From positions 620,001 to 684,000 of the forward strand of contig NZ_LMUS01000006.1 in assembly GCF_009765835.1 (NCBI RefSeq): DNA of 64,000 bases. Direction: 5' to 3'. Below the pieces are notes generated by a model. The model was not told where the DNA came from. It worked only from the letters and a program-made list of their open reading frames with translations, and made no database searches. This DNA comes from Granulicella sp. L56 (GTDB taxonomy: Bacteria; Acidobacteriota; Terriglobia; Terriglobales; Acidobacteriaceae). Numbering within the stretch: position 1 is the stretch's first letter; the number at the start of each line of letters is the position of its first letter. Of this stretch, positions 1 to 64,000 are shown piece by piece. Both the position numbers and the translations under genes were made by a program.

Positions 1-483
1 CTTGGCCTTGGCGACTTCCTTGTTGATACGTTCGTCCTGTTTCTTCAGGTCCTGTGGGCTTAGCTCTTTCCCATCCTTCTTTGTCAGCTTGTGTACCGGC
101 ACCCCTTCTACCCAGAACACATCGAACTCCCGCGTCACTGTGTTCTTTACCCGGCCATGCCCATCTACCTCCTGAACCGTATCTACCGCATGGTAGAGAT
201 AGTCTTTCTGAACTGCCTCCGCCGTTTTCTCGTTCTCCTCGACCTCGTGCATCAATTGAGAAATATCGGGGAGCGGACGCTCTTCGGCCCCACCGGGCGC
301 AACTTCGGATGTAACCAGAGAAACAATGCCATGCAGGTTACATATCGGAGAGATGAGGCCAGATGTAACCTGAAAAACAGCCGGATACCGGTTACCTGTC
401 AGGGTAGCGTGCGCCGTTGCTCCGGGAGCAAGCCATCCCAGAACCGCTATCAAAACCAGAATTCTCCAAGCGCGACTCGCCAT
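1..483 (-). CDS. Secreted protein of unknown function, 3' end outside window
   Basis: An open frame reads on the minus strand from an ATG at 483 to the window edge without a stop (161 codons seen). It begins with a clear signal peptide: basic start MASRAWR, hydrophobic core ILVLIAVLGWLAP, and an Ala-rich cleavage region near residue 24. The mature part is hydrophilic. It has a Leu-Met-His-Glu-Val-Glu-Glu-Asn helix near residue 78, then a Tyr-containing segment and a strand-rich stretch around FDVFWVEGVPVHKL, then a Lys-rich helix. I do not recognise the family. The alternating helix/strand pattern resembles secreted acidobacterial hypothetical proteins. An ATG at 503 in another frame stops after 17 codons, so 483 is the likely start. 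The gene diverges from the altronate-dehydratase gene. The export call is fairly safe; the function is unknown. Confidence 0.65.
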   Translation of the reverse strand, partial: MASRAWRILVLIAVLGWLAPGATAHATLTGNRYPAVFQVTSGLISPICNLHGIVSLVTSEVAPGGAEERPLPDISQLMHEVEENEKTAEAVQKDYLYHAVDTVQEVDGHGRVKNTVTREFDVFWVEGVPVHKLTKKDGKELSPQDLKKQDERINKEVAKAK

Positions 484-568
484 ATTTCCATCTTAGTTGC
501 CATGCCTGAAAACGCTCACTCGCAGCGATAATTCCCGGGAGATGATCTATCTGTAATAGAGTAGTTTG

Positions 569-579
569 TGGTCTTACCA
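569..579. promoter_or_regulatory. Candidate GntR/FadR-family operator
   Basis: The 11-mer TGGTCTTACCA has perfect TGGT/ACCA arms around a 3-bp centre, which fits the TNGTNNNACNA pattern described for FadR-subfamily GntR regulators. It lies 55 bp before the altronate-dehydratase start. A near match sits before the Gfo/Idh gene at 11618-11632. Assignment is by pattern only; no GntR regulator gene is in the window. Confidence 0.4.
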
Positions 580-633
580 TTTATCCGGCTTTGCGCACTC
601 CCGGTCGTCGCGCTGAGGAAAAAAGAAAAGTTC

Positions 634-2145
634 ATGCCCAAGATGCTCATCCTCGGCAACTCAGACGACGTAGCCGTCGCCCTTAACCCTATCGATGCAA
701 GCACTTCCATTCCTGAACTGAAGATCACGGCCCTCTCTGATATTCCGGCTGGCCATAAGATCGCACTGCACGCTATCCCCGTCGGTCACCCCATCCGCAA
801 GTTCAATCAAATCATAGGCTTCGCTACCAAGCCCATCGCCGTCGGCGAGCACGTTCACACCCACAACCTCATCACCGGAAACTTCGAGCGCGACTACTCC
901 ATCGGGACAGAAGCTCATCCAACCGAGTTCGTCGATCGCGCTCAGGCCGCCACCTTCGAGGGGATCATTCGCGCCGACGGTCGTGTGGGTACTAGAAACT
1001 ATGTCGGTGTTCTGACTACAGTTAATTGCTCAGCCACGGTCGCCCGCCGCATCGCCGCCCACTTCACTCCTGAAGTCCTCAGCGCCTACCCCAATGTAGA
1101 CGGCGTGGTCGCCATCACCCATGGAACCGGCTGCGGCATGGCCGAGCACGGCGAGCCAGCAGACCTGCTCCGCCGCGTCTTCGCAGGCTACGCCACGCAT
1201 ACTAACTTCGCCGCTGTCCTTCTGCTCGGCCTTGGCTGCGAGACCAACCAAATAGACAGCCTGATTACGCTGACGGGAAGCTCCTCCAACCTGCGCACCA
1301 GCACCATTCAGGAAGAGGGCGGCACCGCTGCGGCCATCCGCCACGGCATCGCCACTGTTGGGGAGATGCTGGAGCAGGCCAATCAGGTCAGCCGCACCAC
1401 TGTCTCTGCTTCGAATCTGATGGTCGGCCTTCAATGCGGCGGCTCCGACGCTTACTCCGGCATCAGCGCCAACCCCGCTCTGGGAGCGGCTGTCGATCTC
1501 CTCGTTCAAAATGGAGGCACGGCCATCCTCTCTGAGACACCTGAGATCTATGGGGCGGAACATCTGCTTACGCGGCGCTCCGCCAGCCCCGACGTCGCTG
1601 CACGCCTGATCGAGCGCATCCACTGGTGGGAGGAGTACACCGCTCGCCACAAAGGTTCCATCGACAACAACCCCCAGCCCGGCAACAAGACTGGCGGCCT
1701 GACGACGATCCTCGAAAAATCTCTGGGAGCGATCTCGAAGGGCGGAACCACCAATCTGATCGAGGTCTACCGCTACGCCGAGCCGGTCCATAAAAAAGGA
1801 CTTGTCTTCATGGATTCCCCCGGCTTCGATCCCGTCTCAGCCACCGGACAGGTCGCCAGCGGCGCGAATCTTCTCTGCTTCACGACGGGCCGCGGCTCGG
1901 TCTTCGGCTGCAAGCCAAGCCCGTCGATCAAGCTGGCCTCGAACACCCCTCTTTACAACCGGATGGCCGACGATATGGACATCAACTGCGGCACCATCAT
2001 CGACGGTGAAGAGACGGTGCAGCAGGCTGGATTGAGGATCTTTGCAGCAATACTGGCAACGGCCTCGGGCAGGCAGACCCGGAGCGAAGAGCTCGGCTTT
2101 GGCGAAGAGGAGTTTCAACCCTGGTTACAGAGTGCAACTTTATAG
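634..2145 (+). CDS. uxaA: UxaA-family altronate (or galactarate) dehydratase
   Basis: Predicted sugar-acid dehydratase of the UxaA/GarD family. UxaA converts D-altronate to 2-dehydro-3-deoxy-D-gluconate in hexuronate breakdown. The protein (503 residues from the ATG at 634) has an N-terminal SAF-like domain (about 5-85) with the metal-site-like stretch AGHKIALHAI, then the large catalytic part. Family hallmarks seen are GTGCGMAEHG, LGLGCETNQ, GLQCGGSDAYSGISANPA and, near the C-terminus, MDSPGFDP and DDMDINCGT. The frame is open back to 568, but that stretch contains a candidate operator and MPKMLILGN is the natural start; a weak GAGG lies about 15 bp upstream. No other uxa gene lies beside it. 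Altronate versus galactarate specificity cannot be told by eye. Confidence 0.85.
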   Translation: MPKMLILGNSDDVAVALNPIDASTSIPELKITALSDIPAGHKIALHAIPVGHPIRKFNQIIGFATKPIAVGEHVHTHNLITGNFERDYSIGTEAHPTEFVDRAQAATFEGIIRADGRVGTRNYVGVLTTVNCSATVARRIAAHFTPEVLSAYPNVDGVVAITHGTGCGMAEHGEPADLLRRVFAGYATHTNFAAVLLLGLGCETNQIDSLITLTGSSSNLRTSTIQEEGGTAAAIRHGIATVGEMLEQANQVSRTTVSASNLMVGLQCGGSDAYSGISANPALGAAVDLLVQNGGTAILSETPEIYGAEHLLTRRSASPDVAARLIERIHWWEEYTARHKGSIDNNPQPGNKTGGLTTILEKSLGAISKGGTTNLIEVYRYAEPVHKKGLVFMDSPGFDPVSATGQVASGANLLCFTTGRGSVFGCKPSPSIKLASNTPLYNRMADDMDINCGTIIDGEETVQQAGLRIFAAILATASGRQTRSEELGFGEEEFQPWLQSATL

Positions 2146-2256
2146 TCGGGTATCGCACAACATTGAATGAAGTAGATGCGGTGCGCCGCCGAAAGGTCTA
2201 GCATAAAAGAAGTACGTTAATTTCGCTTTCGCGAATAGACCTGGAGTGAGGACGCA

Positions 2257-4737
2257 ATGGCCACCAAGGCAGGGGTAGTGACCCCACCGGCTTCCGCAGT
2301 AGAACAGCAAGACCGTGAGACTGTTTTCGATATCTTCCGCCGCTGGGGATATCTTCAAGCTTCCCTCGATCCACTCGGTCAGTATCTTCCACCCGAACCC
2401 TTCCCAACTCCTGCTCCCGAAGGCGAAGCCGCAGCAGAGGCGCGCAAGTTTTACTGCGGCACCATCGCTGCCGAGTTCATGCACATTCCCAGCCCGGAGC
2501 AGCGGCAGTGGCTGCAGGACCAGATAGAGCGGACACCTCCTGCCGCCAACCAGAAGCTCATCCTCACGCAACTGATCCGCGCCGAGATCTTCGAGCAGGT
2601 CATTCAATCGCGCTACCTGGGAACGAAGCGCTTCTCGCTCGAAGGACTGACCGCCCTGATTCCCTTCCTCGATCGCGTTCTCGCCCTCAGCGCTGGATAT
2701 GGAGTTACGAAGAGCGTGATGGGCATGAGCCATCGCGGCCGCCTGAACGTGATGACCAACACCATCGGCCGCAAGGCAACCGAGATCTTCACCAAGTTCG
2801 AAGACGTCGATCCGCGCAGCACGATGGGCGGCGGCGACGTGAAGTACCACATCGGCGCGACCGGCGAATACCGCTCTCCGAAGGGCGAGGTCATCTCGCT
2901 GCATCTTGCATCGAATCCCAGCCATCTTGAAGCAGTCGATCCTGTCGTTCTGGGACGCGCGCGCGCCAAGCAGGAGCGCATCGGCAAGGGCGGCAAAGAC
3001 GTCGTGCTGCCGCTGATTATTCATGGCGACGCTGCGTTCGCAGGACAGGGCATTCTTGCCGAGTGTCTGAACATGGCAACGCTGCATGGATACAACGTCG
3101 GCGGCACGATCCATGTGATTGTGAACAACCTGCTCGGCTTTACCGCGATTCCCGAGGAGTCGAACTCGTCGCGCTTCTCGTCCGACGTTGCCAAGCGGCT
3201 GCCGATTCCCATCTTCCATGTGAACGCCGAAGATCCGGATGCCGTGGTCAGGGTGGCTGCGATTGCCGCCGATTTTCGCCATCGCTTTCACTCGGATGTC
3301 GTGGTCGACCTGATCGGCTATCGCCGCCATGGCCACAGCGAGGTTGATGATCCTACGGTCACGCAGCCGCGCCGTTACGCCGTCATCAAGGACCATCCTC
3401 CGCTCTATCAGATTTACGCGCAGCGCATCGGCGTCGATCCAGTGAGCGAGGTGCAGCAGATTCAGCAGGAGTTTCTCGACGACCAGAAGGCCGCAACCAA
3501 GGCCGAACATGTGCCGCTGCTGCGCACGATGCCCGACTATTGGAACGCCTACAAGGGCGGCGAACTGCCGCCGGAAGACGAGGTTTCGACCGGCCTTTCG
3601 AGCGAGCGCGTCAATGAACTGGTGCTTGCGCTGACCAGATATCCGAGCGATTTCCATATTCATCCGAAGGTGAAGAAGCTCTTCGAGCAGCGGGTGGAGA
3701 TGGGAGCTGGCGCAAAGCCCTTCGACTATGGAACGGCAGAACTGGTGGCGTATGCCTCGCTGCTCGAAGCCGGTACGCTGGTTCGGTTGACCGGGCAGGA
3801 CTCGCAGCGGGGAACGTTCAACCAGCGCCACTCGGTGATGGTGGATACGGAGACCGAGGTGAAGTACTCGCCGCTGTCGCACCTGAGCAAAGATCAGGGA
3901 CGGTTCGAGGTCTACAACTCGCTGCTTTCTGAGGCTGCCGTGCTCGGCTTCGAGTATGGGTTTGCGCGTGACTATCCCGAAGCACTGGTGCTTTGGGAGG
4001 CGCAGTTCGGCGACTTTGCCAACGGCGCGCAGGTCATCATCGACCAGTTCATCGCGTCGAGCGAGATGAAGTGGGGTCTGCTCTCAGGCATCGTGATGCT
4101 GCTGCCGCACGGCTACGAAGGACAGGGGCCGGAGCACTCGAGCGCGCGCATCGAGCGCTATCTGCAACTGGCGGCGAACGACAATATGCAGATCTGCCAG
4201 CCCTCGACGGCGGCGCAGTACTTCCACCTGCTGCGGCGTCAGGTGATGCGGCCGTGGCGCAAGCCGCTGATCGTGTTTACGCCGAAGAGCATGTTGCGGC
4301 ACCCGGACGCCTCTTCGTCACTCGCTGACTTCGCCAAGGATAAGTATCAGGATGTGCTACCGGACAATGAAGTGGTGAATCCGCGGCGGCTGCTGGTTTG
4401 CAGCGGCAAGGTCGGGCACAACCTGCGGATGGAGCGGGCGAAGCGCAAGGACATGGGCGTCGGCATCATCTTTGTCGAACAGCTTTATCCGTGGCCGAAG
4501 GATGAGTTGCAGGCTGCGCTCGATCAGCATCCCGGAGCCGAGGAGATCGTCTGGGTGCAGGAGGAGCCGGCGAACATGGGCCCACTGACGTATGTGATGC
4601 CTCTGCTGCGGCGTCTTGCCGGCGACCGCGCGGTGCTGAGCGTAAAGCGCAGCCCAAGTGCGACACCAGCCACCGGATCGGCCAAGGCCCACGATATGGA
4701 AGAGAAGACTTTGCTCGATCTTGCTTTTGGAGTTTAG
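2257..4737 (+). CDS. sucA: 2-oxoglutarate dehydrogenase E1 component
   Basis: Thiamine-diphosphate-dependent E1 of the 2-oxoglutarate dehydrogenase complex, decarboxylating 2-oxoglutarate in the TCA cycle. At 826 residues it is somewhat shorter than the roughly 930 of E. coli SucA, with a short N-terminus. Hallmarks in order: MSHRGRLNVM (about residue 157), GDAAFAGQG (about 256), the NNLLGFT cofactor region, YRRHGHSEVDDPTVTQP (about 354), the transketolase-type pyrimidine region with QDSQRGTFNQRHS (about 513) and LPHGYEGQGPEHSSAR (about 615). The ATG is preceded by GGAGTGAGG. No E2 (sucB) or E3 (lpd) gene follows; a strong terminator comes right after the stop, so it appears to be transcribed alone. 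The TCA-cycle sdh genes lie about 45 kb away. Confidence 0.95.
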   Translation: MATKAGVVTPPASAVEQQDRETVFDIFRRWGYLQASLDPLGQYLPPEPFPTPAPEGEAAAEARKFYCGTIAAEFMHIPSPEQRQWLQDQIERTPPAANQKLILTQLIRAEIFEQVIQSRYLGTKRFSLEGLTALIPFLDRVLALSAGYGVTKSVMGMSHRGRLNVMTNTIGRKATEIFTKFEDVDPRSTMGGGDVKYHIGATGEYRSPKGEVISLHLASNPSHLEAVDPVVLGRARAKQERIGKGGKDVVLPLIIHGDAAFAGQGILAECLNMATLHGYNVGGTIHVIVNNLLGFTAIPEESNSSRFSSDVAKRLPIPIFHVNAEDPDAVVRVAAIAADFRHRFHSDVVVDLIGYRRHGHSEVDDPTVTQPRRYAVIKDHPPLYQIYAQRIGVDPVSEVQQIQQEFLDDQKAATKAEHVPLLRTMPDYWNAYKGGELPPEDEVSTGLSSERVNELVLALTRYPSDFHIHPKVKKLFEQRVEMGAGAKPFDYGTAELVAYASLLEAGTLVRLTGQDSQRGTFNQRHSVMVDTETEVKYSPLSHLSKDQGRFEVYNSLLSEAAVLGFEYGFARDYPEALVLWEAQFGDFANGAQVIIDQFIASSEMKWGLLSGIVMLLPHGYEGQGPEHSSARIERYLQLAANDNMQICQPSTAAQYFHLLRRQVMRPWRKPLIVFTPKSMLRHPDASSSLADFAKDKYQDVLPDNEVVNPRRLLVCSGKVGHNLRMERAKRKDMGVGIIFVEQLYPWPKDELQAALDQHPGAEEIVWVQEEPANMGPLTYVMPLLRRLAGDRAVLSVKRSPSATPATGSAKAHDMEEKTLLDLAFGV

Positions 4738-4750
4738 CTTTTCTTCGTTG

Positions 4751-4790
4751 GACAAAGCCCCGTCTCCTGCGAGATGGGGCTTTGTTTTGT
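4751..4790 (+). terminator. Rho-independent terminator after sucA
   Basis: A 15-bp stem (4752-4766 with 4771-4785, one G-U type mismatch) with the 4-base loop ctgc runs into a T-rich tract (tttgttttgt). It starts 14 bp after the sucA stop. Confidence 0.85.
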
Positions 4791-4820
4791 CTCTTCTGGA
4801 TAGCCCGGAGCTTAAACGCG

Positions 4821-4860
4821 GAAGGGGACAGCCTGAGCCGTCCCCTTCGCAAATCTTTTT
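4821..4860 (+). terminator. Second hairpin between sucA and csp
   Basis: GAAGGGGAC at 4821-4829 pairs with GTCCCCTTC at 4840-4848, and TTTTT follows at 4856-4860. It could back up the sucA terminator on the plus strand; on the minus strand, downstream of the cold-shock gene, it lacks a good U-tract. The same stem core recurs in the terminator after the HtrA gene. Confidence 0.5.
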
Positions 4861-4882
4861 GTTGCTGTGGTGTCTCTAAAGA

Positions 4883-5083
4883 CTAGAGAGGCTGGACGTC
4901 AGACGCCTGCCATCCCTTGGGTCCCTTGACCACGTTGAATTGTACGGCCTGGCCTTCCTGAAGGCTTTTGAAACCGTTTGAATTGATCGCCGAGTAGTGT
5001 ACGAATACATCCTCGCCGTTCTGACGGCTGATAAAGCCAAACCCCTTTGCATCGTTAAACCACTTCACTGTTCCCTGTTCCAT
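4883..5083 (-). CDS. Cold-shock domain protein (CspA family)
   Basis: A 66-residue single cold-shock domain, the usual length of the family. It carries both RNA-binding motifs, KGFGFI (RNP1) and VFVHYS (RNP2), plus the N-terminal [14 protein letters not shown] signature. Such proteins bind single-stranded RNA/DNA and melt mRNA structure, in the cold or as general RNA chaperones. A good ribosome site, AAGGAAAG, sits about 6 bp before the ATG. The 195 bp between this gene and cmk leave room for the long 5' leader typical of cold-induced csp genes, but I see no clear promoter or cold-box, so cold induction is not shown. Confidence 0.95.
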
Positions 5084-5278
5084 TGCTTCTTTCCTTGTGC
5101 TGCTATTGAATTCCGTAGATCCAAATCGGGGTTCTTACATTGGCTAGCGCTGCAGAAAACCAATCTGTTTCAAACGATGTGTGAAGGTTAGCACATCCTG
5201 CAAGTTTTTTTGGCGAAAAGAGATAAATAGTTTGGTTGCACTAGTTTCGGTGCAGTCCTTTTGATGAGGCAAACAAAG

Positions 5279-6061
5279 CTATTTATCGGCTGGAAGATGG
5301 GCGTGGACGATCTCTTCGGCCCGTTTCAGGACCTCTTCGAGGGTCATGGCGGTGGAGTCCAGAATGACCGCGTCGGCAGCGGGCTGGAGCGGCGATTCGG
5401 CGCGATGGCGGTCGCGGTAGTCGCGCTCTTTAAGGTCGCGGAGGATGGCTTCTTCGGCGGAGCGCTGCTGCTCGGCAGATTGTGGTTCGGGGCTTTGACG
5501 GTCTGAGTTCTGCCGAATGGTGGGGGATTCGGTAGGGACGGTCTGGCGGAAGCGGCGGTTGCCGCGGACCTCGGGTGCGGCGTCGAGAAAGATCTTTACT
5601 TCGGCATCGGGAAAGACAGCGGTACCGATGTCGCGGCCTTCCATGACGACCCCGCCCTGCTGGCCGAGGGCGCGCTGCTGGAGGACCATCCAGGCGCGGA
5701 GGTTGTGATGAATGGAGATCTGCGAGGCGGCGGAGGTGACGTCCTGCTCGCGGATGCGGCGGGAGACGTCGATACTGTCGAGCAGGACGCGGTTGCCTTC
5801 TGCCTGGGGTTCGAGCGTGATGCGGGTGTGGCTGGCCAGGTCGAGCAGGGGAGCCTCTTCGTCGAAGGCGAAGTCGTTTTCGATGGCCTTGAGCGCGAGA
5901 GCGCGATACATGGCTCCGGTTTCGAGGTTGAGAAAGCCGAAGCGGCGCGCGAGATGGGCGGCGAGGGTACTTTTGCCCGCGCCAGCGGGGCCGTCGATGG
6001 CGATGACGGGCCGCTGGCGTTTGCTGGGCTCAGGCTGCGGGGTGGTGCGAGATTGCGTCAT
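5279..6061 (-). CDS. cmk: Cytidylate kinase
   Basis: Phosphorylates CMP and dCMP with ATP in the cytoplasm. The P-loop GPAGAGKST is at about residue 26, followed by [14 protein letters not shown] and the CMP-binding and catalytic region [14 protein letters not shown]. The length (260) is above the usual 220-230. Part of the excess is a short N-terminal tail; the rest is a Gln/Ser/Glu-rich insertion at about residues 190-210 ([20 protein letters not shown]), in the region between the arginine-rich helix and the [14 protein letters not shown] segment. The ATG overlaps the stop of the upstream RG-rich gene as ATGA, so translation is probably coupled. No rpsA follows, unlike many genomes. Confidence 0.93.
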
Positions 6062-8325
6062 TCGGCGGATGCACCTTTTTCAGGTTTGAATTTACGCGCA
6101 GGAGCCCGTTTGCCAAAGGGTTTTTTGTTGCCCTTGAACTTGTCAAAGGTGTTGGCAGGTTTTCCGCTGTCCCCCGCGGATTTGCCGTAGGGCTTTTTGC
6201 CGGCGAAGCTGCCGCCGCTGGATTTACCGGCGTAGCCGCCGGAGGATTTGCCGTAGGGCTTTTTCGCTCCGAAGCCACCGGACGGCTTGCCTGCGTAGCT
6301 GCCTGAACCTTCAGGACGAGCTGGACGGCTGGGGCGCTCGCCACGATCTGAGGAATAAGGACGGGCGGGGCGATCAGAAGAAAAAGGACGCGCCGGACGG
6401 TCGCCACGGTCCGAGGAGAAAGGACGGCTGGGGCGAGCAGGACGGTCGGAGGAGAAGGGACGCGCCGGACGATCTGGGCGGTCTGAGAAAGAGCGCGTCG
6501 GACGGTCGGAAGCAGGACGATCTGAGAAGGAACGCGCAGGGCGGTCGCCACGGGGTGCGTCGAATTTGCGGAAGGGCGGCCCGCTTGGGCGCTCGCCTCG
6601 GCCACTTCGCTCGCCGCCACGGTCATCGCGGTCGCGGGAGAAGCTCGGCTTGCCGCCGAAGCGGGAGGGACCTGCTCCGCCTTCGCGGGGAGGACGGGGG
6701 CTGAAGCTGCCGGGGGTGCGCGGACCACTAAAGGACGGTTTGTCACCAAAGGTTCGACGCGGTGGACGGCTGTCGCTACCGCCCTCGGGGCGGGGGGTGA
6801 ACTCTCGGCGAGGGGGGCGCGAATCGCCGAAGTCACGACGCGGCGGACGGGAGTCTCCGAAATCGCGGCGGGGTGGGCGGCTGTCAGTGCGGTCGAAGGA
6901 TTTTCCAGCGAAGCCTTCACGCTTGCGGTCAAAGGTTCCGGGCTTGGAGAAGGTACTGCGCGGCGGACGGGTGTCGCCTGATGCACTGTCGCGAGGGAAC
7001 GGCGGTCTGCTGCTGGGACGGTCGCTGCGGAAAGCTGGCTTGTTGCCAAAGGACGGCCTTGCTCCAAAGGCAGGGCGCTTCCCTTCCCGGTCGAAGCTGG
7101 GCTTGCGGGGGTAGGGGCGGGGTGTGTCCTGGTTGGTGCTGTCGCCTGCTCTGCCTTCGTCACTTACGGTCGAGGGTGTGCGCGAGGCAGCGAGGCGGTC
7201 CGCCTTCTCTTCTGCCCAGGGCTTGGTGAAGCTGGGACGGTCGGGGCGGTTGGACTCGCGGGTGAAAGGACGACGCTCGCGGCTGGAACTTTCGGACGGC
7301 TTGGTGATATATCCGGTGCCGACCTTGCGGGGTTTGGGGACGAACTTTTTAATACGGGCGTCGGAGCCCGTTTCCGTTCCGCCTTCAGCTTCGGCGGCGG
7401 CGGCGAATGTGTTGGCGTCGTCAGCATCGGGCGCGGGTGAGGCGATGGCGAGGAAGTCGGGGAGGTCTCCGTTGACGTGGAGGACGGTGCGGCCTTCGAT
7501 GGCGATGGTCTCAAGCTGGCGCGCCGACATGAGCGCGTGCACCACGTCGCGGATGCGTGAGCGAGAGGCAACGGGCGAGAGGAAGGTTTCGACATCGTCC
7601 TCGGTTGCGACGATGGCCTGACCGAGATAGAGCGAGGTAAGCGCCGAGAGTGCAGTGGGCTGGCCTGCGTTGGCTCCGGCCTTGATCTGCTTGGTGAAGC
7701 GGGTGGTGGTCAGCTCCCAGAGAGTCGCCGCGCCGTCAGGCTGCGGAATGGGGAGGACGCGGAGGTGCTGCCAGAGTTCGGTGAGGGCGCGGAGAACGGC
7801 GGCCTCGGTGACCTCTTTGCCGAGCTGCGTGGCCAGGTCGTAGGCGCTCATGGTGATGCGCTCCACCAAAACGTTGTAGGTGGCCAGAGCGAGTGGGGAA
7901 ACTTTGGCGGGGCCGCTGGTGGTGGGGGGCTGCTTCCAGGCCTTGTCGCCGCGGAGAGTGAAGATGTAGGGGAAAGCGAGGGGAGAGACGATGAAGTCGG
8001 GAGTCTCGGTGCCGGTGCCTGTCGGGTTGCCGAGCAGGTTGAGGGGAACGGCTCCTCCATCGGCGATGAGGCGGGCGAGCAGGCTGCGGGGTTCGTCGGT
8101 CTCGGCCAGCGTGGGCGCGACGTTGGGGGTGCCGAGGATGGCCTCGACGAAGGACGGCGCAGGGGACGGAATCTGCTGGGCGCGGGGAGTGTAGAGGACC
8201 AGGCCAGAGGTATTGAGCCAGTCCCGGAGCATGTTGATGGTGAGAATGGGCTGGGCGTCCTGGTGCCAATGGGTGAGGCGGGCGGCGGCGAGCTGGTCGG
8301 CCGTGGAGTTGCTTAGGTTACTCAA
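6058..8325 (-). CDS. Protein with ~300-residue ordered domain and long RG/SP-rich disordered tail
   Basis: A 755-residue protein in two halves. Residues about 1-300 look globular and mostly helical, with several short helix-turn-helix-like blocks (around [20 protein letters not shown] and [20 protein letters not shown]). A winged-helix fold is possible, but I do not recognise the family. From about residue 330 to the end the protein is low-complexity and strongly basic: repeats of [10 protein letters not shown], then [10 protein letters not shown], then Gly/Lys/Tyr repeats such as [10 protein letters not shown], ending in [13 protein letters not shown]. This resembles RGG-type RNA-binding, condensate-forming tails. 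The gene is coupled to cmk by a 4-bp overlap. The reading frame is supported by uninterrupted length and by in-frame amino-acid repeats. RNA or ribosome binding is inference. Confidence 0.8.
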
Positions 8326-8549
8326 GGTGTTGCCTTCCTGCTGGGCGAAGCTACCGCACGCAGCAATCGTTCAGCCTGGGCTGAACGAGGATAATTCTGA
8401 TGGGTCGATGGAACAGCATGATTCAGTTGGGTTGAAGTCCCTGCCGCTGCTTCAAGAATACCCTAAAACCGTGGTGAAAAGTTGGGAGCTAGCCCTATTC
8501 CTGGCGGTTGGAGCGAGAAGCTTTCTTCTATGCCGTCACCGGATTTGAC

Positions 8550-10460
8550 CTAGATGCGCTGGAAGGCTTTGGCAATGTCTTTGTGGGAGTAGCGAAGGGC
8601 GATGGGGCGGCCGTGGGGGCAGCTGGTGGGATGCTCGGTTTTTCCTAGCTCGGCGAGCAGCCAGTCGATTTTGACGGGTTCGAGAGGCGTGTTGATCTTG
8701 ATGGCAGCGTGGCAGGCGATGCTGGCGGCAATGCGGCGGCGACGGGTCTCGGAGTTCTCGGTTTGCTGCTCTCGGTCTGGGACGGCGAGGACCTCTTCCA
8801 ACATGCGCTCCAGTTCCCTGCCTTCGAGGCCCACTGGCGCGGCCTTGATGGCGATGGTGTTGGGGCCGAAGGGCTCGGCCTCGAAGCCGTTGCGGTCCAG
8901 CTCGTCGGCGAGGCGCGCGAAGGAGACCATCTGCGCGGGGAGAAGATCGATCAGGACAGGCATCAGCAGGCGTTGGCGCTGGACGCTCTCCGTGTCGCGG
9001 GCGCGGAGGATCTTTTCGAAGAGGACGCGCTCGTGGGCTACGTGCTGGTCTACGATCCATAGGCCCTCGTCGTTGACGGCGAGGATGAACGAGTCGCGGA
9101 GCTGGCCGAGGGGCTTCAGCGTGGCGAGGGCGTTGAGGGTTTCGTTTTCGTTGGGCGATGCCTCGCCTTCGTAGCCTACGGGGATTTGGGCTTCAGGGAA
9201 GGCGAGGCTGCCGGGGGATTCTGGGACTTGTGGAGCGGCGAGGTTGAAGGGCGCGATGTCGGATGCGGTGGGATCTGCTTCGGACTGCGGTTCGAAGACG
9301 GGCTGTGATGGGCCGTTACTCATGGGGCTTACGTCGAGGAGCAGCGAGGCGCTGGCGTGGGGTGTGTTGTGCAGCGCGGCGGCGAAGCTGGCTACAGGGC
9401 GGCTCTGCATGAGCGTGGTGCGAACGGTGTCGCGGATGAAGTCGTGCACGAAGCTCGACTGGCGGAAGCGAACTTCAGTCTTCGCGGGATGGACGTTGAC
9501 ATCTACCTCTTGGGGTGGCATTTCCAGGAAGAGGAGGACGACCGGGAATGAAGTTGGCGGGATAATGTTGCGGTAGGCCTCGTTGAGCGCGTGCAGGACG
9601 AGCTTGTCGCGCACGAGGCGATGGTTGACGAAGACGTAGACGGAGTTGCGGTTGAGCTTTTGCAGCTCGGGCTTGGAGACGAAGCCGGTGATGCGGAGAT
9701 AGCCGGGATCGGGCGGCGTGTAGTCCTGCTCGCGCTTCCAGGGTGGCGGCTCGGGCAGACCGGCGCGGGTGAAGTCCATCTCGGCGGTGGTGGAGAGCAT
9801 GAGGCCGGAGGTCTCGCGGCCAAAGATCTGGAAGAGGCGGTCGGCGCTGTTGCTGACGGCTGGCGCGATCAGGAGGGCTTGCGTGGTGTTGTGCAGCTCG
9901 AAGTGTTTGGTGGGGTGGGCGAGCGCGTAGTTCGTGACCAGAGAAGCGATGTGCGAGAGCTCGGTCTGCTCGGAGCGGAGGAATTTGCGACGGGCGGGAG
10001 TGTTGAAGAAGAGGTCGCGGATGGTGATGGTGGTTCCGGCGGGAAGGCCAGCCTCTTCGACGCGAAGGATGTTGCCTCCGGCGATCTCGACGAGAGTGCC
10101 GGAGTCTTCTTCGGGGGCGCGGGTTTCGAGGATGAGGCGGGAGACGCTGGCGATGCTAGGCAGCGCTTCGCCGCGGAAACCGAGGGTGGAGATGGAGAGC
10201 AGGTCGTCGGAGGTGCGGAGCTTTGAGGTGGCGTGGCGCTCGAAGGCGAGCAGAGCGTCATCCTTGACCATGCCATGGCCGTTGTCGGCGATGCGGATGA
10301 GCTTGCGGCCACCGGCTTCAACCTCGATGCGGATGCGGGTGGCACCGGCGTCGATGGAGTTTTCGAGCAGCTCTTTAGCGACGGAGGCGGGGCGCTCGAC
10401 GACTTCTCCGGCAGCTATCTGGTTGGCTACCAAGTCAGAGAGGATGCGGATACGACCCAT
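8550..10460 (-). CDS. mutL: DNA mismatch repair protein MutL (endonuclease type)
   Basis: MutL links mismatch recognition by MutS to strand removal. The N-terminal GHKL ATPase motifs are intact: KELLENSIDAG, IADNGHGM and TLGFRGEALPSIASV. The C-terminal domain carries the metal-site motifs of endonuclease-active MutL proteins: DQHVAHERVLFE (about residue 468; the usual DQHA(X)2E(X)4E with Val for Ala), ACHAAIKIN (about 580) and CPHGRP (about 608). It should therefore nick DNA itself, as in bacteria without MutH. Length 636 is normal. The variable linker (about 350-440) is Pro/Glu-rich. No mutS is in the window and the gene stands alone, followed by 224 bp in which I see no feature. Confidence 0.95.
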   Translation of the reverse strand: MGRIRILSDLVANQIAAGEVVERPASVAKELLENSIDAGATRIRIEVEAGGRKLIRIADNGHGMVKDDALLAFERHATSKLRTSDDLLSISTLGFRGEALPSIASVSRLILETRAPEEDSGTLVEIAGGNILRVEEAGLPAGTTITIRDLFFNTPARRKFLRSEQTELSHIASLVTNYALAHPTKHFELHNTTQALLIAPAVSNSADRLFQIFGRETSGLMLSTTAEMDFTRAGLPEPPPWKREQDYTPPDPGYLRITGFVSKPELQKLNRNSVYVFVNHRLVRDKLVLHALNEAYRNIIPPTSFPVVLLFLEMPPQEVDVNVHPAKTEVRFRQSSFVHDFIRDTVRTTLMQSRPVASFAAALHNTPHASASLLLDVSPMSNGPSQPVFEPQSEADPTASDIAPFNLAAPQVPESPGSLAFPEAQIPVGYEGEASPNENETLNALATLKPLGQLRDSFILAVNDEGLWIVDQHVAHERVLFEKILRARDTESVQRQRLLMPVLIDLLPAQMVSFARLADELDRNGFEAEPFGPNTIAIKAAPVGLEGRELERMLEEVLAVPDREQQTENSETRRRRIAASIACHAAIKINTPLEPVKIDWLLAELGKTEHPTSCPHGRPIALRYSHKDIAKAFQRI

Positions 10461-10560
10461 AGAATGCGATTGTACGGGAGCAGGGCGTGTGAATCCCGCT
10501 GGCGTCGTTGAAGTTCGAGGTTCTTTCCCGTTCTGAGTGGAGTTGGCAACTGAATAAACC

Positions 10561-10607
10561 GCAGATCCTTCGACTTCGCTGCGCTCCGCTCAGCATGACA
10601 ATTTGCA
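10561..10607. repeat. REP-like intergenic repeat
   Basis: The stretch reads like the dispersed palindromic element common in acidobacterial and other intergenic DNA: CTTCGACTTCGCTGCGCTC followed by CGCTCAGCATGAC. It forms short nested inverted repeats around ctgcgctccgctcag. It lies between mutL and the PEP-CTERM gene. Small open frames crossing it are not supported as genes. Confidence 0.5.
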
Positions 10608-10630
10608 TGTGGCGGATTTGAGGGTGAGGG

Positions 10631-10665
10631 AATAAAAAATGGCCGCCTCCATGAGAGGCGGCCAT
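10631..10665 (-). terminator. Terminator of the minus-strand PEP-CTERM gene
   Basis: A perfect 11-bp stem (10639-10649 with 10655-10665) with a 5-base loop is followed on the minus strand by TTTTTTATT. It lies about 60 bp past the PEP-CTERM stop. Confidence 0.85.
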
Positions 10666-10726
10666 GCGCAAAGTTTCTACAGGTACTGCAACTCATCAGG
10701 CCTGTTGCGGCCTGGATGAGATCTCG

Positions 10727-11323
10727 TTAGCAGCTCTCTGGGCTGGCGGTTTGCGCGCCCATGCGGAAGTAGAGCAGGCCTGCCGCTGCGATAAGGCCGG
10801 TGGCGAACAGCAGAAGCGACGAAGGCTCGGGAACAGGAGACGGTGAAGAGCCGGAGGTGCCGGTGACGGTGAAGCTTCCGTAGGAGGCTGCCTGCCCGTC
10901 GTTGTAGTAGAAGGCGTAGCCTCCGGTCGAATCGAGAGTGAAGCGTGCAGGCGTCGTTCCGATGGTCTCCGCAAAGGTGACGTCGTTGAGCTCACCGTTG
11001 AGGAAGCGCACGAGGGTGGTTCCGGTCGCCCCGGCGAGCGAGAAGTTCTGGCCATCGATGTTGAAGGTCACGTCGAGCAGGCCGCCGTTGGCCTGGGTAT
11101 AGTCCACCTGTCCGGTTGAGGGCACGGCGCTGTTGAGCGTGATCGTTCCTGTACCGCCATAGAGTGAACCGGCGCCGGGCGTGAGGGTCAGATCGTAGGT
11201 GATAGGCGAGGCGTGCAGCGTGGCCGGCACAACCAGGGTAAGAACGGCAGCACAGAGGGTAAGGAAAGTGGCCTTGAGGATGGTTGCTTTACGGGTCCGG
11301 AGAGTTCCAGGCAGAGAGAGCAT
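10727..11323 (-). CDS. PEP-CTERM sorting-signal protein
   Basis: A 198-residue exported protein. The N-terminus (from MLSLPGTLRTRK) has a basic start and a long hydrophobic stretch TFLTLCAAVLTLVVPATLHA, a signal peptide. The middle is Gly/Thr/Ser-rich and strand-like. The C-terminus has the PEP-CTERM tripartite signal: VPEPSSLL, a hydrophobic span, and a short tail containing Arg. Such proteins are processed by exosortase and released or anchored at the cell surface; no exosortase is in the window. The frame is open to 11569, but the ATG at 11323 has GAAGGACT about 6 bp upstream and gives a proper signal peptide, so I place the start there. The substrate-level function is unknown. Confidence 0.85.
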   Translation of the reverse strand: MLSLPGTLRTRKATILKATFLTLCAAVLTLVVPATLHASPITYDLTLTPGAGSLYGGTGTITLNSAVPSTGQVDYTQANGGLLDVTFNIDGQNFSLAGATGTTLVRFLNGELNDVTFAETIGTTPARFTLDSTGGYAFYYNDGQAASYGSFTVTGTSGSSPSPVPEPSSLLLFATGLIAAAGLLYFRMGAQTASPESC

Positions 11324-11730
11324 TGAGAGTCCTTCAAAAAGAGATAGGTACAAATCGTTGTCAACGATCAGTGAGTAAGCATTTGGGTCGCCAAACTTTG
11401 ATGGAGCGCAGTTTGAAGAAATTCCCCATAAATACCGCTTTCTTTTATTTGAACGGTTCTCCATGCGCACATGTTTTCCCAGGTGTGCACTTTTTTGCTC
11501 ACTTTTTATCCCTGACAATTCCTTTGCGCGGGGATGATGCCCAAAACCAGCACATTTGTCTCGAGGCATCTGGAATTTATTGCTCCTTCGATAATTAGTT
11601 CGAATAAAGATCGAAATAGTGGCCAGACCACTTATAAGTTATGTACACTTCGCTGGCTGAGAGACTCGATGATTTTCCGCGAGTCTATTTTCTGGCTGGA
11701 AACGGTATGACCACATCGAGGAGATTACGC
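11324..11730. other. 407-bp divergent intergenic region
   Basis: Lies between the divergent PEP-CTERM and Gfo/Idh genes. It is clearly more AT-rich than the flanking genes. I find no convincing open frame: one plus-strand frame of 104 codons begins inside the antisense of the PEP-CTERM gene and resembles nothing known. It holds a palindrome at 11618-11632 and a TATAAG -10-like hexamer at 11633-11638. Confidence 0.5.
11618..11632. promoter_or_regulatory. Candidate operator before the Gfo/Idh-DUF6807 operon
   Basis: AGTGGCCAGACCACT is a 5-bp-arm palindrome whose core TGGCCAGACCA differs at one position from the FadR/GntR pattern TGGTNNNACCA. It directly abuts a TATAAG hexamer at 11633-11638, a position where a bound repressor would block polymerase. 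A related 11-mer lies before uxaA at 569-579. Confidence 0.4.
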
Positions 11731-13086
11731 ATGGCATCGCAGGACACTAACCGCAGAATTTTTTTGAAGATAGGCAGCTCGGCGCTGGCGGCTACGGCCG
11801 TCTCATGGAATGCGACCAGCTACGCGAGCATCGTGGGCGCGAATGACCGGGTAAAGGTCGGCATCGTGGGCTGCGGCGACCGAATGAAGGGCGCCCTGAT
11901 TCCTGCGTTTCAGGAAAATGCGAAGGACAAGAACTTCGAGATCGTTGCGGTGTCCGATATCTGGAACCGGCGTCGGGAGGAGGGCGCTGCCTATATTCAG
12001 AAGCTGAGCGGCAACCAGATCGCGTCGGTGCGGAACAACGACGAGCTTTATGCGCGCAAGGACATCGATGCCGTTCTGGTGGCGACGGCTGACTTTCAAC
12101 ATGCGCGGCATGGTACAGAGGCTGTGAACGCAGGGCGTGATGCCTATGTCGAGAAGCCGACGGCTCACACGATGGAAGATGCTCGGCTGTTTCGGGCAGC
12201 CGTGCATAAGACGGGCAAGATTGTGCAGGTGGGCACGCAGCGGCGCAGCACTCCCAGCTATATGAAGGCGGCGGAGTACATCAAGTCGGGCAAGTTCGGC
12301 GACATCGTGATGGTGGAGATGACGTGGAACGTGAACCAGCCGGGACGGTGGCGCAGGCCGGACGTTGTGCCTCTTCTGAAGGAGCAGGACACGGACTGGA
12401 AGCGCTATCTGATGAACCGCCCTTATGAGCCGTTCGATGCGCGGAAGTATCTTGAGTTCCGTCTGTTCTGGCCGTACTCCTCGGGGATTCCCGACCAGTG
12501 GCTGGTGCACCAGATCGATACCGTGCACTGGTTCAGCGGATTGCCGCACCCGCGCAGCGTTGTGGCCAATGGCGGCATTTATCTATGGAAGGACGGCCGC
12601 AAGAACTGGGACACGATGACGGCAGTCTTCGACTATGGCCCGCTCGACGATCTGACCAAGGGATTTCAGGTGCAGTACACCTCACGCTTTACCAACTCGG
12701 CTGGCGGAGTGAAGGAGCTCTACTATTCGAACGGCGGCATGCTGGATATGTCGAAACAGACGGTGACTCCGACGGGCGGCCTGACAGCGAAGTCGGCAGA
12801 GGAGATGAAGATGCAGGCCAACCTTCTGCCCAGCTTTCCGCTGGTAGAGAAGGCAGAGGCGATGGAGACAGGCCTTGGCACGCATGTCGATGCCGAGACC
12901 TCAGCGAACATGCGCAACTGGATGGAGTGCGTGCGGTCGCGCAAGACGCCGAATGCGGACATCGAGGCCGGATATAGCCACTCGATCGCGCTGTGCATGA
13001 ATATTGCCGCCATCCAGACGGGGGAGAAGGTGACCTTCGACGACAAGACGCAGCAGGTGATGGCGGGAGGAAAGGTCCATGCATAA
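11731..13086 (+). CDS. Tat-exported Gfo/Idh/MocA-family oxidoreductase
   Basis: NAD(P)-dependent sugar-oxidoreductase-like protein of 451 residues. It begins with a twin-arginine-type leader, NRRIFLKIGSSALAATAV, so it is probably exported folded with its cofactor. The Rossmann motif VKVGIVGCGDRMKG follows, then the family signature around DAYVEKPTAHTMEDA (the EKP motif), and a C-terminal alpha/beta domain with HQIDTVHWFSGLPHP. The start at 11731 has a GAGGAGA site 7-10 bp upstream; the frame is open to 11641 but the added residues would precede the Tat leader. It overlaps the next gene by 8 bp, so the two form an operon. Secreted Gfo/Idh proteins of this type are numerous in Acidobacteriota and Planctomycetota. 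The substrate is unknown. Confidence 0.9.
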   Translation: MASQDTNRRIFLKIGSSALAATAVSWNATSYASIVGANDRVKVGIVGCGDRMKGALIPAFQENAKDKNFEIVAVSDIWNRRREEGAAYIQKLSGNQIASVRNNDELYARKDIDAVLVATADFQHARHGTEAVNAGRDAYVEKPTAHTMEDARLFRAAVHKTGKIVQVGTQRRSTPSYMKAAEYIKSGKFGDIVMVEMTWNVNQPGRWRRPDVVPLLKEQDTDWKRYLMNRPYEPFDARKYLEFRLFWPYSSGIPDQWLVHQIDTVHWFSGLPHPRSVVANGGIYLWKDGRKNWDTMTAVFDYGPLDDLTKGFQVQYTSRFTNSAGGVKELYYSNGGMLDMSKQTVTPTGGLTAKSAEEMKMQANLLPSFPLVEKAEAMETGLGTHVDAETSANMRNWMECVRSRKTPNADIEAGYSHSIALCMNIAAIQTGEKVTFDDKTQQVMAGGKVHA

Positions 13087-14134
13087 GCTGGTCTTGTGCG
13101 GCGTGATGGCTATGGTTGGATTGGGAAGCTCGGCCCAGGTTTTTGCCAGGGATGCAGGGCACGGCGTTAAGGTCACGAAGAACCAGGCCGGGCGGCGCGT
13201 CGATGTCACCATCGATGGCAAGCCGTTCACCTCGTACGTGTGGCCGACGACGCTGAAGAAGCCGGTGCTGTTTCCGCTGATCGCGGCGGATGGCGTGACG
13301 GTGACGCGCGGATATCCGCTCGATCCGCGGGCGGGAGAGCGCGTGGACCATCCGCACCATGCGGGTTTGTGGTTCAACTATGGCAATGTGAATGGCTTCG
13401 ACTTCTGGAACAACTCCGACGCGATCAAGCCGGAGAACCGCGAGAAGATGGGCAGCATTTACCAGGAGAAGATCGTGTCTGCGAAGAGCGGACGCGATCG
13501 CGGCGAGCTGACGGTCGATTCGGTCTGGGTTACGGGCAAGGACCAGAAGATCATCAACGAGACGACGCGCTATGTGTTTTCGCAGCATGACGATGAGCGG
13601 GTGATCGATTTCATCACCACGCTTCATGCGCTGGACAAGGTGGTCTTCAACGACGACAAGGAAGGCGTGCTCGGAATCCGGGTCGCGCATTTTCTGGAGT
13701 CGGCAACGGAGAAGGGCGGAATCTTTTCCGATGCCAATGGACGTCCGACGAAGGTTGATGCAGGAGATACTGCTGGTGCGACCGGAGTCTATCTAACCAG
13801 TGAAGGCAAGAAGGGCGATGCCGTCTGGTCGACGCGTGGGCGCTGGTGTGAGTTGACTGGCACAAACGCGGATGGAAAGACGGAGACGGTTGCGATTATC
13901 GATAACCCGACGAACCCGGGCTATCCGACTTACTGGCATGCTCGCGGATATGGATTGTTTGCGGCGAACCCGCTGGGGAGGAAGATCTTCGATCCGACTC
14001 AGTCGGCGTTTGATTTCACCATCGACAAAGGGCAGAGCGCGACTTTCAAGTATCGGGTGATTCTGTTCTCTCATGCTGCTTCGGCGGAAGAGATGAACCA
14101 AGCTGCGGATCGGTTTGCTGCGGAGTACAAGTAA
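13079..14134 (+). CDS. DUF6807 (PmoA-family) secreted protein
   Basis: A 351-residue exported protein with a signal peptide (MHKLVLCGVMAMVGLGSSAQVFA). It matches in character the family annotated as 'methane oxygenase PmoA' (DUF6807); despite that name the family has no relation to methane monooxygenase. Typical features are DHPHHAGLWFNYGNVNGFDFW (about residue 96), WCELTG and the end region NPGYPTYWHARGYGLFAANPLG. The conserved His-rich motif near residue 97 could bind metal or ligand. It is translationally coupled to the Gfo/Idh gene upstream (8-bp overlap). Together they suggest processing of a sugar derivative outside the cytoplasm. A strong terminator follows. Confidence 0.85.
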   Translation: MHKLVLCGVMAMVGLGSSAQVFARDAGHGVKVTKNQAGRRVDVTIDGKPFTSYVWPTTLKKPVLFPLIAADGVTVTRGYPLDPRAGERVDHPHHAGLWFNYGNVNGFDFWNNSDAIKPENREKMGSIYQEKIVSAKSGRDRGELTVDSVWVTGKDQKIINETTRYVFSQHDDERVIDFITTLHALDKVVFNDDKEGVLGIRVAHFLESATEKGGIFSDANGRPTKVDAGDTAGATGVYLTSEGKKGDAVWSTRGRWCELTGTNADGKTETVAIIDNPTNPGYPTYWHARGYGLFAANPLGRKIFDPTQSAFDFTIDKGQSATFKYRVILFSHAASAEEMNQAADRFAAEYK

Positions 14135-14184
14135 CTCGGTAAGGCACTTGTAAGACTAATTACATTGCAAAGTAGAAAGTAACT

Positions 14185-14230
14185 TCCCTTAGTTATGCAA
14201 ACTACTGCATAACTAAGGGATTATTTTTTT
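14185..14230 (+). terminator. Terminator of the Gfo/Idh-DUF6807 operon
   Basis: A perfect 15-bp stem (14185-14199 with 14206-14220), 6-base loop, followed by TTATTTTTTT. It begins 51 bp past the DUF6807 stop. Confidence 0.9.
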
Positions 14231-14318
14231 ATTCTTTGATGAAATAATCAATCTTACAAATCTCTCCCATGGATTGTGGCGTACCGAGTAGGTACGACTA
14301 GATCATCCCAGGAGAATT

Positions 14319-14870
14319 ATGAAAAAATATAGTGTACTCATCTGTGGCCTCGCATTAGCAGCGATGGCATCCACTCCCATGTTTGCCGATACGTTCAATT
14401 TCAGCTTTGCAGGGAATAGCAGTGTCAGCGGTATTCCCGGGACACCTTTCTCGGGAGTTGGGCAATTCGACGCGCAAGCTACGAGTACATCCGGTGAATT
14501 TCTGATCACTGGAGTTACTGGAACTACGGATGGCCAGGTAATTTCCGGCGTCCTGTCGCCGGGCAGCTATGGATTCAATGACAATTTGCTGTTCTTCGCA
14601 AATGGAGACAGCTCTGCTTCGCTGGACAATGCAGGTGTTTCCTATCAACTTTCCAACGGCGTCGATGTAAACCTATTTTTGGGGGTTCCGTCGCAATATC
14701 AGCAAACATTGTTTGGTTTCGCGAATGGCTTGGTGGTCGAGGCGCAGACGTCTCCGATCAGCATCACGCCTGCGGCAGTTTCAACTGTCCCTGAGCCGAG
14801 CTCGATTGCGCTATTGGGAACGGGCATCCTCGGATTGGCAGGAATGGTTCGGCGACGAATCGCTGTCTAG
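14319..14870 (+). CDS. PEP-CTERM sorting-signal protein
   Basis: A 183-residue exported protein. Signal peptide MKKYSVLICGLALAAMASTPMFA, then a Gly/Ser/Thr/Asn-rich strand-like body with FNFSFAGN and similar repeats, then a textbook PEP-CTERM tail: VPEPSSIALLGTGIL, hydrophobic span, RRR. AGGAGAA lies 4-5 bp before the ATG. Only short similarity to the PEP-CTERM protein at 10727 can be seen, mostly in the sorting signal. It is transcribed alone, flanked by terminators on both sides. Expected fate is exosortase processing at the envelope; the role is unknown. Confidence 0.88.
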   Translation: MKKYSVLICGLALAAMASTPMFADTFNFSFAGNSSVSGIPGTPFSGVGQFDAQATSTSGEFLITGVTGTTDGQVISGVLSPGSYGFNDNLLFFANGDSSASLDNAGVSYQLSNGVDVNLFLGVPSQYQQTLFGFANGLVVEAQTSPISITPAAVSTVPEPSSIALLGTGILGLAGMVRRRIAV

Positions 14871-14888
14871 TTGCAGTTGTGCAAATTA

Positions 14889-14925
14889 GAAGAGCCGCCT
14901 CGATATCGAAGCGGCTCTTTATTGT
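14889..14925 (+). terminator. Terminator after the second PEP-CTERM gene
   Basis: Stem AAGAGCCGC (14890-14898) with GCGGCTCTT (14911-14919), inner self-complementary loop around cgatatcg, then TTTATTGTT. Confidence 0.85.
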
Positions 14926-14978
14926 TAATGTCTCGGCTGAGTTCGTAAAGTGTAATCAGCCAGGAGACAGTGACCTTA

Positions 14979-16523
14979 CTATTTCTTCTTGCTCGTCTTG
15001 GTGGATTTTTTCTTGCCTGTCTTTCGCGATGGGGTTGTCGTATCGCGGTCGCCTACCATGTGCAGACGCATGAAGTTGGTTGCGCCGGACTTGGTGCGGG
15101 TTCCGGCGACGATGCCTACGATCTGGCGAGGCTGAACGTGGCCACCTTTTTCGAGGACCTCTTCTGCCATGTTGACGAGCTTGTCGGTGTCGCGGAAGCG
15201 GTCGCAGAGGATCGGGTAGGTGCCCCAGAGCAGCATGGAGCGATTGATGACCTTCTCGAAGGGCGAGAGAGCAAAGATGGGCGGCTCGGGGTGGTACTTC
15301 GAGAGCAGGCGCGCGGTCATGCCGGTCTCGGTGAAGATGGCGATGGCGGCTACGTCGAGATCGTCCGCCGCGTGCGACATACACTCGCAGATGGTCTCAG
15401 CAATGGAGAGGCGGACGCTGTGCGAGCGGCCGAGAGCGGGACGAGGATCGAGGCGGATCTGGTGCTCGGTCTCGGTGACGATCTTGGCCATCATGGCGAC
15501 AGACTCGACGGGATACTTGCCGGCGGCGCTTTCGGCTGAGAGCATGACGGCGTCGGTGCCGTCGTAGATGGCGTTGGCTACGTCAGAGGCCTCGGCGCGG
15601 GTGGGACGCGGGTTGTCGATCATCGATTCGAGCATCTGCGTCGCCGTGATGACGGGCTTCCGATACTCGGCGGCGCGGCGGATGATGTGCTTCTGAATGG
15701 CCGGGACTTTTTCGGGGGGAACTTCGACGCCGAGATCGCCGCGAGCGACCATGATGGCGTCGGTTACTTCGAGGATGCTGTCGAGGTGCTCGATAGCCTG
15801 CGGCTTTTCGAGCTTGGCGATGATCCAGGCGTCGGACTTGAGCGCAGCGAGGCGGTTCTTGACGTGACGAACATCGTCAGCGGTGCGAACGAAGGAGACG
15901 GCCACCGTGTCCACCCCTTGCGCGACGGCGAAGATGAGGTCTTCTTCGTCCTTTTCGGTGAGCGAAGGAACCTTGACGGGGATGCCGGGGAGGTTGATGC
16001 CCTTGTTCTCGCCGAGGGTGCCGCCGTTGATGATCTCGCAGACTACGTCTAAGCCTTTGACCTGCTCGACGCGCAGCTCGATGAGGCCGTCGGAGAGGAG
16101 GATGCGGGAGCCGGGTTCGAGGTTTTCGGCGAGCGTCTTGAAGGTCGTGCCGACGAGGGCGGCGGTGCCTTCGATCTCGCGCGGGGTGATGGTGAGGCGC
16201 TTGCCCGCAATGAGCTGGACGGCCTTGTGGCCCTTGAGCTTGCCGGTGCGGATCTTCGGCCCCTGCAGGTCGGCGAGGATGCAGATAGGCTTGCCCTCTT
16301 CGCGGGCGACCTTGCGGACCATCTTGATCAGCTCGGCCTTCTGGGCGTGGCTGCCGTGGGAGAAGTTGAGGCGGGCGACGTCGAGTCCGGCCCGGACGAG
16401 CTTGCGGAAGACTTCGGGAGTGCTGGAGGCAGGCCCGAGGGTAGCGACGATCTTGGCACGGCGGAGGCGCTCGGTTCCGATAAATGAGGGGTCGTTCGGG
16501 AGGGGATTTGGAGAAGTCGTCAT
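14979..16523 (-). CDS. pyk: Pyruvate kinase
   Basis: Glycolytic enzyme converting phosphoenolpyruvate and ADP to pyruvate and ATP. The 514 residues include AKIVATLGPAS, LNFSHGSH, the active-site region IIAKLEKPQAIEHLDSI followed by MVARGDLGVE, and ATQMLESMIDNPRPTRAE(ASDVANAIYDGTD), then the C-terminal allosteric domain. The last 16 or so residues are almost all Lys/Thr/Ser (KTGKKKSTKTSKKK), an unusual basic tail beyond the normal end of the C-terminal domain. The gene is monocistronic by spacing: 78 bp separate it from the YihY gene upstream and a terminator-bounded PEP-CTERM gene converges on it. Confidence 0.96.
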   Translation of the reverse strand: MTTSPNPLPNDPSFIGTERLRRAKIVATLGPASSTPEVFRKLVRAGLDVARLNFSHGSHAQKAELIKMVRKVAREEGKPICILADLQGPKIRTGKLKGHKAVQLIAGKRLTITPREIEGTAALVGTTFKTLAENLEPGSRILLSDGLIELRVEQVKGLDVVCEIINGGTLGENKGINLPGIPVKVPSLTEKDEEDLIFAVAQGVDTVAVSFVRTADDVRHVKNRLAALKSDAWIIAKLEKPQAIEHLDSILEVTDAIMVARGDLGVEVPPEKVPAIQKHIIRRAAEYRKPVITATQMLESMIDNPRPTRAEASDVANAIYDGTDAVMLSAESAAGKYPVESVAMMAKIVTETEHQIRLDPRPALGRSHSVRLSIAETICECMSHAADDLDVAAIAIFTETGMTARLLSKYHPEPPIFALSPFEKVINRSMLLWGTYPILCDRFRDTDKLVNMAEEVLEKGGHVQPRQIVGIVAGTRTKSGATNFMRLHMVGDRDTTTPSRKTGKKKSTKTSKKK

Positions 16524-16601
16524 GAAATCGTTTGCCGCATTCTTTCTACCCCGCGGTGAACCGCAAGGTATGACCAGTGAGTTTTGCTACCGAGGGCAAT
16601 T

Positions 16602-17504
16602 TTACCCGGTGGGAGGGGTCTGTGCGCTTGAAAGGGTTGAATGAGTTGGAACAGAGGGGAAAAAATGTGTGTTGCACTGCGCGTTGAACTCCGCTCCGCA
16701 GAGAACGCTGAGCGAGATGATATAGAGCCAGAAGAGCAATGCGATGCCCGCGCCGAGCGAACCGTAGACCTGGGAGTAGTTGGCGAAACGGGTGACATAC
16801 CAGCCGAAGGCCAGCGTGGTGAGGAACCACATGGCGGTGGCTAGGACCGCTCCGGGGATGGTGCGTTTCCAGGACTGCCGCATGGGCGTTCCCATGTGAT
16901 AGATGAGAGCGATGATGCCGATGCTGCTCGCGAAGGCAATCACCCAGCGGATGATAAGGGCCATGACATAAACCGGGGTGCGGATGGAAGGCATGATGTG
17001 CATCGCCATCCATGTGGCGACGATGAAGTGACCGAAGACGATGAGCAGGCTGGCGATCGCAAGAGGAATCAGCGAAAGAGGGACCAGCGCGAAGGCGCGG
17101 ATGCGGCGCTGCCAGAAGGTCCAGCAGTCGTCGGGAAGATTGTGGGCGCGGCGAAAGCCTTCCATGAAGGTGGCGATGACACTGGAGGCCCCGGTGACGC
17201 TGACCAAGATGCCGATGATGATTGCCTGGACGGATTTGGGACTGTGATGGGTGGTGGCGAAGTAGCTTTCGAGGATCGGAGTGACGTCAGAGGGCAGGAT
17301 GCTGTTGAAGAACTGAGCGAGTTGAAAGCGGAGCGGGGCCATATCCGGCAGAAAGCCGATAAAGGCGGCGGCGATGATGAGCGCGGGAAAGAGCGAGATC
17401 ATCGCGGAATAGGCCGCCGACTGTGCGACGTTGAAGCAGTCGTGCTCCACTACGCTGAGCAGCGTGCGATGGAAGACGGAGGAGATGCGACGAAATCTTC
17501 TCAA
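16602..17504 (-). CDS. YihY/BrkB-family inner-membrane protein
   Basis: A 300-residue protein with about six membrane spans, the normal size and topology of the YihY/virulence-factor BrkB family. Family features are the early AAYSAMISLFPALIIAAAFIGF, the GASSVIATFMEGFRRAHNLPD region, and the late ANYSQVYGSLGAGIALLFWLYIISLSVLCGAEFNAQ (the Tyr-Gly-Ser-Leu-Gly and Gly-Ala-Glu motifs). The biochemical role of the family is unsettled; the old link to ribonuclease BN is wrong. It lies 40 bp downstream of the thioredoxin-like gene on the same strand and may share its transcript. Confidence 0.9.
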   Translation of the reverse strand: MRRFRRISSVFHRTLLSVVEHDCFNVAQSAAYSAMISLFPALIIAAAFIGFLPDMAPLRFQLAQFFNSILPSDVTPILESYFATTHHSPKSVQAIIIGILVSVTGASSVIATFMEGFRRAHNLPDDCWTFWQRRIRAFALVPLSLIPLAIASLLIVFGHFIVATWMAMHIMPSIRTPVYVMALIIRWVIAFASSIGIIALIYHMGTPMRQSWKRTIPGAVLATAMWFLTTLAFGWYVTRFANYSQVYGSLGAGIALLFWLYIISLSVLCGAEFNAQCNTHFFPSVPTHSTLSSAQTPPTG

Positions 17505-17544
17505 GATTGGCGCCCGCGCGGTGCAAGGAGAGTAGTTCGCTGAA

Positions 17545-18069
17545 TCAGGCCTTCCACTGGTTGAGGAACGCGGTCACATCACTGGAGCTCATGTTGCGCA
17601 TGTTCTCGAACTGGCCCGTCTGCTGGGAGTAGAGCAGCTTGCCGTGGGCGTCGATGACGGCGAGCGCCGGAACTCCCTTGTTGATCGGCACACCATATTT
17701 TTTGGGGATGTCGAGGTTCAGGTCCATGTGGCCGATGTAGACGTGGACCACGATGAAGTGTTTGGCAAGAAGGTCCGCGTTGGGCTGCTGGCGGAAATAG
17801 ATGTCGAGGACCTGGCAGTCGGGGCACCAGTCACCGCCGAAGTCGAGGATGACGCGCTTGTGCTCGGCGCGGGCCTTTGTGAGCGCGGCGGCGATGTCGG
17901 CGGTGGGGTTCGCGGTCTCGGAGTAGATGTGCTGCTTGACGAAGGGCGTTGTGAGCTGGGCCTGAGCTTGATTGGGCACGGCTGCTGCCATCGAAATGAG
18001 GGCGAGCGAGAGCAACACCGTGCGGAGTCTGAAGTTTAAGTTCGAACTCTTCGAGGTCTTTAAGATCAT
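17545..18069 (-). CDS. Exported thioredoxin-fold protein (CPDC active site)
   Basis: A 174-residue protein with an N-terminal hydrophobic signal or anchor (LRTVLLSLALISMAAAVPNQAQA) and a thioredoxin fold. The redox motif is DFGGDWCPDCQVL (CPDC), and the cis-Pro loop appears as KGVPALAVIDAHGKLL. It probably acts in the periplasm as a reductase or oxidant of protein thiols. I set the start at 18069, with AAGGAAGG about 8 bp upstream; the frame is open to 18159 but that 30-residue extension precedes the signal. It follows the VWFA-related gene by 86 bp on the same strand. A DUF899- or TlpA-like role is possible; the partner is unknown. Confidence 0.85.
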   Translation of the reverse strand: MILKTSKSSNLNFRLRTVLLSLALISMAAAVPNQAQAQLTTPFVKQHIYSETANPTADIAAALTKARAEHKRVILDFGGDWCPDCQVLDIYFRQQPNADLLAKHFIVVHVYIGHMDLNLDIPKKYGVPINKGVPALAVIDAHGKLLYSQQTGQFENMRNMSSSDVTAFLNQWKA

Positions 18070-18155
18070 AGGTATATGCCTTCCTTGCTGCCACCGCTGC
18101 TGACGAGGGTCACTGTAGATGATGCACGAAAAGGGCGGGAGGACGCAAAGACGCC

Positions 18156-19358
18156 TCAATCCATCTTGCGCGGGGCCGAGTCTGCACTGCCGGTGTAATA
18201 GCCGTCTCGGGTCTGAACGGTCAGGCCTTTGCCCTTCACTGTGAGATCGATCTGGTGGTATCCATCGGAGGCGGTGGCCTGATCAGGCGTATAGCCGAGG
18301 CGATACTGGGCGCGAAGTTCTTCGGCTATCTGGTCATAGATCTGCGCCACGGTCTGCTTTTTGCTGACCTCGAAGAGACGGCCGCCGGTCTCATGCGTCA
18401 TGCGCTCCAGGATTTTTTTGCCGTCAACATGGCTGGTGCTGTTTCCGCCTCCGGGAGTGTTACCGCCACGACCGCCGCCGCCGCTGCCGGGATAGCCTCC
18501 CCCCCCAGGGTAACCGCCACCGCCGGGGTAACGGCCACCACCGGGGAAGCCTCCTCCTCCGCGCCCGCCGGGGAAGCCGCTGCGGGAACGATTGTTGTCG
18601 GAGGACTCCTCTCCTTTGAAGTAGATCGCGTAGAGGATCGTATCTGCTCGCTGGGCCGCCTCAATCGCGCTGGTCAGATTTTCTTTGCTGCCCCGGTCGA
18701 CGCCGTCGGAGAGGATGATGAGGGCCTTGCGGCCTTTTTGTTTGCTCGTAAGTTCGTCGGAGGCAAGGAAGGTTGCATCGTAGAGAGTGGTGCCTCCGCG
18801 AGTGCGATGCCCGTTGCTGCTGGAGTCGTCGGGGTCATTGCTCGCGTTGGCGTCTGGACTGGAGGTGTCTATCTCTTTGAGGGCCGCCTGAAGTTTTGGC
18901 TTGGAGGGAGTAAGGTCCTGTAAAAGCTCGGTCTGGCGGGCAAACTGAATGACAAACGCCTGGTCGGGAGCGCGGTCGGGCGGGGCGGTAAGCATCTGCT
19001 CCAGAAAGGTTCCGCTGGCGGTGCGCTCGTCATCGATGACCTTACGCTGGGAAGCGCTGGTATCGACCAGCAGGCCGAGGGTAAGTGGAAGATTCGAATC
19101 GAGATCGAAGTAACGGATGGTCTGGGGATGGCCATCGACCTGAAGCGTGAAGTCGGCTTTGGTGAGGTTTTGCACAAGCGCGCCCTTCTTATCGCGGACG
19201 ACGACAGGAAGATTGACCAGACGGGCATCGACCGATATCGTCGCTGCGGTGGAGTCCGGCGATGGAGCAGACGCTGAAGGCTTTTGTTGCGCAAAAAGAG
19301 GCAGGGCGAGAAAAAGGCCACCGAGCAGGCTAAGCCGAGTAAAACATTGAGCAACCAT
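18156..19358 (-). CDS. VWFA-related secreted protein (acidobacterial type)
   Basis: A 400-residue exported protein. After a signal peptide (RLSLLGGLFLALPLFAQQ) comes a short strand-rich domain with LVNLPVVVRDKKGALVQ and LTKADFTLQVDG, typical of the acidobacterial VWFA-related family (TIGR03436 type), then a von Willebrand A domain with the MIDAS motif LLVDTSASQ and ALIILSDGVDRGS. Between the A-domain core and its last helices is a Gly/Pro/Tyr-rich insertion of about 55 residues (repeats of YPGGGG). The C-terminus, RAQYRLGYTPD, is the usual family ending. It probably binds a protein partner or surface polymer through Mg2+. It leads a likely operon with the thioredoxin-fold and YihY genes. Confidence 0.88.
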   Translation of the reverse strand: MVAQCFTRLSLLGGLFLALPLFAQQKPSASAPSPDSTAATISVDARLVNLPVVVRDKKGALVQNLTKADFTLQVDGHPQTIRYFDLDSNLPLTLGLLVDTSASQRKVIDDERTASGTFLEQMLTAPPDRAPDQAFVIQFARQTELLQDLTPSKPKLQAALKEIDTSSPDANASNDPDDSSSNGHRTRGGTTLYDATFLASDELTSKQKGRKALIILSDGVDRGSKENLTSAIEAAQRADTILYAIYFKGEESSDNNRSRSGFPGGRGGGGFPGGGRYPGGGGYPGGGGYPGSGGGGRGGNTPGGGNSTSHVDGKKILERMTHETGGRLFEVSKKQTVAQIYDQIAEELRAQYRLGYTPDQATASDGYHQIDLTVKGKGLTVQTRDGYYTGSADSAPRKMD

Positions 19359-19640
19359 GCGATGTTAGACGTGAACCTCAGAAGGAGGTTTCAAATTGGG
19401 ACGACACGATTCAAAGCGACTTTTGGGATTAGAGAAAACCCTGATGATGGTCTCAGGAGCTGAACAGCCGCCTTGCCCAAGGTCGGCTATCCGACAGGTA
19501 GTGTGCGAAATGGGATTCATCTGGTGGAAAAATGCTGAAATATTGTTTAATTGAAGCAAATTAAACGTTACTCTCGTAACGAGAAGTAACTTTCTCTACA
19601 GCTTCTCCTTCATTAGTTTGATGTTCGATTGAGGTTTTAC

Positions 19641-21989
19641 TTGAAGGCTCAGGTTCTCCCGCATTTGCGGGCGTGGAAGATTGGCTTGCTCGCAGTGGCC
19701 TTGGGCCTGATGCTGACAGAGTTTTTGCGCTTAAGTAATTGCAACTACTTAGCCACTGTCGTCGGAGTCACGCTTGCGATGGGGGGAACCATGTTTGCCC
19801 TGGGGATCCTGTGGCGGGAACATGATCGCGAGATACGGCGAAAGGCAACCGAAGAAGCTCAGTCAAAATTCCTTGCCGCGGCAGAAACCAGCATGGATGC
19901 GTTTGTCATCTTTGAAGCTGTGCGTGACCAGACCGGCGCAATCATCGATTTTCGCTTCCAATATGTAAACGCGAACTTTGAACGGATGATGGGAAAGTCG
20001 AGATCGCAACTGCTGGGGCAATTACGGTCCACGATAACGTCCGTTCCGCCAAAGAGCGAGCTGTTCGAGCGGCTCTCCGGGGTTGTGACAACTGGCGATC
20101 CGATGTGTGAAGATTTCCTGATCGTCGATCCCGAGATCAACGCGACATGGCTCCGGCTTCAGGTCACCAAGCTGGGCGACGGCATCGCGATGACCTGCTG
20201 CGACATCAGTGGAATCAAGACAGCGCAGGAACGCTACAAGCACCTGCTGGAGTTCACCGACTCCGTCTTTCAGAATGCACCATTCAGCATCGTCGCGACC
20301 GACATGGAGGGAATCATCACCGCGATGAACGTCGCGGCGGAGAAGCTCACCGGTTATAACCGCGAAGAGCTCGTCGGTAAGGCCCCGCTGACCATTTTGC
20401 ATGACGAGGCGGAGTTACAGGCAAGGAGCGGCGACAGCGATCCAGTGACAGCATCCGATAGCAACAACTTTCGCCTGCTGACCGCGACGGCTGCCGCGGG
20501 CGAGTTGGAAGAGCAGGAGTGGACGCTGGTTCGGCGGGATGGCTCGCGAACTCCGATCAGCCTGGCGATGAGGGCAGTTCGGTCAGACGCTGGCGAGGTG
20601 ACCGGCTTCGTCGGCATCGCAGTCGACATCACGGATCGCCAGCAGATGCTGGACTATGTCACGCACCTCGCGACCCACGATCAATTGACCGGGCTGATGG
20701 GGCGGGCACTCCTTCGGGACAAGACGATGGAGGCGGTGGAGCGGGCGCGGCGTTATGGCACCAAGGTCGCCGTCTTCATGCTCGACCTTGACCACTTCAA
20801 ACGAATCAACGACTCGCTGGGGCATACGTCGGGCGATCAGATTCTGGTGGAGGCAGCCAATCGACTTCGGCGGTCGGTGCGCAGCACGGACATCGTGGCG
20901 CGGGCCGGCGGCGATGAGTTTGTCGTCGTGATGCCGGACATCACCAGCGTTGCGGATGTTGATCAGTGCGCGGCCAACCTGGTGCTCAAACTGTCGCCCG
21001 AGATCTCCGTCGACGAGCACCTGGTGAAGGTAACGACGAGTGTAGGGGTCTGCATCTATCCCGACTTTGCCTCCGATGTGAAACATCTGTTCAAACGCGC
21101 GGATGCCGCGATGTATGCGGCGAAGGACAACGGCCGCAACCAGCACCAGATCTTCAGCGAAGACATGCTGAAGGAGACGACCGACCGGCTGATGATGGAA
21201 CACGCGCTCCGCCACGCAATTGCGAATGGAGAGATGGAGCTGCACTATCAGCCCCAGGTTTCGTTGACGACAGGGGCCATCACCGGCATGGAGGCGCTGC
21301 TGCGATGGACGCACCCGCGGCTGGGCAAGATTTCACCAGCACAGTTCATCCCGCTGGCGGAAGAGACGGGATTGATTGTGCCCATCGGCGAATGGGCCTT
21401 TATGCAGTCGTGCTGCGAAGGCAGGGCACTTCAGGTGGAACTGGGGGTGGATTTGACGGTGTCGGTCAATCTGTCGCCACGTCAGTTCCAGCAGAAGAAT
21501 CTTGTGCAGGTGATTGAACACTGTCTGGCGAAGAGCGGACTAGCTGCTTCTCACCTGGAAATCGAGATCACCGAGGGCATGCTGATGGTCAACTCCCATG
21601 ACAATCTCGACAAGCTGCAGAAGATCCGGGAGCTCGGCGCGAGAATCTCGATCGACGATTTTGGCACAGGATTTTGCAGCTTCTCGTACCTGCTGCAATA
21701 CCAGGTAGACCGCCTGAAGATTGATCAGAGCTTTGTAAGGCAGGCAGAGACGGATATCAATGCCGCTTCCGTAGTGCGGACCATTATTGCGATGTCTCAT
21801 GGGTTGAACATTAAGGTCGTCGCGGAAGGCGTAGAGACGGATGAGCAGTTGCGCTTTCTGCTCCGCAGAAAATGTGATGAGGCGCAAGGCAACTTTCTCG
21901 GGCTGCCCGTCGCGGCAAGAGATTTTGCGGCTGCCGCTCGATCGTACGCCGGGAATATGGGCACTCTGCAAAGTCTGGAGACACTATGA
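19641..21989 (+). CDS. Membrane PAS-PAS-GGDEF-EAL cyclic-di-GMP protein
   Basis: About 782 residues. Two membrane spans near the N-terminus (KIGLLAVALGLMLTEFLRL and YLATVVGVTLAMGGTMFALG) precede two PAS domains (about 60-185 and 195-325), a GGDEF domain and an EAL domain. The diguanylate-cyclase site is intact (RAGGDEFVVV, about 422), with an RSTD inhibitory I-site five residues before it. The phosphodiesterase residues are also present: MEALLRW (about 549), VNLSPRQF, EIEITEG, IDDFGTG, LKIDQSF and VAEGVET. Both activities are therefore possible. The start is uncertain: TTG at 19641 has GAGG 6 bp upstream; TTG at 19629 lacks a site. Cyclic-di-GMP control of motility fits the flagellar genes in this window. 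Confidence 0.92.
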   Translation: MKAQVLPHLRAWKIGLLAVALGLMLTEFLRLSNCNYLATVVGVTLAMGGTMFALGILWREHDREIRRKATEEAQSKFLAAAETSMDAFVIFEAVRDQTGAIIDFRFQYVNANFERMMGKSRSQLLGQLRSTITSVPPKSELFERLSGVVTTGDPMCEDFLIVDPEINATWLRLQVTKLGDGIAMTCCDISGIKTAQERYKHLLEFTDSVFQNAPFSIVATDMEGIITAMNVAAEKLTGYNREELVGKAPLTILHDEAELQARSGDSDPVTASDSNNFRLLTATAAAGELEEQEWTLVRRDGSRTPISLAMRAVRSDAGEVTGFVGIAVDITDRQQMLDYVTHLATHDQLTGLMGRALLRDKTMEAVERARRYGTKVAVFMLDLDHFKRINDSLGHTSGDQILVEAANRLRRSVRSTDIVARAGGDEFVVVMPDITSVADVDQCAANLVLKLSPEISVDEHLVKVTTSVGVCIYPDFASDVKHLFKRADAAMYAAKDNGRNQHQIFSEDMLKETTDRLMMEHALRHAIANGEMELHYQPQVSLTTGAITGMEALLRWTHPRLGKISPAQFIPLAEETGLIVPIGEWAFMQSCCEGRALQVELGVDLTVSVNLSPRQFQQKNLVQVIEHCLAKSGLAASHLEIEITEGMLMVNSHDNLDKLQKIRELGARISIDDFGTGFCSFSYLLQYQVDRLKIDQSFVRQAETDINAASVVRTIIAMSHGLNIKVVAEGVETDEQLRFLLRRKCDEAQGNFLGLPVAARDFAAAARSYAGNMGTLQSLETL

Positions 21990-22036
21990 AAGGATGTCCC
22001 ATGCCCTATGTGGAGACGGAACACCCTTCGGGGGCT

Positions 22037-22294
22037 TCAGGCAGTCTGACTGCGTTTGATCAAATGGTAGATGCCGAGCAGAATGAGCGCGCCGACAAGC
22101 GACATCAGGAAGCCTGCGGACTGGTCCGGCTGATAGTGGCCAATGGCGCGGCCAAGCCACGTCCCCAGAAATGCGCCGGCAATACCGATGAGCATGGTGA
22201 TAAAGATTCCGCCAGGCTCCTTGCCGGGAATGATGAGTTTTGCAAGCGCACCTACAACAAGACCAATAATTGCCGTCCACAGCAGATGAAGCAT
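22037..22294 (-). CDS. GlsB/YeaQ/YmgE-family small membrane protein
   Basis: An 85-residue protein of about three membrane spans, the size of the GlsB/YeaQ/YmgE ('transglycosylase-associated') family. The signature is present as the first span IIGLVVGALAKLIIPG, then GGIFITMLIGIAGAFLGTWLG, and a last span LVGALILLGIYHLIKR. These are stress-induced inner-membrane proteins with no known activity; the transglycosylase name is historical. GGAGGA lies 6 bp before the ATG. It converges on the GGDEF-EAL gene with a 47-bp gap. Confidence 0.9.
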   Translation of the reverse strand: MLHLLWTAIIGLVVGALAKLIIPGKEPGGIFITMLIGIAGAFLGTWLGRAIGHYQPDQSAGFLMSLVGALILLGIYHLIKRSQTA

Positions 22295-22572
22295 AGGGAT
22301 TCCTCCGTAATTTCCCGGGGCCGCCGGGGTGATTTACAAATCGTTCGGAAAGCATACTCCAGCTTCTCGGAGATGGGGGAATTTTGTTTTGCGTTCGGAC
22401 CGATTGAAGAGAAGTTCCAGTAATCTGCGCGACCAAATTCAAAAAAGCTCGAGGGACTTCCGGCGTGATTGCAGTTATTTTATAGGGCTGAAACGGCCTT
22501 TTCTCTCAGGATTGCTAACGATCGAATAGCGGCCTCGCTGCTGTTGCCATTACTTACAGGAGTTGTTGCAAC

Positions 22573-23448
22573 ATGAAATTTCCCCACGGTGCAGTTCTAT
22601 CCCTATTGTTTTTGTTCATTCCTTCGGCCCATGCACAAACGGCTCCCGTTATCCATCTTCCCTCTTCACCTCAGTTCGTGGCCTCGGCTGCTGCTAAGAC
22701 AAGTTCTAGTACAGAGAGCAACGAAACACAGCCATCTGAACCTCAATCTCTTGCCACATCGACACGCTCCGGTGCAATTCCCACTCGTGCGCCTGGCCGT
22801 ATCGGCGTCGATGTGCACGCTGGCATCAACGGTATTGGCGCCGATGTGGCGCTGGCAGTCGCATCCCACTTCAATGTGCGGTTGGGAGGGCAATTCTTCG
22901 GCTACTCCAGTTCGTTTCAGGAAGAGGGAGCCAATGTGAACGCGACGCTGCGCCTTGGAGGCGGCCGAGCCTCGCTTGACTGGTTTCCCTTTCATAATGG
23001 CTTTCATGTCAGCCCCCTGCTCGTCTTTCTGAACCAGACCAGCGTACGGGCTAAAGTGATTGTGCCTTCGGGAGAGACCATCTCGCTAGACGATGGGGAT
23101 TACGTCAGCAGCCAGGCCGATCCATTGCATGGAAGCGCCTCCATCGGCGTCTGGAAGACCTCGCCTGGATTGATGATCGGCTATGGCAACATCATTCCAC
23201 GAAGCGGAAAGCACTTCAGTTTTCCGGTTGAGGCTGGCTTCTACTACGTCGGGCAGCCGACGCTGAAAGTTGACTTCAGCGGAAGCGCTTGCGATCCAAC
23301 GGAGCCGCAACCGCTCGGCTGCCAGCCAGTGCAACAGGATGCCGGGTTTCAGCACGACCTTGCAGCATTTATACGGCGCAACAATAACAACCTGAGCTAC
23401 GCCTCGTTTTTGCCCGTTGTCTCTTTCGGCGTTGGTTATAGCTTTTGA
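22573..23448 (+). CDS. Predicted outer-membrane beta-barrel protein
   Basis: A 291-residue exported protein. Signal peptide MKFPHGAVLSLLFLFIPSAHAQ, then a Ser/Thr/Pro-rich low-complexity linker to about residue 70, then alternating hydrophobic/polar strands (IGVDVHAGINGIGADVALAV, FNVRLGGQFFGYSS, GRASLDWFPF) and a C-terminal strand ending in aromatic Phe (SFGVGYSF), the usual signal for barrel insertion. Two Cys (in FSGSACDPTE and LGCQPVQ) may form a loop disulphide. It resembles unnamed barrel-like proteins of Acidobacteriota; I do not recognise a specific family. CAGGAG lies about 8-10 bp before the ATG. The 278 bp upstream holds no gene. Confidence 0.75.
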   Translation: MKFPHGAVLSLLFLFIPSAHAQTAPVIHLPSSPQFVASAAAKTSSSTESNETQPSEPQSLATSTRSGAIPTRAPGRIGVDVHAGINGIGADVALAVASHFNVRLGGQFFGYSSSFQEEGANVNATLRLGGGRASLDWFPFHNGFHVSPLLVFLNQTSVRAKVIVPSGETISLDDGDYVSSQADPLHGSASIGVWKTSPGLMIGYGNIIPRSGKHFSFPVEAGFYYVGQPTLKVDFSGSACDPTEPQPLGCQPVQQDAGFQHDLAAFIRRNNNNLSYASFLPVVSFGVGYSF

Positions 23449-23495
23449 TCTGCACAGAGATGCCACGGAGTGGGGCTTGAGGGCTGTGACATTCG

Positions 23496-24884
23496 TCAGC
23501 CCTCAGGCTGCATTTCCGAATGCACCGGCAGAACGATTTCGATGCTCAAACCACCGCCTGCCTCGTTCATCGCGCGAATCCTGCCTCCATGAAGATGCAA
23601 AATCCTTTCGGCTATCGCCAATCCAAGCCCGGCCCCGGTCGAGTTCGTGCCGCGAGAATCGTCCAAACGGTAAAAAGGTTTGAAGATTTGCGTAAGCTCA
23701 GCCTCTGGTACGCCTGTACCGCGATCTCGCACGACGATGATCGCTTCGTGTGCGTCTATCACCGGATTATCCCGGAGGTTGACTTCAACCACTGTTCCGG
23801 CGGCCGTAAACCTGACCGCGTTGCGGAGAACATTTTCAATCGCACTCCGCAGAAGACTGGGATCTCCGAGCACAGTCAGATCTGCCTCCTGAACGATGTC
23901 TACACGGCTTCCTCGCTCTTGAGCTTCAAATTCAGCGTCGCTGGCAACGCTCGAAACAAGCTCAGACAGATTCACACGCACCAAATTCTGGAGAGTCGAG
24001 GCAGCATCAAGTCTGGCCACTGTCAGCAACCGCCCAATCATCTCATTCAGACGCTGCAGATCGATCTCCATGCGATCCAACGCCGGGTCTTCTCCAGCAT
24101 GGCGGCGCAGTAGATCCAATGCCACATTCATCCGCGCCAACGGAGAGCGTAGCTCGTGAGAGACGTCATTCAATAATTGCCGTTGGCTGGAGATGAGATT
24201 CTCCGTTTTATTCGCCATCCGATTGAAGTCTCGAACAAGATCTCCAAATTCGTCTCGACGCAATTCCAGCGCGGCATCTGCACGGACACTCAATTGTCCC
24301 GCTGCGATTTGTTGCGCGGCGGAGCGCAGACGAAGTATTGGCTTGGTCAAATATCGTGTCAGAAAGTAGCACACGAGGCCCGACACAAACAGCGCCAAGC
24401 CTGCGCGCAACAAGACGGCCATGGGATTAAAACCAAATGCCGCACCCGGCCCCGCCAGCAACTCGGATGCATAGATATAACTGTGTCCGCTGGAGCCTTG
24501 AATCGGGATCGCCATCCTCACCAGGCCTCGCCGCATCTCGTAAGCCTTAGGCTCGCCTGTGACGACAGGAGCGACGATCCTCGAAAACTCCGAGCAGGAC
24601 TCTCCGGCCAGTGGATTGCCCATCGTGTCGAAGAGGCAGGCGTGAATATGCCCATCTTTGAAGAGTTGCTGCGTATAACGTGTGGCCTCGGTGACGCCTC
24701 CCTGTTCCAGCGCTCCTACATCTGCCGCACCAAAATATTTTGTTGTATCCGAGAGGCTCGCCTGCCAATGGGAGGGCACGTTTCGCGGTTGCAGTACAAA
24801 AGCCAGCACGAGCGTTATTCCAGTTAAGACCACGGTCGCCCAGAACCAGAGAAATATTTTGACGAACAAGCGCGGCACCTTCAA
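23496..24884 (-). CDS. CpxA-like sensor histidine kinase
   Basis: A 462-residue membrane sensor kinase. Span one (FVKIFLWFWATVVLTGITLVLAF) and span two (AVLLRAGLALFVSGLVCYFLT) bracket a periplasmic domain of about 125 residues. HAMP follows (RYLTKPILRLRSAAQQIAAG), then the H-box LNDVSHELRSPLARM (phospho-His about 243), N-box ENVLRNAVRF, G1 VRDRGTGVP and G2 GAGLGLAIAERI. The kinase region strongly resembles CpxA. The start is TTG at 24884, overlapping the response-regulator stop by 4 bp, with GAGGAG just upstream. Together with the Spy/CpxP-like gene across the divergent promoter this forms a Cpx-like envelope-stress module. Confidence 0.93.
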   Translation of the reverse strand: MKVPRLFVKIFLWFWATVVLTGITLVLAFVLQPRNVPSHWQASLSDTTKYFGAADVGALEQGGVTEATRYTQQLFKDGHIHACLFDTMGNPLAGESCSEFSRIVAPVVTGEPKAYEMRRGLVRMAIPIQGSSGHSYIYASELLAGPGAAFGFNPMAVLLRAGLALFVSGLVCYFLTRYLTKPILRLRSAAQQIAAGQLSVRADAALELRRDEFGDLVRDFNRMANKTENLISSQRQLLNDVSHELRSPLARMNVALDLLRRHAGEDPALDRMEIDLQRLNEMIGRLLTVARLDAASTLQNLVRVNLSELVSSVASDAEFEAQERGSRVDIVQEADLTVLGDPSLLRSAIENVLRNAVRFTAAGTVVEVNLRDNPVIDAHEAIIVVRDRGTGVPEAELTQIFKPFYRLDDSRGTNSTGAGLGLAIAERILHLHGGRIRAMNEAGGGLSIEIVLPVHSEMQPEG

Positions 24885-25576
24885 AGCTCCTCGCCGGAAG
24901 AACGTGGCGCCAGGAGATATCCACTGCCTCGAATGGTCTTGATGCGCTCGACGTCGCCGTAAATGTCCAGCTTCTTTCGGAGGTTGCTGATGTGTACATC
25001 GATCGAGCGATCGAATGCTCCCAGCTTTCTTCCCAGAGCAGCATCGGTCAGATAATCGCGAGTGAGTGCTCGTCCTGCGTTCCGGACCAATGCCTCAAGT
25101 AGAGCGAATTCAACGGTTGTCAACTGCACCGATTTGCCAGCGACCCACGCCTCTCTCAGCGCAATGTCGATGGTGATATCTCCTGCGGTACAGCTGTCCC
25201 GCCCTGCTCGCCGATCATCCAGTCGCCGCAGAATTGCCTTGATACGGGCGACCAGTTCTCGTGGGTTAAACGGCTTGGGCAAGTAATCGTCTGCTCCCAC
25301 CTCAAGCCCGATGATGCGGTCGATGTCATCTCCACGGGCCGTCAGCATAAGGACTGGGACTGAGGAATGCATCCGCAACTCTCTGAGCACCTCCATTCCT
25401 CCCATTCGCGGCAACATCACGTCGAGAATGACGAGGGAATGGCCGCCGCCGATGGCGCGCTCCAATCCATCTCTCCCATTGTGTACGGCATGCAGGACGA
25501 ATCCCTCTTCGGCAAGCCGCTCGGTGAGCAGAGTGCAGAGTTCTATATCGTCGTCGATCATCAGCAGCGGATTCAT
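24881..25576 (-). CDS. CpxR-like OmpR-family response regulator
   Basis: A 231-residue regulator: receiver domain with the acidic pocket LLMIDDD, phospho-acceptor Asp52 in VILDVMLPRMGG, Thr in LMLTARGD and Lys in DDYLPKPFNP; then an OmpR-type winged helix with LTTVEFALLEAL, RSIDVHISNLRKKL and IRGSGYLL. These are the features of CpxR-type regulators. The start at 25576 gives the natural MNPLLMIDDD beginning; the frame is open to 25642 but that part covers the promoter region. It is followed by the kinase with a 4-bp overlap. Three TTTAC boxes lie 69 bp upstream, suggesting autoregulation. Confidence 0.94.
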   Translation of the reverse strand: MNPLLMIDDDIELCTLLTERLAEEGFVLHAVHNGRDGLERAIGGGHSLVILDVMLPRMGGMEVLRELRMHSSVPVLMLTARGDDIDRIIGLEVGADDYLPKPFNPRELVARIKAILRRLDDRRAGRDSCTAGDITIDIALREAWVAGKSVQLTTVEFALLEALVRNAGRALTRDYLTDAALGRKLGAFDRSIDVHISNLRKKLDIYGDVERIKTIRGSGYLLAPRSSGEEL

Positions 25577-25644
25577 GGCAGCGCGTTTGACCTCTCGCCT
25601 ATTCCTTCTCGATGTTAGCCGCATCAGCGATTGATGGCACAAGC

Positions 25645-25669
25645 TTTACCTATCTTTACAATCCTTTAC
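25645..25669. promoter_or_regulatory. Triple CpxR-like box between the regulator and the Spy-like gene
   Basis: Three TTTAC pentamers at 25645, 25655 and 25665, exactly 10 bp apart; on the minus strand they read GTAAA-N5-GTAAA-N5-GTAAA. This is the published CpxR half-site and spacing (GTAAA-N5-GTAAA in E. coli) with an extra copy. The site lies between divergent genes for a CpxR-like regulator and a CpxP/Spy-like protein, so one site could serve both. Confidence 0.7.
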
Positions 25670-25735
25670 CAACCTTAATCGCACGCACTCCTCGCCGATG
25701 CTGTACTCAAGATCAGAAGTTGGAGAGGTGCACCG

Positions 25736-26218
25736 ATGAAACGAAAAACTTTTTGGATAGTGATTGTGGTGGTAGTGATTGTTGCCAGCGCAGCCCTAGC
25801 GCGCGCAGCGTTCAAGGGAGGACGCGGCTGGTGCGGGCCCGGCTGGCACCGTGGCGGACCACTGGGCCATGTGGCCCGCGAACTCCACATGAGCAAGGCA
25901 CAGGTCGCCGAGACCCGCTCGATTGTTGTTGCCGAACGCCCGACGCTAGCCGGGTTGCTCAAAGAACTGATTGGCGAGGCTCATCAAATGGCGGACGCAA
26001 CCGTCAACGGATCGTTTGATGAAAACAAGGTTCAAGCCATTGCGGCCACAGAGGGCAATACCTTCGCAAAGTTGATGGTAGAGAAAGAGCTGATCAAATC
26101 GCGAATCTATGCCACGGTGCTCGATAAAAGTCAGCGCAAATCGGCGGATGAGATGCAGCAGCACTTGCTCGACAGGCTTGACCATGTCGTTACGAAAATG
26201 CAAAGGCCGATTCAGTAA
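25736..26218 (+). CDS. Spy/CpxP-like periplasmic protein
   Basis: A 160-residue protein with an N-terminal export signal (KTFWIVIVVVVIVASAALARA), a short Gly/Trp/Cys patch (GGRGWCGPGWHRGG), then a mostly helical body: HMSKAQVAETRSIV, LAGLLKELIGEAHQMADA and RIYATVLDKSQRKSADEMQQHLLDRL. The helical repeats and the position of the second 'LxxxQ' segment resemble the Spy/CpxP (LTXXQ) family of stress chaperones and Cpx inhibitors. That family match is moderate, but the divergent location next to CpxRA-like genes is the classical cpxP arrangement. Likely role: feedback inhibitor or metal/misfolding buffer in the periplasm. Confidence 0.75.
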   Translation: MKRKTFWIVIVVVVIVASAALARAAFKGGRGWCGPGWHRGGPLGHVARELHMSKAQVAETRSIVVAERPTLAGLLKELIGEAHQMADATVNGSFDENKVQAIAATEGNTFAKLMVEKELIKSRIYATVLDKSQRKSADEMQQHLLDRLDHVVTKMQRPIQ

Positions 26219-26242
26219 GCGTTGGTTTCTGTGAGGAAAATA

Positions 26243-26941
26243 ATGAAAAATGATTCGATTTCCATGTCTCAACAGCGTCACGCTGGCCCTAATCTACTGC
26301 TGCTTACAATCGTCTACGCCGGGTTGCTGCTCGCGGGAGGCTCAAGACTCAGCGCCGCCTTCGCTATTCCGCACGACTCCGCTGAAAAGGCAGTCGCCTA
26401 TGTTGCAAAATATGGCTGGACCATCCAACTAGGCTCCTTCTTCGAACTGCTGTCCGCAATTCCGCTGGGACTCTTCATCGCAACCACCGTCAGCCGCTTG
26501 CGGTTTCTCGGTGTCAGCGCTTCGGGAGAGTCCATCGCGTTTCTGGGTGGGACCGGCGCTACGGTGATGTTGATGCTCTCCGCCCTTGCCAACTGGTCAC
26601 TCACGAGGCCGGGTATCGCCGAGGCGAACGGCGCTGTACAGGCGCTGCGGTCGATCAGCTTCGCCAGTGCAGGGCCTGCCTTCGCTATTTTCCTCGGCTT
26701 CTTTATCGCAGGCGTGTCTGTTACCTCTGGCTGCTATAAGCTCATGCCTCGTTGGCTTATGTGGCTTGGTATTGCCGTCGCCGTCGCATGCGAGTTGGCC
26801 ACGCTGACCGTTCTCAATTTCACGGCAGGCTACTTTATCCCAGTGGGTCGCTTCATCAGCATTGTCTGGATGATTGGTGTGTCGCTCAACCTGCCAGTCA
26901 ACATCGCTGCTAAAAGAATTGATCCAGTTGGCGAAGAGTAA
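26243..26941 (+). CDS. Multi-pass membrane protein of unknown function
   Basis: A 232-residue integral membrane protein with about six spans, recognised from hydrophobic runs near NLLLLTIVYAGLLLAGG, FFELLSAIPLGLFIATTV, AFLGGTGATVMLMLSALANW, FAIFLGFFIAGVSV, WLMWLGIAVAVACELATLTV and FISIVWMIGVSLNLPV. I do not recognise the family. AGGAAA lies 5-6 bp before the ATG at 26243, which is preferred over an upstream TTG at 26222. It starts 24 bp after the Spy-like stop on the same strand and is probably in the same Cpx-controlled transcript, suggesting an envelope role. Confidence 0.7.
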   Translation: MKNDSISMSQQRHAGPNLLLLTIVYAGLLLAGGSRLSAAFAIPHDSAEKAVAYVAKYGWTIQLGSFFELLSAIPLGLFIATTVSRLRFLGVSASGESIAFLGGTGATVMLMLSALANWSLTRPGIAEANGAVQALRSISFASAGPAFAIFLGFFIAGVSVTSGCYKLMPRWLMWLGIAVAVACELATLTVLNFTAGYFIPVGRFISIVWMIGVSLNLPVNIAAKRIDPVGEE

Positions 26942-26949
26942 AATCTGCC

Positions 26950-26980
26950 TGGCATCACTGTGATCGATCTCAGTGATGCT
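26950..26980. terminator. Hairpin between convergent genes
   Basis: GCATCACTG (26952-26960) pairs with CAGTGATGC (26971-26979) around the self-complementary tgatcgatct. It sits in the 37-bp gap between the convergent membrane-protein and TonB-domain genes. There is no good U-tract, so terminator function is only possible. Confidence 0.35.
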
Positions 26981-28472
26981 AATGAACGATCACAGGCGGC
27001 GGCCTCAAAGTGAAATCGACATAGACTGTAGTCGCAACGTCCTGGGGCTGCCCATCGACAGAATACGGTCTGTATCGCCACGTACGCACGGCAGCGACCG
27101 CCGCGCTTTGCAGAGAGGAAGGCCCCTTGATGACATGCAAAGTTTTAATCGCTCCAGACCTCGATATGGTGGCTTGCAGCGCAACTTGTCCCTCAAGGTG
27201 ATCCCTTAGAGCTTGAGCTGGATACTCGGGCCGCGGTGCCGAGAGCAGATACCCTGCCATGACGTTCGCGGGGACATATCTGAGCTTTGGACTATCGGAG
27301 ATGGGGTGAGTATCGGATGAAACGTTGGAGTTGGCGCCATCGAATGCGGTCGAAGGCGTCGACGTGGCTGCGGCTGTACCAACAGCAGTGGCGAGCTGGC
27401 TTGTTGATGAAGGAGGCGCAGGCGATGCGCCATCTGCGGTTAAAGCTGGTGATGGGGCAGTAACTGCGGGTGCAGACGTGGCCGGTGGAGGGGAACTGTT
27501 GAGATGGGATCGATCCCCTTGAAAACGTGCCAAGAGTGCCTGACCCCGTGCCGAGTGAATGTAGAAAAAAGCAGCAGCGGCGATTGCAGCCAGAACGATA
27601 AAGATTACAACGGGAACAATGCGCCGTCTTTTCTCGGTGCCATACTCGAAAGTCGGTGAGGAGAAGTCGTCATCTTCGTCCGTCCGAGGTTCGTCGAGAT
27701 GAGTTGGACCGAAGAATATGGCCCGACCTCGAGTTGGCAGTGGCGGGTCAATCGCGGGAACCTCTTCGGCAACGGGCATCACGACATCGGGCGCAACAGC
27801 ATCCGCCGTGCCACGACGCTGGAGAGGTTCGAGCCCCGCCGATTTATTTGCAGAAAGAGCAATTGGAGACGGCTCCATTTTGCCGATTCGCTGTTCAATG
27901 GAATCCAGGTGAAGCTTGACCTGCTGTGTATTGCTCTCGAGACGAGAGAGCGTCTGGCGAAGTTCGTTGGAGATCTCAAGTAAGCTGGCTTTGTCTTCAG
28001 GCACTTCGGCCGCACTCTTAGCAGGCGAAGCAGGGAGGGAAATCCGGATGGGCTCAGGCTCTTCAGTACGAACGACCGGCTTAGGAGGTAGCACTGCGCG
28101 TTGAGAGATTGGTCGCGAAGGTGAGCCGAACTGCTTCCAACATCCGGTGCCCAACAGGAACTCCATCAGCGTGTTCGTCGGCTGGGTGAGGTCGGCAGTT
28201 GTATCTGTAACGGACCGACCGCCAACAGAGGCCGCGATGATGCTCATCATATCGGTGAGCAGCAACCCTTCCCTCTCCTTCCTCACGACGGATTTAACCA
28301 GCGCCGAGAGGTCCATTCGAAACTGGTTGCTGCTTTCGAGCGTCCTTGTAAATTCGAAGAGATCGTCGGCCGATCCATGACGGATGTGATTCGTGTCGAG
28401 CAGCGAACGAAACTCCGCGATAGCGCTTCCAAAGCGCTGGACCGTCTCCTGCGTGTCTAAAAAGAAAGGCAT
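26979..28472 (-). CDS. TonB C-terminal-domain protein with a long cytoplasmic N-terminal region
   Basis: About 497 residues. The first 285 or so are cytoplasmic by prediction: no signal, a helical region with a coiled-coil stretch (LLEISNELRQTLSRLES and HLDSIEQRIGKME). One membrane span follows (RRRIVPVVIFIVLAAIAAAAFFYI), then a Ser/Pro/Ala/Thr-rich periplasmic linker of about 85 residues, then a TonB C-terminal domain: APRPEYPAQALRDHLEGQV, VIKGPSSLQSAAVAAVRTWRYRP. The TonB-type fold passes proton-motive energy to outer-membrane receptors, but normal TonB has only a few residues before its span. The start is uncertain: ATG 28472 has GAGGGG very close; TTG 28514 in the same frame has no site. 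No exbB/exbD is nearby. Confidence 0.8.
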   Translation of the reverse strand: MPFFLDTQETVQRFGSAIAEFRSLLDTNHIRHGSADDLFEFTRTLESSNQFRMDLSALVKSVVRKEREGLLLTDMMSIIAASVGGRSVTDTTADLTQPTNTLMEFLLGTGCWKQFGSPSRPISQRAVLPPKPVVRTEEPEPIRISLPASPAKSAAEVPEDKASLLEISNELRQTLSRLESNTQQVKLHLDSIEQRIGKMEPSPIALSANKSAGLEPLQRRGTADAVAPDVVMPVAEEVPAIDPPLPTRGRAIFFGPTHLDEPRTDEDDDFSSPTFEYGTEKRRRIVPVVIFIVLAAIAAAAFFYIHSARGQALLARFQGDRSHLNSSPPPATSAPAVTAPSPALTADGASPAPPSSTSQLATAVGTAAATSTPSTAFDGANSNVSSDTHPISDSPKLRYVPANVMAGYLLSAPRPEYPAQALRDHLEGQVALQATISRSGAIKTLHVIKGPSSLQSAAVAAVRTWRYRPYSVDGQPQDVATTVYVDFTLRPPPVIVH

Positions 28473-28633
28473 CCCCTCTTTGATGGACAGCGCTTTAATA
28501 AGGGTTGCGTGCAAAGTGCAGGAATCGGGCCGTCTGCTGTAAGCGGAGATATATCAGCAGATAAAATTGGGCCGCTCTGCTCAAAGAGAGTGATCCAAGC
28601 TAGAGTCCAGAAAATAAGCGCCTTAAGGAAGAT

Positions 28634-28675
28634 CAGGCCAACTCCGAAACGTCGGAGTTGGCCTGGGTCTTTTTC
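28634..28675. terminator. Hairpin terminator downstream of the CysJ-like gene
   Basis: A perfect 14-bp stem (28634-28647 with 28652-28665) with a 4-base loop. The better T-tract (ggtcttttt) is on the plus strand, while the only adjacent genes run minus; on that strand the tail is atcttcctt. Bidirectional terminator is the best reading. Confidence 0.65.
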
Positions 28676-28694
28676 GATTCGCAAGCTTTCGCTT

Positions 28695-29870
28695 CTAGTA
28701 GACATCCCTCTGATAGCGCTTCTGCTTCTTCATCGTCGCGAGGTACTCTGCCGCATGTTCAAGCGTGCCGTTCGATCCTCTGGCGATTACATCGAGCAGA
28801 GCAGTTTCTACGTCCTTCGCCATACGCGTCGCATCGCCGCAGACATAGAAGTACGCGCCGCGCTCGAGCCATGCATACAGCTCGGCAGCCTTCTCCTGCA
28901 TACGGTCCTGCACATAGACCTTCTTCGCCTGATCGCGCGAAAATGCCGTATCAAGATGCGTCAACACACCATCCTTGTGCATTCCCTGCAGCTGTTCCTT
29001 ATAGAGAAAGTCCATCGCCTCGCGCTGCTCGCCGAAGAAGAGCCAGTTGTCGCCAGGCTCACCCTTCGCCTGCCGCTCTTCAAGAAAAGAGCGGAAGGGA
29101 GCAATTCCTGTTCCCGGCCCGATCATGATCACCGGGGCCGATGTATCTTCCGGCAGCCGGAAGTTTCCGTTCGCATGAAGGAAGATCGGCATCTTGATGC
29201 CGACGCCGGCGCGGTCGCCGAGGTGTCCGCTGGCCACGCCCTGACGGTTGCGGCCATGCGCGTCGTATCGCACCACGCGCACCGTGGTCTGCACATTGTC
29301 GTTGTGCATCGCCTGGCTCGACGCGATGGAGTACATGCGCGGCGTCAAACGCTGCAGCACATGAAACAGCTCCTGAGGATCTTTCACGACGCCGGGAAAG
29401 TCCGTGGCGAGATCCACAAACTCGCGACCCCAGCAATATTCTTCAGCGCGGGCTTTGTGCTCGGGGCCAACCATCACCTTCAGCCCTTCGATCTCGGGTG
29501 CCAGCTTCGCATACTGGTTCACGCTGCCGCGTGCGAGCTTGCCGATGCCCAGCCGCGTCCGCAGCGCCTCTTCGAGGCTAATCTCTACCTTGTAGTGGTC
29601 CAGCACGCGCTCGTCACCCTTGAAGCCCAGAGCGGTCAATGCCTCCGCAACCGCCTCGGGGCGGTTCTCGGGGAGGATCCCGACCGCATCGCCGGGGGTG
29701 TAGGCCATGCCATCTTCGAGCGATAGCTCCACATGCCGGGTCTCTTTTTCCGATCCCTCAGCCGTCAATAGCTCGTTGACAGTAACCGTCGAAAAATACG
29801 GGTTATTGCGTGTGTACTTCGCCGCGTGCGCCGGCGCTGACTTAGCTTCCTGCTCCAAAACCTCACTCAT
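28695..29870 (-). CDS. CysJ-like NADPH flavin reductase without flavodoxin domain
   Basis: A 391-residue protein matching the FAD/NADPH part of sulfite-reductase alpha subunit/cytochrome P450 reductase proteins. FAD-binding is shown by LTPRMYSIASS (RxYS), the connecting insert by LARGSVNQYAKLAPE, and NADPH-binding by MIGPGTGIAPFRSFLEER and YVCGDATRMAKDVE, ending in the aromatic C-terminal RDVY. There is no FMN/flavodoxin domain at the N-terminus, so electrons must pass to a separate partner (flavodoxin or the hemoprotein directly). No cysI or cysH is in the window. Such truncated CysJ proteins are frequent in Acidobacteriota. Substrate: sulfite reductase partner is the default guess. Confidence 0.88.
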   Translation of the reverse strand: MSEVLEQEAKSAPAHAAKYTRNNPYFSTVTVNELLTAEGSEKETRHVELSLEDGMAYTPGDAVGILPENRPEAVAEALTALGFKGDERVLDHYKVEISLEEALRTRLGIGKLARGSVNQYAKLAPEIEGLKVMVGPEHKARAEEYCWGREFVDLATDFPGVVKDPQELFHVLQRLTPRMYSIASSQAMHNDNVQTTVRVVRYDAHGRNRQGVASGHLGDRAGVGIKMPIFLHANGNFRLPEDTSAPVIMIGPGTGIAPFRSFLEERQAKGEPGDNWLFFGEQREAMDFLYKEQLQGMHKDGVLTHLDTAFSRDQAKKVYVQDRMQEKAAELYAWLERGAYFYVCGDATRMAKDVETALLDVIARGSNGTLEHAAEYLATMKKQKRYQRDVY

Positions 29871-29932
29871 CCCTTAATGATAAAAGGTAATGGCCATTCC
29901 GCAAAATACATTCGCACACAGATGCAATCTTC

Positions 29933-30469
29933 TTATGGCAGCCGAAACACAATTCCCGTGCTCAGCGTCTTGGGAACGAAGCTGTCTCCGAGCCCCGCAA
30001 GCCTGCCATAGCTGAACTCCACCACCCGCCAATCGATCCTCGGCAGGATAGTAAAGTCAACGCCACCAACAAACTGATAGGCAAATTTGGTCGATGACGT
30101 TCGCGCCGACCCTTGCCCTACCTTCAAATGCCCGAGGCCGCCCAGCACCTCTCCATAGGGTTTGAACGGCAAGACACGCGGCGTCACCGCAAGGCGCACC
30201 CCACCCAGTAGGGTGTCGAGCGTCTGGTTGGTATAGGCTCCGTTCGTGTTGCCACTCCCCGCAAAGGTTCCGCGAACGTCCAGCCCGGTGGCGAACAATC
30301 CATGCTCCGCGTCGTGATAGAGGCCCACCGTCGGCCCATACATCCATGATGTGTTTGGAGCACTCAACTTGGCCGCGGTGAACTCACCATAGATAGCAGT
30401 CTGTGCATGAGCCATACCAACCAGCCCCAACGTCATCATTCCCAACAAACAGATTCTGATAAAACGCAT
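29933..30469 (-). CDS. Small predicted outer-membrane beta-barrel protein
   Basis: A 178-residue exported protein: signal peptide MRFIRICLLGMMTLGLVGMAHAQ, then an OmpA/Opa-like small barrel pattern of alternating strands (AIYGEFTAAKLS, GPTVGLYHD, TLLGGVRLAV, FKPYGEVLGGLGHLKVG, FAYQFVGGVDF, DWRVVEFSYGRL) and a final strand ending in Phe (TGIVFRLP). I set the start at 30469 because GGAAG lies 6 bp upstream; an in-frame ATG at 30475 abuts the site. No specific family is recognised. It diverges from the first Cys/His-rich gene. Confidence 0.72.
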   Translation of the reverse strand: MRFIRICLLGMMTLGLVGMAHAQTAIYGEFTAAKLSAPNTSWMYGPTVGLYHDAEHGLFATGLDVRGTFAGSGNTNGAYTNQTLDTLLGGVRLAVTPRVLPFKPYGEVLGGLGHLKVGQGSARTSSTKFAYQFVGGVDFTILPRIDWRVVEFSYGRLAGLGDSFVPKTLSTGIVFRLP

Positions 30470-30523
30470 AAACATCTTCCAATTTTAAGCTTCTCGCCGC
30501 AGCTTGTCCTGTGCGCGAACCTG

Positions 30524-30934
30524 ATGGATAAACCCATCAGCTACAATCGCAGTGTGCGACGCATTCTGGCACTTTCGCTGTTGCTGCTCTTCAGCTTTCC
30601 GCTGGTGTCGCCGCTGCTCGCGCTCTCCACAAACTCAGACTCGAACCTGCCAGCCTGCTGCCGCCGCAACGGAGTCCACCACTGCCAGATGAAGGTGCAG
30701 CGGCCGGGCGCCTCCGCGCATCAGGTCACAGTTTCCACCGTTTCGACGAAGTGCCCCTTTTATCCCAGCCCGGCAACGCTGGTTCGGCACAACGACGCAC
30801 GGCTTCATGCCAGCACCCGCCTGCTTGCTGCATCTGTGAATCACAGCACCGTCAAAGCGCACCCCTGCGCTCATGTCCGGATTGCCCTTGATACAGCATG
30901 GCAAAAGCGCGGCCCTCCTAGCTACATCTCCTAA
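30524..30934 (+). CDS. Small exported Cys/His-rich protein, copy 1
   Basis: A 136-residue protein with an N-terminal signal (RRILALSLLLLFSFPLVSPLLA). Just after the likely cleavage site is the motif LPACCRRNGVHHCQM, and later TKCPFYPSP, giving Cys and His ligands suited to metal or disulphide chemistry. The C-terminus has WQKRGPPS. All three elements recur in the next gene, so the two are paralogues. I do not recognise a named family; the short length, export, Cys/His cluster and RGPP ending recall DUF2946-like proteins of copper loci, but this is weak. The frame is open upstream to 30407; the ATG at 30524 gives the signal peptide directly. Possible metallochaperone next to a TonB-dependent receptor. 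Confidence 0.65.
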   Translation: MDKPISYNRSVRRILALSLLLLFSFPLVSPLLALSTNSDSNLPACCRRNGVHHCQMKVQRPGASAHQVTVSTVSTKCPFYPSPATLVRHNDARLHASTRLLAASVNHSTVKAHPCAHVRIALDTAWQKRGPPSYIS

Positions 30935-31073
30935 CCTCTAAAAACTGATCCGACATTGTTCGCTTCGCGCCCGTAACTCAAGGCTCCACTTTTATGTGGT
31001 GCGACGCTGTACACGAACAATCTCATGTCTTCTTCCAAAGTCGCCCTATAAACATTGCTGCGTAAGGCTGCTT

Positions 31074-31469
31074 GTGCGTCGTGTTCTCTCCATCTCGCTG
31101 CTGTTGCTGTTCATGCTGCCGCTGGTCTCGCCGCTCTTCGCGGCGTCCACGGCAGACGCGAACGTGCCTGTGTGCTGCAGGCGCAATGGCAAGCATCATT
31201 GCATGATGGCGGCTGCCATTGCGCAGCGTTCCTCCAGCGACACTGGCAAAGCTGAAACCGCAAGCGTGCAGGAGAGCTGCCCCTATAGCGCAGCCGTTCC
31301 CGCAGTCGTCAATCTTCCCTTCAACCCCGACGAAATCCAGACGGCAGTCTCCGCCGTCACCATCAGTTCGTCGGCTCACCCAACCCAGATCGAAGTTTCC
31401 CCCCGCGTTTCCATCGACCGCTCCCACCAGAAACGCGGTCCTCCATCACTGAGACTCTCCCGCTCCTGA
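31074..31469 (+). CDS. Small exported Cys/His-rich protein, copy 2
   Basis: A 131-residue paralogue of the gene before it. A GTG start at 31074 with AAGG about 7 bp upstream gives a direct signal peptide (MRRVLSISLLLLFMLPLVSPLFA); the frame is open to 30996. Shared features with copy 1: RRxL-S-LLLLF and PLVSPL in the signal, VPVCCRRNGKHHCMM after cleavage, ESCPYSAA, and HQKRGPPS near the end. The motif CCRRNG-x-HHC-x-M holds three Cys, two His and a Met, as in soft-metal sites. It lies 68 bp before the TonB-dependent receptor on the same strand, so all probably form one transcript. Function unknown; copper or other soft-metal handling is inference. Confidence 0.65.
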   Translation: MRRVLSISLLLLFMLPLVSPLFAASTADANVPVCCRRNGKHHCMMAAAIAQRSSSDTGKAETASVQESCPYSAAVPAVVNLPFNPDEIQTAVSAVTISSSAHPTQIEVSPRVSIDRSHQKRGPPSLRLSRS

Positions 31470-31537
31470 ACACAGGAAATGGACAGTGCGGCATAGCGCG
31501 ACAACCGTGCACCGCACCCGAACCTTTGGAGGAATCA

Positions 31538-34384
31538 GTGCAGCTTCTCAGGCATCACCTTGCAGTCATCGTCTTCACCTTTGCCGCTCTCACAACCACC
31601 AGTGCGCAGCAGACCGTGAACAACGCTTCTCTCAGCGGACGCGTCATCGATCCGTCCGGCGCTGTCATCGCCAACGCGCAGATCACAGCAACCCAGACGG
31701 CAACCAATATTTCGCGCACGATCTCAACCAGCAAAGACGGGCGTTTTCGCTTCCCTTATCTCTCCCTCGGCACTTATAACGTCCACGTCCACCAACAAGG
31801 CTTCGCAGAAGCCGACCGTTCCATCACCCTGACCGTCGGTGCGGACTTCGATCTGCAAATTGCGCTCCCTCTGGCCGGAACCCAGACCTCAGTTAACGTA
31901 TCCAGCCAGTCCATGCTTCTCGAAACCAACCGCAGCGAAGTTGCCAACACCATCTCTCCGCACGAGATCGAGAACCTCTCCCTGCTGGGCCGAAACTTCC
32001 TCGACCTGGCTCTCCTCGTTCCCGGTGTCTCACCCACCAACACCGCCAGTACGCAGCTCTTCGCCGAAACCTCCGCCGTCCCCGGGCAGGGAATCTCCAT
32101 CGGCAGTCAGCGCAACTTCTCCAACAGCTTCGTCGTCGATGGCCTCTCCGCCAATGATGACGCCGCGGGACTCACCGGAACCTTCTACGGACTCGACGTC
32201 GTGCGCGAGTTTCAGGTCGTCACCTCCGGCGGTCAGGCCGAGTTCGGCCGCGCACTCGGCGGCTACATCAACATGGTCACCAAGAGCGGCACCAATGCGC
32301 TCCACGGCAGCCTCTACGGCTATCTGCGCAACCAGCGCCTCAACGCCGACAATGCGCTCTCACAAAGTAAGCTGCCCATCACGCAAGCCCAATACGGAGC
32401 CAGCCTCGCAGGCCCCATCCTGCGCAACCGTACCTTCTACTTCACCAACTTCGAACGCAAGCAGCTCAATCAGGACGGACTCATCACCATCGCGCCCGCC
32501 AACGTCGCCGCCATCAACAGCCGTCTCCAAACCATCGGCTACCAGGGCCCGCAGATCACGACTGGCCTCTACTCAAACCCGGTCCACACAAATAACTTCT
32601 TTGCCAGGATCGATCATCACCTCAACGACCGCGACCAGCTCAGCGCGCGTTACAGCCTCTACGAAGTGGACAGTAAGAACTCGCGCGGCGTCGGCGGGCT
32701 AAGCGCCATCAGCGCTGCGGCTGCGCTTCACGATATCGACCAGACCATCGCCGTCAGTAATATCTTCACCCTCTCTCCCCGAACCGTAAACGAAACCCGC
32801 GGCCAGTTCACTCGAAGTAACCTCACAGCGTTGCCCAACGACGCCACTGGCCCTGCCGTCAGCATCTCCGGCGTCGCCTCCTTCGGCACACTCTCCGCCT
32901 CTCCCACAGGCCGCCTCGACTACCTCTACGAAGTAGTCGACAATCTCTCTCATCAGGCAGGCAGCCATTCGCTCCGCGCTGGCGTGGACTTCCTCTTCAA
33001 CGACCTCACCATCACCTTCCCCATGTCCAACCGTGGAAGCTACTCCTTCTCTTCGCTCAATAATTTTCTCAACGACACCTACAACAACTCGGGCTACACC
33101 CAATCCTTCGGCAACCCCCTCGTGCCGCAGACCAACCCCAATCTCGGCCTCTATGTGCAGGATGAATGGAAGCTCGCGCGATCCCTCACGCTCAACGCTG
33201 GTCTCCGCTACGATCTGCAATTTCTCAAATCCATCGCCACGGACACCAACAACATCTCGCCAAGGATAGGCTTCGCCTGGTCACCACATCGCACTACTGT
33301 AGTTCGCGGAAGCTACGGACTCTTCTACGATCGTGTTCCCCTGCGTCCGCTCTCAAACGCGCTCCAGTCGAGCAACAACACGACCAACATCAACAGCTCC
33401 ACTTTCGTTACCGTCAGCGTTTCGCCGACTCAAACCGGAGCGCCCACCTTCCCCAACATTCTCACAACACTCCCCACGGGTGTTCTGGTCAACTTCACCA
33501 CGATGGACCCGCATATCCAGAACGCCTACTCCGAGCAGGCCAGCCTCGAAGTCGAACAGCAGCTAAGCGCCAGCAGCAATCTCAGCCTCAGCTACCAACA
33601 TCTGCGCGGCCTCCATCTGCTTGCCTCCGTCAACCAGAACACGCCCACCTGCATTGCCACCGGCAACAACAACGGCTGCCGTCCCAACGCCGCCTACGGC
33701 AACAATAAGCAGTACCAGTCCGCCGGAGACTCCTACTACGACGGGCTCTCCGTCTCCTTCCAGCAAAAGCCAACGCGCTGGGGAGCTTACCGCATCTCCT
33801 ACAACTGGTCGAAGGCAATCGACGACGTAGGAGAATTTTTCTTCAGTTCACCCATCAACAATTTCGATATCGCCGAAGACCGTGGCCTCTCCGACGACGA
33901 TCAGCGCAATCGCCTCGTCTTCGACGGCACCATCCATACTGCGATGCAGCCATCCCACGGACTTTGGAGCCACGTCACCAGCGGCTTCCTGCTCAGCACC
34001 ATGCTCCAGTACTACACCCCTTCGCCCTTCAACATCACCACCGGAACCAATAGCATTCAGGGCACAACCCTGCGCCCCTGCGTATCCGGCATCGCCAACT
34101 GCACCCAGGCGCTGCCCGGAACCGTCATCGCACGCAACGCCGGAGTTGGCTTCAACTTCTTCAACATGAACACTCGCCTTAGCCGCACCTTTCCCCTGGG
34201 AGACCGCTTCCGTCTCGAAGCCATCGCAGAAGCCTTCAACGCACTCAACCATCGCAACGACCTCATTCCGAACGGAACCTTCGGAACCGGCACTTACCCC
34301 AACGCAGCCAACTCCAGCTTCGGCCATGCCACCGCTGTCGGCGATCCGCGGCAGGTTCAACTCGCAGCCCGCCTGACTTTCTAA
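31538..34384 (+). CDS. Oar-like TonB-dependent receptor
   Basis: A 948-residue outer-membrane receptor. Signal peptide (VIVFTFAALTTTSAQQ), then a carboxypeptidase-regulatory-like (CarboxypepD_reg) domain with LSGRVIDPSGAVIANAQI and GRFRFPYLSLGTYNVHV, a plug domain (about 120-240) with NFLDLALLVPGVSP and VVTSGGQAEFGRALGG, and a long beta-barrel ending in Phe (VQLAARLTF). This is the giant Oar-like type that dominates acidobacterial genomes. The start is GTG at 31538 with GGAGGA 4-5 bp upstream, better than the TTG at 31526. The ligand is not evident. Position after two Cys/His-rich proteins and before a BNR protein with a CPCC motif suggests a metal-related ligand, which is inference. Confidence 0.92.
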   Translation: MQLLRHHLAVIVFTFAALTTTSAQQTVNNASLSGRVIDPSGAVIANAQITATQTATNISRTISTSKDGRFRFPYLSLGTYNVHVHQQGFAEADRSITLTVGADFDLQIALPLAGTQTSVNVSSQSMLLETNRSEVANTISPHEIENLSLLGRNFLDLALLVPGVSPTNTASTQLFAETSAVPGQGISIGSQRNFSNSFVVDGLSANDDAAGLTGTFYGLDVVREFQVVTSGGQAEFGRALGGYINMVTKSGTNALHGSLYGYLRNQRLNADNALSQSKLPITQAQYGASLAGPILRNRTFYFTNFERKQLNQDGLITIAPANVAAINSRLQTIGYQGPQITTGLYSNPVHTNNFFARIDHHLNDRDQLSARYSLYEVDSKNSRGVGGLSAISAAAALHDIDQTIAVSNIFTLSPRTVNETRGQFTRSNLTALPNDATGPAVSISGVASFGTLSASPTGRLDYLYEVVDNLSHQAGSHSLRAGVDFLFNDLTITFPMSNRGSYSFSSLNNFLNDTYNNSGYTQSFGNPLVPQTNPNLGLYVQDEWKLARSLTLNAGLRYDLQFLKSIATDTNNISPRIGFAWSPHRTTVVRGSYGLFYDRVPLRPLSNALQSSNNTTNINSSTFVTVSVSPTQTGAPTFPNILTTLPTGVLVNFTTMDPHIQNAYSEQASLEVEQQLSASSNLSLSYQHLRGLHLLASVNQNTPTCIATGNNNGCRPNAAYGNNKQYQSAGDSYYDGLSVSFQQKPTRWGAYRISYNWSKAIDDVGEFFFSSPINNFDIAEDRGLSDDDQRNRLVFDGTIHTAMQPSHGLWSHVTSGFLLSTMLQYYTPSPFNITTGTNSIQGTTLRPCVSGIANCTQALPGTVIARNAGVGFNFFNMNTRLSRTFPLGDRFRLEAIAEAFNALNHRNDLIPNGTFGTGTYPNAANSSFGHATAVGDPRQVQLAARLTF

Positions 34385-34401
34385 CAATCAAAGGAACCGT
34401 G

Positions 34402-35667
34402 ATGACCAGAAGCATCTCGACAAATCGCCTCGTTGCAATCAGCCTCACCATCGTCGCGGTGCTGGTCATCGCGTTCTTCCTCTGGCGGCACACACGCCCT
34501 CTCATCCAAACCGGGCATCAGGCGTTCGTCTTCGAGGCCCATCCACACGCTCTCGGCATCGAAGCAAAACGTCCCGTCGTCGCCGCCACCGTCACTGGCG
34601 GACTCTATCTCCTTGCCGTAGAAGACAGCGCACTCACCCTGCGCATGTCCCATGATAGCGGTGAACACTGGATGCCCGCCACCTCCCTCAGCACACCGGG
34701 CAACACTGTAAACACCTCCGCCGAAAACGCCCCGCAACTGGTCGCACACGGCATGTACGCCTTCGCGCTTTGGCAGCAAAAAGGCGCAGCCGATCAAACA
34801 CAACTCGTCGAAGCTCGCTCCACGGGCATGGGCACAGCGCCACCACTCTCCACTATCGTCACTGACAAGCCAGCAGCGGACAAATCCTACTCCGGCTTCG
34901 CAACTTTAGCCGTAGCTCCCAACGGTGACGTCTACGCCGCATGGCTTGATGGCCGCGACAATACTTCAGCCTCAACTGGCACCTTCAACGTCTACCTCGC
35001 CCGGTCCACCGATCGTGGCGCGACCTTCCACCACAATGTAAAAGTAGCCACCCTCGCCTGTCCCTGCTGCCGCCCCTCTGTCGCTATTGCAGCCGATGGC
35101 ACCGTGTATGTTGCCTACCGTCACGTCTATGGCGACAACGAGCGCGACATCGCCGTCGCCGCCTCGGCCGATCACGGCGCGCACTTTGGCCCACCCGTCC
35201 GCGTCGCCAACGATCATTGGAAGCTCTTCGGCTGCCCGGAATCCGGCCCGGTCACAGCAGCACAAGGCAACAAGCTCATCGTAGCGTGGTACACAGCCAC
35301 AGGCGAACACCCCGGTATCCGCATGGCCGCTTCGCATGACGGCGGCCAAACCTTCTCGAAGGAAATCTCCGTCAGCGAAGGCGTCGAAAACGCAAACCAC
35401 CCATACCTCTCCATGGCCGACGACGGCACCATCGCCCTCGTCTTCTCAGGCCGCCAGGCAACAAAAGGCGGCGACTGGAACAGCCTCACACCCTACGCTC
35501 TCCGCATCGACACGAGTGGTCACGTCTCAGACACAACTCACGTTCCGGCTGATGCCTCCGGCGAACGCTACCCCACCGCCGGCCTCTCTCCCGACGGCGA
35601 TATCTATGTCGTCTGGAGCGGAACTGATGCAACCCACGCCTCGCTCATCCGCGGCACCTCGCATTAG
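34402..35667 (+). CDS. BNR/sialidase-like beta-propeller protein, membrane anchored
   Basis: A 421-residue protein anchored by one N-terminal span (LVAISLTIVAVLVIAFFLW). The rest is a beta-propeller with Asp-box-like repeats: SHDSGEHWMPAT, STDRGATFHHN, SADHGAHFGPP, SHDGGQTFSKE. It looks like the sialidase/BNR superfamily, but I see no clear sialidase catalytic set. A CPCC motif (LACPCCRPSVAI, about residue 220) and a second Cys site (LFGCPESGP) are unusual for a sialidase and repeat the Cys theme of the small proteins upstream. AAAGGA lies before the ATG, only 17 bp after the TonB-receptor stop, so it is in the same operon. Confidence 0.8.
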   Translation: MTRSISTNRLVAISLTIVAVLVIAFFLWRHTRPLIQTGHQAFVFEAHPHALGIEAKRPVVAATVTGGLYLLAVEDSALTLRMSHDSGEHWMPATSLSTPGNTVNTSAENAPQLVAHGMYAFALWQQKGAADQTQLVEARSTGMGTAPPLSTIVTDKPAADKSYSGFATLAVAPNGDVYAAWLDGRDNTSASTGTFNVYLARSTDRGATFHHNVKVATLACPCCRPSVAIAADGTVYVAYRHVYGDNERDIAVAASADHGAHFGPPVRVANDHWKLFGCPESGPVTAAQGNKLIVAWYTATGEHPGIRMAASHDGGQTFSKEISVSEGVENANHPYLSMADDGTIALVFSGRQATKGGDWNSLTPYALRIDTSGHVSDTTHVPADASGERYPTAGLSPDGDIYVVWSGTDATHASLIRGTSH

Positions 35668-35731
35668 GCAAATGATTGCGACGCAATTTGACAACCGCCA
35701 GAATCGCAATCTATAAGCATCTCTGGTCGTC

Positions 35732-35757
35732 ATAAGTGAAATTAAAATTTCACTTAT
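35732..35757. promoter_or_regulatory. AT-rich inverted repeat, candidate operator
   Basis: ATAAGTGAAAT (35732-35742) and ATTTCACTTAT (35747-35757), an 11-bp perfect palindrome with a 4-base spacer, 25 bp before the SGNH-hydrolase start. No T-tract follows, so it fits an operator better than a terminator. Confidence 0.45.
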
Positions 35758-35781
35758 AGATACATTTGCTCGGTGAACTTA

Positions 35782-36477
35782 ATGCAAACTCGTCCCCGCA
35801 CGATCGCTCTTCTCCTCTGTGCCAGCTTCATGCTTCCGGCGGCCGTCGCTCAGGCTACAAAAATACCCGCATCCAATAACATTCTCGAAACCATCGAGTG
35901 GACGTGGGCGGCTAAGCCCGATGCCCCCGATCCTGCGCTGCCCAACGTCCTGCTCCTCGGCGACTCCATCACCCGTGGCTACTATCCCGAGGTCACAAAA
36001 CTCCTCGCCGGACGCGCCAACTGCTATCTCTTCGCCACCTCCGCAGCCTCCGGCGATCCGCGCCTTATCCATCAGGTGGCCGACTACTTCGCAATGATGC
36101 CGCTGAAGTTTACCGTCATTCACTTCAACAATGGAATGCACGGATGGAAGTACACCGAAGCCGCCTATGGCAGTTCTCTTCCCCAATTGGTCGAAACGCT
36201 GCGCGCAAAATCGCACGGAGCAAAGCTGGTCTGGGCCACCACCACGCCAGTCCACACAGCCGATTCAGGCGGAGCCACCAACCCGCGCATCGATCAGCGC
36301 AACGCCGAATCTCTCCGCACCATGCAGCGCTTTCATATCGCCATAGACGACCAGCACGCTCTCATGGCTGCGCATGATGACCTTCACAACGGCGATGTCC
36401 ACTACACCGAAGCAGGCAGCGCGGTACAGGCAAAACAAGTTCAACAGATCGTCGAAAAATTATTGCCAGCTAACTAA
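35782..36477 (+). CDS. SGNH/GDSL-type hydrolase, exported
   Basis: A 231-residue exported hydrolase. Signal peptide TIALLLCASFMLPAAVAQA, then block I NVLLLGDSITRGYYPEV (GDS Ser nucleophile), the Gly-type block around ATSAASGDP, the Asn block VIHFNNGMHGWKY, and block V DLHNGDVHYTEAGS (Asp/His). The catalytic set of the SGNH family is therefore complete. These enzymes remove acyl (often acetyl) groups from carbohydrates or lipids. The start is ATG at 35782; a GTG at 35773 is an alternative. It converges on tex with a 13-bp gap. The substrate is unknown. Confidence 0.88.
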   Translation: MQTRPRTIALLLCASFMLPAAVAQATKIPASNNILETIEWTWAAKPDAPDPALPNVLLLGDSITRGYYPEVTKLLAGRANCYLFATSAASGDPRLIHQVADYFAMMPLKFTVIHFNNGMHGWKYTEAAYGSSLPQLVETLRAKSHGAKLVWATTTPVHTADSGGATNPRIDQRNAESLRTMQRFHIAIDDQHALMAAHDDLHNGDVHYTEAGSAVQAKQVQQIVEKLLPAN

Positions 36478-36490
36478 GATCTGGCAATCA

Positions 36491-38746
36491 CTACGAGACC
36501 TTCCACTTCGTAGCCAGCAGATTCAACTTGTCGTTCATCGAAATCTCAGGCTTCTTCGGAGCTTCTCTCTGCACCCGCTGCGCCGGTCCCATCAGCGCCT
36601 TCATCGACAGAGCAATCCGCTTCGTCTTCACATCCGCGCTCAGCACCTTGACCTTAACAATCTGCCCCGCCTTCACAGCCTCTGACGGATCTTTGATAAA
36701 CCGGTTCGACAGCTCGCTGACATGCACCAGCCCATCCTGATGCACGCCGATGTCAACAAACGCGCCAAACTTGGTCACATTCGTCACTACACCCTCCAGC
36801 ACCATCTCCGGCTGCACATCAGCAAACTCGCGGACCGTTTCATTGAAGCTCGGCGCAACGAATTTATCGCGCGGATCGCGCCCCGGCTTCTTCAACTCTT
36901 CCAAGATGTCCTTCAACGTGTAAGTTCCTGCAGAAAGTAGCTTCGCATCCACTTTTGTCAGCAACTCGGGCCTGCGAATCAACTCTCCCACCGGAGCGTC
37001 CAGCGACTTCGCAATCTCCTCCACTACGCCATACGACTCAGGATGCACCGCCGTCATATCCAGCGGATTCTCTCCATTCCGTATCCGCAAAAATCCCGCC
37101 GCCTGCTCAAAGGTCTTCGCCCCGATTCCGGTAACTTTGTTCAACTCTGTCCGCGAGCGAAACTGGCCATGCTCATCGCGGTAGCTCACAATGTTCAACG
37201 CAGTCCGCTCCGTAATCCCTGAGACGTAGCGCAGCAGCGTCCACGAAGAGGTGTTGAGATCAACCCCCACGCGGTTCACGCAACTCTCAATCACCGTCTC
37301 CAACGACTGCTGCAACTGCCGCTGATCGACGTCATGCTGATACTGCCCCACGCCAATCGACTTCGGATCGACCTTCACCAGCTCCGACAGCGGGTCCTGC
37401 AACCGCCGCGCAATCGAGATCGCACCACGCACCGTCAGATCAAGATCAGGAAACTCCTGCCGTGCAATATCCGACGCCGAGTAGATACTCGCGCCCGACT
37501 CGCTCACCGTGACGGAAAAGATATTGTCCAGCCGACGTTCGCGCAGAAAGTCCCGCACAAACGCGTCCGTCTCCCGCGAAGCTGTCCCATTGCCAATCGC
37601 AATCGCGCGAACATTGTGTTCCACCAGCAACTTCTCCAGTACCTTGGCCGCACCGTCCGCAGCGCCCTTCGACGTATGCAAATAGAGCACGTCATTCGCC
37701 AGAAACTTGCCCGTCTGGTCCACCACGGCGACCTTGCACCCCGTACGCAACCCCGGATCAATTCCCAGAATTGAGATCGGCCCAGCAGGGGGAGCCAACA
37801 GCAGATGATGCAGGTTGTCGCGAAACACCTGAATCGCATCCGTATCCGAACGCTTCTTCAGCTCCAGCCGCAGCTCACCCTGGATCGAAGGATTCAGCAG
37901 CCGCTTCCACGCATCCTCCATCGCCAGCTCAAGCTGCGCCGTCCAGTCCCCCTGCTTCCGCAATACGCGCGGCCGCATTACGCCCAGCGCACGCAGAGGC
38001 TCCATCTCGATCAGGAAGTAAAGCACCGACTCGCTCTCGCCCCGGCGAACCGCCAGCATTCGATGCGACGGAATCGTCTTCACCGGCTCGCGATACTCGT
38101 AGTACATCTTGAACTTTTCCTGCTCATCGACCGCATCCATCGCCTTGCGGCTCACAATAATGCCCTCGTCGAACATCAACTGCCGCAGCGCCTTGCGCAG
38201 GTCGGCATCCTCGCTCAACATCTCGGCGACGATATGGCGCGCACCTTCCAGCGCTTCCTCCACGCTGTTGACTTCCTTTGCAGCAACCACAAAACCTGCG
38301 GCCAGCTCTGCCAGCGGTTGCGGCCCAGCCTCCTGCGCCATCAGATAAAGCGCCAACGGCTCCAATCCTTTCTCTCGGGCAATCGTCGCCTTGGTCCGCC
38401 GCTTCGGTTTGTATGGAAGATAGAGGTCCTCCAACTCACTCTTATCGAGTGTGGCCTCGATGCGCGCCTTCAACTCATCGGTCAGCTTGCCCTGCTCCAG
38501 AATGGAAGCCAGGATCGTCTCCCGCCGGGACACGAGGTCGCGAAAGTAAGCCAGCTTCTCTTCGATATCGCGAATCTGAACTTCATCCAGATTTCCCGTG
38601 GCTTCCTTGCGATAGCGTGCAATAAAAGGAACGGTTCCGCCCTCATGGAGCAGCTCAATCACGGCGACCAGCCCACGCATGGGCACATTTAACGAAGTTG
38701 CAATATGAAGAAGAATTTCAGGGGAGAGAACTTTAGGATCAGCCAT
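36491..38746 (-). CDS. tex: Tex, RNA-binding transcription accessory protein
   Basis: A 751-residue protein of normal Tex length. Order of parts: N-terminal helical region with VPFIARYRKEATGNLDEVQI (the Tex-N signature), the YqgF-like fold with ILGIDPGLRTGCKVAVVD (about 330), helix-hairpin-helix regions around NRVGVDLNTSSWTLLRYVSG and NKVTGIGAKTFEQAAGFL, and a C-terminal S1 RNA-binding domain (LEGVVTNVTKFGAFVDIGV, about 640-712). Tex binds nucleic acid and affects transcription of some genes; its exact role is unsettled. It diverges from cyaY with a 72-bp gap. Confidence 0.96.
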   Translation of the reverse strand: MADPKVLSPEILLHIATSLNVPMRGLVAVIELLHEGGTVPFIARYRKEATGNLDEVQIRDIEEKLAYFRDLVSRRETILASILEQGKLTDELKARIEATLDKSELEDLYLPYKPKRRTKATIAREKGLEPLALYLMAQEAGPQPLAELAAGFVVAAKEVNSVEEALEGARHIVAEMLSEDADLRKALRQLMFDEGIIVSRKAMDAVDEQEKFKMYYEYREPVKTIPSHRMLAVRRGESESVLYFLIEMEPLRALGVMRPRVLRKQGDWTAQLELAMEDAWKRLLNPSIQGELRLELKKRSDTDAIQVFRDNLHHLLLAPPAGPISILGIDPGLRTGCKVAVVDQTGKFLANDVLYLHTSKGAADGAAKVLEKLLVEHNVRAIAIGNGTASRETDAFVRDFLRERRLDNIFSVTVSESGASIYSASDIARQEFPDLDLTVRGAISIARRLQDPLSELVKVDPKSIGVGQYQHDVDQRQLQQSLETVIESCVNRVGVDLNTSSWTLLRYVSGITERTALNIVSYRDEHGQFRSRTELNKVTGIGAKTFEQAAGFLRIRNGENPLDMTAVHPESYGVVEEIAKSLDAPVGELIRRPELLTKVDAKLLSAGTYTLKDILEELKKPGRDPRDKFVAPSFNETVREFADVQPEMVLEGVVTNVTKFGAFVDIGVHQDGLVHVSELSNRFIKDPSEAVKAGQIVKVKVLSADVKTKRIALSMKALMGPAQRVQREAPKKPEISMNDKLNLLATKWKVS

Positions 38747-38818
38747 GGATATCTTCCCATCCTAGCCGCAAATCATCTGGAAAAATCCCTTTCAGCCCAC
38801 CCGCGCTAAACTAAATCC

Positions 38819-39157
38819 ATGCTCGACGAAACCACGTTCCGCCGCGAATCCGACCGCGCACTCGAAGCCCTCAAGCAATCCCTCATCGTTGCCGAAGAGG
38901 AGTCCGAGGCATTTGAGGCCGAGGAGAACAACGGCGTCCTCAACATCGTCTTTGAGGATGGCACCAGCAAATTCGTCCTCACACCCAATACTCCCGTCCG
39001 CCAGCTCTGGATCTCTGCCACCTCCACCAGCTTCAAACTCGAGTGGTCCGAGACCACAAGCGCCTTTGTCCTCCCCAAAACCGGGGAAGATCTGAAGACG
39101 CTCACACAGCGCCTGCTGCGCGAGCACCTCAACGACGCAACCATCACGCTCGCCTAA
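38819..39157 (+). CDS. cyaY: Frataxin-like protein CyaY
   Basis: A 112-residue protein, frataxin size. It begins with an acidic helix (LDETTFRRESDRALEALKQSL) with a following Glu-rich stretch (VAEEESEAFEAEEN), the iron-binding ridge of frataxins, then the beta-sheet: NGVLNIVFEDGTSKFVLTPNTPVRQLWISA (the Pro-x-x-Gln-x-Trp motif) and FKLEW. CyaY binds iron and regulates iron-sulfur cluster assembly by IscS. No isc or suf genes are next to it. A weak site precedes the ATG. Confidence 0.88.
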   Translation: MLDETTFRRESDRALEALKQSLIVAEEESEAFEAEENNGVLNIVFEDGTSKFVLTPNTPVRQLWISATSTSFKLEWSETTSAFVLPKTGEDLKTLTQRLLREHLNDATITLA

Positions 39158-39174
39158 TACTTCTTAAAATAGAG

Positions 39175-39780
39175 ATGCTAATGAAGCCAATGTTCTTCTC
39201 GCTCGCCTTACTGGCCGCCATATCCGCCACCGCCCAGACCACAACCCACAAAGCGGTCGTGGCCCATCATCACACCGCGACAACAGCCGTCTCCAAAATT
39301 CCGCGAGTGCCGGGCATCCCCAAATCTCTCTACACCTTGAAGTACGTCGACATCGTCGCCGGCAAAGGCCCGCTCGCTGAGACCCACAAGTGGTACACCG
39401 TGCGCTACACCGGCTGGCTTACCGACGGCACCAAATTCGACTCATCTTACGACCATCCCGGCGGCGAGCCCTTCACCTTCCCCGACGGAGCCAAACCCCA
39501 ACGCGTCATCATTGGCTGGGACACAGGATTCGAGGGCATGCACGTGGGCGGGAAGCGCCGCCTCTATGTCCCCTACCAGCTCGCTTACGGAGAACTAGGC
39601 CGCCCGCCCGTCATTCCCGCCAAAGCTAACCTCGTCTTCGATATCGAGCTGGTAAGCATGTCCGACAATCCGCCGGAAGAGCCAGCCCCAACACCCGCAC
39701 AGGCACCGCCAACTCAGGAGACACAGCCAGCTGCCCCTGCCACGCAGCCGCAAACTTCTCCGCATCCGGAGGGCCTCTAG
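39175..39780 (+). CDS. Exported FKBP-type peptidyl-prolyl isomerase
   Basis: A 201-residue exported protein. Signal peptide MKPMFFSLALLAAISATAQ, a short His-rich linker (KAVVAHHHTA), then an FKBP domain: WYTVRYTGWLTDGTKFDSSY, GWDTGFEGMHVGGKRRLYVPYQLAYGE, and PANKLVFDIEL-like sheet (PAKANLVFDIELVSM). The usual Tyr, Asp, Trp and Phe pocket residues are present. The end is a Pro/Gln/Thr/Ala-rich tail. It speeds prolyl isomerisation of periplasmic proteins. The ATG at 39175 (another at 39181) is chosen for the signal peptide. It follows cyaY by 17 bp. Confidence 0.92.
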   Translation: MLMKPMFFSLALLAAISATAQTTTHKAVVAHHHTATTAVSKIPRVPGIPKSLYTLKYVDIVAGKGPLAETHKWYTVRYTGWLTDGTKFDSSYDHPGGEPFTFPDGAKPQRVIIGWDTGFEGMHVGGKRRLYVPYQLAYGELGRPPVIPAKANLVFDIELVSMSDNPPEEPAPTPAQAPPTQETQPAAPATQPQTSPHPEGL

Positions 39781-39818
39781 TCGCGTCTAATTTGCTGGCG
39801 ACTTAGAACCAATCCTTT

Positions 39819-41561
39819 ATGCTCGATCGACTTAGACCGTTATTCCCATACCTCCGGCGCTACTGGAAGAGCCTCGCCTGGGGCGGCATCGCGGTTATCT
39901 TCTATAACGTCCTCAAAATTCTGATCCCGCTCGTCATCGGCAGCGCCGTCGACGACATGCAGCACGGCCTCACCGAAGCCAAGGTCGTCCACCACGCGCT
40001 GCGGCTATTCGTCATCGCGATCTTCGCCGCGATCTTTCTTTACATCACCCGCGAAGTCATCATCGGTGCCTCACGCGATATCGAATACGACCTCCGCAAC
40101 GATCTCTTCGCCAATCTCGAACGCCAGTCGGCCAACTTCTTCCACACGCACCGCACCGGCGACATCATGGCGCGCACCACCAACGATCTCAACGCCGTCC
40201 GCCAGCTTCTCGGCCCGGCGATCATGTACAGCGCCAACACCATCATCTTCACCGCCGCTGCGCTGCCCTTCATGATTCGCATCAGCCCCAGGCTGACGCT
40301 CTGCGCCTTCGTTCCCCTGCCCATCGCCTCGGTCCTCGTCCAATACTTCGGCAACCGCATCCATCGCCGCTTCGAGCGCATCCAGGCCATGTTCTCCGAC
40401 ATCTCCGCCAAGGCGCAGGAGAACTTCTCCGGGGCCCGCCTCATCCGCGCCTTCGTTCAGGAAGAGGCCGAGATCGCGTCCTTCGAGACCGCCAATCAGG
40501 AGTACATCAAGCGCAGTCTCTACCTCGTCCGCCTCATGGCCATGCTCTGGCCCACGCTCGAATTCGTCCTCGGCCTGTCGCTCATGATTACCTTGCTGGT
40601 GGGTGGCCACGAGGTCGTCGAACACCGCATCTCTGTCGGCCAGTTCACCTCGTTCATCGTGTACATGGTGCAGCTCACCTGGCCTATGATCGCGGTCGGC
40701 TGGGTCGTCAATCTCTTCCAGCGCGGTACCGCCTCGGTCGTCCGCATCGACGAGCTTCTGCAGCAGAAGCCGTCCATCGCCGACGCTCCCACCGCCACTA
40801 ACGATCCCATCACCGGCGATATCGAGTTCCGCAACCTCACCTTCGCGTACCCGAACGCGCCCGATGTACTCCACAACATCAACCTTCACATCCCCGCCGG
40901 CACCAGCCTCGCAATCGTAGGTCCCACCGGCTCAGGCAAATCGACGCTGGTCAACCTCATCCCTCGCCTGCACGATGCACCGCCCGGCACCGTCCTCATC
41001 GACGGCCAACCCATTCGCCATTTCACGCTCGCCGAGCTTCGCAAGAGCATTGGCTTCGTGCCGCAGGAGACCTTCCTCTTCTCCGAGACCATACGCAAGA
41101 ACATCGCCTTTGGCAGACCCGACGCAACTATGGAAGAGATCGAAGAAGCAGCCACCACCGCTCACATCAGCACAGAAATTCTTGAGTTCCCCAAAGGCTT
41201 CGATACGATGGTCGGCGAGCGCGGAGTCACTCTCTCCGGCGGACAGAAGCAGCGCACTTCTATCGCCCGCGCCGTCATCCGCGATCCCCGCATCCTCATC
41301 CTCGACGACGCTCTGGCCAGCGTCGACACTTATACCGAAGAACGCATTTTGAGCGGTCTGCGCCAAGGCATGGCTGCCCGCACCACCGTCTTCATCTCGC
41401 ACCGTATCTCCACAGCGCGCAACGCCGACCAGATCGCGGTGCTGGTCAACGGAAGCATTGCAGAGCGCGGCACCCACGACGAACTGCTAGCACGCAACGG
41501 CTATTACTCCAGCCTCTTTGAGAAGCAGCGCCTCGAAGAAGAGCTCTCGGTCGCAACTTAG
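39819..41561 (+). CDS. ABC exporter half-transporter (MdlB/MsbA type)
   Basis: A 580-residue fusion of a six-span exporter membrane domain (about 1-320) and an ATPase domain. ATPase motifs: Walker A VGPTGSGKSTL, Q-loop FVPQETFLFSETI, signature LSGGQKQR, Walker B ILILDDALASVDTYTE, and switch His FISHRIST. In the Walker B end the catalytic Glu is replaced by Asp (LDDA). This is seen in some half-transporters that work as one side of a heterodimer; no partner gene is next to it here. The substrate is unknown (lipid or drug typical). It converges on fliS with no intergenic base: the two stops touch. Confidence 0.9.
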   Translation: MLDRLRPLFPYLRRYWKSLAWGGIAVIFYNVLKILIPLVIGSAVDDMQHGLTEAKVVHHALRLFVIAIFAAIFLYITREVIIGASRDIEYDLRNDLFANLERQSANFFHTHRTGDIMARTTNDLNAVRQLLGPAIMYSANTIIFTAAALPFMIRISPRLTLCAFVPLPIASVLVQYFGNRIHRRFERIQAMFSDISAKAQENFSGARLIRAFVQEEAEIASFETANQEYIKRSLYLVRLMAMLWPTLEFVLGLSLMITLLVGGHEVVEHRISVGQFTSFIVYMVQLTWPMIAVGWVVNLFQRGTASVVRIDELLQQKPSIADAPTATNDPITGDIEFRNLTFAYPNAPDVLHNINLHIPAGTSLAIVGPTGSGKSTLVNLIPRLHDAPPGTVLIDGQPIRHFTLAELRKSIGFVPQETFLFSETIRKNIAFGRPDATMEEIEEAATTAHISTEILEFPKGFDTMVGERGVTLSGGQKQRTSIARAVIRDPRILILDDALASVDTYTEERILSGLRQGMAARTTVFISHRISTARNADQIAVLVNGSIAERGTHDELLARNGYYSSLFEKQRLEEELSVAT

Positions 41562-42035
41562 CTACGCCAGCCAACGCGAGACACTGGCCTCGCTATCTGC
41601 TGCGCGCATCTCAGTGACCGGCACAAACTTCTCTTCCCTCGTGCGCAACTCTCTGGGCAGCACCCTTCCCGCCTCCGGGTCACGCGCGACGACCACCCAC
41701 GCATCCCGCACATTTCGCACACAGCCAATCACCTCTTCAAACTGTTCCTTCGATGCAAGGTGCGATGCCTCGAGCGTCATCGTGAACATTGCCGCATAGA
41801 AGTCGGAAAGCGAAGGAGCAACGCTCCCACCAATATCCGGGCGCAGCCGTGCCTGGAGGTACATTAGGATATCAACCACCTTCTTCACCGCAATGCGCCG
41901 ACCGCGAACATCGTCCTCTTCAACGCACTGCATGGCCCTGTAGAGAAAACGGATCGCCGCATCATAGAGAGCCACCACGAGTTCGACGCCGGTTGCTCCC
42001 TTCAAAGCCTGTTGCTGATAGCTTGTCTCGCTCAT
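41562..42035 (-). CDS. fliS: Flagellar chaperone FliS, with C-terminal extension
   Basis: FliS binds flagellin in the cytoplasm and keeps it export-ready. The 157 residues begin MSETSYQQQALKGATGVELVVALYDAAIRF, with the LxxLYD-like core helix bundle (YRAMQCVEEDDVRGRRIAVKK and MYLQARLRPDIGG). Usual length is about 125-135; here there is an extra C-terminal part rich in Arg/Glu (RDPEAGRVLPRELRTREEKF). I prefer ATG 42035 (GGAGGA 8 bp upstream) over ATG 42050, which lies on top of its ribosome site. It starts 4 bp after the fliD stop, so fliC-fliD-fliS is one minus-strand flagellin operon. Confidence 0.9.
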   Translation of the reverse strand: MSETSYQQQALKGATGVELVVALYDAAIRFLYRAMQCVEEDDVRGRRIAVKKVVDILMYLQARLRPDIGGSVAPSLSDFYAAMFTMTLEASHLASKEQFEEVIGCVRNVRDAWVVVARDPEAGRVLPRELRTREEKFVPVTEMRAADSEASVSRWLA

Positions 42036-42039
42036 GCGC

Positions 42040-43410
42040 CTATCCTCCATTTCCTGTGTTGTAGCCCGTCACCGCGCTATAGAGTTCATTCATCTCGCTC
42101 AGTTGGCTGGGAATCGACTGAAGGACCTGATTGGCGGTATTTAGCTCCGTCGTAAGATTGGTCTTCTCAGTAGCCAGCGTCGCCTCTTCATTGCTGATGC
42201 TCAGATTGAACGCAGCCTCCTGCGCGCTGTTCTGTTGCTGAGCAAGGTAAATCGCCCCGTTCGGCGCTTGCGTGCCCAGATTATTCAGCGTAGTGACGAA
42301 GCTCTGACCGAAGCTGCCGGAGTTCTGCAAGAATCCGGTGACGTCGGAGAAATCACTGTTCAATACATTATTGAGAGTGTCGCCATCGAGGGTGAGCGTT
42401 CCATCCTGGTTGAAGCCGATTCCTATTTGAGTGATGCTGCTGATGGAACCGCTCGCTTTTCCACCAACCAGAGCGCTCGAAAGCTGGCTTTGAAGCAGCG
42501 CCAGGGTGGGGCTTCCAAAGAGCGGCTCCGCATTTCCACTCGAATCGTTTCCTTCCTGCCCGTTGATGTCTTTGATCACCGCGTTGTAGGCGGAGACTAC
42601 GCTGCTTACCGCAGTCGCAACATCAGAAGTGTCATTGGTAATCTGCACCTGTATCGGCGAGGCGGAGACCGACAGCAGTTGAAACGTAACTCCGGGAATT
42701 GCCGTCGTCACAGTATTCGAGCCGCTATTTATCGCAAGTCCGTCAACCGTCAGGCTGGCGTTCTGTCCGCTCTGTCCCGTCGCAAATCCAATCGCCGTAC
42801 TTGTCGTTGCATCACTCAACGCGCCGCTGATCGTCAGTTGCCCGGCTGTACCGCTGGTGCCGCTGACCAGAGAGAGCCGTGAGCCGGAGACGTCGCTGAT
42901 GACGCTGGCATTCACGCCGATATTGGCGGAGTTGATCGCGCTTGCCAGCGAAGCCAGCGTGTTGCTGTTGCTGTCCACCGTGATCGTTTGACTCGTACCC
43001 GAGCCCACCTGGATCGTCAGCGATCCCGAGAGCGTATCCGCCGCGTTCGCAACCGCATCGGAGTAGTCCGACGATGTCTGCGCAAGTTGGCTGACAAGAA
43101 CGGTATGGCTGCCCGCAACCGCGGCAGTGCTTGCCGCAGTCAGCGCCAGCACATTCGTATCGGAGCTGGAGCCTTGCTTCTCCGCCATAACACCGCTGAA
43201 GTCGGTGAGCGACTGCATCGCCGTCGTGAGCGTCGACAGGTCGGTCCCCAGAGTCGTGAAAACGGTATCCTGTGCCTGCAGTGCCGTCAGTTGCGTCTGC
43301 CATGGCGTTTCAATCGCCTGGTCGCTCGCCAGAATCGCCGTGACCGTGGAGGCCACATCAAAGCCCTGTCCACTGCTTGCCGCACCGAAGTTTATTCCGA
43401 CTGTACCCAT
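42040..43410 (-). CDS. fliD: Flagellar hook-associated protein FliD (filament cap)
   Basis: FliD caps the growing filament and folds flagellin at the tip. It is 456 residues. The N-terminal D0 region (INFGAASSGQGFDVASTVTAILASDQAIETPWQTQL) and a coiled C-terminal part (EEATLATEKTNLTTELNTANQVLQSIP, MNELYSAVTGYNTG) match the FliD pattern, with the middle domain Ser/Thr/Ala/Gly-rich. It lies between fliC (150 bp upstream) and fliS. Confidence 0.92.
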   Translation of the reverse strand: MGTVGINFGAASSGQGFDVASTVTAILASDQAIETPWQTQLTALQAQDTVFTTLGTDLSTLTTAMQSLTDFSGVMAEKQGSSSDTNVLALTAASTAAVAGSHTVLVSQLAQTSSDYSDAVANAADTLSGSLTIQVGSGTSQTITVDSNSNTLASLASAINSANIGVNASVISDVSGSRLSLVSGTSGTAGQLTISGALSDATTSTAIGFATGQSGQNASLTVDGLAINSGSNTVTTAIPGVTFQLLSVSASPIQVQITNDTSDVATAVSSVVSAYNAVIKDINGQEGNDSSGNAEPLFGSPTLALLQSQLSSALVGGKASGSISSITQIGIGFNQDGTLTLDGDTLNNVLNSDFSDVTGFLQNSGSFGQSFVTTLNNLGTQAPNGAIYLAQQQNSAQEAAFNLSISNEEATLATEKTNLTTELNTANQVLQSIPSQLSEMNELYSAVTGYNTGNGG

Positions 43411-43496
43411 TGCACCTTCCAGTTACTGCTCATTGCAGCAGTAGCAATCCCACAGCCAACCTGGCCATCGGCGCATTAGACGCCGCTAAGATTTCG

Positions 43497-43552
43497 GAAA
43501 AATACCGAGGTCGCGGCGGCCACGCCAAAGTGCCAGCAGCCGTCGCGACCTC
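43497..43552 (-). terminator. Terminator between fliC and fliD
   Basis: A 14-bp stem with one mismatch (43507-43520 with 43539-43552) and a long loop; on the minus strand it is followed by GGTATTTTTCC. It could limit transcription past fliC, giving more flagellin than cap and chaperone. Confidence 0.65.
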
Positions 43553-43560
43553 GATCCAAC

Positions 43561-44763
43561 CTATTGCATCAGCTTCAGGATCTCCTGCTGAACGCTGTTC
43601 GCTTGCGCCAGTGCGCTGATACCGGTCTGGCTCAGCACCTGGAGCGAGGCCATGCTGCTGGTGGCTTGGCCGTAGTTGGTCGAACGAACGCTGTCCTCGG
43701 CAGAGGTCAGGTTCACCGACTCCGCGCTGGCAACGTTAGACGCGGCATTCAGCTCGTTGATGCTGGCACCGATGTTGCCTCGCTGATACGCAACGTTCTG
43801 CAGCGCATTGGTGACATTGGTCAGCACGGCCGCCGCGCTCGTCGAGGTAAGCGATGTTCCGGCGAGGTTCACTCCCGCCCCCGGTGTGGTCACCGAAGCA
43901 GTCGTGTCGGAGATCGCGCCCGACAAGGTGAGTGTGTTCGCCGCGCCGGTTGGGCCGGTAATGATCAGATCATTCGGCGACGTCGGGCTCTGGCTGGCGA
44001 TCAATCCCGCCGTCCTGAAGGACACGTCGTCGTTCATCTGGCCAACAGCCTCGGCAAGCGTAGTGCCGGCTGCAAAGTTCTCCGTGACTACACCGCCGGC
44101 GCCCACTTTGATCCCCAGAGAACCGGAGACCGTATCGTCCGCCGAGGTAAAGCCAAACGTCGCGGTTCCAGAGGTTGTCGCCGTCGGAACGGTCGGTGTC
44201 GGATTGGTAATCGCCGTCGTTGTGCCGGCGGTGGTCGTTGCGGTAGAGGTACCTACACTTGCGTCGCTCAACGACCCAACGAGCTCCTGGAAGGTCGTTG
44301 CGCCCGAGGCCGTTCCATCGCTGACAAAGACGTTCGTCGCCGTATTGGTAAATACAGTGTTGCCGTTGAAGTTGGTCGTCGATCCAATGTTGCCGATCTC
44401 GGACAGGATATTCTGGTACTCCTGGTTGGCCGAACCGACCTGGCTGGCATTGAGCGTTCCGTTGGCCGCTTCAGTCGCGAGAGTAACGGCGCGGTTCAAC
44501 AGGTTGGTCACCTGCGAAAGCGCGCCATCGGCGGTCTGCAACAGGCCGACGCCAGAGGTAGCATTCTGCGCGGACTGCGTCAGTGCCGCTTCGTTTGCAT
44601 GAAGGCCGTCTGCCAGGGCAAGACCGGCCGCGTCGTCCGCGCCGCTGTTGATGCGCGAACCGGAGGAGAGCTGCTGAAGAACATTCTGAAGACTATTCTG
44701 CGTCTGGTTCAGATTGTTCTGCGCATAGATTGCTGCGATGTTGTTCAAGACACCCAAGGACAT
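43561..44763 (-). CDS. fliC: Flagellin FliC
   Basis: A 400-residue flagellin. The conserved N-terminal D0/D1 (NNIAAIYAQNNLNQTQNSL, LSSGSRINSGADDAAGLA, TDGALSQV-type LLQTADGALSQVTNLL) and C-terminal D1/D0 (GASINELNAASNVASAESVN, AEDSVRSTNYGQ) are both present, ending with QQEILKLMQ. The middle (about 160-310) is Thr/Ser/Ala/Gly-rich and variable, with surface-exposed filament domains. It is the only flagellin in the window. A large inverted repeat lies in the upstream region shared with flbD. No clear sigma-28 promoter was found by eye. Confidence 0.95.
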   Translation of the reverse strand: MSLGVLNNIAAIYAQNNLNQTQNSLQNVLQQLSSGSRINSGADDAAGLALADGLHANEAALTQSAQNATSGVGLLQTADGALSQVTNLLNRAVTLATEAANGTLNASQVGSANQEYQNILSEIGNIGSTTNFNGNTVFTNTATNVFVSDGTASGATTFQELVGSLSDASVGTSTATTTAGTTTAITNPTPTVPTATTSGTATFGFTSADDTVSGSLGIKVGAGGVVTENFAAGTTLAEAVGQMNDDVSFRTAGLIASQSPTSPNDLIITGPTGAANTLTLSGAISDTTASVTTPGAGVNLAGTSLTSTSAAAVLTNVTNALQNVAYQRGNIGASINELNAASNVASAESVNLTSAEDSVRSTNYGQATSSMASLQVLSQTGISALAQANSVQQEILKLMQ

Positions 44764-44946
44764 GGAAAGACGCTCCTGTATTGCTCGATTTGAACTACCG
44801 CGTCGCCAGTCCCCGGGTGTTGATCCGAAACCTCGCCCTGCTAGTACAGCAGCAGGAAGCTCCGGTTCACCTTGCGGAAGACTCCGCGTTCACACACCTC
44901 ATCGGCCTCGCAGGTGGGCACTTTAGCCGCCGCATTACCTTTGGTT

Positions 44947-44984
44947 AGTTCGTTCCGCTCTCTCTCTTGAGAACGGAACGAACT
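44947..44984. promoter_or_regulatory. Inverted repeat in the fliC/flbD divergent region
   Basis: AGTTCGTTCCG (44947-44957) and CGGAACGAACT (44974-44984), an 11-bp perfect inverted repeat with a 16-base spacer, between the divergent fliC and flbD genes. It could be a dyad operator for a flagellar regulator or a hairpin in the flbD leader. GCCGATGA follows directly, but I see no matching -35 for sigma-28. Confidence 0.45.
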
Positions 44985-45015
44985 GCCGATGAAGCAAGCA
45001 GAGGGCCTCTTCCGC

Positions 45016-45294
45016 ATGATTGAACTGACACGCCTCAACGGCAGTCGCCTCGTCGTCAACTGCGACCTGATCAAGTACGCCGAATCCGCACCCGACACCG
45101 TGCTCACGCTTATTACCGGAGAGAAGCTGGTTGTGCTCGAGCCTTCGGGGGAAATCCTGCGGCGCACTCTCGAATACCGCGCCCGCGTCCTTGCCGCAGC
45201 CTGGCCTGAGGCCGCTCCATCGCTCAGCGCGAAGTCCGCCCACGATGCGCAAAAAGTCCTGCGCGACATTGAACACCAAACGTCGAAAGACTAA
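45016..45294 (+). CDS. flbD: FlbD-family flagellar protein
   Basis: A 92-residue protein of the small FlbD family that accompanies motA/motB or hook genes in many bacteria. The family core is evident: MIELTRLNGSRLVVNCDLIKYAES, DTVLTLITGEKLVVLEP. It is not the Caulobacter transcription factor of the same name. Start 45016 gives the family-typical MIxLTRLNG; the frame is open to 44989 but adds MKQAEGLFR with no better ribosome site. The C-terminal part (about 55-92) is an extra helical tail. It leads the flbD-motA-motB operon. Confidence 0.85.
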   Translation: MIELTRLNGSRLVVNCDLIKYAESAPDTVLTLITGEKLVVLEPSGEILRRTLEYRARVLAAAWPEAAPSLSAKSAHDAQKVLRDIEHQTSKD

Positions 45295-45314
45295 GCCCCC
45301 GGAGAGGATTTCTT

Positions 45315-46085
45315 ATGGATTTCGCCAGCATCGGTGGCATCGCCCTTGCCATCATCGGCATCATGGCCGGCATGATGATCGAGGGCGGCAGCATCTCCCA
45401 GATCACCCAGCCCACCGCCGCAATGATCGTCGTTGGAGGCACCGTGGGCGCAGTGTTGCTGCAGTTCCCCATGAACATCTTCGTGACTGCGATGAAGCAG
45501 GCGATGACCATCTTCGTATCGCACGGCTCCGATGGCGAGGCTGTCGTAGCGCAAATCGTAAAGTTCGCCAACAAGGCGCGAAGAAGCGGAATCGTCTCGC
45601 TCGACCAGGATCTTGCCGGAGTCGAGGACCCCTTCCTGAAACAAGCATTAATGCTTGCTATCGACGGCACCGAGCCCTCCGAGGTCCGCAAGATCATGCA
45701 GATGGAGCTCGACAACAAGACCGAGATGGAAGAAAAAATTCCGCAGGTCTTCGAGGCCGCCGGTGGCTACTCTCCCACGGTTGGCATCATCGGCGCAGTC
45801 ATTGGCTTGATTCAGGTGATGCAACACCTCAACAACATCGACGAGGTCGGCCGCGGTATCGCTGTCGCCTTCGTCGCCACTATTTATGGAGTCGCGCTGG
45901 CAAACCTCGTCTTTCTTCCTGCCGCAGGCAAACTCAAAATTCGTCAGCGCGAAGAGCAGATGATTAAGGAGATGGTACTCGAAGGCGTGATCTCCATCCT
46001 TGAAGGCATGAACCCGCGCATGATCGAGACCAAGCTCCGCACCTTCCTGTTCGACAGCAAGCCAGCCGAGGTCATCGCAGCATGA
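45315..46085 (+). CDS. motA: Flagellar stator protein MotA
   Basis: A 256-residue inner-membrane stator subunit; with MotB it forms the ion channel that turns the rotor. Four spans are visible: IGGIALAIIGIMAGMMIEGG, TAAMIVVGGTVGAVLLQFP, GYSPTVGIIGAVIGLIQVM, and GIAVAFVATIYGVALANLVFLP. The conserved cytoplasmic loop holds the rotor-contact charged residues. The Pro in the SPTVG turn (proton-channel Pro) is present. GGAGAGG lies 8-10 bp upstream, and the stop overlaps the motB start by 4 bp. Confidence 0.96.
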   Translation: MDFASIGGIALAIIGIMAGMMIEGGSISQITQPTAAMIVVGGTVGAVLLQFPMNIFVTAMKQAMTIFVSHGSDGEAVVAQIVKFANKARRSGIVSLDQDLAGVEDPFLKQALMLAIDGTEPSEVRKIMQMELDNKTEMEEKIPQVFEAAGGYSPTVGIIGAVIGLIQVMQHLNNIDEVGRGIAVAFVATIYGVALANLVFLPAAGKLKIRQREEQMIKEMVLEGVISILEGMNPRMIETKLRTFLFDSKPAEVIAA

Positions 46086-46837
46086 GCCGCAAGAAAAAAC
46101 ACGAGCACGTCAATCACGAGCGCTGGCTGGTCTCCTATGCCGACTTCATCACGCTACTCTTCGCATTTTTTGTCGTGCTCTTCGCCTCCAGTCAGGCGAA
46201 CAAAGCAAAGCAGACCGAACTTTCGGCCGCGATGCAGAGCGCATTCACGCCTATGGGCGTCTTTGAAGCCCACTCCAAAACGCCGCCATTGACTGACCGT
46301 CGCAGCGCCCCGGCCAACGCAACTCCCGCTGCCCTTCCCCTTCCGCTTCCATCGGTCAGAATCGAAACCGCGGAAGAGACCGAAAGGCATCTCAACAAAC
46401 TTCTCGCCGAACAGGTAGCCGCAGGCCACATCCCCCCCGGAAGCGTCACCATGCGCATCACAACCGAGGGCCTCGTCATCTCGCTGCACGAAGCAGGCTT
46501 CTTTCCCTCAGGCTCAGCCGAAGTCCGCGCAGCCTCCATTCCCATGCTTTCGAGTCTGGCTGCAACCTTGCCAGCAGGTCCGCTGCGTATCGAAGGCCAC
46601 ACCGACAACGTTCCCATTCACACCGCCCAGTTCGCCACCAACTGGGAGCTGTCCACTGCGCGAGCCACCACCATTGCACGACTGCTCCTCGAACACGGCC
46701 CCATCGATCCCGCCAATCTCTCCGCCGCCGGTTACGCCGAATTCCATCCCGTCGCCAGCAACAGCACCGCCGCGGGCCGCGCTCAGAACCGCCGCGTAGA
46801 CATCATCCTTTTGCGACGCCCAGCAGCTTCACGATGA
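46082..46837 (+). CDS. motB: Flagellar stator protein MotB
   Basis: A 251-residue stator subunit. One N-terminal span, [21 protein letters not shown], contains the proton-binding Asp; then a linker with a Pro/Ala-rich part, then an OmpA-like peptidoglycan-binding domain with [26 protein letters not shown] and [25 protein letters not shown]. It anchors MotA to the cell wall. The end of the gene overlaps the convergent yjbQ gene by 35 bp. Confidence 0.96.
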
Positions 46838-47234
46838 CGCGCTTGGCCCGCTGTCCATCGAACTCCGCATAGAAGACACGCTGCCACGTCCCCAGATCGA
46901 GCCGCCCCTTTGTAACCGGCAACGTCGTCTCGTGATGCAACAACAGCGCCTTCAGATGAGCGTCGGCATTATCTTCACCGGTCCGATGATGCTTATACCC
47001 AGGCCATGCCGGAGCAAGCTTCTCCAGCCACGCACCAATATCTTCGATCAGGCCATCCTCATGGTCGTTCACATAGATCGCGGCCGTAATGTGCATCGGA
47101 GACACAAAGCAAAGTCCATCGTCGATCCCACTGCGACGCACAACCTCCTCGACCTGCGGTGTGATGTGGACCATCTCATAACGTTCATCCGTATGGAACG
47201 TCAGATATTCCGTATGCGCTTTCATCGTTGACAT
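46803..47234 (-). CDS. yjbQ: YjbQ family protein (UPF0047)
   Basis: A 143-residue protein of the YjbQ/UPF0047 family, with the family's conserved pieces: [59 protein letters not shown], and [16 protein letters not shown]. Members have been described as secondary thiamine-phosphate synthases; the physiological role is not settled. Conserved His and Asp/Glu residues ([12 protein letters not shown]) fit metal binding. GGAG lies 7 bp upstream of ATG 47234. It overlaps motB at the 3' ends by 35 bp. Confidence 0.92.
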
Positions 47235-47262
47235 AGTGAACTCCGCTCTTCGATCTACCGTA

Positions 47263-47293
47263 AGCTTACTTAAATCTAAGTCAGCTTACTTAA
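47263..47293. promoter_or_regulatory. Direct repeat in promoter region, candidate operator
   Basis: AGCTTACTTAA at 47263-47273 and again at 47283-47293, exactly 20 bp (two helix turns) apart, in the divergent region between yjbQ and the Cys/His protein gene. The spacing suits a regulator binding one face of the DNA. No factor can be named. Confidence 0.4.
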
Positions 47294-47352
47294 TAGACAG
47301 GCCCTGGCACGTCCCTGCTGGATTTATACTGCAACAAGAATCGCCGCGTCCC

Positions 47353-47682
47353 ATGAACCAAGCCTTTCGCAATCTCGCCGCTGTCCTCTGCATGATAATG
47401 CTGATCGCCAGCTCCGCATCGTGCATGCAGATTGCGAGCCATAGCCCTGCCTCGTGCAGTCACTGCACAAAGCATCGGCCAGTCAACCAACAGACTCCGG
47501 TATGCTGTGATGCCCATCATCAACCTTCGTCTGCCACAACCGCCGTAACCATCGAGCAGCCTGCTCAAATCTCATTCGTTGAAGCTTCGGCGATCAGCAT
47601 CGGCACCATAGCGATCCTGTCGCCTCCCGATCAACTCGTCTGGCCTCCTCCGCACCCACCACGCCTCACGCTTCGCATCTGA
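47353..47682 (+). CDS. Small exported Cys/His-rich protein
   Basis: A 109-residue exported protein. Signal peptide (NLAAVLCMIMLIASSASC, possibly a lipobox-like ASSASC), then CSHCTKH, TPVCCDAHHQ, and a Pro-rich ending with WPPPHPPR. The Cys/His groups (CxxC, CC-x2-HH) resemble soft-metal ligands and recall, without clear alignment, the CCRRNGxHHC proteins at 30.5 and 31.1 kb. The frame is open to 47236; the ATG at 47353 gives the signal peptide. The next gene, 80 bp on, is a Met/His-rich barrel-like protein, suggesting a metal-handling pair. No family recognised. Confidence 0.65.
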   Translation: MNQAFRNLAAVLCMIMLIASSASCMQIASHSPASCSHCTKHRPVNQQTPVCCDAHHQPSSATTAVTIEQPAQISFVEASAISIGTIAILSPPDQLVWPPPHPPRLTLRI

Positions 47683-47762
47683 TTCCACTCCTACGCCTCG
47701 CCGCAACGCAGCGCTATCCACGCTGCACGCTGTCCAGCCGTTCATCAGGAGAAGAATTCGTC

Positions 47763-49109
47763 ATGCCCCGCACCTTAGCCGCAATCTTTTTTGCACTCGT
47801 CTTTTTGCCCTCCGTCACTCAGGCGCAACAACCCGACATGCCCAATATGCCCGGCATGGGTTCCAAACCGATGACGATGAAGAAGATGGGCATGATGCAT
47901 CAGCCCACCACCCTCATCGAAGCCGAACTCAACCACGCCTCCTCCGGCACCAGCGCTGAACCCGCTTCCACGCCGACTCCCATGCTCATGTCGCACCACG
48001 GCCCATGGATGCTGATGCTCCACGGCACCGCTTTCATCTCCGACACCCAGCAATCAGGCAACCGCGGCGCCGACAAACTCTTCTCCACCAACTGGCTCAT
48101 GCCGATGGCGATGCGGCAGCTCGGCCCGGGCCAACTCACCCTGCGCGCGATGTTCTCGCTCGAACCCGCAACTGTCAGCGATCGACAATATCCTGAGCTC
48201 TTCCAGCAGGGCGAAACCGCCTTCGGCAAGCCCATCATCGACGGTCAGCACCCTCACAACTTCTTCATGGAAGTCGCTGCGCTCTACGACATCCCTCTCG
48301 GCCAACAGACTCTGCTCAGCTTCTACGCCGCTCCCATCGGCGACCCCGCCATCGGCCCCACTGCCTATCCGCATCGGCTCTCCGCATCGGAAGACCCACT
48401 CGCCGCACTCGGCCATCATCAGGAAGACTCCACCCACATCGCCTACAACGTCCTCACCGCAGGCATCACCTGGCGCGGCCTCCGCTTCGAAGAGTCAGGC
48501 TTCCACGGCGGCGAGCCCTCCGAGCAGCGCTGGGGATTCCAACCCTCGCCCAACGGCCACGCCATCGACAGCTACTCCTCGCGCCTTACCTTTTCTCCAA
48601 CCCCAAACTGGAGCGGCCAGTACTCCATCGCTCACATCGTCAGCCCCGAAGCACTCTATCCCAACGAAGACCAGCAGCGCCAAACCGCATCCATCATGTA
48701 CAACAAACCCTTTGGCAGCACGAGCCACACCGGCAACTGGTCAAACACGCTCATATGGGGACGAACCCGCTCGCTCTCGGACGACAGCAAAGAAAACAGC
48801 TACCTCGTCGAATCCCTCTTCCAATTCCGCACGCGCAACTACCTCTGGACACGCATCGAAAACGCAGGCCGCTCCAACGAACTTCTCATCTCTCCCGGCA
48901 GCCAACTCCCACCCAACTTTGAAGAATCCCCCATCGGCCACGTACAGGCTTACACCGCCGGCTATGACCGCGACTTCCACATCGCACCACACCTGCTCGC
49001 CGCACCGGGAGCACAATTCACCACCTACACTGCACCCGAAGCTCTCGTCCCCACCTACGGCCACCACCCTTTCGGAGTCGTAGCCTTCGTCCGCTTCCGT
49101 CTCCACTAA
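47763..49109 (+). CDS. Met/His-rich predicted outer-membrane protein
   Basis: A 448-residue exported protein. Signal peptide (LAAIFFALVFLPSVTQAQQ) followed at once by a Met-rich segment: PDMPNMPGMGSKPMTMKKMGMMHQ in two parts, a pattern seen in periplasmic copper-binding regions, with later MLMSHHGPWMLMLHG. The remaining part is strand-rich with many Gly/aromatic alternations (LPMAMRQLGPGQLTLRAMFSLEP, YLWTRIENAGRS), ending in Phe-Arg-Leu-His (FVRFRLH); a beta-barrel is likely. Such proteins often sit in copper-resistance regions. No copper oxidase or CopA is in the window, so the ligand is inference. It follows the small Cys/His gene on the same strand. Confidence 0.72.
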   Translation: MPRTLAAIFFALVFLPSVTQAQQPDMPNMPGMGSKPMTMKKMGMMHQPTTLIEAELNHASSGTSAEPASTPTPMLMSHHGPWMLMLHGTAFISDTQQSGNRGADKLFSTNWLMPMAMRQLGPGQLTLRAMFSLEPATVSDRQYPELFQQGETAFGKPIIDGQHPHNFFMEVAALYDIPLGQQTLLSFYAAPIGDPAIGPTAYPHRLSASEDPLAALGHHQEDSTHIAYNVLTAGITWRGLRFEESGFHGGEPSEQRWGFQPSPNGHAIDSYSSRLTFSPTPNWSGQYSIAHIVSPEALYPNEDQQRQTASIMYNKPFGSTSHTGNWSNTLIWGRTRSLSDDSKENSYLVESLFQFRTRNYLWTRIENAGRSNELLISPGSQLPPNFEESPIGHVQAYTAGYDRDFHIAPHLLAAPGAQFTTYTAPEALVPTYGHHPFGVVAFVRFRLH

Positions 49110-49127
49110 ACTGATTCGAAGACAAAA

Positions 49128-49754
49128 ATGATCCTCTACATCGCCACCTCAAATCCCGGCAAGCTACGCGACTTCGCCGCTGCCAACACATCGGACATCT
49201 CGCTCCTCCCACTCCCCGGCCTCAAAGAAATCCCCCCACCCCCCGAAGACGAACCCACCTTCGAAGGCAACGCCCGAACCAAGGCCATCTATTACTCAAA
49301 CCTCGCTCCCGGCGCAATCGTCATCGCCGACGACTCCGGCCTAGAAGTGGACGCTCTCCAGGGCGCACCCGGTGTCCGCTCCGCCCGCTACGCTGACGAG
49401 CACAACTTCCATCCGGCTGAAACCGCCGATTCCCTCACAACCGACCAACGCAATAACCTTTATCTCATTTCCATCCTCACGGGGATTCCCCTCACGGAGC
49501 GGAGCGCCCGTTACCACTGCGTCCTCGCCGCCGCTCGCAACGGCGAAGTCCTCGCCATCGGACACGGAGCGGTCGAAGGCGATATTCTTTCCACCCCACG
49601 CGGCACAGAAGGCTTCGGCTACGACCCTCTCTTCTACCTCCCTCAGCGCGGCAAAACCATGGCCGAGCTCGACCTCCAGACCAAGCTCACCTTCAGCCAC
49701 CGAGGCCGAGCCTTCAAGGCCTTACTCAGCGAACTGGCAGGCGACATACCGTAA
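49128..49754 (+). CDS. rdgB: XTP/dITP diphosphatase (RdgB/HAM1)
   Basis: Hydrolyses non-canonical purine nucleoside triphosphates (ITP, XTP, dITP) to the monophosphate, keeping them out of DNA and RNA. The 208 residues carry the family motifs: ATSNPGKLRDFAA (N-terminal, SN-x-GK), FEGNARTKA, IADDSGLEVDALQGAPGVRSARYA, and the C-terminal FGYDPLFYLPQRGKTMAEL and FSHRGRAFKAL. All active-site segments are intact. It is 19 bp after the Met-rich gene on the same strand, but the link may be chance. Confidence 0.95.
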   Translation: MILYIATSNPGKLRDFAAANTSDISLLPLPGLKEIPPPPEDEPTFEGNARTKAIYYSNLAPGAIVIADDSGLEVDALQGAPGVRSARYADEHNFHPAETADSLTTDQRNNLYLISILTGIPLTERSARYHCVLAAARNGEVLAIGHGAVEGDILSTPRGTEGFGYDPLFYLPQRGKTMAELDLQTKLTFSHRGRAFKALLSELAGDIP

Positions 49755-49799
49755 ATTCGCACAAACATCACGATAACCGCACAAATCCAGTCCCTTTCC

Positions 49800-49829
49800 T
49801 TGACGCTGACAAGACAGCAGCGGAATAAT
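49800..49829 (+). promoter_or_regulatory. Predicted sigma-70 promoter of the sdh operon
   Basis: TTGACG (49800-49805), 18-bp spacer, AATAAT (49824-49829): five of six matches to each consensus hexamer. The start of transcription would fall near 49836, consistent with translation from ATG 49885 (AAGGAG upstream) rather than the ATG at 49834. Confidence 0.5.
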
Positions 49830-49884
49830 CACCATGCTGCACTATCTTCAGCAGTGCACCCTTCAAGATATTCAAGGAGTCCTC

Positions 49885-50691
49885 ATGGCCGCAGCCGCAC
49901 CGCCAGCAACACCTGCCGCACCGACCCCGCACGGGATTAAGGGCGTGCAACCGCTTCGTGCCGGTCAGGGTCATTCTTACTTCTGGCGCAAGCTGCACTC
50001 GCTCTCAGGAATCGTCCCCATCGGCGCCTTCCTGGTCGAGCACATCATCTCCAACTTCGAAGCCATCAACGGCCCCCTCGCCTACGCCAAGCAGGTTCTC
50101 TTTCTCAACAGCCTCCCGATGGTCCGCATCCTCGAGTGGGCCTTCATCTTCATCCCCCTCGCCTTCCACGCCGGATACGGCGCCTTCATCTGGCTGCGCG
50201 GCCGCTCCAACGTCAATGTCTACCCCTGGGTCGGCAACAAGCTGTACCTCATGCAGCGTGTCACGGGAGTGATAGCTCTGGCCTACATCGTCCAGCACGT
50301 ATGGCGGCAGCGCTTCTCCGGAGTCAGCCTGCCCGAGCATCCCGGCGCGGCCTTCGCCAAGGTACAGCACGAACTCCACAACCCCTGGATGCTGGCTATC
50401 TATATTGTTGCGATGATCGCGACCTGCTGGCACTTCTCCGCCGGAGTCTGGCTCTTCGCCGCCAAGTGGGGCATCACCCCCGGCGACAAGGCACGCAAGC
50501 GCTTCGGATACGTCTGCGCCGCGGCTGGTTCAGCCCTCTGCATCATGGGCCTCATCAGCATCTACGCCTTCGTCGGGCCAAAGTACCAGAACGCCCCCGC
50601 AGACGTAATGCCCGAACAGCCAGCAGGAGTCACCATGCCTGCTCCTTCCGTGCTTCCACTTAATTCAACGAATCCCTCTCAGCCGGAGTAG
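49885..50691 (+). CDS. sdhC: Succinate dehydrogenase cytochrome b558 subunit
   Basis: The membrane anchor of succinate dehydrogenase, of the single-subunit b558 type with five spans and two hemes, about 268 residues. Characteristic parts: SYFWRKLHSLSGIVPIGAFLVEHIISNF (heme-ligand His), LEWAFIFIPLAFHAGYGAFIWLRG, NKLYLMQRVTGVIALAYIVQHVW, and MIATCWHFSAGVWLFAAKWG. It passes electrons to menaquinone/ubiquinone. The Pro/Ala N-terminus and a Pro-rich C-terminus are extensions. Upstream is a candidate sigma-70 promoter. It is followed by a foreign-looking gene (50702) before sdhA. Confidence 0.93.
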   Translation: MAAAAPPATPAAPTPHGIKGVQPLRAGQGHSYFWRKLHSLSGIVPIGAFLVEHIISNFEAINGPLAYAKQVLFLNSLPMVRILEWAFIFIPLAFHAGYGAFIWLRGRSNVNVYPWVGNKLYLMQRVTGVIALAYIVQHVWRQRFSGVSLPEHPGAAFAKVQHELHNPWMLAIYIVAMIATCWHFSAGVWLFAAKWGITPGDKARKRFGYVCAAAGSALCIMGLISIYAFVGPKYQNAPADVMPEQPAGVTMPAPSVLPLNSTNPSQPE

Positions 50692-50701
50692 TTAGGTAAC
50701 T

Positions 50702-51310
50702 ATGCTAAGTCTACCGGGATTCACAGATAACTCGGATTTGCGACAACTGGCCATCGACTCTAGTGAAGAGCGTGCTCAGTTGAACGAGAGACTTGCGCAA
50801 GCCGCCAACTGGTCCGAACAACGGTGCCAAATCTCAAACCCGCCCTTCTGCTTGCGCTCGGAACTACTTAGACCGAGTCTGGTCCTAGGAGAGAATTTTC
50901 CAAGATACTCGTGGGATTACAAGGCAAATCCTCTGGCAGAAGTCGAAGCATTAGTGAACAAGCGAGCCGAACTTATGAGAGCAGAGCATCACACTCAGAC
51001 AAGTGCAAGGCCTTCATCTACTGGCAGGCTCCTACTCTACTATCCGCATGAAACGCTCTCAGACGGCGCAGCATGGCAGATTACATCTGGGTACTTCGAT
51101 GAATGGAATATGCCACCTTGGGATACATGGATATGGTACGGGCAGATGACAGGAGGCGATTACTTATTGTCATGGGTACCGGAACCCTTCGTAGAGCTTG
51201 TCTCTGCGGGTATATGGGCCAACCCTGAAGAGTGCATTCGGTGGTTGCGTCCTGATTTTCACAAATTGGCTTACAACACGAGACCCGCCACAGCCGATCT
51301 GGTTCAATAG
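50702..51310 (+). CDS. Unknown protein inserted in the sdh operon
   Basis: A 202-residue cytoplasmic protein, 10 bp after sdhC and 27 bp before sdhA on the same strand. It has no signal or membrane span. It contains YYPHETLSDGAAWQITSGYFD, FDEWNMPPWDTWIWYG, GDYLLSWVPEPFVELVSAGIWANPEECIRWL, i.e. aromatic-rich, SMI1/immunity-protein-like in look, though I cannot name the family. Its codons are richer in A/T at third positions (CTA, AGT, GGA, TTG) than the C-ending codons of sdhC and sdhA, suggesting later arrival. No toxin gene is next to it. It must share the sdh transcript unless it has its own promoter. Confidence 0.7.
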   Translation: MLSLPGFTDNSDLRQLAIDSSEERAQLNERLAQAANWSEQRCQISNPPFCLRSELLRPSLVLGENFPRYSWDYKANPLAEVEALVNKRAELMRAEHHTQTSARPSSTGRLLLYYPHETLSDGAAWQITSGYFDEWNMPPWDTWIWYGQMTGGDYLLSWVPEPFVELVSAGIWANPEECIRWLRPDFHKLAYNTRPATADLVQ

Positions 51311-51337
51311 TCACTTGCTGTAAAGATAGGATTACTA

Positions 51338-53113
51338 ATGGCAGCAGCAACTCCCAGAATCATCGTAGTAGGCGGCGGCCTCGCCGGACTCTCCGCCGTC
51401 ATCAAGATCGCCGAAGCTGGCGGCACGGTCGACCTCTTCTCCATCGTCCCGGTCAAGCGCTCACACTCCGTCTGCGCGCAGGGCGGCATCAACTCCGCCA
51501 AGAACCTCAAGGGCGAAGGCGACAGCACCTGGGCCCACTTCGACGACACCGTCTACGGCGGCGACTTCCTCGCCAACCAGACCCCCGTCAAGCAGATGTG
51601 CGCGCAAGGTCCAGCCATCATCGACCTGCTCGACCGCATGGGCGTCCCCTTCAACCGCACCCCCGAAGGTCTGCTCGACTTCCGACGCTTCGGCGGAACT
51701 CTCTTCCACCGCACCGCCTTCGCCGGAGCCACCACCGGCCAGCAGCTTCTTTACGCGCTCGACGAGCAGGTTCGCCGCTTCGAGGCCGAGGGCAAGGTCA
51801 CCAAGTACGAGGGCTGGGAGTTCCTCTCCGCCGTCCTCGACAGCAAGGGAGCCGCACGCGGCATCTGCGCCATGGACCTCCGCACCATGGAGACCCGCAC
51901 CTTCCCCGCCGACGCCATCATCGTCTGCACCGGCGGCAACGGAGCCATCTTCGGCAAGTCCACAAATTCGGTGGTATGCACCGGCTCCGCTCAATCCGCC
52001 CTCTACCAGCAGGGAGCCTTCTACGCCAACGGCGAGTTCATCCAAGTCCACCCTACCGCCATCCCCGGCGAAGACAAGCTCCGCCTCATGTCCGAGTCCG
52101 CCCGTGGCGAAGGCGGCCGCGTCTGGGTACCGAAAGATAAAAACGACAAGCGCGCCGCGCAATCCATCCCCGAGGGCGACCGCTGGTACTTCCTCGAAGA
52201 GTGGTACCCCAAGTACGGCAACCTCGTCCCTCGCGACGTAGCCACCCGGGCAATATTCAAGGTCGTCTACGAGCACGGCATGGGCATCGATGGCCAGCCC
52301 ATGGTCTATCTCGATGTCTCGCACCTTCCGCCCGCGGCCCAGAACAAGCTCGAAGGCATCCTCGAGATCTACGAGAAGTTCGTCGGCGACGACCCCCGCA
52401 AGGTCCCCATGAAGATCTTCCCCGGCATGCACTACACCATGGGCGGTCTCTGGGTCGACTTCAACCAGCAGACCAACATCCCCGGCGTCTTCGCCGCAGG
52501 CGAGGCGGACTACTCCATCCACGGGGCGAATCGATTGGGGGCCAACTCCCTGCTCTCCTGCATCTACGGAGGCTTCGTCGCCGGTCCGCAGGCTCTGGCC
52601 TACGCCAAGTCACTCCCCGCACAGGAAGGCGACGGTGGCCACGCCGCCGAGCTGCAGCGTCAGAAGGAGAGCAACAATCTCCTGCTCAACAACCCCGGCA
52701 CTGAAAACCCCTTCAAGCTATGGCGCGAGCTGGGCGAGACCATGACCAAGCACGCGACAATCATCCGCTACAACGCGGGCCTCGACGAAGCCGATGCCAA
52801 GATCGTCGAGCTGCTCGAGCGCTACAAGAACGTCAACCTCTCCGACAAGAGCCAGTGGGCCAACACCAGCTTCGCCTTCACCCGCCAGCTTTACAACATG
52901 CTCCAGCTCGGCCGCGTCATCGTTCAGGGCGCACGCCTCCGCGACGAGTCCCGCGGAGCCCACTACAAGCCCGACTTCCCCGAGCGCAACGACGAAAAGT
53001 TCCTCAAGACCACCAAAGCCAGCTTCAAAGACGACGCCCCCGCCTTCGAGTTCGAAGCCGTAGACATCAGCCACCTTCCACCCCGTCCGCGCCACTACGG
53101 CGCCACCGCATAA
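51338..53113 (+). CDS. sdhA: Succinate dehydrogenase flavoprotein subunit
   Basis: The FAD-bearing catalytic subunit, 591 residues. FAD binding: RIIVVGGGLAGLSAVIKIAEAGG; flavin-linking His region HSVCAQGGINSAKN (about 47); substrate and active-site region QVHPTAIPGEDKLRLMSESARGEGGRVW and RDVATRAIF; FAD end ANRLGANSLLSCIYGGFVAG. The enzyme is of the Bacillus/menaquinone-type with sdhC b558 as anchor, which could run as succinate dehydrogenase. It is preceded by the orphan 202-residue gene and followed by a 302-bp gap holding repeats and a small membrane-protein gene before sdhB. Confidence 0.97.
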   Translation: MAAATPRIIVVGGGLAGLSAVIKIAEAGGTVDLFSIVPVKRSHSVCAQGGINSAKNLKGEGDSTWAHFDDTVYGGDFLANQTPVKQMCAQGPAIIDLLDRMGVPFNRTPEGLLDFRRFGGTLFHRTAFAGATTGQQLLYALDEQVRRFEAEGKVTKYEGWEFLSAVLDSKGAARGICAMDLRTMETRTFPADAIIVCTGGNGAIFGKSTNSVVCTGSAQSALYQQGAFYANGEFIQVHPTAIPGEDKLRLMSESARGEGGRVWVPKDKNDKRAAQSIPEGDRWYFLEEWYPKYGNLVPRDVATRAIFKVVYEHGMGIDGQPMVYLDVSHLPPAAQNKLEGILEIYEKFVGDDPRKVPMKIFPGMHYTMGGLWVDFNQQTNIPGVFAAGEADYSIHGANRLGANSLLSCIYGGFVAGPQALAYAKSLPAQEGDGGHAAELQRQKESNNLLLNNPGTENPFKLWRELGETMTKHATIIRYNAGLDEADAKIVELLERYKNVNLSDKSQWANTSFAFTRQLYNMLQLGRVIVQGARLRDESRGAHYKPDFPERNDEKFLKTTKASFKDDAPAFEFEAVDISHLPPRPRHYGATA

Positions 53114-53148
53114 CCTGTTTATCGTTATTTGTCGCTTCACTTTTTTGA

Positions 53149-53262
53149 TTGTCATCCCGCAGGGATCTGCTTTCGCTTTTGAAATTTTGTTAAGGGCACG
53201 CCTTCAGCCGTGCCGCAACGTAGTCGAAGAAACGGGGCTTTAGCCCCTGAGGGCGAATCAAA
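53149..53262. repeat. REP-like repeats inside the sdh operon
   Basis: Within the 302-bp gap 53114-53415: GTCATCCCGCAGGGATCTGC, then GGCACGCCTTCAGCCGTGCC (6-bp arms with mismatched middle), then GGGGCTTTAGCCCC. These hairpin elements resemble dispersed acidobacterial intergenic repeats. The rest of the gap has no supported gene before 53416. Confidence 0.55.
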
Positions 53263-53415
53263 GAGTGCCAGTTACCGTCAAAATCGAGCACCAACCCCGG
53301 CACAGGCCGGGATTCGCCTCGACCACCGGTAAGCTCCCAGCGCACTCTCTACCATTTCTTCAACAAGCCACAGCAGCATCTCTCCCTCCTGACCGCTCGC
53401 GCCATCTAACCGGAC

Positions 53416-53559
53416 ATGTCAGGCATACACGTCGTCTATCTCGTCCTTGCACTCATATTCGCGTGCTTCATTACCTATATGTTTGTCTACAACATCCGCA
53501 CCAACAACCGGCAGAAGGCCCTGAGATCGAAACCTCATCAGCCCATCGGCCATCATTAA
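53416..53559 (+). CDS. 47-residue single-span membrane protein in the sdh operon
   Basis: An ATG at 53416 opens a short frame: MSGIHVVYLVLALIFACFITYMFVYNIRTN then a basic/polar tail with NNRQKALRSK and PHQPIGHH, stop at 53557-53559. One hydrophobic span of about 20 residues, with a positive-inside tail, is a clean small membrane-protein pattern; it recalls CcmD-like proteins in form only. It lies between sdhA (302 bp upstream) and sdhB (156 bp downstream) on the same strand. The ribosome site is weak (ccgga). It may be a small SDH or respiratory accessory subunit; not shown. Confidence 0.6.
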   Translation: MSGIHVVYLVLALIFACFITYMFVYNIRTNNRQKALRSKPHQPIGHH

Positions 53560-53715
53560 GGCATCGCCGCAGCAATCATCAAAGAGGAGCAAACAGGCAG
53601 CACAGCCTGAGATCGCTCCGCCTGCCGGCGAATGAAATCTATAGCAAGAAAGGCCTCCACACTCTCTACTCGTCGAAGGCGTAGGGAGAGTTCCGGTCTC
53701 ACAGGGAGCATTTGC

Positions 53716-54492
53716 ATGGCACAGAGCAGCATCGCACAGAGCATCAAGGTCGAGATCAAGCGTCAGTCCAACCCGAACTCCCCCTCCACCACCGAGAAGT
53801 TCGAGATTCCCTACCGCCCCGGCATGAACATCACCTCGCTGCTCGGCGAAATCGCGCTCAACCCCGTCGACGTCTCCGGCAAACAGACCACGCCCATCAC
53901 CTACGACTCCAACTGCCTCGAAGAGATCTGCGGCTCCTGCGCCATGCTCATCAACGGCAAGGCCAGCATGGCCTGCTCCGCCCTGGTCGACAAGCTGCGC
54001 GGACCAAATCAGGATCAACCCATAACGCTCGCGCCCCTCTCGAAGTTCCCCGTCGTCCGCGACCTCGCCGTCGACCGCAGCGTCCTCTTCGAGAACCTCA
54101 AGCGCGTCAAGGCCTGGGTTCCCATCGACGGCTCCTACGATCTCGGAGCTGGCCCACGCCAAGCCCCGCAGATTCAGGAGCAGCGCTACCCACTCTCCAA
54201 TTGCATCTCCTGCACCATCTGCATGGAGGTCTGCCCCCAGTTCAATGACGTCACCAACTTCGTCGGCGCGGCCACCATCGCCCAGGCAAAGCTCTTTAAT
54301 ATAGACCCAAGCGGCTCCGTCCTGAAGGAAGAACGTCTCCGCGCCCTCTCCGGCGACGGTGGAATTCAGGAGTGCAGCTTCGCCCAGAACTGCGTCCAGG
54401 CCTGCCCCAAGGGACTGCCTCTCACCGAGGCCATCTCCGACATGGGCCGCGACGTCTTCATCCAGCAGGTCAAAGACTTCTTCACCCACTAG
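53716..54492 (+). CDS. sdhB: Succinate dehydrogenase iron-sulfur subunit
   Basis: The electron-transfer subunit, 258 residues from ATG 53716. [2Fe-2S] ligands: SNCLEEICGSCAMLINGKASMAC (positions about 72-95). [4Fe-4S]: CISCTICMEVCPQF (about 165). [3Fe-4S]: ECSFAQNCVQACPKGLPL (about 220). GGGAG lies before the ATG; the frame is open back to 53632 but that Arg-rich extension is not family-like. It ends in DVFIQQVKDFFTH, typical. The operon terminates with a hairpin at 54619. Confidence 0.95.
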   Translation: MAQSSIAQSIKVEIKRQSNPNSPSTTEKFEIPYRPGMNITSLLGEIALNPVDVSGKQTTPITYDSNCLEEICGSCAMLINGKASMACSALVDKLRGPNQDQPITLAPLSKFPVVRDLAVDRSVLFENLKRVKAWVPIDGSYDLGAGPRQAPQIQEQRYPLSNCISCTICMEVCPQFNDVTNFVGAATIAQAKLFNIDPSGSVLKEERLRALSGDGGIQECSFAQNCVQACPKGLPLTEAISDMGRDVFIQQVKDFFTH

Positions 54493-55002
54493 CCATGCTA
54501 GTTACCTGCAAATTCTGTCAAATCCAAAACACCGGCAACCGATACAAAACAAAAGGGGTAAGCGTTGCAGATTAGTTCCACTCCATCTGCTACTATTTAA
54601 ATCAGTAGAGAAAAACCATAGGCCCGGCATTCACGCCGGGCCTAAATCTTTTAGAAAGAAGACTTTACGTTTAACTCTTTTAAATGCAGGACTTTGCAGC
54701 GAAAGTACAGGGGGTACACTTCCCGAAGAATCGTCTAACCCAGGCCGGTCAGGCATCCGGCAAGCCGAAGCTCGACGCATCTTCGCAAAGAGAGTTGCCG
54801 CATCCACCGAACCAACTTAGCCGATTCGAACACCGTCCACGGCATCAACGCGGTACACCTTTAAGTCTTGCTGTCGTCTAAACAACTGTGAAGCTCCTGA
54901 TGCCCTCTAACCGGGAAGGGTATCTGAAACAATTGACTATACTCAGACTTTCGCCCGCGCACCGGACGGACGCAAACGCACGAAAAGAGGTCAGACTTTC
55001 TA
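54493..55002. other. 510-bp intergenic region after sdhB
   Basis: Holds the sdh terminator at 54619-54650. No supported gene: a 153-codon frame overlaps the 3' end of sdhB out of phase. A TATACT hexamer at 54938-54943 could be a -10 for the HtrA gene, but I see no -35 for it. Confidence 0.5.
54619..54650 (+). terminator. Terminator of the sdh operon
   Basis: A perfect 10-bp stem TAGGCCCGGC/GCCGGGCCTA (54619-54628, 54635-54644), loop attcac, followed by AATCTTTTAG; 126 bp past the sdhB stop. Confidence 0.8.
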
Positions 55003-56694
55003 ATGGACATACGAAATAACCCTTCTCCGAGCCTGCTGGATCGCATGCGTACCCACCGCCTCACAACGACCTTCACCCTCCTCGCTACCCTCTCCATCGG
55101 AATCCTCGCCGGCTCAGTTCTTACGCGAAATGTTAGCGGCAAGGAACAGGCCAAGGTCGATACCTCCGACGCCGCACCGATCGTTATTCCCTCCCCTGTC
55201 GCGCTCTCAAACGGCTTCTCGCAGATCGTGAAGCAGGTCAGCCCCGCGGTCGTCAACATCAATACCGAAGAGATTCCCAAGCAATCTGCCAACAAGCGCG
55301 GCCGCCGCGGTTTGCAGCAGCAGAGCCCCGACGGCGACGACGATGATCAGCAGCAGGGACAGAGTCAGGGCCAAGGCCAGGGCGATATGCAGGACTTCTT
55401 CAATCGCTTCTTCGGCGGCCAAGGCGGCGGTCAGGGCGGCGACGATGATGGAGGCGGCCAGATGAGCGGCGAACGTCGCGCGCTCGGCTCCGGCTTTATC
55501 GTCGATCCTCGCGGCTACATCATCACCAACAATCACGTCGTCGACAAGGCCGACAAGATCTATGTCAAACTCTCCACCGATCCCGACGATCAGGACAGCT
55601 CTGAAGGCCACCCGGCCCACGTCGTAGGCGTCGATAAGGACACCGATATCGCCGTCATCAAGATCGATGTCGACAAGCCCCTCCCCACCGTCAAGCTGGG
55701 CAACTCAGACGGAGCGCAGGTCGGTGACTGGGTACTCGCCATCGGCACTCCGTTCAACCTCTCAAAGACCGTCACAGCCGGCATCATCTCCGCCAAGGAC
55801 CGCTCCATCGATGAACCCGGAGCCAACGGCATCGCTCAGAACCAGTTCCAGCGCTTCATCCAGACCGATGCCGCTATCAATCCCGGCAACTCCGGTGGCC
55901 CGCTGGTCGATATGGCAGGTCAGGTCGTCGGCATGAACACTGCCATCTATACCCAGTCCATGGGATCGATCGGCCTCGGGTTCGCCATGCCGTCCAATAC
56001 CATCGCCAAGATCTACAACATGCTCATCGGGCCCACCCATAAAGTTGTGCGCGGTTCCATCGGCGTCAGCTTCCAGCCCGCCGTCAGCTCCGCCGTCAAC
56101 CGCATGTACGGCTTCACCAGCGGTGTGATCGTCAGCACGGTTGTTCCGGGTAAGGGCGCAGCCAAGGCTGGCCTCCAGCCGGGCGACATCCTCGTCTCCA
56201 TCGATGGACGCAACATCAAAGGCGGCGATGATATGGTCAATGACATCTCCGCACGGAGTATCGGATCGACCATCAAGCTTGGCTACATCCGCAACGGAAA
56301 ACAGGACGTTGCCAACGTAGTCATTGGCGACCGCGCTGAAACCTACGCCGATCTCGTCGGCGGCGGGGACGATAACGCCGCTCCACAACAAGCCGACGCC
56401 GGACAGACCACCCTCGGCATCACTGTCTCGGCAATCCCTGCAGACATCGCAACCAAAACGGGGATCAGCCATGGAGTCATCATTACAAGCGTTCGTCCCG
56501 GCTCCTTCGCCGATGAGATCAACCTGGGTAAGGGCCTGATCATCACCGCGATCAACAAAAAGCCGGTCACCGACGAAGGCAGCTACAGGGCCATCGTCTC
56601 CACCCTCAAATCCAAGGATGACGTCGTCTTCGTCGTTCACTTCCCGACGCAGAAAAACGCTGGTAACTCTTACATCGGCGGAACCCTACCGTAG
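55003..56694 (+). CDS. HtrA/DegP-family serine protease with two PDZ domains
   Basis: A 563-residue periplasmic protease and chaperone for misfolded envelope proteins. N-terminal signal-anchor (TTFTLLATLSIGILAGSVL). Catalytic triad of the trypsin-like domain: His in TNNHVV, Asp in DKDTDIAVIKI, Ser in NPGNSGGPLV. A Gln/Gly/Asp-rich disordered stretch (about 100-150: QQQGQSQGQGQG, GGQGGGQGGDDDGG) lies in the LA loop before the His, longer than usual. Two PDZ domains follow: GVIVSTVVPGKGAAKAGLQPGDIL, and ISHGVIITSVRPGSFADEINLGKGLI. It is alone in its transcript, bounded by terminators, and would be a natural partner or target of the Cpx-like system 30 kb away. Confidence 0.95.
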   Translation: MDIRNNPSPSLLDRMRTHRLTTTFTLLATLSIGILAGSVLTRNVSGKEQAKVDTSDAAPIVIPSPVALSNGFSQIVKQVSPAVVNINTEEIPKQSANKRGRRGLQQQSPDGDDDDQQQGQSQGQGQGDMQDFFNRFFGGQGGGQGGDDDGGGQMSGERRALGSGFIVDPRGYIITNNHVVDKADKIYVKLSTDPDDQDSSEGHPAHVVGVDKDTDIAVIKIDVDKPLPTVKLGNSDGAQVGDWVLAIGTPFNLSKTVTAGIISAKDRSIDEPGANGIAQNQFQRFIQTDAAINPGNSGGPLVDMAGQVVGMNTAIYTQSMGSIGLGFAMPSNTIAKIYNMLIGPTHKVVRGSIGVSFQPAVSSAVNRMYGFTSGVIVSTVVPGKGAAKAGLQPGDILVSIDGRNIKGGDDMVNDISARSIGSTIKLGYIRNGKQDVANVVIGDRAETYADLVGGGDDNAAPQQADAGQTTLGITVSAIPADIATKTGISHGVIITSVRPGSFADEINLGKGLIITAINKKPVTDEGSYRAIVSTLKSKDDVVFVVHFPTQKNAGNSYIGGTLP

Positions 56695-56709
56695 AAACAC
56701 GCTCACCAC

Positions 56710-56750
56710 AAAGGAAGGGGACACCGAACCTGGTGTCCCCTTCCTTTATT
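56710..56750 (+). terminator. Terminator after the HtrA gene
   Basis: A perfect 16-bp stem (56710-56725 with 56732-56747) with loop gaacct, then attaat; starts 16 bp after the stop. Its core GGAAGGGGAC/GTCCCCTTCC also occurs in the hairpin at 4821. Confidence 0.8.
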
Positions 56751-56765
56751 AATCACGCAATCTGT

Positions 56766-56829
56766 AATCAAATTTGTCATTCTTCAATCAACCAACCTTG
56801 TCAGCCTTCAATCAAATTTGTCATCCTTC
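56766..56829. repeat. Tandem 44-bp-period repeat
   Basis: AATCAAATTTGTCATTCTTC (56766-56785) returns at 56810-56829 with one change (T to C). Between them lies a related but diverged unit (aatcaaccaaccttgtcagccttc). AT-rich and intergenic. Confidence 0.6.
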
Positions 56830-57116
56830 GCCGCAGGCGGAGGACCTGCTTTTTGCGGTTGTCCCTGTTTTTGCCTGTTCTTGATCCATACCATCGGTCA
56901 AAATCGGTGTTAACCCTTCAGTTTTAAACATCTTCCAAGAACAATTTTCCAAAAAAGAACCACTTTCCGAACTTTCGTCCAGCACAACTGCAAAAAGTGC
57001 TGCTTATGGGGAATATCATTCCTATTGTGAAACGGTTACTCTCGGGATACTCTGATCAGACGATGAATAGAAACAGAGAGTCATCTATTCCATACTGAAG
57101 TTTGAGGTTTTGCTCC

Positions 57117-57551
57117 ATGAGGTTTACTCAACTCGTTCTGTGCTCCGGGCTCGTTCTTGCTACTGCCATTCCCGGTGTTGCCGTCATTCATGCACGCCGT
57201 GGTCCGACATCGCACCACAGGCTGTTTCACACCCGCAGCCACAGCAAGCATTCCAAGGCAGCAGTTAGAACAGTTGGTCAACGCTCCATCGATGACAGCC
57301 GCGCCACGCAGATTCAAACAGCGCTGGTCAAATCGGGCTACCTGACTGGTCCCTCGGGTCACTGGGATTCCAGTACTTCGGCTGCTATGCAGAAGTATCA
57401 GTCCGACAACGGCTGGCAGACCAAGCTGGTTCCGGACTCCCGCGCCATCATCAAGCTGGGCCTCGGTCCCGGCCGTGACGCAGACCGCGCAGCCGCCGCA
57501 GCCACCTTGGGCACGACAGAATCGGCTTCAGCCACCATAATTTCGCAGTAA
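57117..57551 (+). CDS. Small exported protein with peptidoglycan-binding-like domain
   Basis: A 144-residue protein. Signal peptide (MRFTQLVLCSGLVLATAIPGVAVIHA), then a His/Ser/Arg-rich linker (SHHRLFHTRSHSKHSKA), then a PG_binding_1-like repeat: ATQIQTALVKSGYLTGPSGHWDSSTSAAMQKYQSDNGW, with the (L/I)Q-x-AL-x3-GY-x2-GPxG-x-WD-x2-T pattern. The tail is Ala-rich. It probably binds the cell wall in the periplasm. ATG 57117 has GAGG 9 bp upstream; a TTG at 57102 is less likely. A perfect terminator follows. Confidence 0.82.
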   Translation: MRFTQLVLCSGLVLATAIPGVAVIHARRGPTSHHRLFHTRSHSKHSKAAVRTVGQRSIDDSRATQIQTALVKSGYLTGPSGHWDSSTSAAMQKYQSDNGWQTKLVPDSRAIIKLGLGPGRDADRAAAAATLGTTESASATIISQ

Positions 57552-57564
57552 ACCGTCATCGACA

Positions 57565-57602
57565 GCAATAAAAAGAGGGCCACTCGGCCCTCTTTTTATT
57601 GC
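57565..57602. terminator. Bidirectional terminator
   Basis: A perfect 17-bp stem (57565-57581 with 57586-57602) with loop actc, having an A-run on one side and a T-run on the other. It serves the convergent peptidoglycan-binding gene and the flagellar operon end. Confidence 0.92.
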
Positions 57603-57619
57603 TCAATTCCAGAACGAAT

Positions 57620-58597
57620 TCAACCCTGTGGCCCAACGGTAAAGATATAGTCACCCGTGTCTTCTCGACTCACAGGAAACTTGCCCAGCTTCCCTACAGC
57701 ACCATTCTCCAGCCACAACCTCAACCAGTAGTAATGGTGCAGCCTCACCAGACGAGAAGCGGTCGGCTGCTTCTGCTCCAGGATGGCAGTGATTCGCCCG
57801 GCCAGTGTGTCCGCATCCGAGAGCGCTTCAAGTTTCGTCTCCACCCGGTCACACTCGAGCAGCCTGCTTCGCGCCGCTCTGAACTGGACCTCATTCAAGA
57901 TCCCGCTCTCAACCTTAAACCCTGTCATCCGCTCAATTGCCAGAGAAGCCGAAGCGTCGAGATGGTCCTCAAAGGCGAGATAGAGGATACGGTTTCCCGC
58001 AATCCGCAACGGCATCAACCCAAATTTCTCAACAAAAATCTCCGGCATCACCAACGCCATCGCCTCCGGAGAAAATCCCTCGACGCTAAGCACCGGGCAA
58101 CCCCATTGCAGACTCAAGCCGCGAGTGATCTGTTCCGCTTCGAGGCCGCATTCGGCGATCAGCCACTCGCCGATCCTGCCTGTACCATTCTGTCGCTGCG
58201 CCTCAAGCGCACGCCGCAACTGCGGATGCGTGATCCAACCCTGCGACAGCAGCAAGAGCCCCAATGGAACTCGGTGGTGATGCAGCGCCGACGTTGTTGC
58301 TATCCTTCCGTCCCCTGCCTCTCGCCGCAGTGCATCCCGCACGATCGCCAGCACACAGCGTCCGCTGCAACCCCATTGCTCCTCAAAGATGGGGCGGCGG
58401 CGACTGCGCCACGGCATCGTCCATCCACCGGCGCAATCTGCTGATCCACAAAAACGCCGTTGTTCCTGGATCAGCGTTGCGGGTAATCCAATGCCATCCA
58501 GATCCTGCGCAGGCAGGGCCTCCGCGCTATATCGATCTCCCCCAAAAAGCGAGACATCGGCGGCTCGACTATTGTTTCTTCTATCTAGAAAAGGCAT
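57620..58597 (-). CDS. GspE-N-like protein with Cys cluster at the end of a flagellar operon
   Basis: A 325-residue protein. The N-terminal ~90 residues carry four Cys in RRFCGSADCAGGW and QWGCSGRC, a possible zinc or redox site. The middle (about 105-260) matches the N-terminal domain of type II secretion/type IV pilus ATPases (GspE-N/MshEN): PLGLLLLSQGWITHPQLRRALEAQR, IGEWLIAECGLEAEQITRGLSLQWGCPVL, and MPEIFVEKFGLMPLRIAGNRILYLAFEDHLD. There is no ATPase domain after it. MshEN domains bind cyclic-di-GMP in some ATPases, an appealing link to motility, but the binding motif cannot be confirmed by eye. The start overlaps the fliN stop by 13 bp. Confidence 0.72.
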   Translation of the reverse strand: MPFLDRRNNSRAADVSLFGGDRYSAEALPAQDLDGIGLPATLIQEQRRFCGSADCAGGWTMPWRSRRRPIFEEQWGCSGRCVLAIVRDALRREAGDGRIATTSALHHHRVPLGLLLLSQGWITHPQLRRALEAQRQNGTGRIGEWLIAECGLEAEQITRGLSLQWGCPVLSVEGFSPEAMALVMPEIFVEKFGLMPLRIAGNRILYLAFEDHLDASASLAIERMTGFKVESGILNEVQFRAARSRLLECDRVETKLEALSDADTLAGRITAILEQKQPTASRLVRLHHYYWLRLWLENGAVGKLGKFPVSREDTGDYIFTVGPQG

Positions 58598-58908
58598 CGG
58601 ATGCTCTCCAGCCGCAGTTGCGGCGTTGCAACTTCTGTAACCCGAAGCGCGAAGTTTCCGCTCACAATGACCACTTCACCGCGAGCTACGATCCTGTCGC
58701 CAATCACCAGGTCCACCGGTTCAGCGACGTGCCGGTCGAGTTCGATCACATCTCCAGGCCCCAGCTCAAGCACCTCTCGCAGCGGCATCTCTCGCGAACC
58801 AAACTGCAGCGATGCATCTAACTCGATATCGCACAAAAGCCCTATCGCCTCGGCTCGCGCCGTCTCCTCTGCACTCATCACCTTCTCCATATCTAAAGCC
58901 TCGCTCAA
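58585..58908 (-). CDS. fliN: Flagellar motor switch protein FliN
   Basis: A 107-residue C-ring protein with one SpoA (SURF) domain: LLCDIELDASLQFGSREMPLREVLELGPGDVIELDRHVAEPVDLVIGDRIVARGEVVIVSGNFALRV in pieces typical of FliN, especially the LGPGDVIELD and GEVVIVSGNFALRV motifs. It forms the lower ring that CheY-P acts on and that docks the export ATPase. The start overlaps the fliM stop by 4 bp (ATGA). Confidence 0.93.
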   Translation of the reverse strand: MSEALDMEKVMSAEETARAEAIGLLCDIELDASLQFGSREMPLREVLELGPGDVIELDRHVAEPVDLVIGDRIVARGEVVIVSGNFALRVTEVATPQLRLESIRCLF

Positions 58909-59918
58909 TTCACGCTCATCGCTGCGTTATCTGTCTGCCTGCTCAAAGACGGGGCAAGACGCCCATCCATCAACTCACCTTCCAATTGCGCTCCACGATG
59001 TTCTCCGGTTCGCACAGGATACGCACTCCCAAGATGCAGCCTTCCGATGCGCAACTCCGCAGCCGCGGTCTTGGGGATTGGAAGCCGCAGCACTGTGCCG
59101 GGCACAAGTGCCGCTACGTCACTTGCACGCAGTCGCATCTGCGGAAACTGCAACAGTGTTCCTACACTTACTTGCCCCAGCAGATTTCTTATCTGCATAT
59201 GGGCCTCTTTCGATCGCCTGCGCGGACGGTCCCCTTCTGCGATCAGCCGTCGCAGAATTGCATTGAGCACGACAGCGGGCAGACAAAGGTTAATCACTCC
59301 CTGCGCCTCCGGCATGCGCGCTTCGAAACTTACACACAATGTCCTTTCTCCGGGCGTCATCATGCGCGCTACCGCCGCATCCGTCTCACGCTTCTCAAGG
59401 ACAAACTCGAGCCCCACCGATTGCCAGGCAAGGTTCAACTCCTGCACGGCAAGCTGCACGACCGAGGTAAGAATTGCCTCCTCGATATCGGTCAATTCGC
59501 GCACCGGCCATGCCTTACCCACACCGCCCAGCAAAACGTCGATGACCGACGACGAGATCGCAAGTTCAAGCTCCAACAGGCCGACGGCGCCCAATGGCTC
59601 CAGCCGGAGCGAACAGACAAAGGTATGGATCGAGAGCCGCTCCAAAAACTCCTTGAATGGCAATTGCTCGCCAGCCACAAGTTTTATCCGTAACGGCGTT
59701 CTCAGCCATGCTCCAAGCGTATGCATCAGGTTGCGCGCAAATAGATCGTTCACCGTGCTGATGGCCCGCATCTGTTCATTGCTGATCTGTCCGGCCCGGC
59801 TGAAGTTGTATCTTTCCGGAGCTGACTCTCCGTCCGTCGCCGCCTGTGTCGCGGCATTCGCTCCGGCTGCCGCGAAGAGTGCGTCGATATCTCCCTGCTC
59901 AAGTTGCTTTCCCATCAA
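58905..59918 (-). CDS. fliM: Flagellar motor switch protein FliM
   Basis: A 337-residue C-ring protein. The N-terminal CheY-binding segment is present as LEQGDIDALFAAAG, followed by a linker and the middle domain with ISNEQMRAISTVNDLFARNL and the FliG-contact GGVGKAWPVRELTDIEEAIL (GGxG motif), then the C-terminal SpoA domain (LRASDVAALVPGTVLRLP, AELRIGRLHLGSAYPVRTGEHRGAQL). The presence of the CheY-binding tail implies chemotactic switching, though no che gene is in the window. It lies 62 bp after the fliA stop. Confidence 0.94.
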   Translation of the reverse strand: MMGKQLEQGDIDALFAAAGANAATQAATDGESAPERYNFSRAGQISNEQMRAISTVNDLFARNLMHTLGAWLRTPLRIKLVAGEQLPFKEFLERLSIHTFVCSLRLEPLGAVGLLELELAISSSVIDVLLGGVGKAWPVRELTDIEEAILTSVVQLAVQELNLAWQSVGLEFVLEKRETDAAVARMMTPGERTLCVSFEARMPEAQGVINLCLPAVVLNAILRRLIAEGDRPRRRSKEAHMQIRNLLGQVSVGTLLQFPQMRLRASDVAALVPGTVLRLPIPKTAAAELRIGRLHLGSAYPVRTGEHRGAQLEGELMDGRLAPSLSRQTDNAAMSVN

Positions 59919-59980
59919 ATCCCTCTCTGCTTCTAAATCTTGTTGCGTTCAATTTCACCGCTGCCTATCTGACATGAGGA

Positions 59981-60910
59981 CTACTTCTTTCCTCCGGGTA
60001 GTTTGCTGCCTCTCGATGTTTCAACCGTGCGTAGTCCCGCAAGCGCAGTCCTCAGCCGCAGGACAGCGGAAGAGTGGATTTGAGAGACTCGCGACTCGAC
60101 CACACCGAGCGTGAGCCCGATCTCCTTCATGGTCAACTCCTCGTAATAGTAGAGAGTCAAGACCATGCGCTCCTTTTCAGGAAGCTCGTCAATTGCGTCT
60201 GCCAGCCGCTGTTTCATCTCGCCTTTCAGGCAACGAAACAATGGATCTTCTTCTGGTGGCCCTGGAATATAGGCCAGCTCTTCATCGCCCGAATCCTCCG
60301 ACCGTTCGGCGTGCAGACTGCCGATCTCCAACCCTTTCAGATCGCCAAGCAACTGTTGATACTCGGCCAGGCCCAGTTCCATCTCGCCCGCAATCTCCTG
60401 CTCAGAGGGGGCGCGACCAACTCTTTGCGTTACAGAGCGGATCGCCTCTTCCACCGCTCTCCCTTTTCTTCGCAACTCCCTCGGGCTCCAGTCCAGCATT
60501 CGCAGGGAATCGAGGATGGCGCCGCGGATCCTGAACTGCGCGTAGCTCTTGAACTGGACCTTCTTCTTGTGATCGAACTTTGAGAATGCATCAATCAGCC
60601 CGACTACACCGGCGGAGATGAGATCATCCAGTTCCACATGCTGCGGCAAGCGCTCGTGAATCCGCCGTGCCAGATATCGCACTGTGGGCAGATGCTCCAT
60701 CAGCATAAGATCGCGATCCATTCCAGTCTCACTTTCACTCTTTCCTTCCGGCTGATCCTTCGCCGTAAATGGGACAAAGAACGATGCCGCTGTCATAGAG
60801 CTGTCGCAAAGCAGTTTCCCCTTCGACACCCCGTGCAAAATCTCTACCGGAACCGAACCACCTATGCTCATCACTTCCTCCGTATCCTGCTCTGCCTTCC
60901 GTGCTTTCAT
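59981..60910 (-). CDS. fliA: Flagellar sigma factor FliA (sigma-28)
   Basis: Sigma factor for late flagellar genes. It is 309 residues; the sigma part begins at about residue 70 (LMLMEHLPTVRYLARRIHERLP), region 2 with DDLISAGVVGLIDAFSKFDHKKKVQFKSYAQFRIRGAILD, DWSPRELRRKGRAVEEA, region 3 GRAPSEQEIAGEM, and region 4 DELPEKERMVLTLYYYEELTMKEIGLTLGVVESRVSQIHSSAV. The N-terminal ~65 residues are extra and mostly low-complexity; a later start (for example MDRDLMLM) is possible. It follows flhA by 28 bp with no flhF or flhG between them. Confidence 0.92.
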   Translation of the reverse strand: MKARKAEQDTEEVMSIGGSVPVEILHGVSKGKLLCDSSMTAASFFVPFTAKDQPEGKSESETGMDRDLMLMEHLPTVRYLARRIHERLPQHVELDDLISAGVVGLIDAFSKFDHKKKVQFKSYAQFRIRGAILDSLRMLDWSPRELRRKGRAVEEAIRSVTQRVGRAPSEQEIAGEMELGLAEYQQLLGDLKGLEIGSLHAERSEDSGDEELAYIPGPPEEDPLFRCLKGEMKQRLADAIDELPEKERMVLTLYYYEELTMKEIGLTLGVVESRVSQIHSSAVLRLRTALAGLRTVETSRGSKLPGGKK

Positions 60911-60938
60911 GTCTTACCCGCCTGCACTTCCTGCTTCT

Positions 60939-63062
60939 TCAACCAACGGTCCCCATACTTCGCACTCGAATCTCGCTCGGTATCTCTACGGGTGCCAGTA
61001 CTGTAACCTTTGGCAAAAATGGCTCCAGCCAGCGCCGCACATGATAACGGGCTGGACTTGGGCATAAGAGCACGGGGAGTGCCGAGGTAGAGGCACCTCC
61101 GGTTAGGCGTTTCACAGATTCCACCAACCGCCGCATAAAGTCCGCGGGCATGTTGCCTGCTCGCGCGCCATCTCCCAGCAGCAGTGCAGACTTCGCGTCG
61201 AATGTATTCAACAGATCTGTCTCCAGCGTTGGTTCCAGCATCAGCACACGCAAGCTGCCCTCTCCATCGAGCAATGGATGAATGAGGCTTCGCCCCAGTG
61301 ACTGGCGCACCGTCTCGACCAGATGAACGACGTTCTTCGACGTCTGTGCCGCTTCCACGAGATATTCAAGAATTGCGCCGATATCGCGGATCGAAACTTG
61401 TTCGCGCAGCAACTGCTGCAACACTCGCTGCACCTCGCCCAGCGTCATCAGCTTTGGCACCAGCTCTTCAACCAACTTCGGATAGCTCTCGGTCATACTG
61501 TCCAGCAGGCGCTTGACCTCCTGACGCCCCAGCAGTTCGTGCGCGTACCGGCGAATCAGTTCACCAAGATGCGTGCCAATCACCGTGGTCTGATCGACAA
61601 CCGAATAGCCTGCTGCCAGCGCCTGTTCCTCCAGCCCAGGCTGAATCCATCGCGCCATCACACCGAATGCCGGCTCGCGCGTCTCTACACCCGGCAGCAC
61701 ACGTGCCTTCGGATCAGCGTTTACTGCAAGCAGGCAATTCTGCTCTGTCTGCCATCGCGCTATCTCAATGCCACGCAGGCTCACCACATACTCGCGCGGC
61801 TTCAGGCGAAGATTATCCGTAATGTGTATCGGAGGAACGATAAATCCGAGCTCAGTCGCAAGATGCCGTCGCAGGGCCCTGACGCGGTTAAGCATCTGGC
61901 CGCCCTGCTTTTCGTCCACCATGGGAATGAGCTGGAAGCCGATCTCCAACGTGAGTTCGTCCATCTTCAGCAGCGATGCCAGGTTTTCTCCCTTGGCCGC
62001 ATCGATGGCCTTCGCCTTCTCTTTCGCAGTACCTCCATCTTCGGCCGCCTCGTCTGCAAGCAGGGCTGCGTCACTTTTCGCCGCTGGCAGCTTGCGCGCA
62101 ATCAAGGCAACTCCCACCGCCATCAGCACGAAAGATAACTTTGGCAATCCTGGAATGAGGGCCAAGGCAAGCAGCACGCCACAGGCAATCCAGAGCGTAT
62201 TTCTCCCGCGTAACAACTGCGTTCCGAGCTCTGTGTCCAGTGACCCCGACGAAGACGCTCGCGTCAATACGATACCGCCTGCAATCGACACCAGCAGGCT
62301 CGGAATCATCGTCACCAGGCCGTCGCCGACGGTAAGGATCGTATAGGTCTTGACTGCAGTTGATAGATCGGCGCCCTGCTGCAGCACTCCGATCAGCAGT
62401 CCTGCGATAATGTTGATCGCCGTAATCAAGATGGTGGCCATGGAATCTCGCTGATTGAACCTCGCGGCACCATCCATCGCTCCGTAAAACTCGGCTTCGC
62501 GCGCAATCGCCTGCCGACGCTTCCTGGCGCCCTGTTCGTCGATCAGCCCTGCGTTCATGTCCGCGTCGATCGCCATCTGCTTGCCCGGCAGCGCATCCAG
62601 CGTGAAACGGGCCGTGACCTCGGCTGTTCGCACCGCGCCATGGCTGACGACGAGAAACTGGATCGCAATGAGAGCGAGGAACAACACGAATCCCACGACA
62701 TAATTGCCGCCAACGACAAACTGTCCAAAAGCTTCAATCACAGAGCCGGCAGCATGTGTTCCCTCATGTCCATGCAACAGAATCCTTCGACTGGACGCGA
62801 GATTCAAAGACAGTCGAAACATTGTCAGTAACAGCAGCAGTGTAGGAAACACAGAAAAGTCCACTGCGCGTCGTATCTGTACCGCCGTCAAAAACACAAT
62901 CACCGATGCCGTGATCGATGCTGCCAGCAATAGATCCAGCACAAAACTCGGCACTGGAATCAGCATGACGAACACCATGCTGATGGCTGCTACAGGCAGC
63001 AGCAGCGGCCGCATCTTTGAGGCCTCCCATGTACCACTCTTCTTCACCAAGCCTTCACTCAC
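60939..63062 (-). CDS. flhA: Flagellar export protein FlhA
   Basis: A 707-residue inner-membrane export-gate protein with eight spans in the first ~330 residues and a cytoplasmic domain that binds export chaperones. The signature FHIPEP-type region is present: RLSLNLASSRRILLHGHEG, LTARFTLDALPGKQMAIDADMNAGLIDEQGARKRRQ (the FPEC/FHIPEP core), and the cytoplasmic part FIVPPIHITDNLRLKPREYVVSLRGIEIA. All core blocks seem intact. The start overlaps the flhB stop by 4 bp. Confidence 0.96.
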   Translation of the reverse strand: MSEGLVKKSGTWEASKMRPLLLPVAAISMVFVMLIPVPSFVLDLLLAASITASVIVFLTAVQIRRAVDFSVFPTLLLLLTMFRLSLNLASSRRILLHGHEGTHAAGSVIEAFGQFVVGGNYVVGFVLFLALIAIQFLVVSHGAVRTAEVTARFTLDALPGKQMAIDADMNAGLIDEQGARKRRQAIAREAEFYGAMDGAARFNQRDSMATILITAINIIAGLLIGVLQQGADLSTAVKTYTILTVGDGLVTMIPSLLVSIAGGIVLTRASSSGSLDTELGTQLLRGRNTLWIACGVLLALALIPGLPKLSFVLMAVGVALIARKLPAAKSDAALLADEAAEDGGTAKEKAKAIDAAKGENLASLLKMDELTLEIGFQLIPMVDEKQGGQMLNRVRALRRHLATELGFIVPPIHITDNLRLKPREYVVSLRGIEIARWQTEQNCLLAVNADPKARVLPGVETREPAFGVMARWIQPGLEEQALAAGYSVVDQTTVIGTHLGELIRRYAHELLGRQEVKRLLDSMTESYPKLVEELVPKLMTLGEVQRVLQQLLREQVSIRDIGAILEYLVEAAQTSKNVVHLVETVRQSLGRSLIHPLLDGEGSLRVLMLEPTLETDLLNTFDAKSALLLGDGARAGNMPADFMRRLVESVKRLTGGASTSALPVLLCPSPARYHVRRWLEPFLPKVTVLAPVEIPSEIRVRSMGTVG

Positions 63063-64000
63063 ATCCCACCTCCATAGCCGCGCAATCCAATTAATCCAGA
63101 CGGCACAGGACGCTCTGTAACCTGCTGTGCCTGCTGCTTCTGACGTTCGCGTCTTAGCCGCTCTTCTACTTTTTGGCGATACAGATACGCCAGAATTCCT
63201 GCTACCGCCGCATACAACTCAAATGGAATCGACTGCCCAGGCTCGACCGCTCGATAAAGACTTCGCGCCAACGGCGGATTTTCAACGATAGGAATGCCTG
63301 CCCAGCGGGCCTCTTCGCGAATCTCCGCCGCGAGTAAGTCTCGCCCCTTCGCCAATACGATGGGTGCCTGCATCGTCTCGAAGCTGAACTCCAGTGCGAC
63401 TGCATAATGCGTTGGATTGGTGATGACGACGCTTGCACGAGATATGTCAGCTTTGACTTTGCGCTTGCGCATCGCCCTTTGTATCTGCCTCACCCTCCCC
63501 TTGACCTGCGGGTTCCCCATAGCGTCCTTCATCTCTTCACGCACTTCCTGTTTGCTCATCTTGAGCCGCTCGTTCCAACTTCTCCACTCGATCGCATAAT
63601 CCAACGCCGACCAGGCAAGCGTTATCCATGCCGCGTCCAGCGCCAGGCCATACGCTGTTGAGAAGGTCGTGGACAACCGCACCAGACTCATCACCGGCAT
63701 CGGCAACATCAATGTCTTCAGTGCGCCCCAGCCAAGCACCACCATTGCAGCGGCTGGAACCAACGACTTCATGACCCGCGTCGCAGACTGCAGGCTGAAC
63801 AAATGTCCAAGGTTTGTAATTGGATTGAGTTTTCCGAACTGAGGCTCAATAGCGTTCGGATGGATCTCAACACCGCCGACCTGGGCCACTCCCGCGATCA
63901 GTGTTCCGGTAAAACTAGCAGCCAGCACCAGCCCCACGGGCAACAGAGCAGGCTCAAGCATCTGCCGAATGGCCTCATTCCATCGCTGCTCTCCATTTAC
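63059..64000 (-). CDS. flhB: Flagellar export switch protein FlhB, 5' end outside window
   Basis: The visible 313 residues enter from the window edge (reading VNGEQRWNEAIRQMLEP before the first internal ATG at 63961), so the start is beyond 64000. Normal FlhB is about 360 residues; some 40-50 are missing from view. It has the remaining membrane spans (PVGLVLAASFTGTLIAGV and others), the conserved linker EEMKDAMGNPQVKGRVRQIQRAM, and the autocleavage site NPTHYAVAL (63407-63418), which changes export specificity from hook to filament. The end has an extra Gln/Arg-rich tail. Confidence 0.95.
   Translation of the reverse strand, partial: VNGEQRWNEAIRQMLEPALLPVGLVLAASFTGTLIAGVAQVGGVEIHPNAIEPQFGKLNPITNLGHLFSLQSATRVMKSLVPAAAMVVLGWGALKTLMLPMPVMSLVRLSTTFSTAYGLALDAAWITLAWSALDYAIEWRSWNERLKMSKQEVREEMKDAMGNPQVKGRVRQIQRAMRKRKVKADISRASVVITNPTHYAVALEFSFETMQAPIVLAKGRDLLAAEIREEARWAGIPIVENPPLARSLYRAVEPGQSIPFELYAAVAGILAYLYRQKVEERLRRERQKQQAQQVTERPVPSGLIGLRGYGGGM

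Follow-up and report, generated by a model that had tools for sequence, protein, structure and literature searches.

CruR-like tandem leader proteins ahead of an Oar-like TonB-dependent receptor in Granulicella: candidate copper-responsive upstream open reading frames

In Bordetella pertussis, the small DUF2946 protein CruR is encoded by an upstream open reading frame (uORF) whose CXXC and RAPP motifs lie 45 residues apart, and it makes the gene of the downstream TonB-dependent receptor (TBDR) repressible by copper (PMC9426467). Copper has been proposed to relieve translational arrest, upon which Rho terminates transcription (PMC9426467), and arrest of CruR was later demonstrated in vitro (PMC12992588). 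The Cys-to-RAPP spacing is reported to be constant within one or two residues, the homologues listed by the authors come mostly from Proteobacteria, and CruR has so far been studied in one proteobacterium (PMC9426467). Among RAPP-like motifs RGPP is described as giving the most stable ribosome arrest; RAPP/RGPP arrest withstands EF-P, and RGPP is one of the most avoided tetrapeptides across many phyla (PMC12992588). Enrichment upstream of TBDR, YcnI, PCuAC and PepSY genes is described for small exported proteins with RAPP/RGPP, and in other bacteria uORFs of this class stand before DsbA/thioredoxin and Sec genes as well (PMC12992588). A further exported leader resembling DUF2946, CutF of Rhodobacter capsulatus, was initially taken for a chaperone (PMC9426467); here copper causes or prolongs arrest, a stem-loop opens and the downstream genes are switched on (PMC9973294).

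The locus described here occupies part of a 64,000-nucleotide stretch (the window) of the 4.7 Mb assembly of Granulicella sp. L56. Four plus-strand genes follow one another at gaps of 139, 68 and 17 bases: two CruR-like small, putatively exported proteins, leader 1 (30554..30934) and leader 2 (31074..31469), an Oar-like TBDR with a GTG start (31538..34384) and a BNR propeller with an ATG start and a predicted membrane anchor (34402..35667). The initial annotation had located the same two small proteins, receptor and propeller, along with the 17-base gap, the CPCC site of the propeller and the motifs shared by the small proteins, and all of this is borne out. The ORF preceding leader 1 (29933-30475) sits on the opposite strand, and leader 1 can therefore head an operon. 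Although its reading frame extends back to ATG 30524, the codons ahead of GTG 30554 show little conservation in the orthologue of genome G023, and the GTG is favoured as start for that reason; the frame of leader 2 extends back to GTG 30996, but GTG 31074 is preferred on the family alignment. Both leaders carry CCRRNGxHHC(Q/M)M, a Cys-Pro further on and then QKRGPPS. In leader 1 the CCRRNGVHHC motif is encoded at 30656..30685 and RGPP, the proposed arrest site, at 30908..30919 (CGC GGC CCT CCT); in leader 2 the corresponding positions are 31173..31202 (CCRRNGKHHC) and 31434..31445 (CGC GGT CCT CCA), with the Cys-Pro, at the position of the CXXC of DUF2946, at 31278..31283.

Relatives of the leaders were gathered from a scan of genome contigs, which gave 15 leader loci (the named relatives being Acidobacteriaceae metagenome-assembled genomes, MAGs), and from a leader profile search that matched in 36 of 61 genomes, including 34 of the 37 of the genus. 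Outside the genus, this search matched G051, from another family, and G043, a marginal match in which the motifs are absent. A phylum-wide draw matched 26 of 297 genomes, 25 of them in the window's family and one outside it (G338), while at least six further genomes of the family had no leader match. Altogether, 59 loci (the window, the 15 contigs and 43 stretches) yielded 74 members, 73 of them distinct, the leader of L056 being identical to that of L017, a Granulicella MAG. The alignment of 71 members leaves out the L056 duplicate, the marginal match L090 and one L088 member with an internal stop.

Across the 71 aligned leaders C34, C35, G39, H41, C69, R121, P123 and P124 are invariant, and P32, R36, C43, P70 and G122 nearly so, behind an N-terminus that appears hydrophobic by eye; the free variation of Cys and His residues that would speak against a metal site is thus not observed. 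Mean pairwise identity reaches 72% over CC..HHCMM, 97% at the Cys-Pro and 99% at RGPP, and falls to 16% between HHC and Cys-Pro, 24% in the linker from Cys-Pro to RGPP and 17% in the C-terminal tail. That linker nevertheless holds its length, at 48 residues in 54 of 69 leaders (range 46-52), unlike the distance from HHC to Cys-Pro, which varies from 17 to 29. R[GA]PP falls within the last 19 residues of 70 of the 73 distinct members. In 57 loci it is so placed in 0 of 489 other ORFs that do not overlap and in 1 of 3277 ORFs of 80 residues or more from six-frame translation, a contrast that is partly circular because the profiles used to find the members contain the motif. The form is RGPP in 69 of the 73 and RAPP in two; the members lacking it near the end are L090, the broken L088 copy and one L066 copy, whose RGPP sits 48 residues ahead of the end of the frame. 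Judged from sequence, the resemblance among the leaders exceeds chance.

By tblastn, a TBDR lies downstream of the leaders in 55 of 57 loci, the exceptions being L016 and L065, which supports the operon of the earlier proposal as a recurring gene set. A start codon could be placed 23-319 nt past the last leader in 51 of the 55 loci tried; in L088 the frame so placed is CopC. The window TBDR matches the CarboxypepD_reg and OMP_b-brl_4 models (PF13620, 73.7 bits; PF25183, 383.7 bits), with no match to the Plug model. Receptors of about 760 residues follow the leaders in 25 loci, none with two leaders, and receptors of about 810-860 residues in ten loci, of which two have two leaders and five continue with PepSY_TM. 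The Oar-like type of the window accounts for 20 loci, comprising 11 close pairs, two pairs 1.9-2.0 kb apart and seven single leaders.

The layout thus recalls cruR-bfrG-bp2921 (CruR being bp2923): a small first-gene product with a Cys site, R-A/G-PP near its end and a fixed spacing between the two, a TBDR as the next gene and, in five relatives, PepSY_TM as the third. It departs from CruR in that the family has Cys-Pro together with CC-x5-HHC instead of CXXC, a spacing of 48 instead of 45, frequent pairing of the leaders before Oar-like receptors and a CxCC propeller in third place. The Cys-Pro sites of the window leaders read CPFY and CPYS; the second Cys of CXXC is kept in a minority of members only (CPYC in seven, CPFC in two), and CC-x5-HHC as the conserved site is apparently new. 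The leaders also resemble CutF, a DUF2946-like exported peptide that has a Cys motif and a proline-rich end and is encoded before a copper gene, although CutF controls a multicopper oxidase and is copper-activated through a Shine-Dalgarno stem-loop (PMC9973294). With the small exported or membrane proteins ApdA, ApdP and the Streptomyces lividans leaders they share a C-terminal R-A/G-PP and a co-oriented gene downstream; ApdA and ApdP differ in that they monitor protein localization (PMC10951233, PMC12992588).

A relation to DUF2946 (PF11162), raised in the initial annotation, holds for part of the family and fails at the Pfam cut-off of 23.7 bits for both window proteins. Leader 2 aligns over nearly the full length of the model at 19.1 bits (19.9 with a shorter start), leader 1 has no match, hits at an E-value of 1 or below were obtained for 33 of 71 members (the best at 4.4e-7), and the members above the cut-off come from four relatives' genomes (G011, G024, G233 and G276). 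Comparison by hhalign of the 71-member alignment with three canonical DUF2946 leaders was not significant. Because of these absent or sub-threshold matches and the hhalign result, the twins are, on their sequences, described as CruR-like and not assigned as DUF2946 members.

We read the twins as tandem copper-responsive regulatory leaders of the CruR type, with a probability of roughly 0.7. This reading is supported by the RGPP end, the Cys-Pro-to-RGPP spacing kept despite a linker identity of 24%, the TBDR downstream, the DUF2946 matches, a further DUF2946 leader elsewhere in the window's genome, the copper genes in relatives and the C-over-G excess at the leader end. Weighing against it are the missed DUF2946 cut-off, the unconserved second Cys, the hhalign result, ordinary intergenic folds, Shine-Dalgarno pairing confined to a minority of loci and the absence of CopC from the window's genome. 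For the window, we infer arrest, copper sensing and regulation, as well as the identity of the metal, the sign of regulation and the Rho and Shine-Dalgarno steps. The Cys/His site of the nascent leader would already be outside the ribosome once RGPP reaches the peptidyl-transferase centre. With copper scarce, the ribosome would stall at RGPP, shielding C-rich RNA from Rho and, in the window, perhaps also freeing the TBDR Shine-Dalgarno sequence paired with the Pro-Pro CCUCC; under the stall, the Oar-like TBDR and the CxCC propeller would be made. Copper on the nascent leader would relieve the arrest and turn the downstream genes off.

A link to copper, which the initial annotation proposed alongside other soft metals, is supported by gene context in relatives; the genome of the window itself has no CopC. 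Both wide pairs, L085 and L088, have CopC and CopD between the two leaders (50.5 and 55.9 bits in L085; CopC 70.4 bits and CopD by eye in L088). L087 has, by eye, an RND-like ORF, followed by CopC and a CopD-like ORF and then the leader, and L016 has the order leader, PepSY_TM, SCO1/CusF. CopC exceeded its cut-off in eight of 61 genomes, with three of nine copies at leader loci; in most loci inspected by eye, no further copper gene was seen. An arrest leader sensing some other input, such as Zn, Fe, thiol or redox state, or Sec export, is the strongest of the alternatives, yet an improbable one. It would suit a conserved site of CC-x5-HHC rather than CXXC, the RAPP/RGPP uORFs that elsewhere precede DsbA/thioredoxin and Sec genes (PMC12992588) and the one propeller relative that neighbours mercury-resistance genes besides a copper oxidase, but the specific metal genes seen in the leader units are copper-related (CopC, CopD, SCO1/CusF, PepSY_TM).

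At the RNA level, 70 leader ends show an excess of C over G of 17.5% (windows centred 30 nt ahead of the stop codon), compared with 1.8% at 258 control ORF ends; the rut region of CruR is likewise marked by a C>G bubble (PMC9426467). No intrinsic terminators were found between the genes, and unusual stability of the intergenic RNA folds was rejected (z of -1.29 and -0.71). In the window, base pairing is predicted between the Pro-Pro CCUCC of leader 2 and GGAGG (31528..31532), the Shine-Dalgarno of the TBDR, with 5.0 expected pairs that drop to 0.6 after random synonymous choice of Pro codons. As a general feature such a helix was rejected, with more than two pairs in only 12 of 42 loci (synonymous mean 7 of 42), nine of 51 loci having been dropped for a distance above 240 nt or an unclear Shine-Dalgarno; a paired test over loci gave p = 0.00025, and we treat the pairing in the window as a lead. 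CCT encodes the first Pro of RGPP in 52 of 71 leaders, as opposed to 14.5% of 2129 Pro codons in downstream ORFs, and at four other conserved Pro columns CCT occurs in 9-20 of 59-69. Upstream leaders (11 of 15), downstream leaders (9 of 14) and those that stand alone (32 of 42) show this bias alike, and it is therefore not tied to the receptor start; it may be partly lineage-bound, and only three of nine further members from other searches have CCT by hand recount.

Pairing of this kind would also accommodate regulation of the opposite sign, in the manner of CutF, with copper causing or prolonging arrest, a stem-loop opening and genes for efflux or detoxification being turned on. CutF itself operates so (PMC9973294), and CopC-CopD, the RND-like ORF or copper oxidases stand near some relatives; however, a TBDR, of the uptake type as with CruR, is almost always the gene under control, the RGPP end and its spacing fit CruR and not the proline-rich end of CutF, and the helix is not general, so that we consider this sign distinctly unlikely. 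Least probable is the role given to the twins in the initial annotation, that of exported metallochaperones exchanging copper or a different soft metal with receptor and propeller: a conserved Cys/His/Met cluster behind a hydrophobic N-terminus, co-occurrence with copper genes and the precedent of CutF, first believed a chaperone (PMC9426467), speak for it, but it leaves unexplained a strongly avoided tetrapeptide (PMC12992588) at the C-terminal end, a linker of fixed length and free sequence and the constant position at the head of a gene set before a TBDR, and the most rigid features of the family, RGPP and its distance from Cys-Pro, are hallmarks of CruR (PMC9426467).

The main texts of PMC9426467, PMC9973294 and PMC10987492 make no mention of acidobacteria; PMC12992588 names them once, in a legend on motif avoidance, and acidobacterial uORFs may be counted in its Figure 4E on the spread of TBDR uORFs. 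Literature searches joining copper, arrest peptide and TonB-dependent found nothing beyond the papers cited here. A divergent Acidobacteriaceae family with a different Cys/His site would offer a natural experiment on which nascent-chain residues sense metal and on how arrest is relieved.

In the leader tree (128 columns), the upstream copies of pairs fall among single leaders and the downstream ones mainly form groups of their own. Labels change 25 times, compared with 41.2 times on average after shuffling; deep support is weak, and 29 of the 68 inner branches are open. By hand count, HHC is kept in all 15 upstream copies, while the second His is lost in seven of 15 downstream copies (for example CCRTHGKHKC), though retained in the downstream leader of the window. 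The tree grouping disfavours recent duplication as the origin of the twins and, together with the pattern of His loss, indicates that the pairs are not recent copies. Such old, divergent pairs ahead of Oar-like receptors are apparently new. They could have arisen if an operon of two modules, leader-copCD and leader-TBDR-propeller, lost its copCD genes, and having two leaders may serve to set two thresholds or two checkpoints, or may be left over from such an operon. More speculatively, two leaders in series, from distinct lineages and differing in the form of their metal site, might constitute a two-input or two-threshold gate on one copper receptor, with the arrest Pro-Pro codons (CCU-CC) doubling as an anti-Shine-Dalgarno removed by the stalled ribosome; we regard this as doubtful, but were it true, the same codons would serve peptide arrest and an RNA switch. 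Tandem leaders this old and divergent are an unusual layout, and their logic is testable by simple reporters.

The propeller matches BNR_2 (40.2 bits, cut-off 31.4) and, weakly, profiles of sialidases of known structure; its single-sequence model is poor (mean pLDDT 49), with only an N-terminal helix (residues 7-35) confident. C220, C222 and C223 of the CPCC site (35059..35070) and C278-P279 (35233-35238) are invariant among 11 aligned propellers. Close homologues, 49-82% identical over alignment A4, are encoded by five further genomes of the genus; four of these have the gene after the Oar-like TBDR, and the fifth, G007, has it on another contig behind an ORF that by eye resembles the C-terminal part of a receptor. 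In L079, a weak tblastn match (8e-11) without an ORF, about 3.0 kb after the leaders and downstream of the TBDR, is probably a decayed propeller gene. More distant propellers in other families stand behind a receptor in three loci, two of them with a leader (L081 and L152) and one in which none was seen (L148); those of L147 and L149 have no receptor immediately ahead. The propeller is missing from most of the 20 Oar-like TBDR loci, and the recurring unit of leader, TBDR and CxCC propeller is apparently new.

The CxCC..W..CP pattern is also present in L152 and in five plasmid-borne relatives from other phyla, these being the five records whose neighbourhoods were inspected among 66 matched. 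Copper oxidase genes adjoin the relative in Runella and Salipiger, the latter also neighbouring mercury-resistance genes, and lie within about 4 kb in Pseudosulfitobacter and Phaeobacter; on the Spirosoma plasmid a bilirubin oxidase is about 6 kb off and DUF326 is adjacent. These 'sialidase family' proteins of Roseobacter and Bacteroidota plasmids thus share the Cys pattern and the nearby copper genes with the window propeller, but they sit amid genes for copper oxidation and efflux, whereas the window propeller follows a TBDR and is putatively leader-controlled. Their neighbours suggest that the propeller probably has a role in metal handling, with copper favoured, and make a sialidase role unlikely. 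Literature searches joining copper, sialidase, TonB-dependent and PepSY, or 'sialidase family protein', multicopper oxidase and copper resistance, found no papers. The copper context of CxCC propellers provides a functional lead for proteins annotated as sialidases. Downstream of the window propeller lies a GDSL-type esterase (35785-36477), and in the G023 orthologue a similar ORF appears by eye to start after the propeller.

Elsewhere in the window's own genome, a second DUF2946 leader (L093/L151), this one above the cut-off (27.5 bits), has DHCPVC and, at a spacing of 43 residues by hand count, an RGPP end, and an ORF that looks receptor-like by eye directly follows it (L151:2151-5228, contig C1). 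About 2 kb upstream of the twins, a minus-strand protein with a TonB C-terminal domain (26979-28514) possibly energises the receptor. Some 4-5 kb from the operon (23496-26218), a minus-strand sensor kinase and response regulator adjoin a small plus-strand protein with a Metal_resist match below the cut-off (21 against 29.2 bits), an arrangement that we take to resemble the ZraP/CpxP layout.
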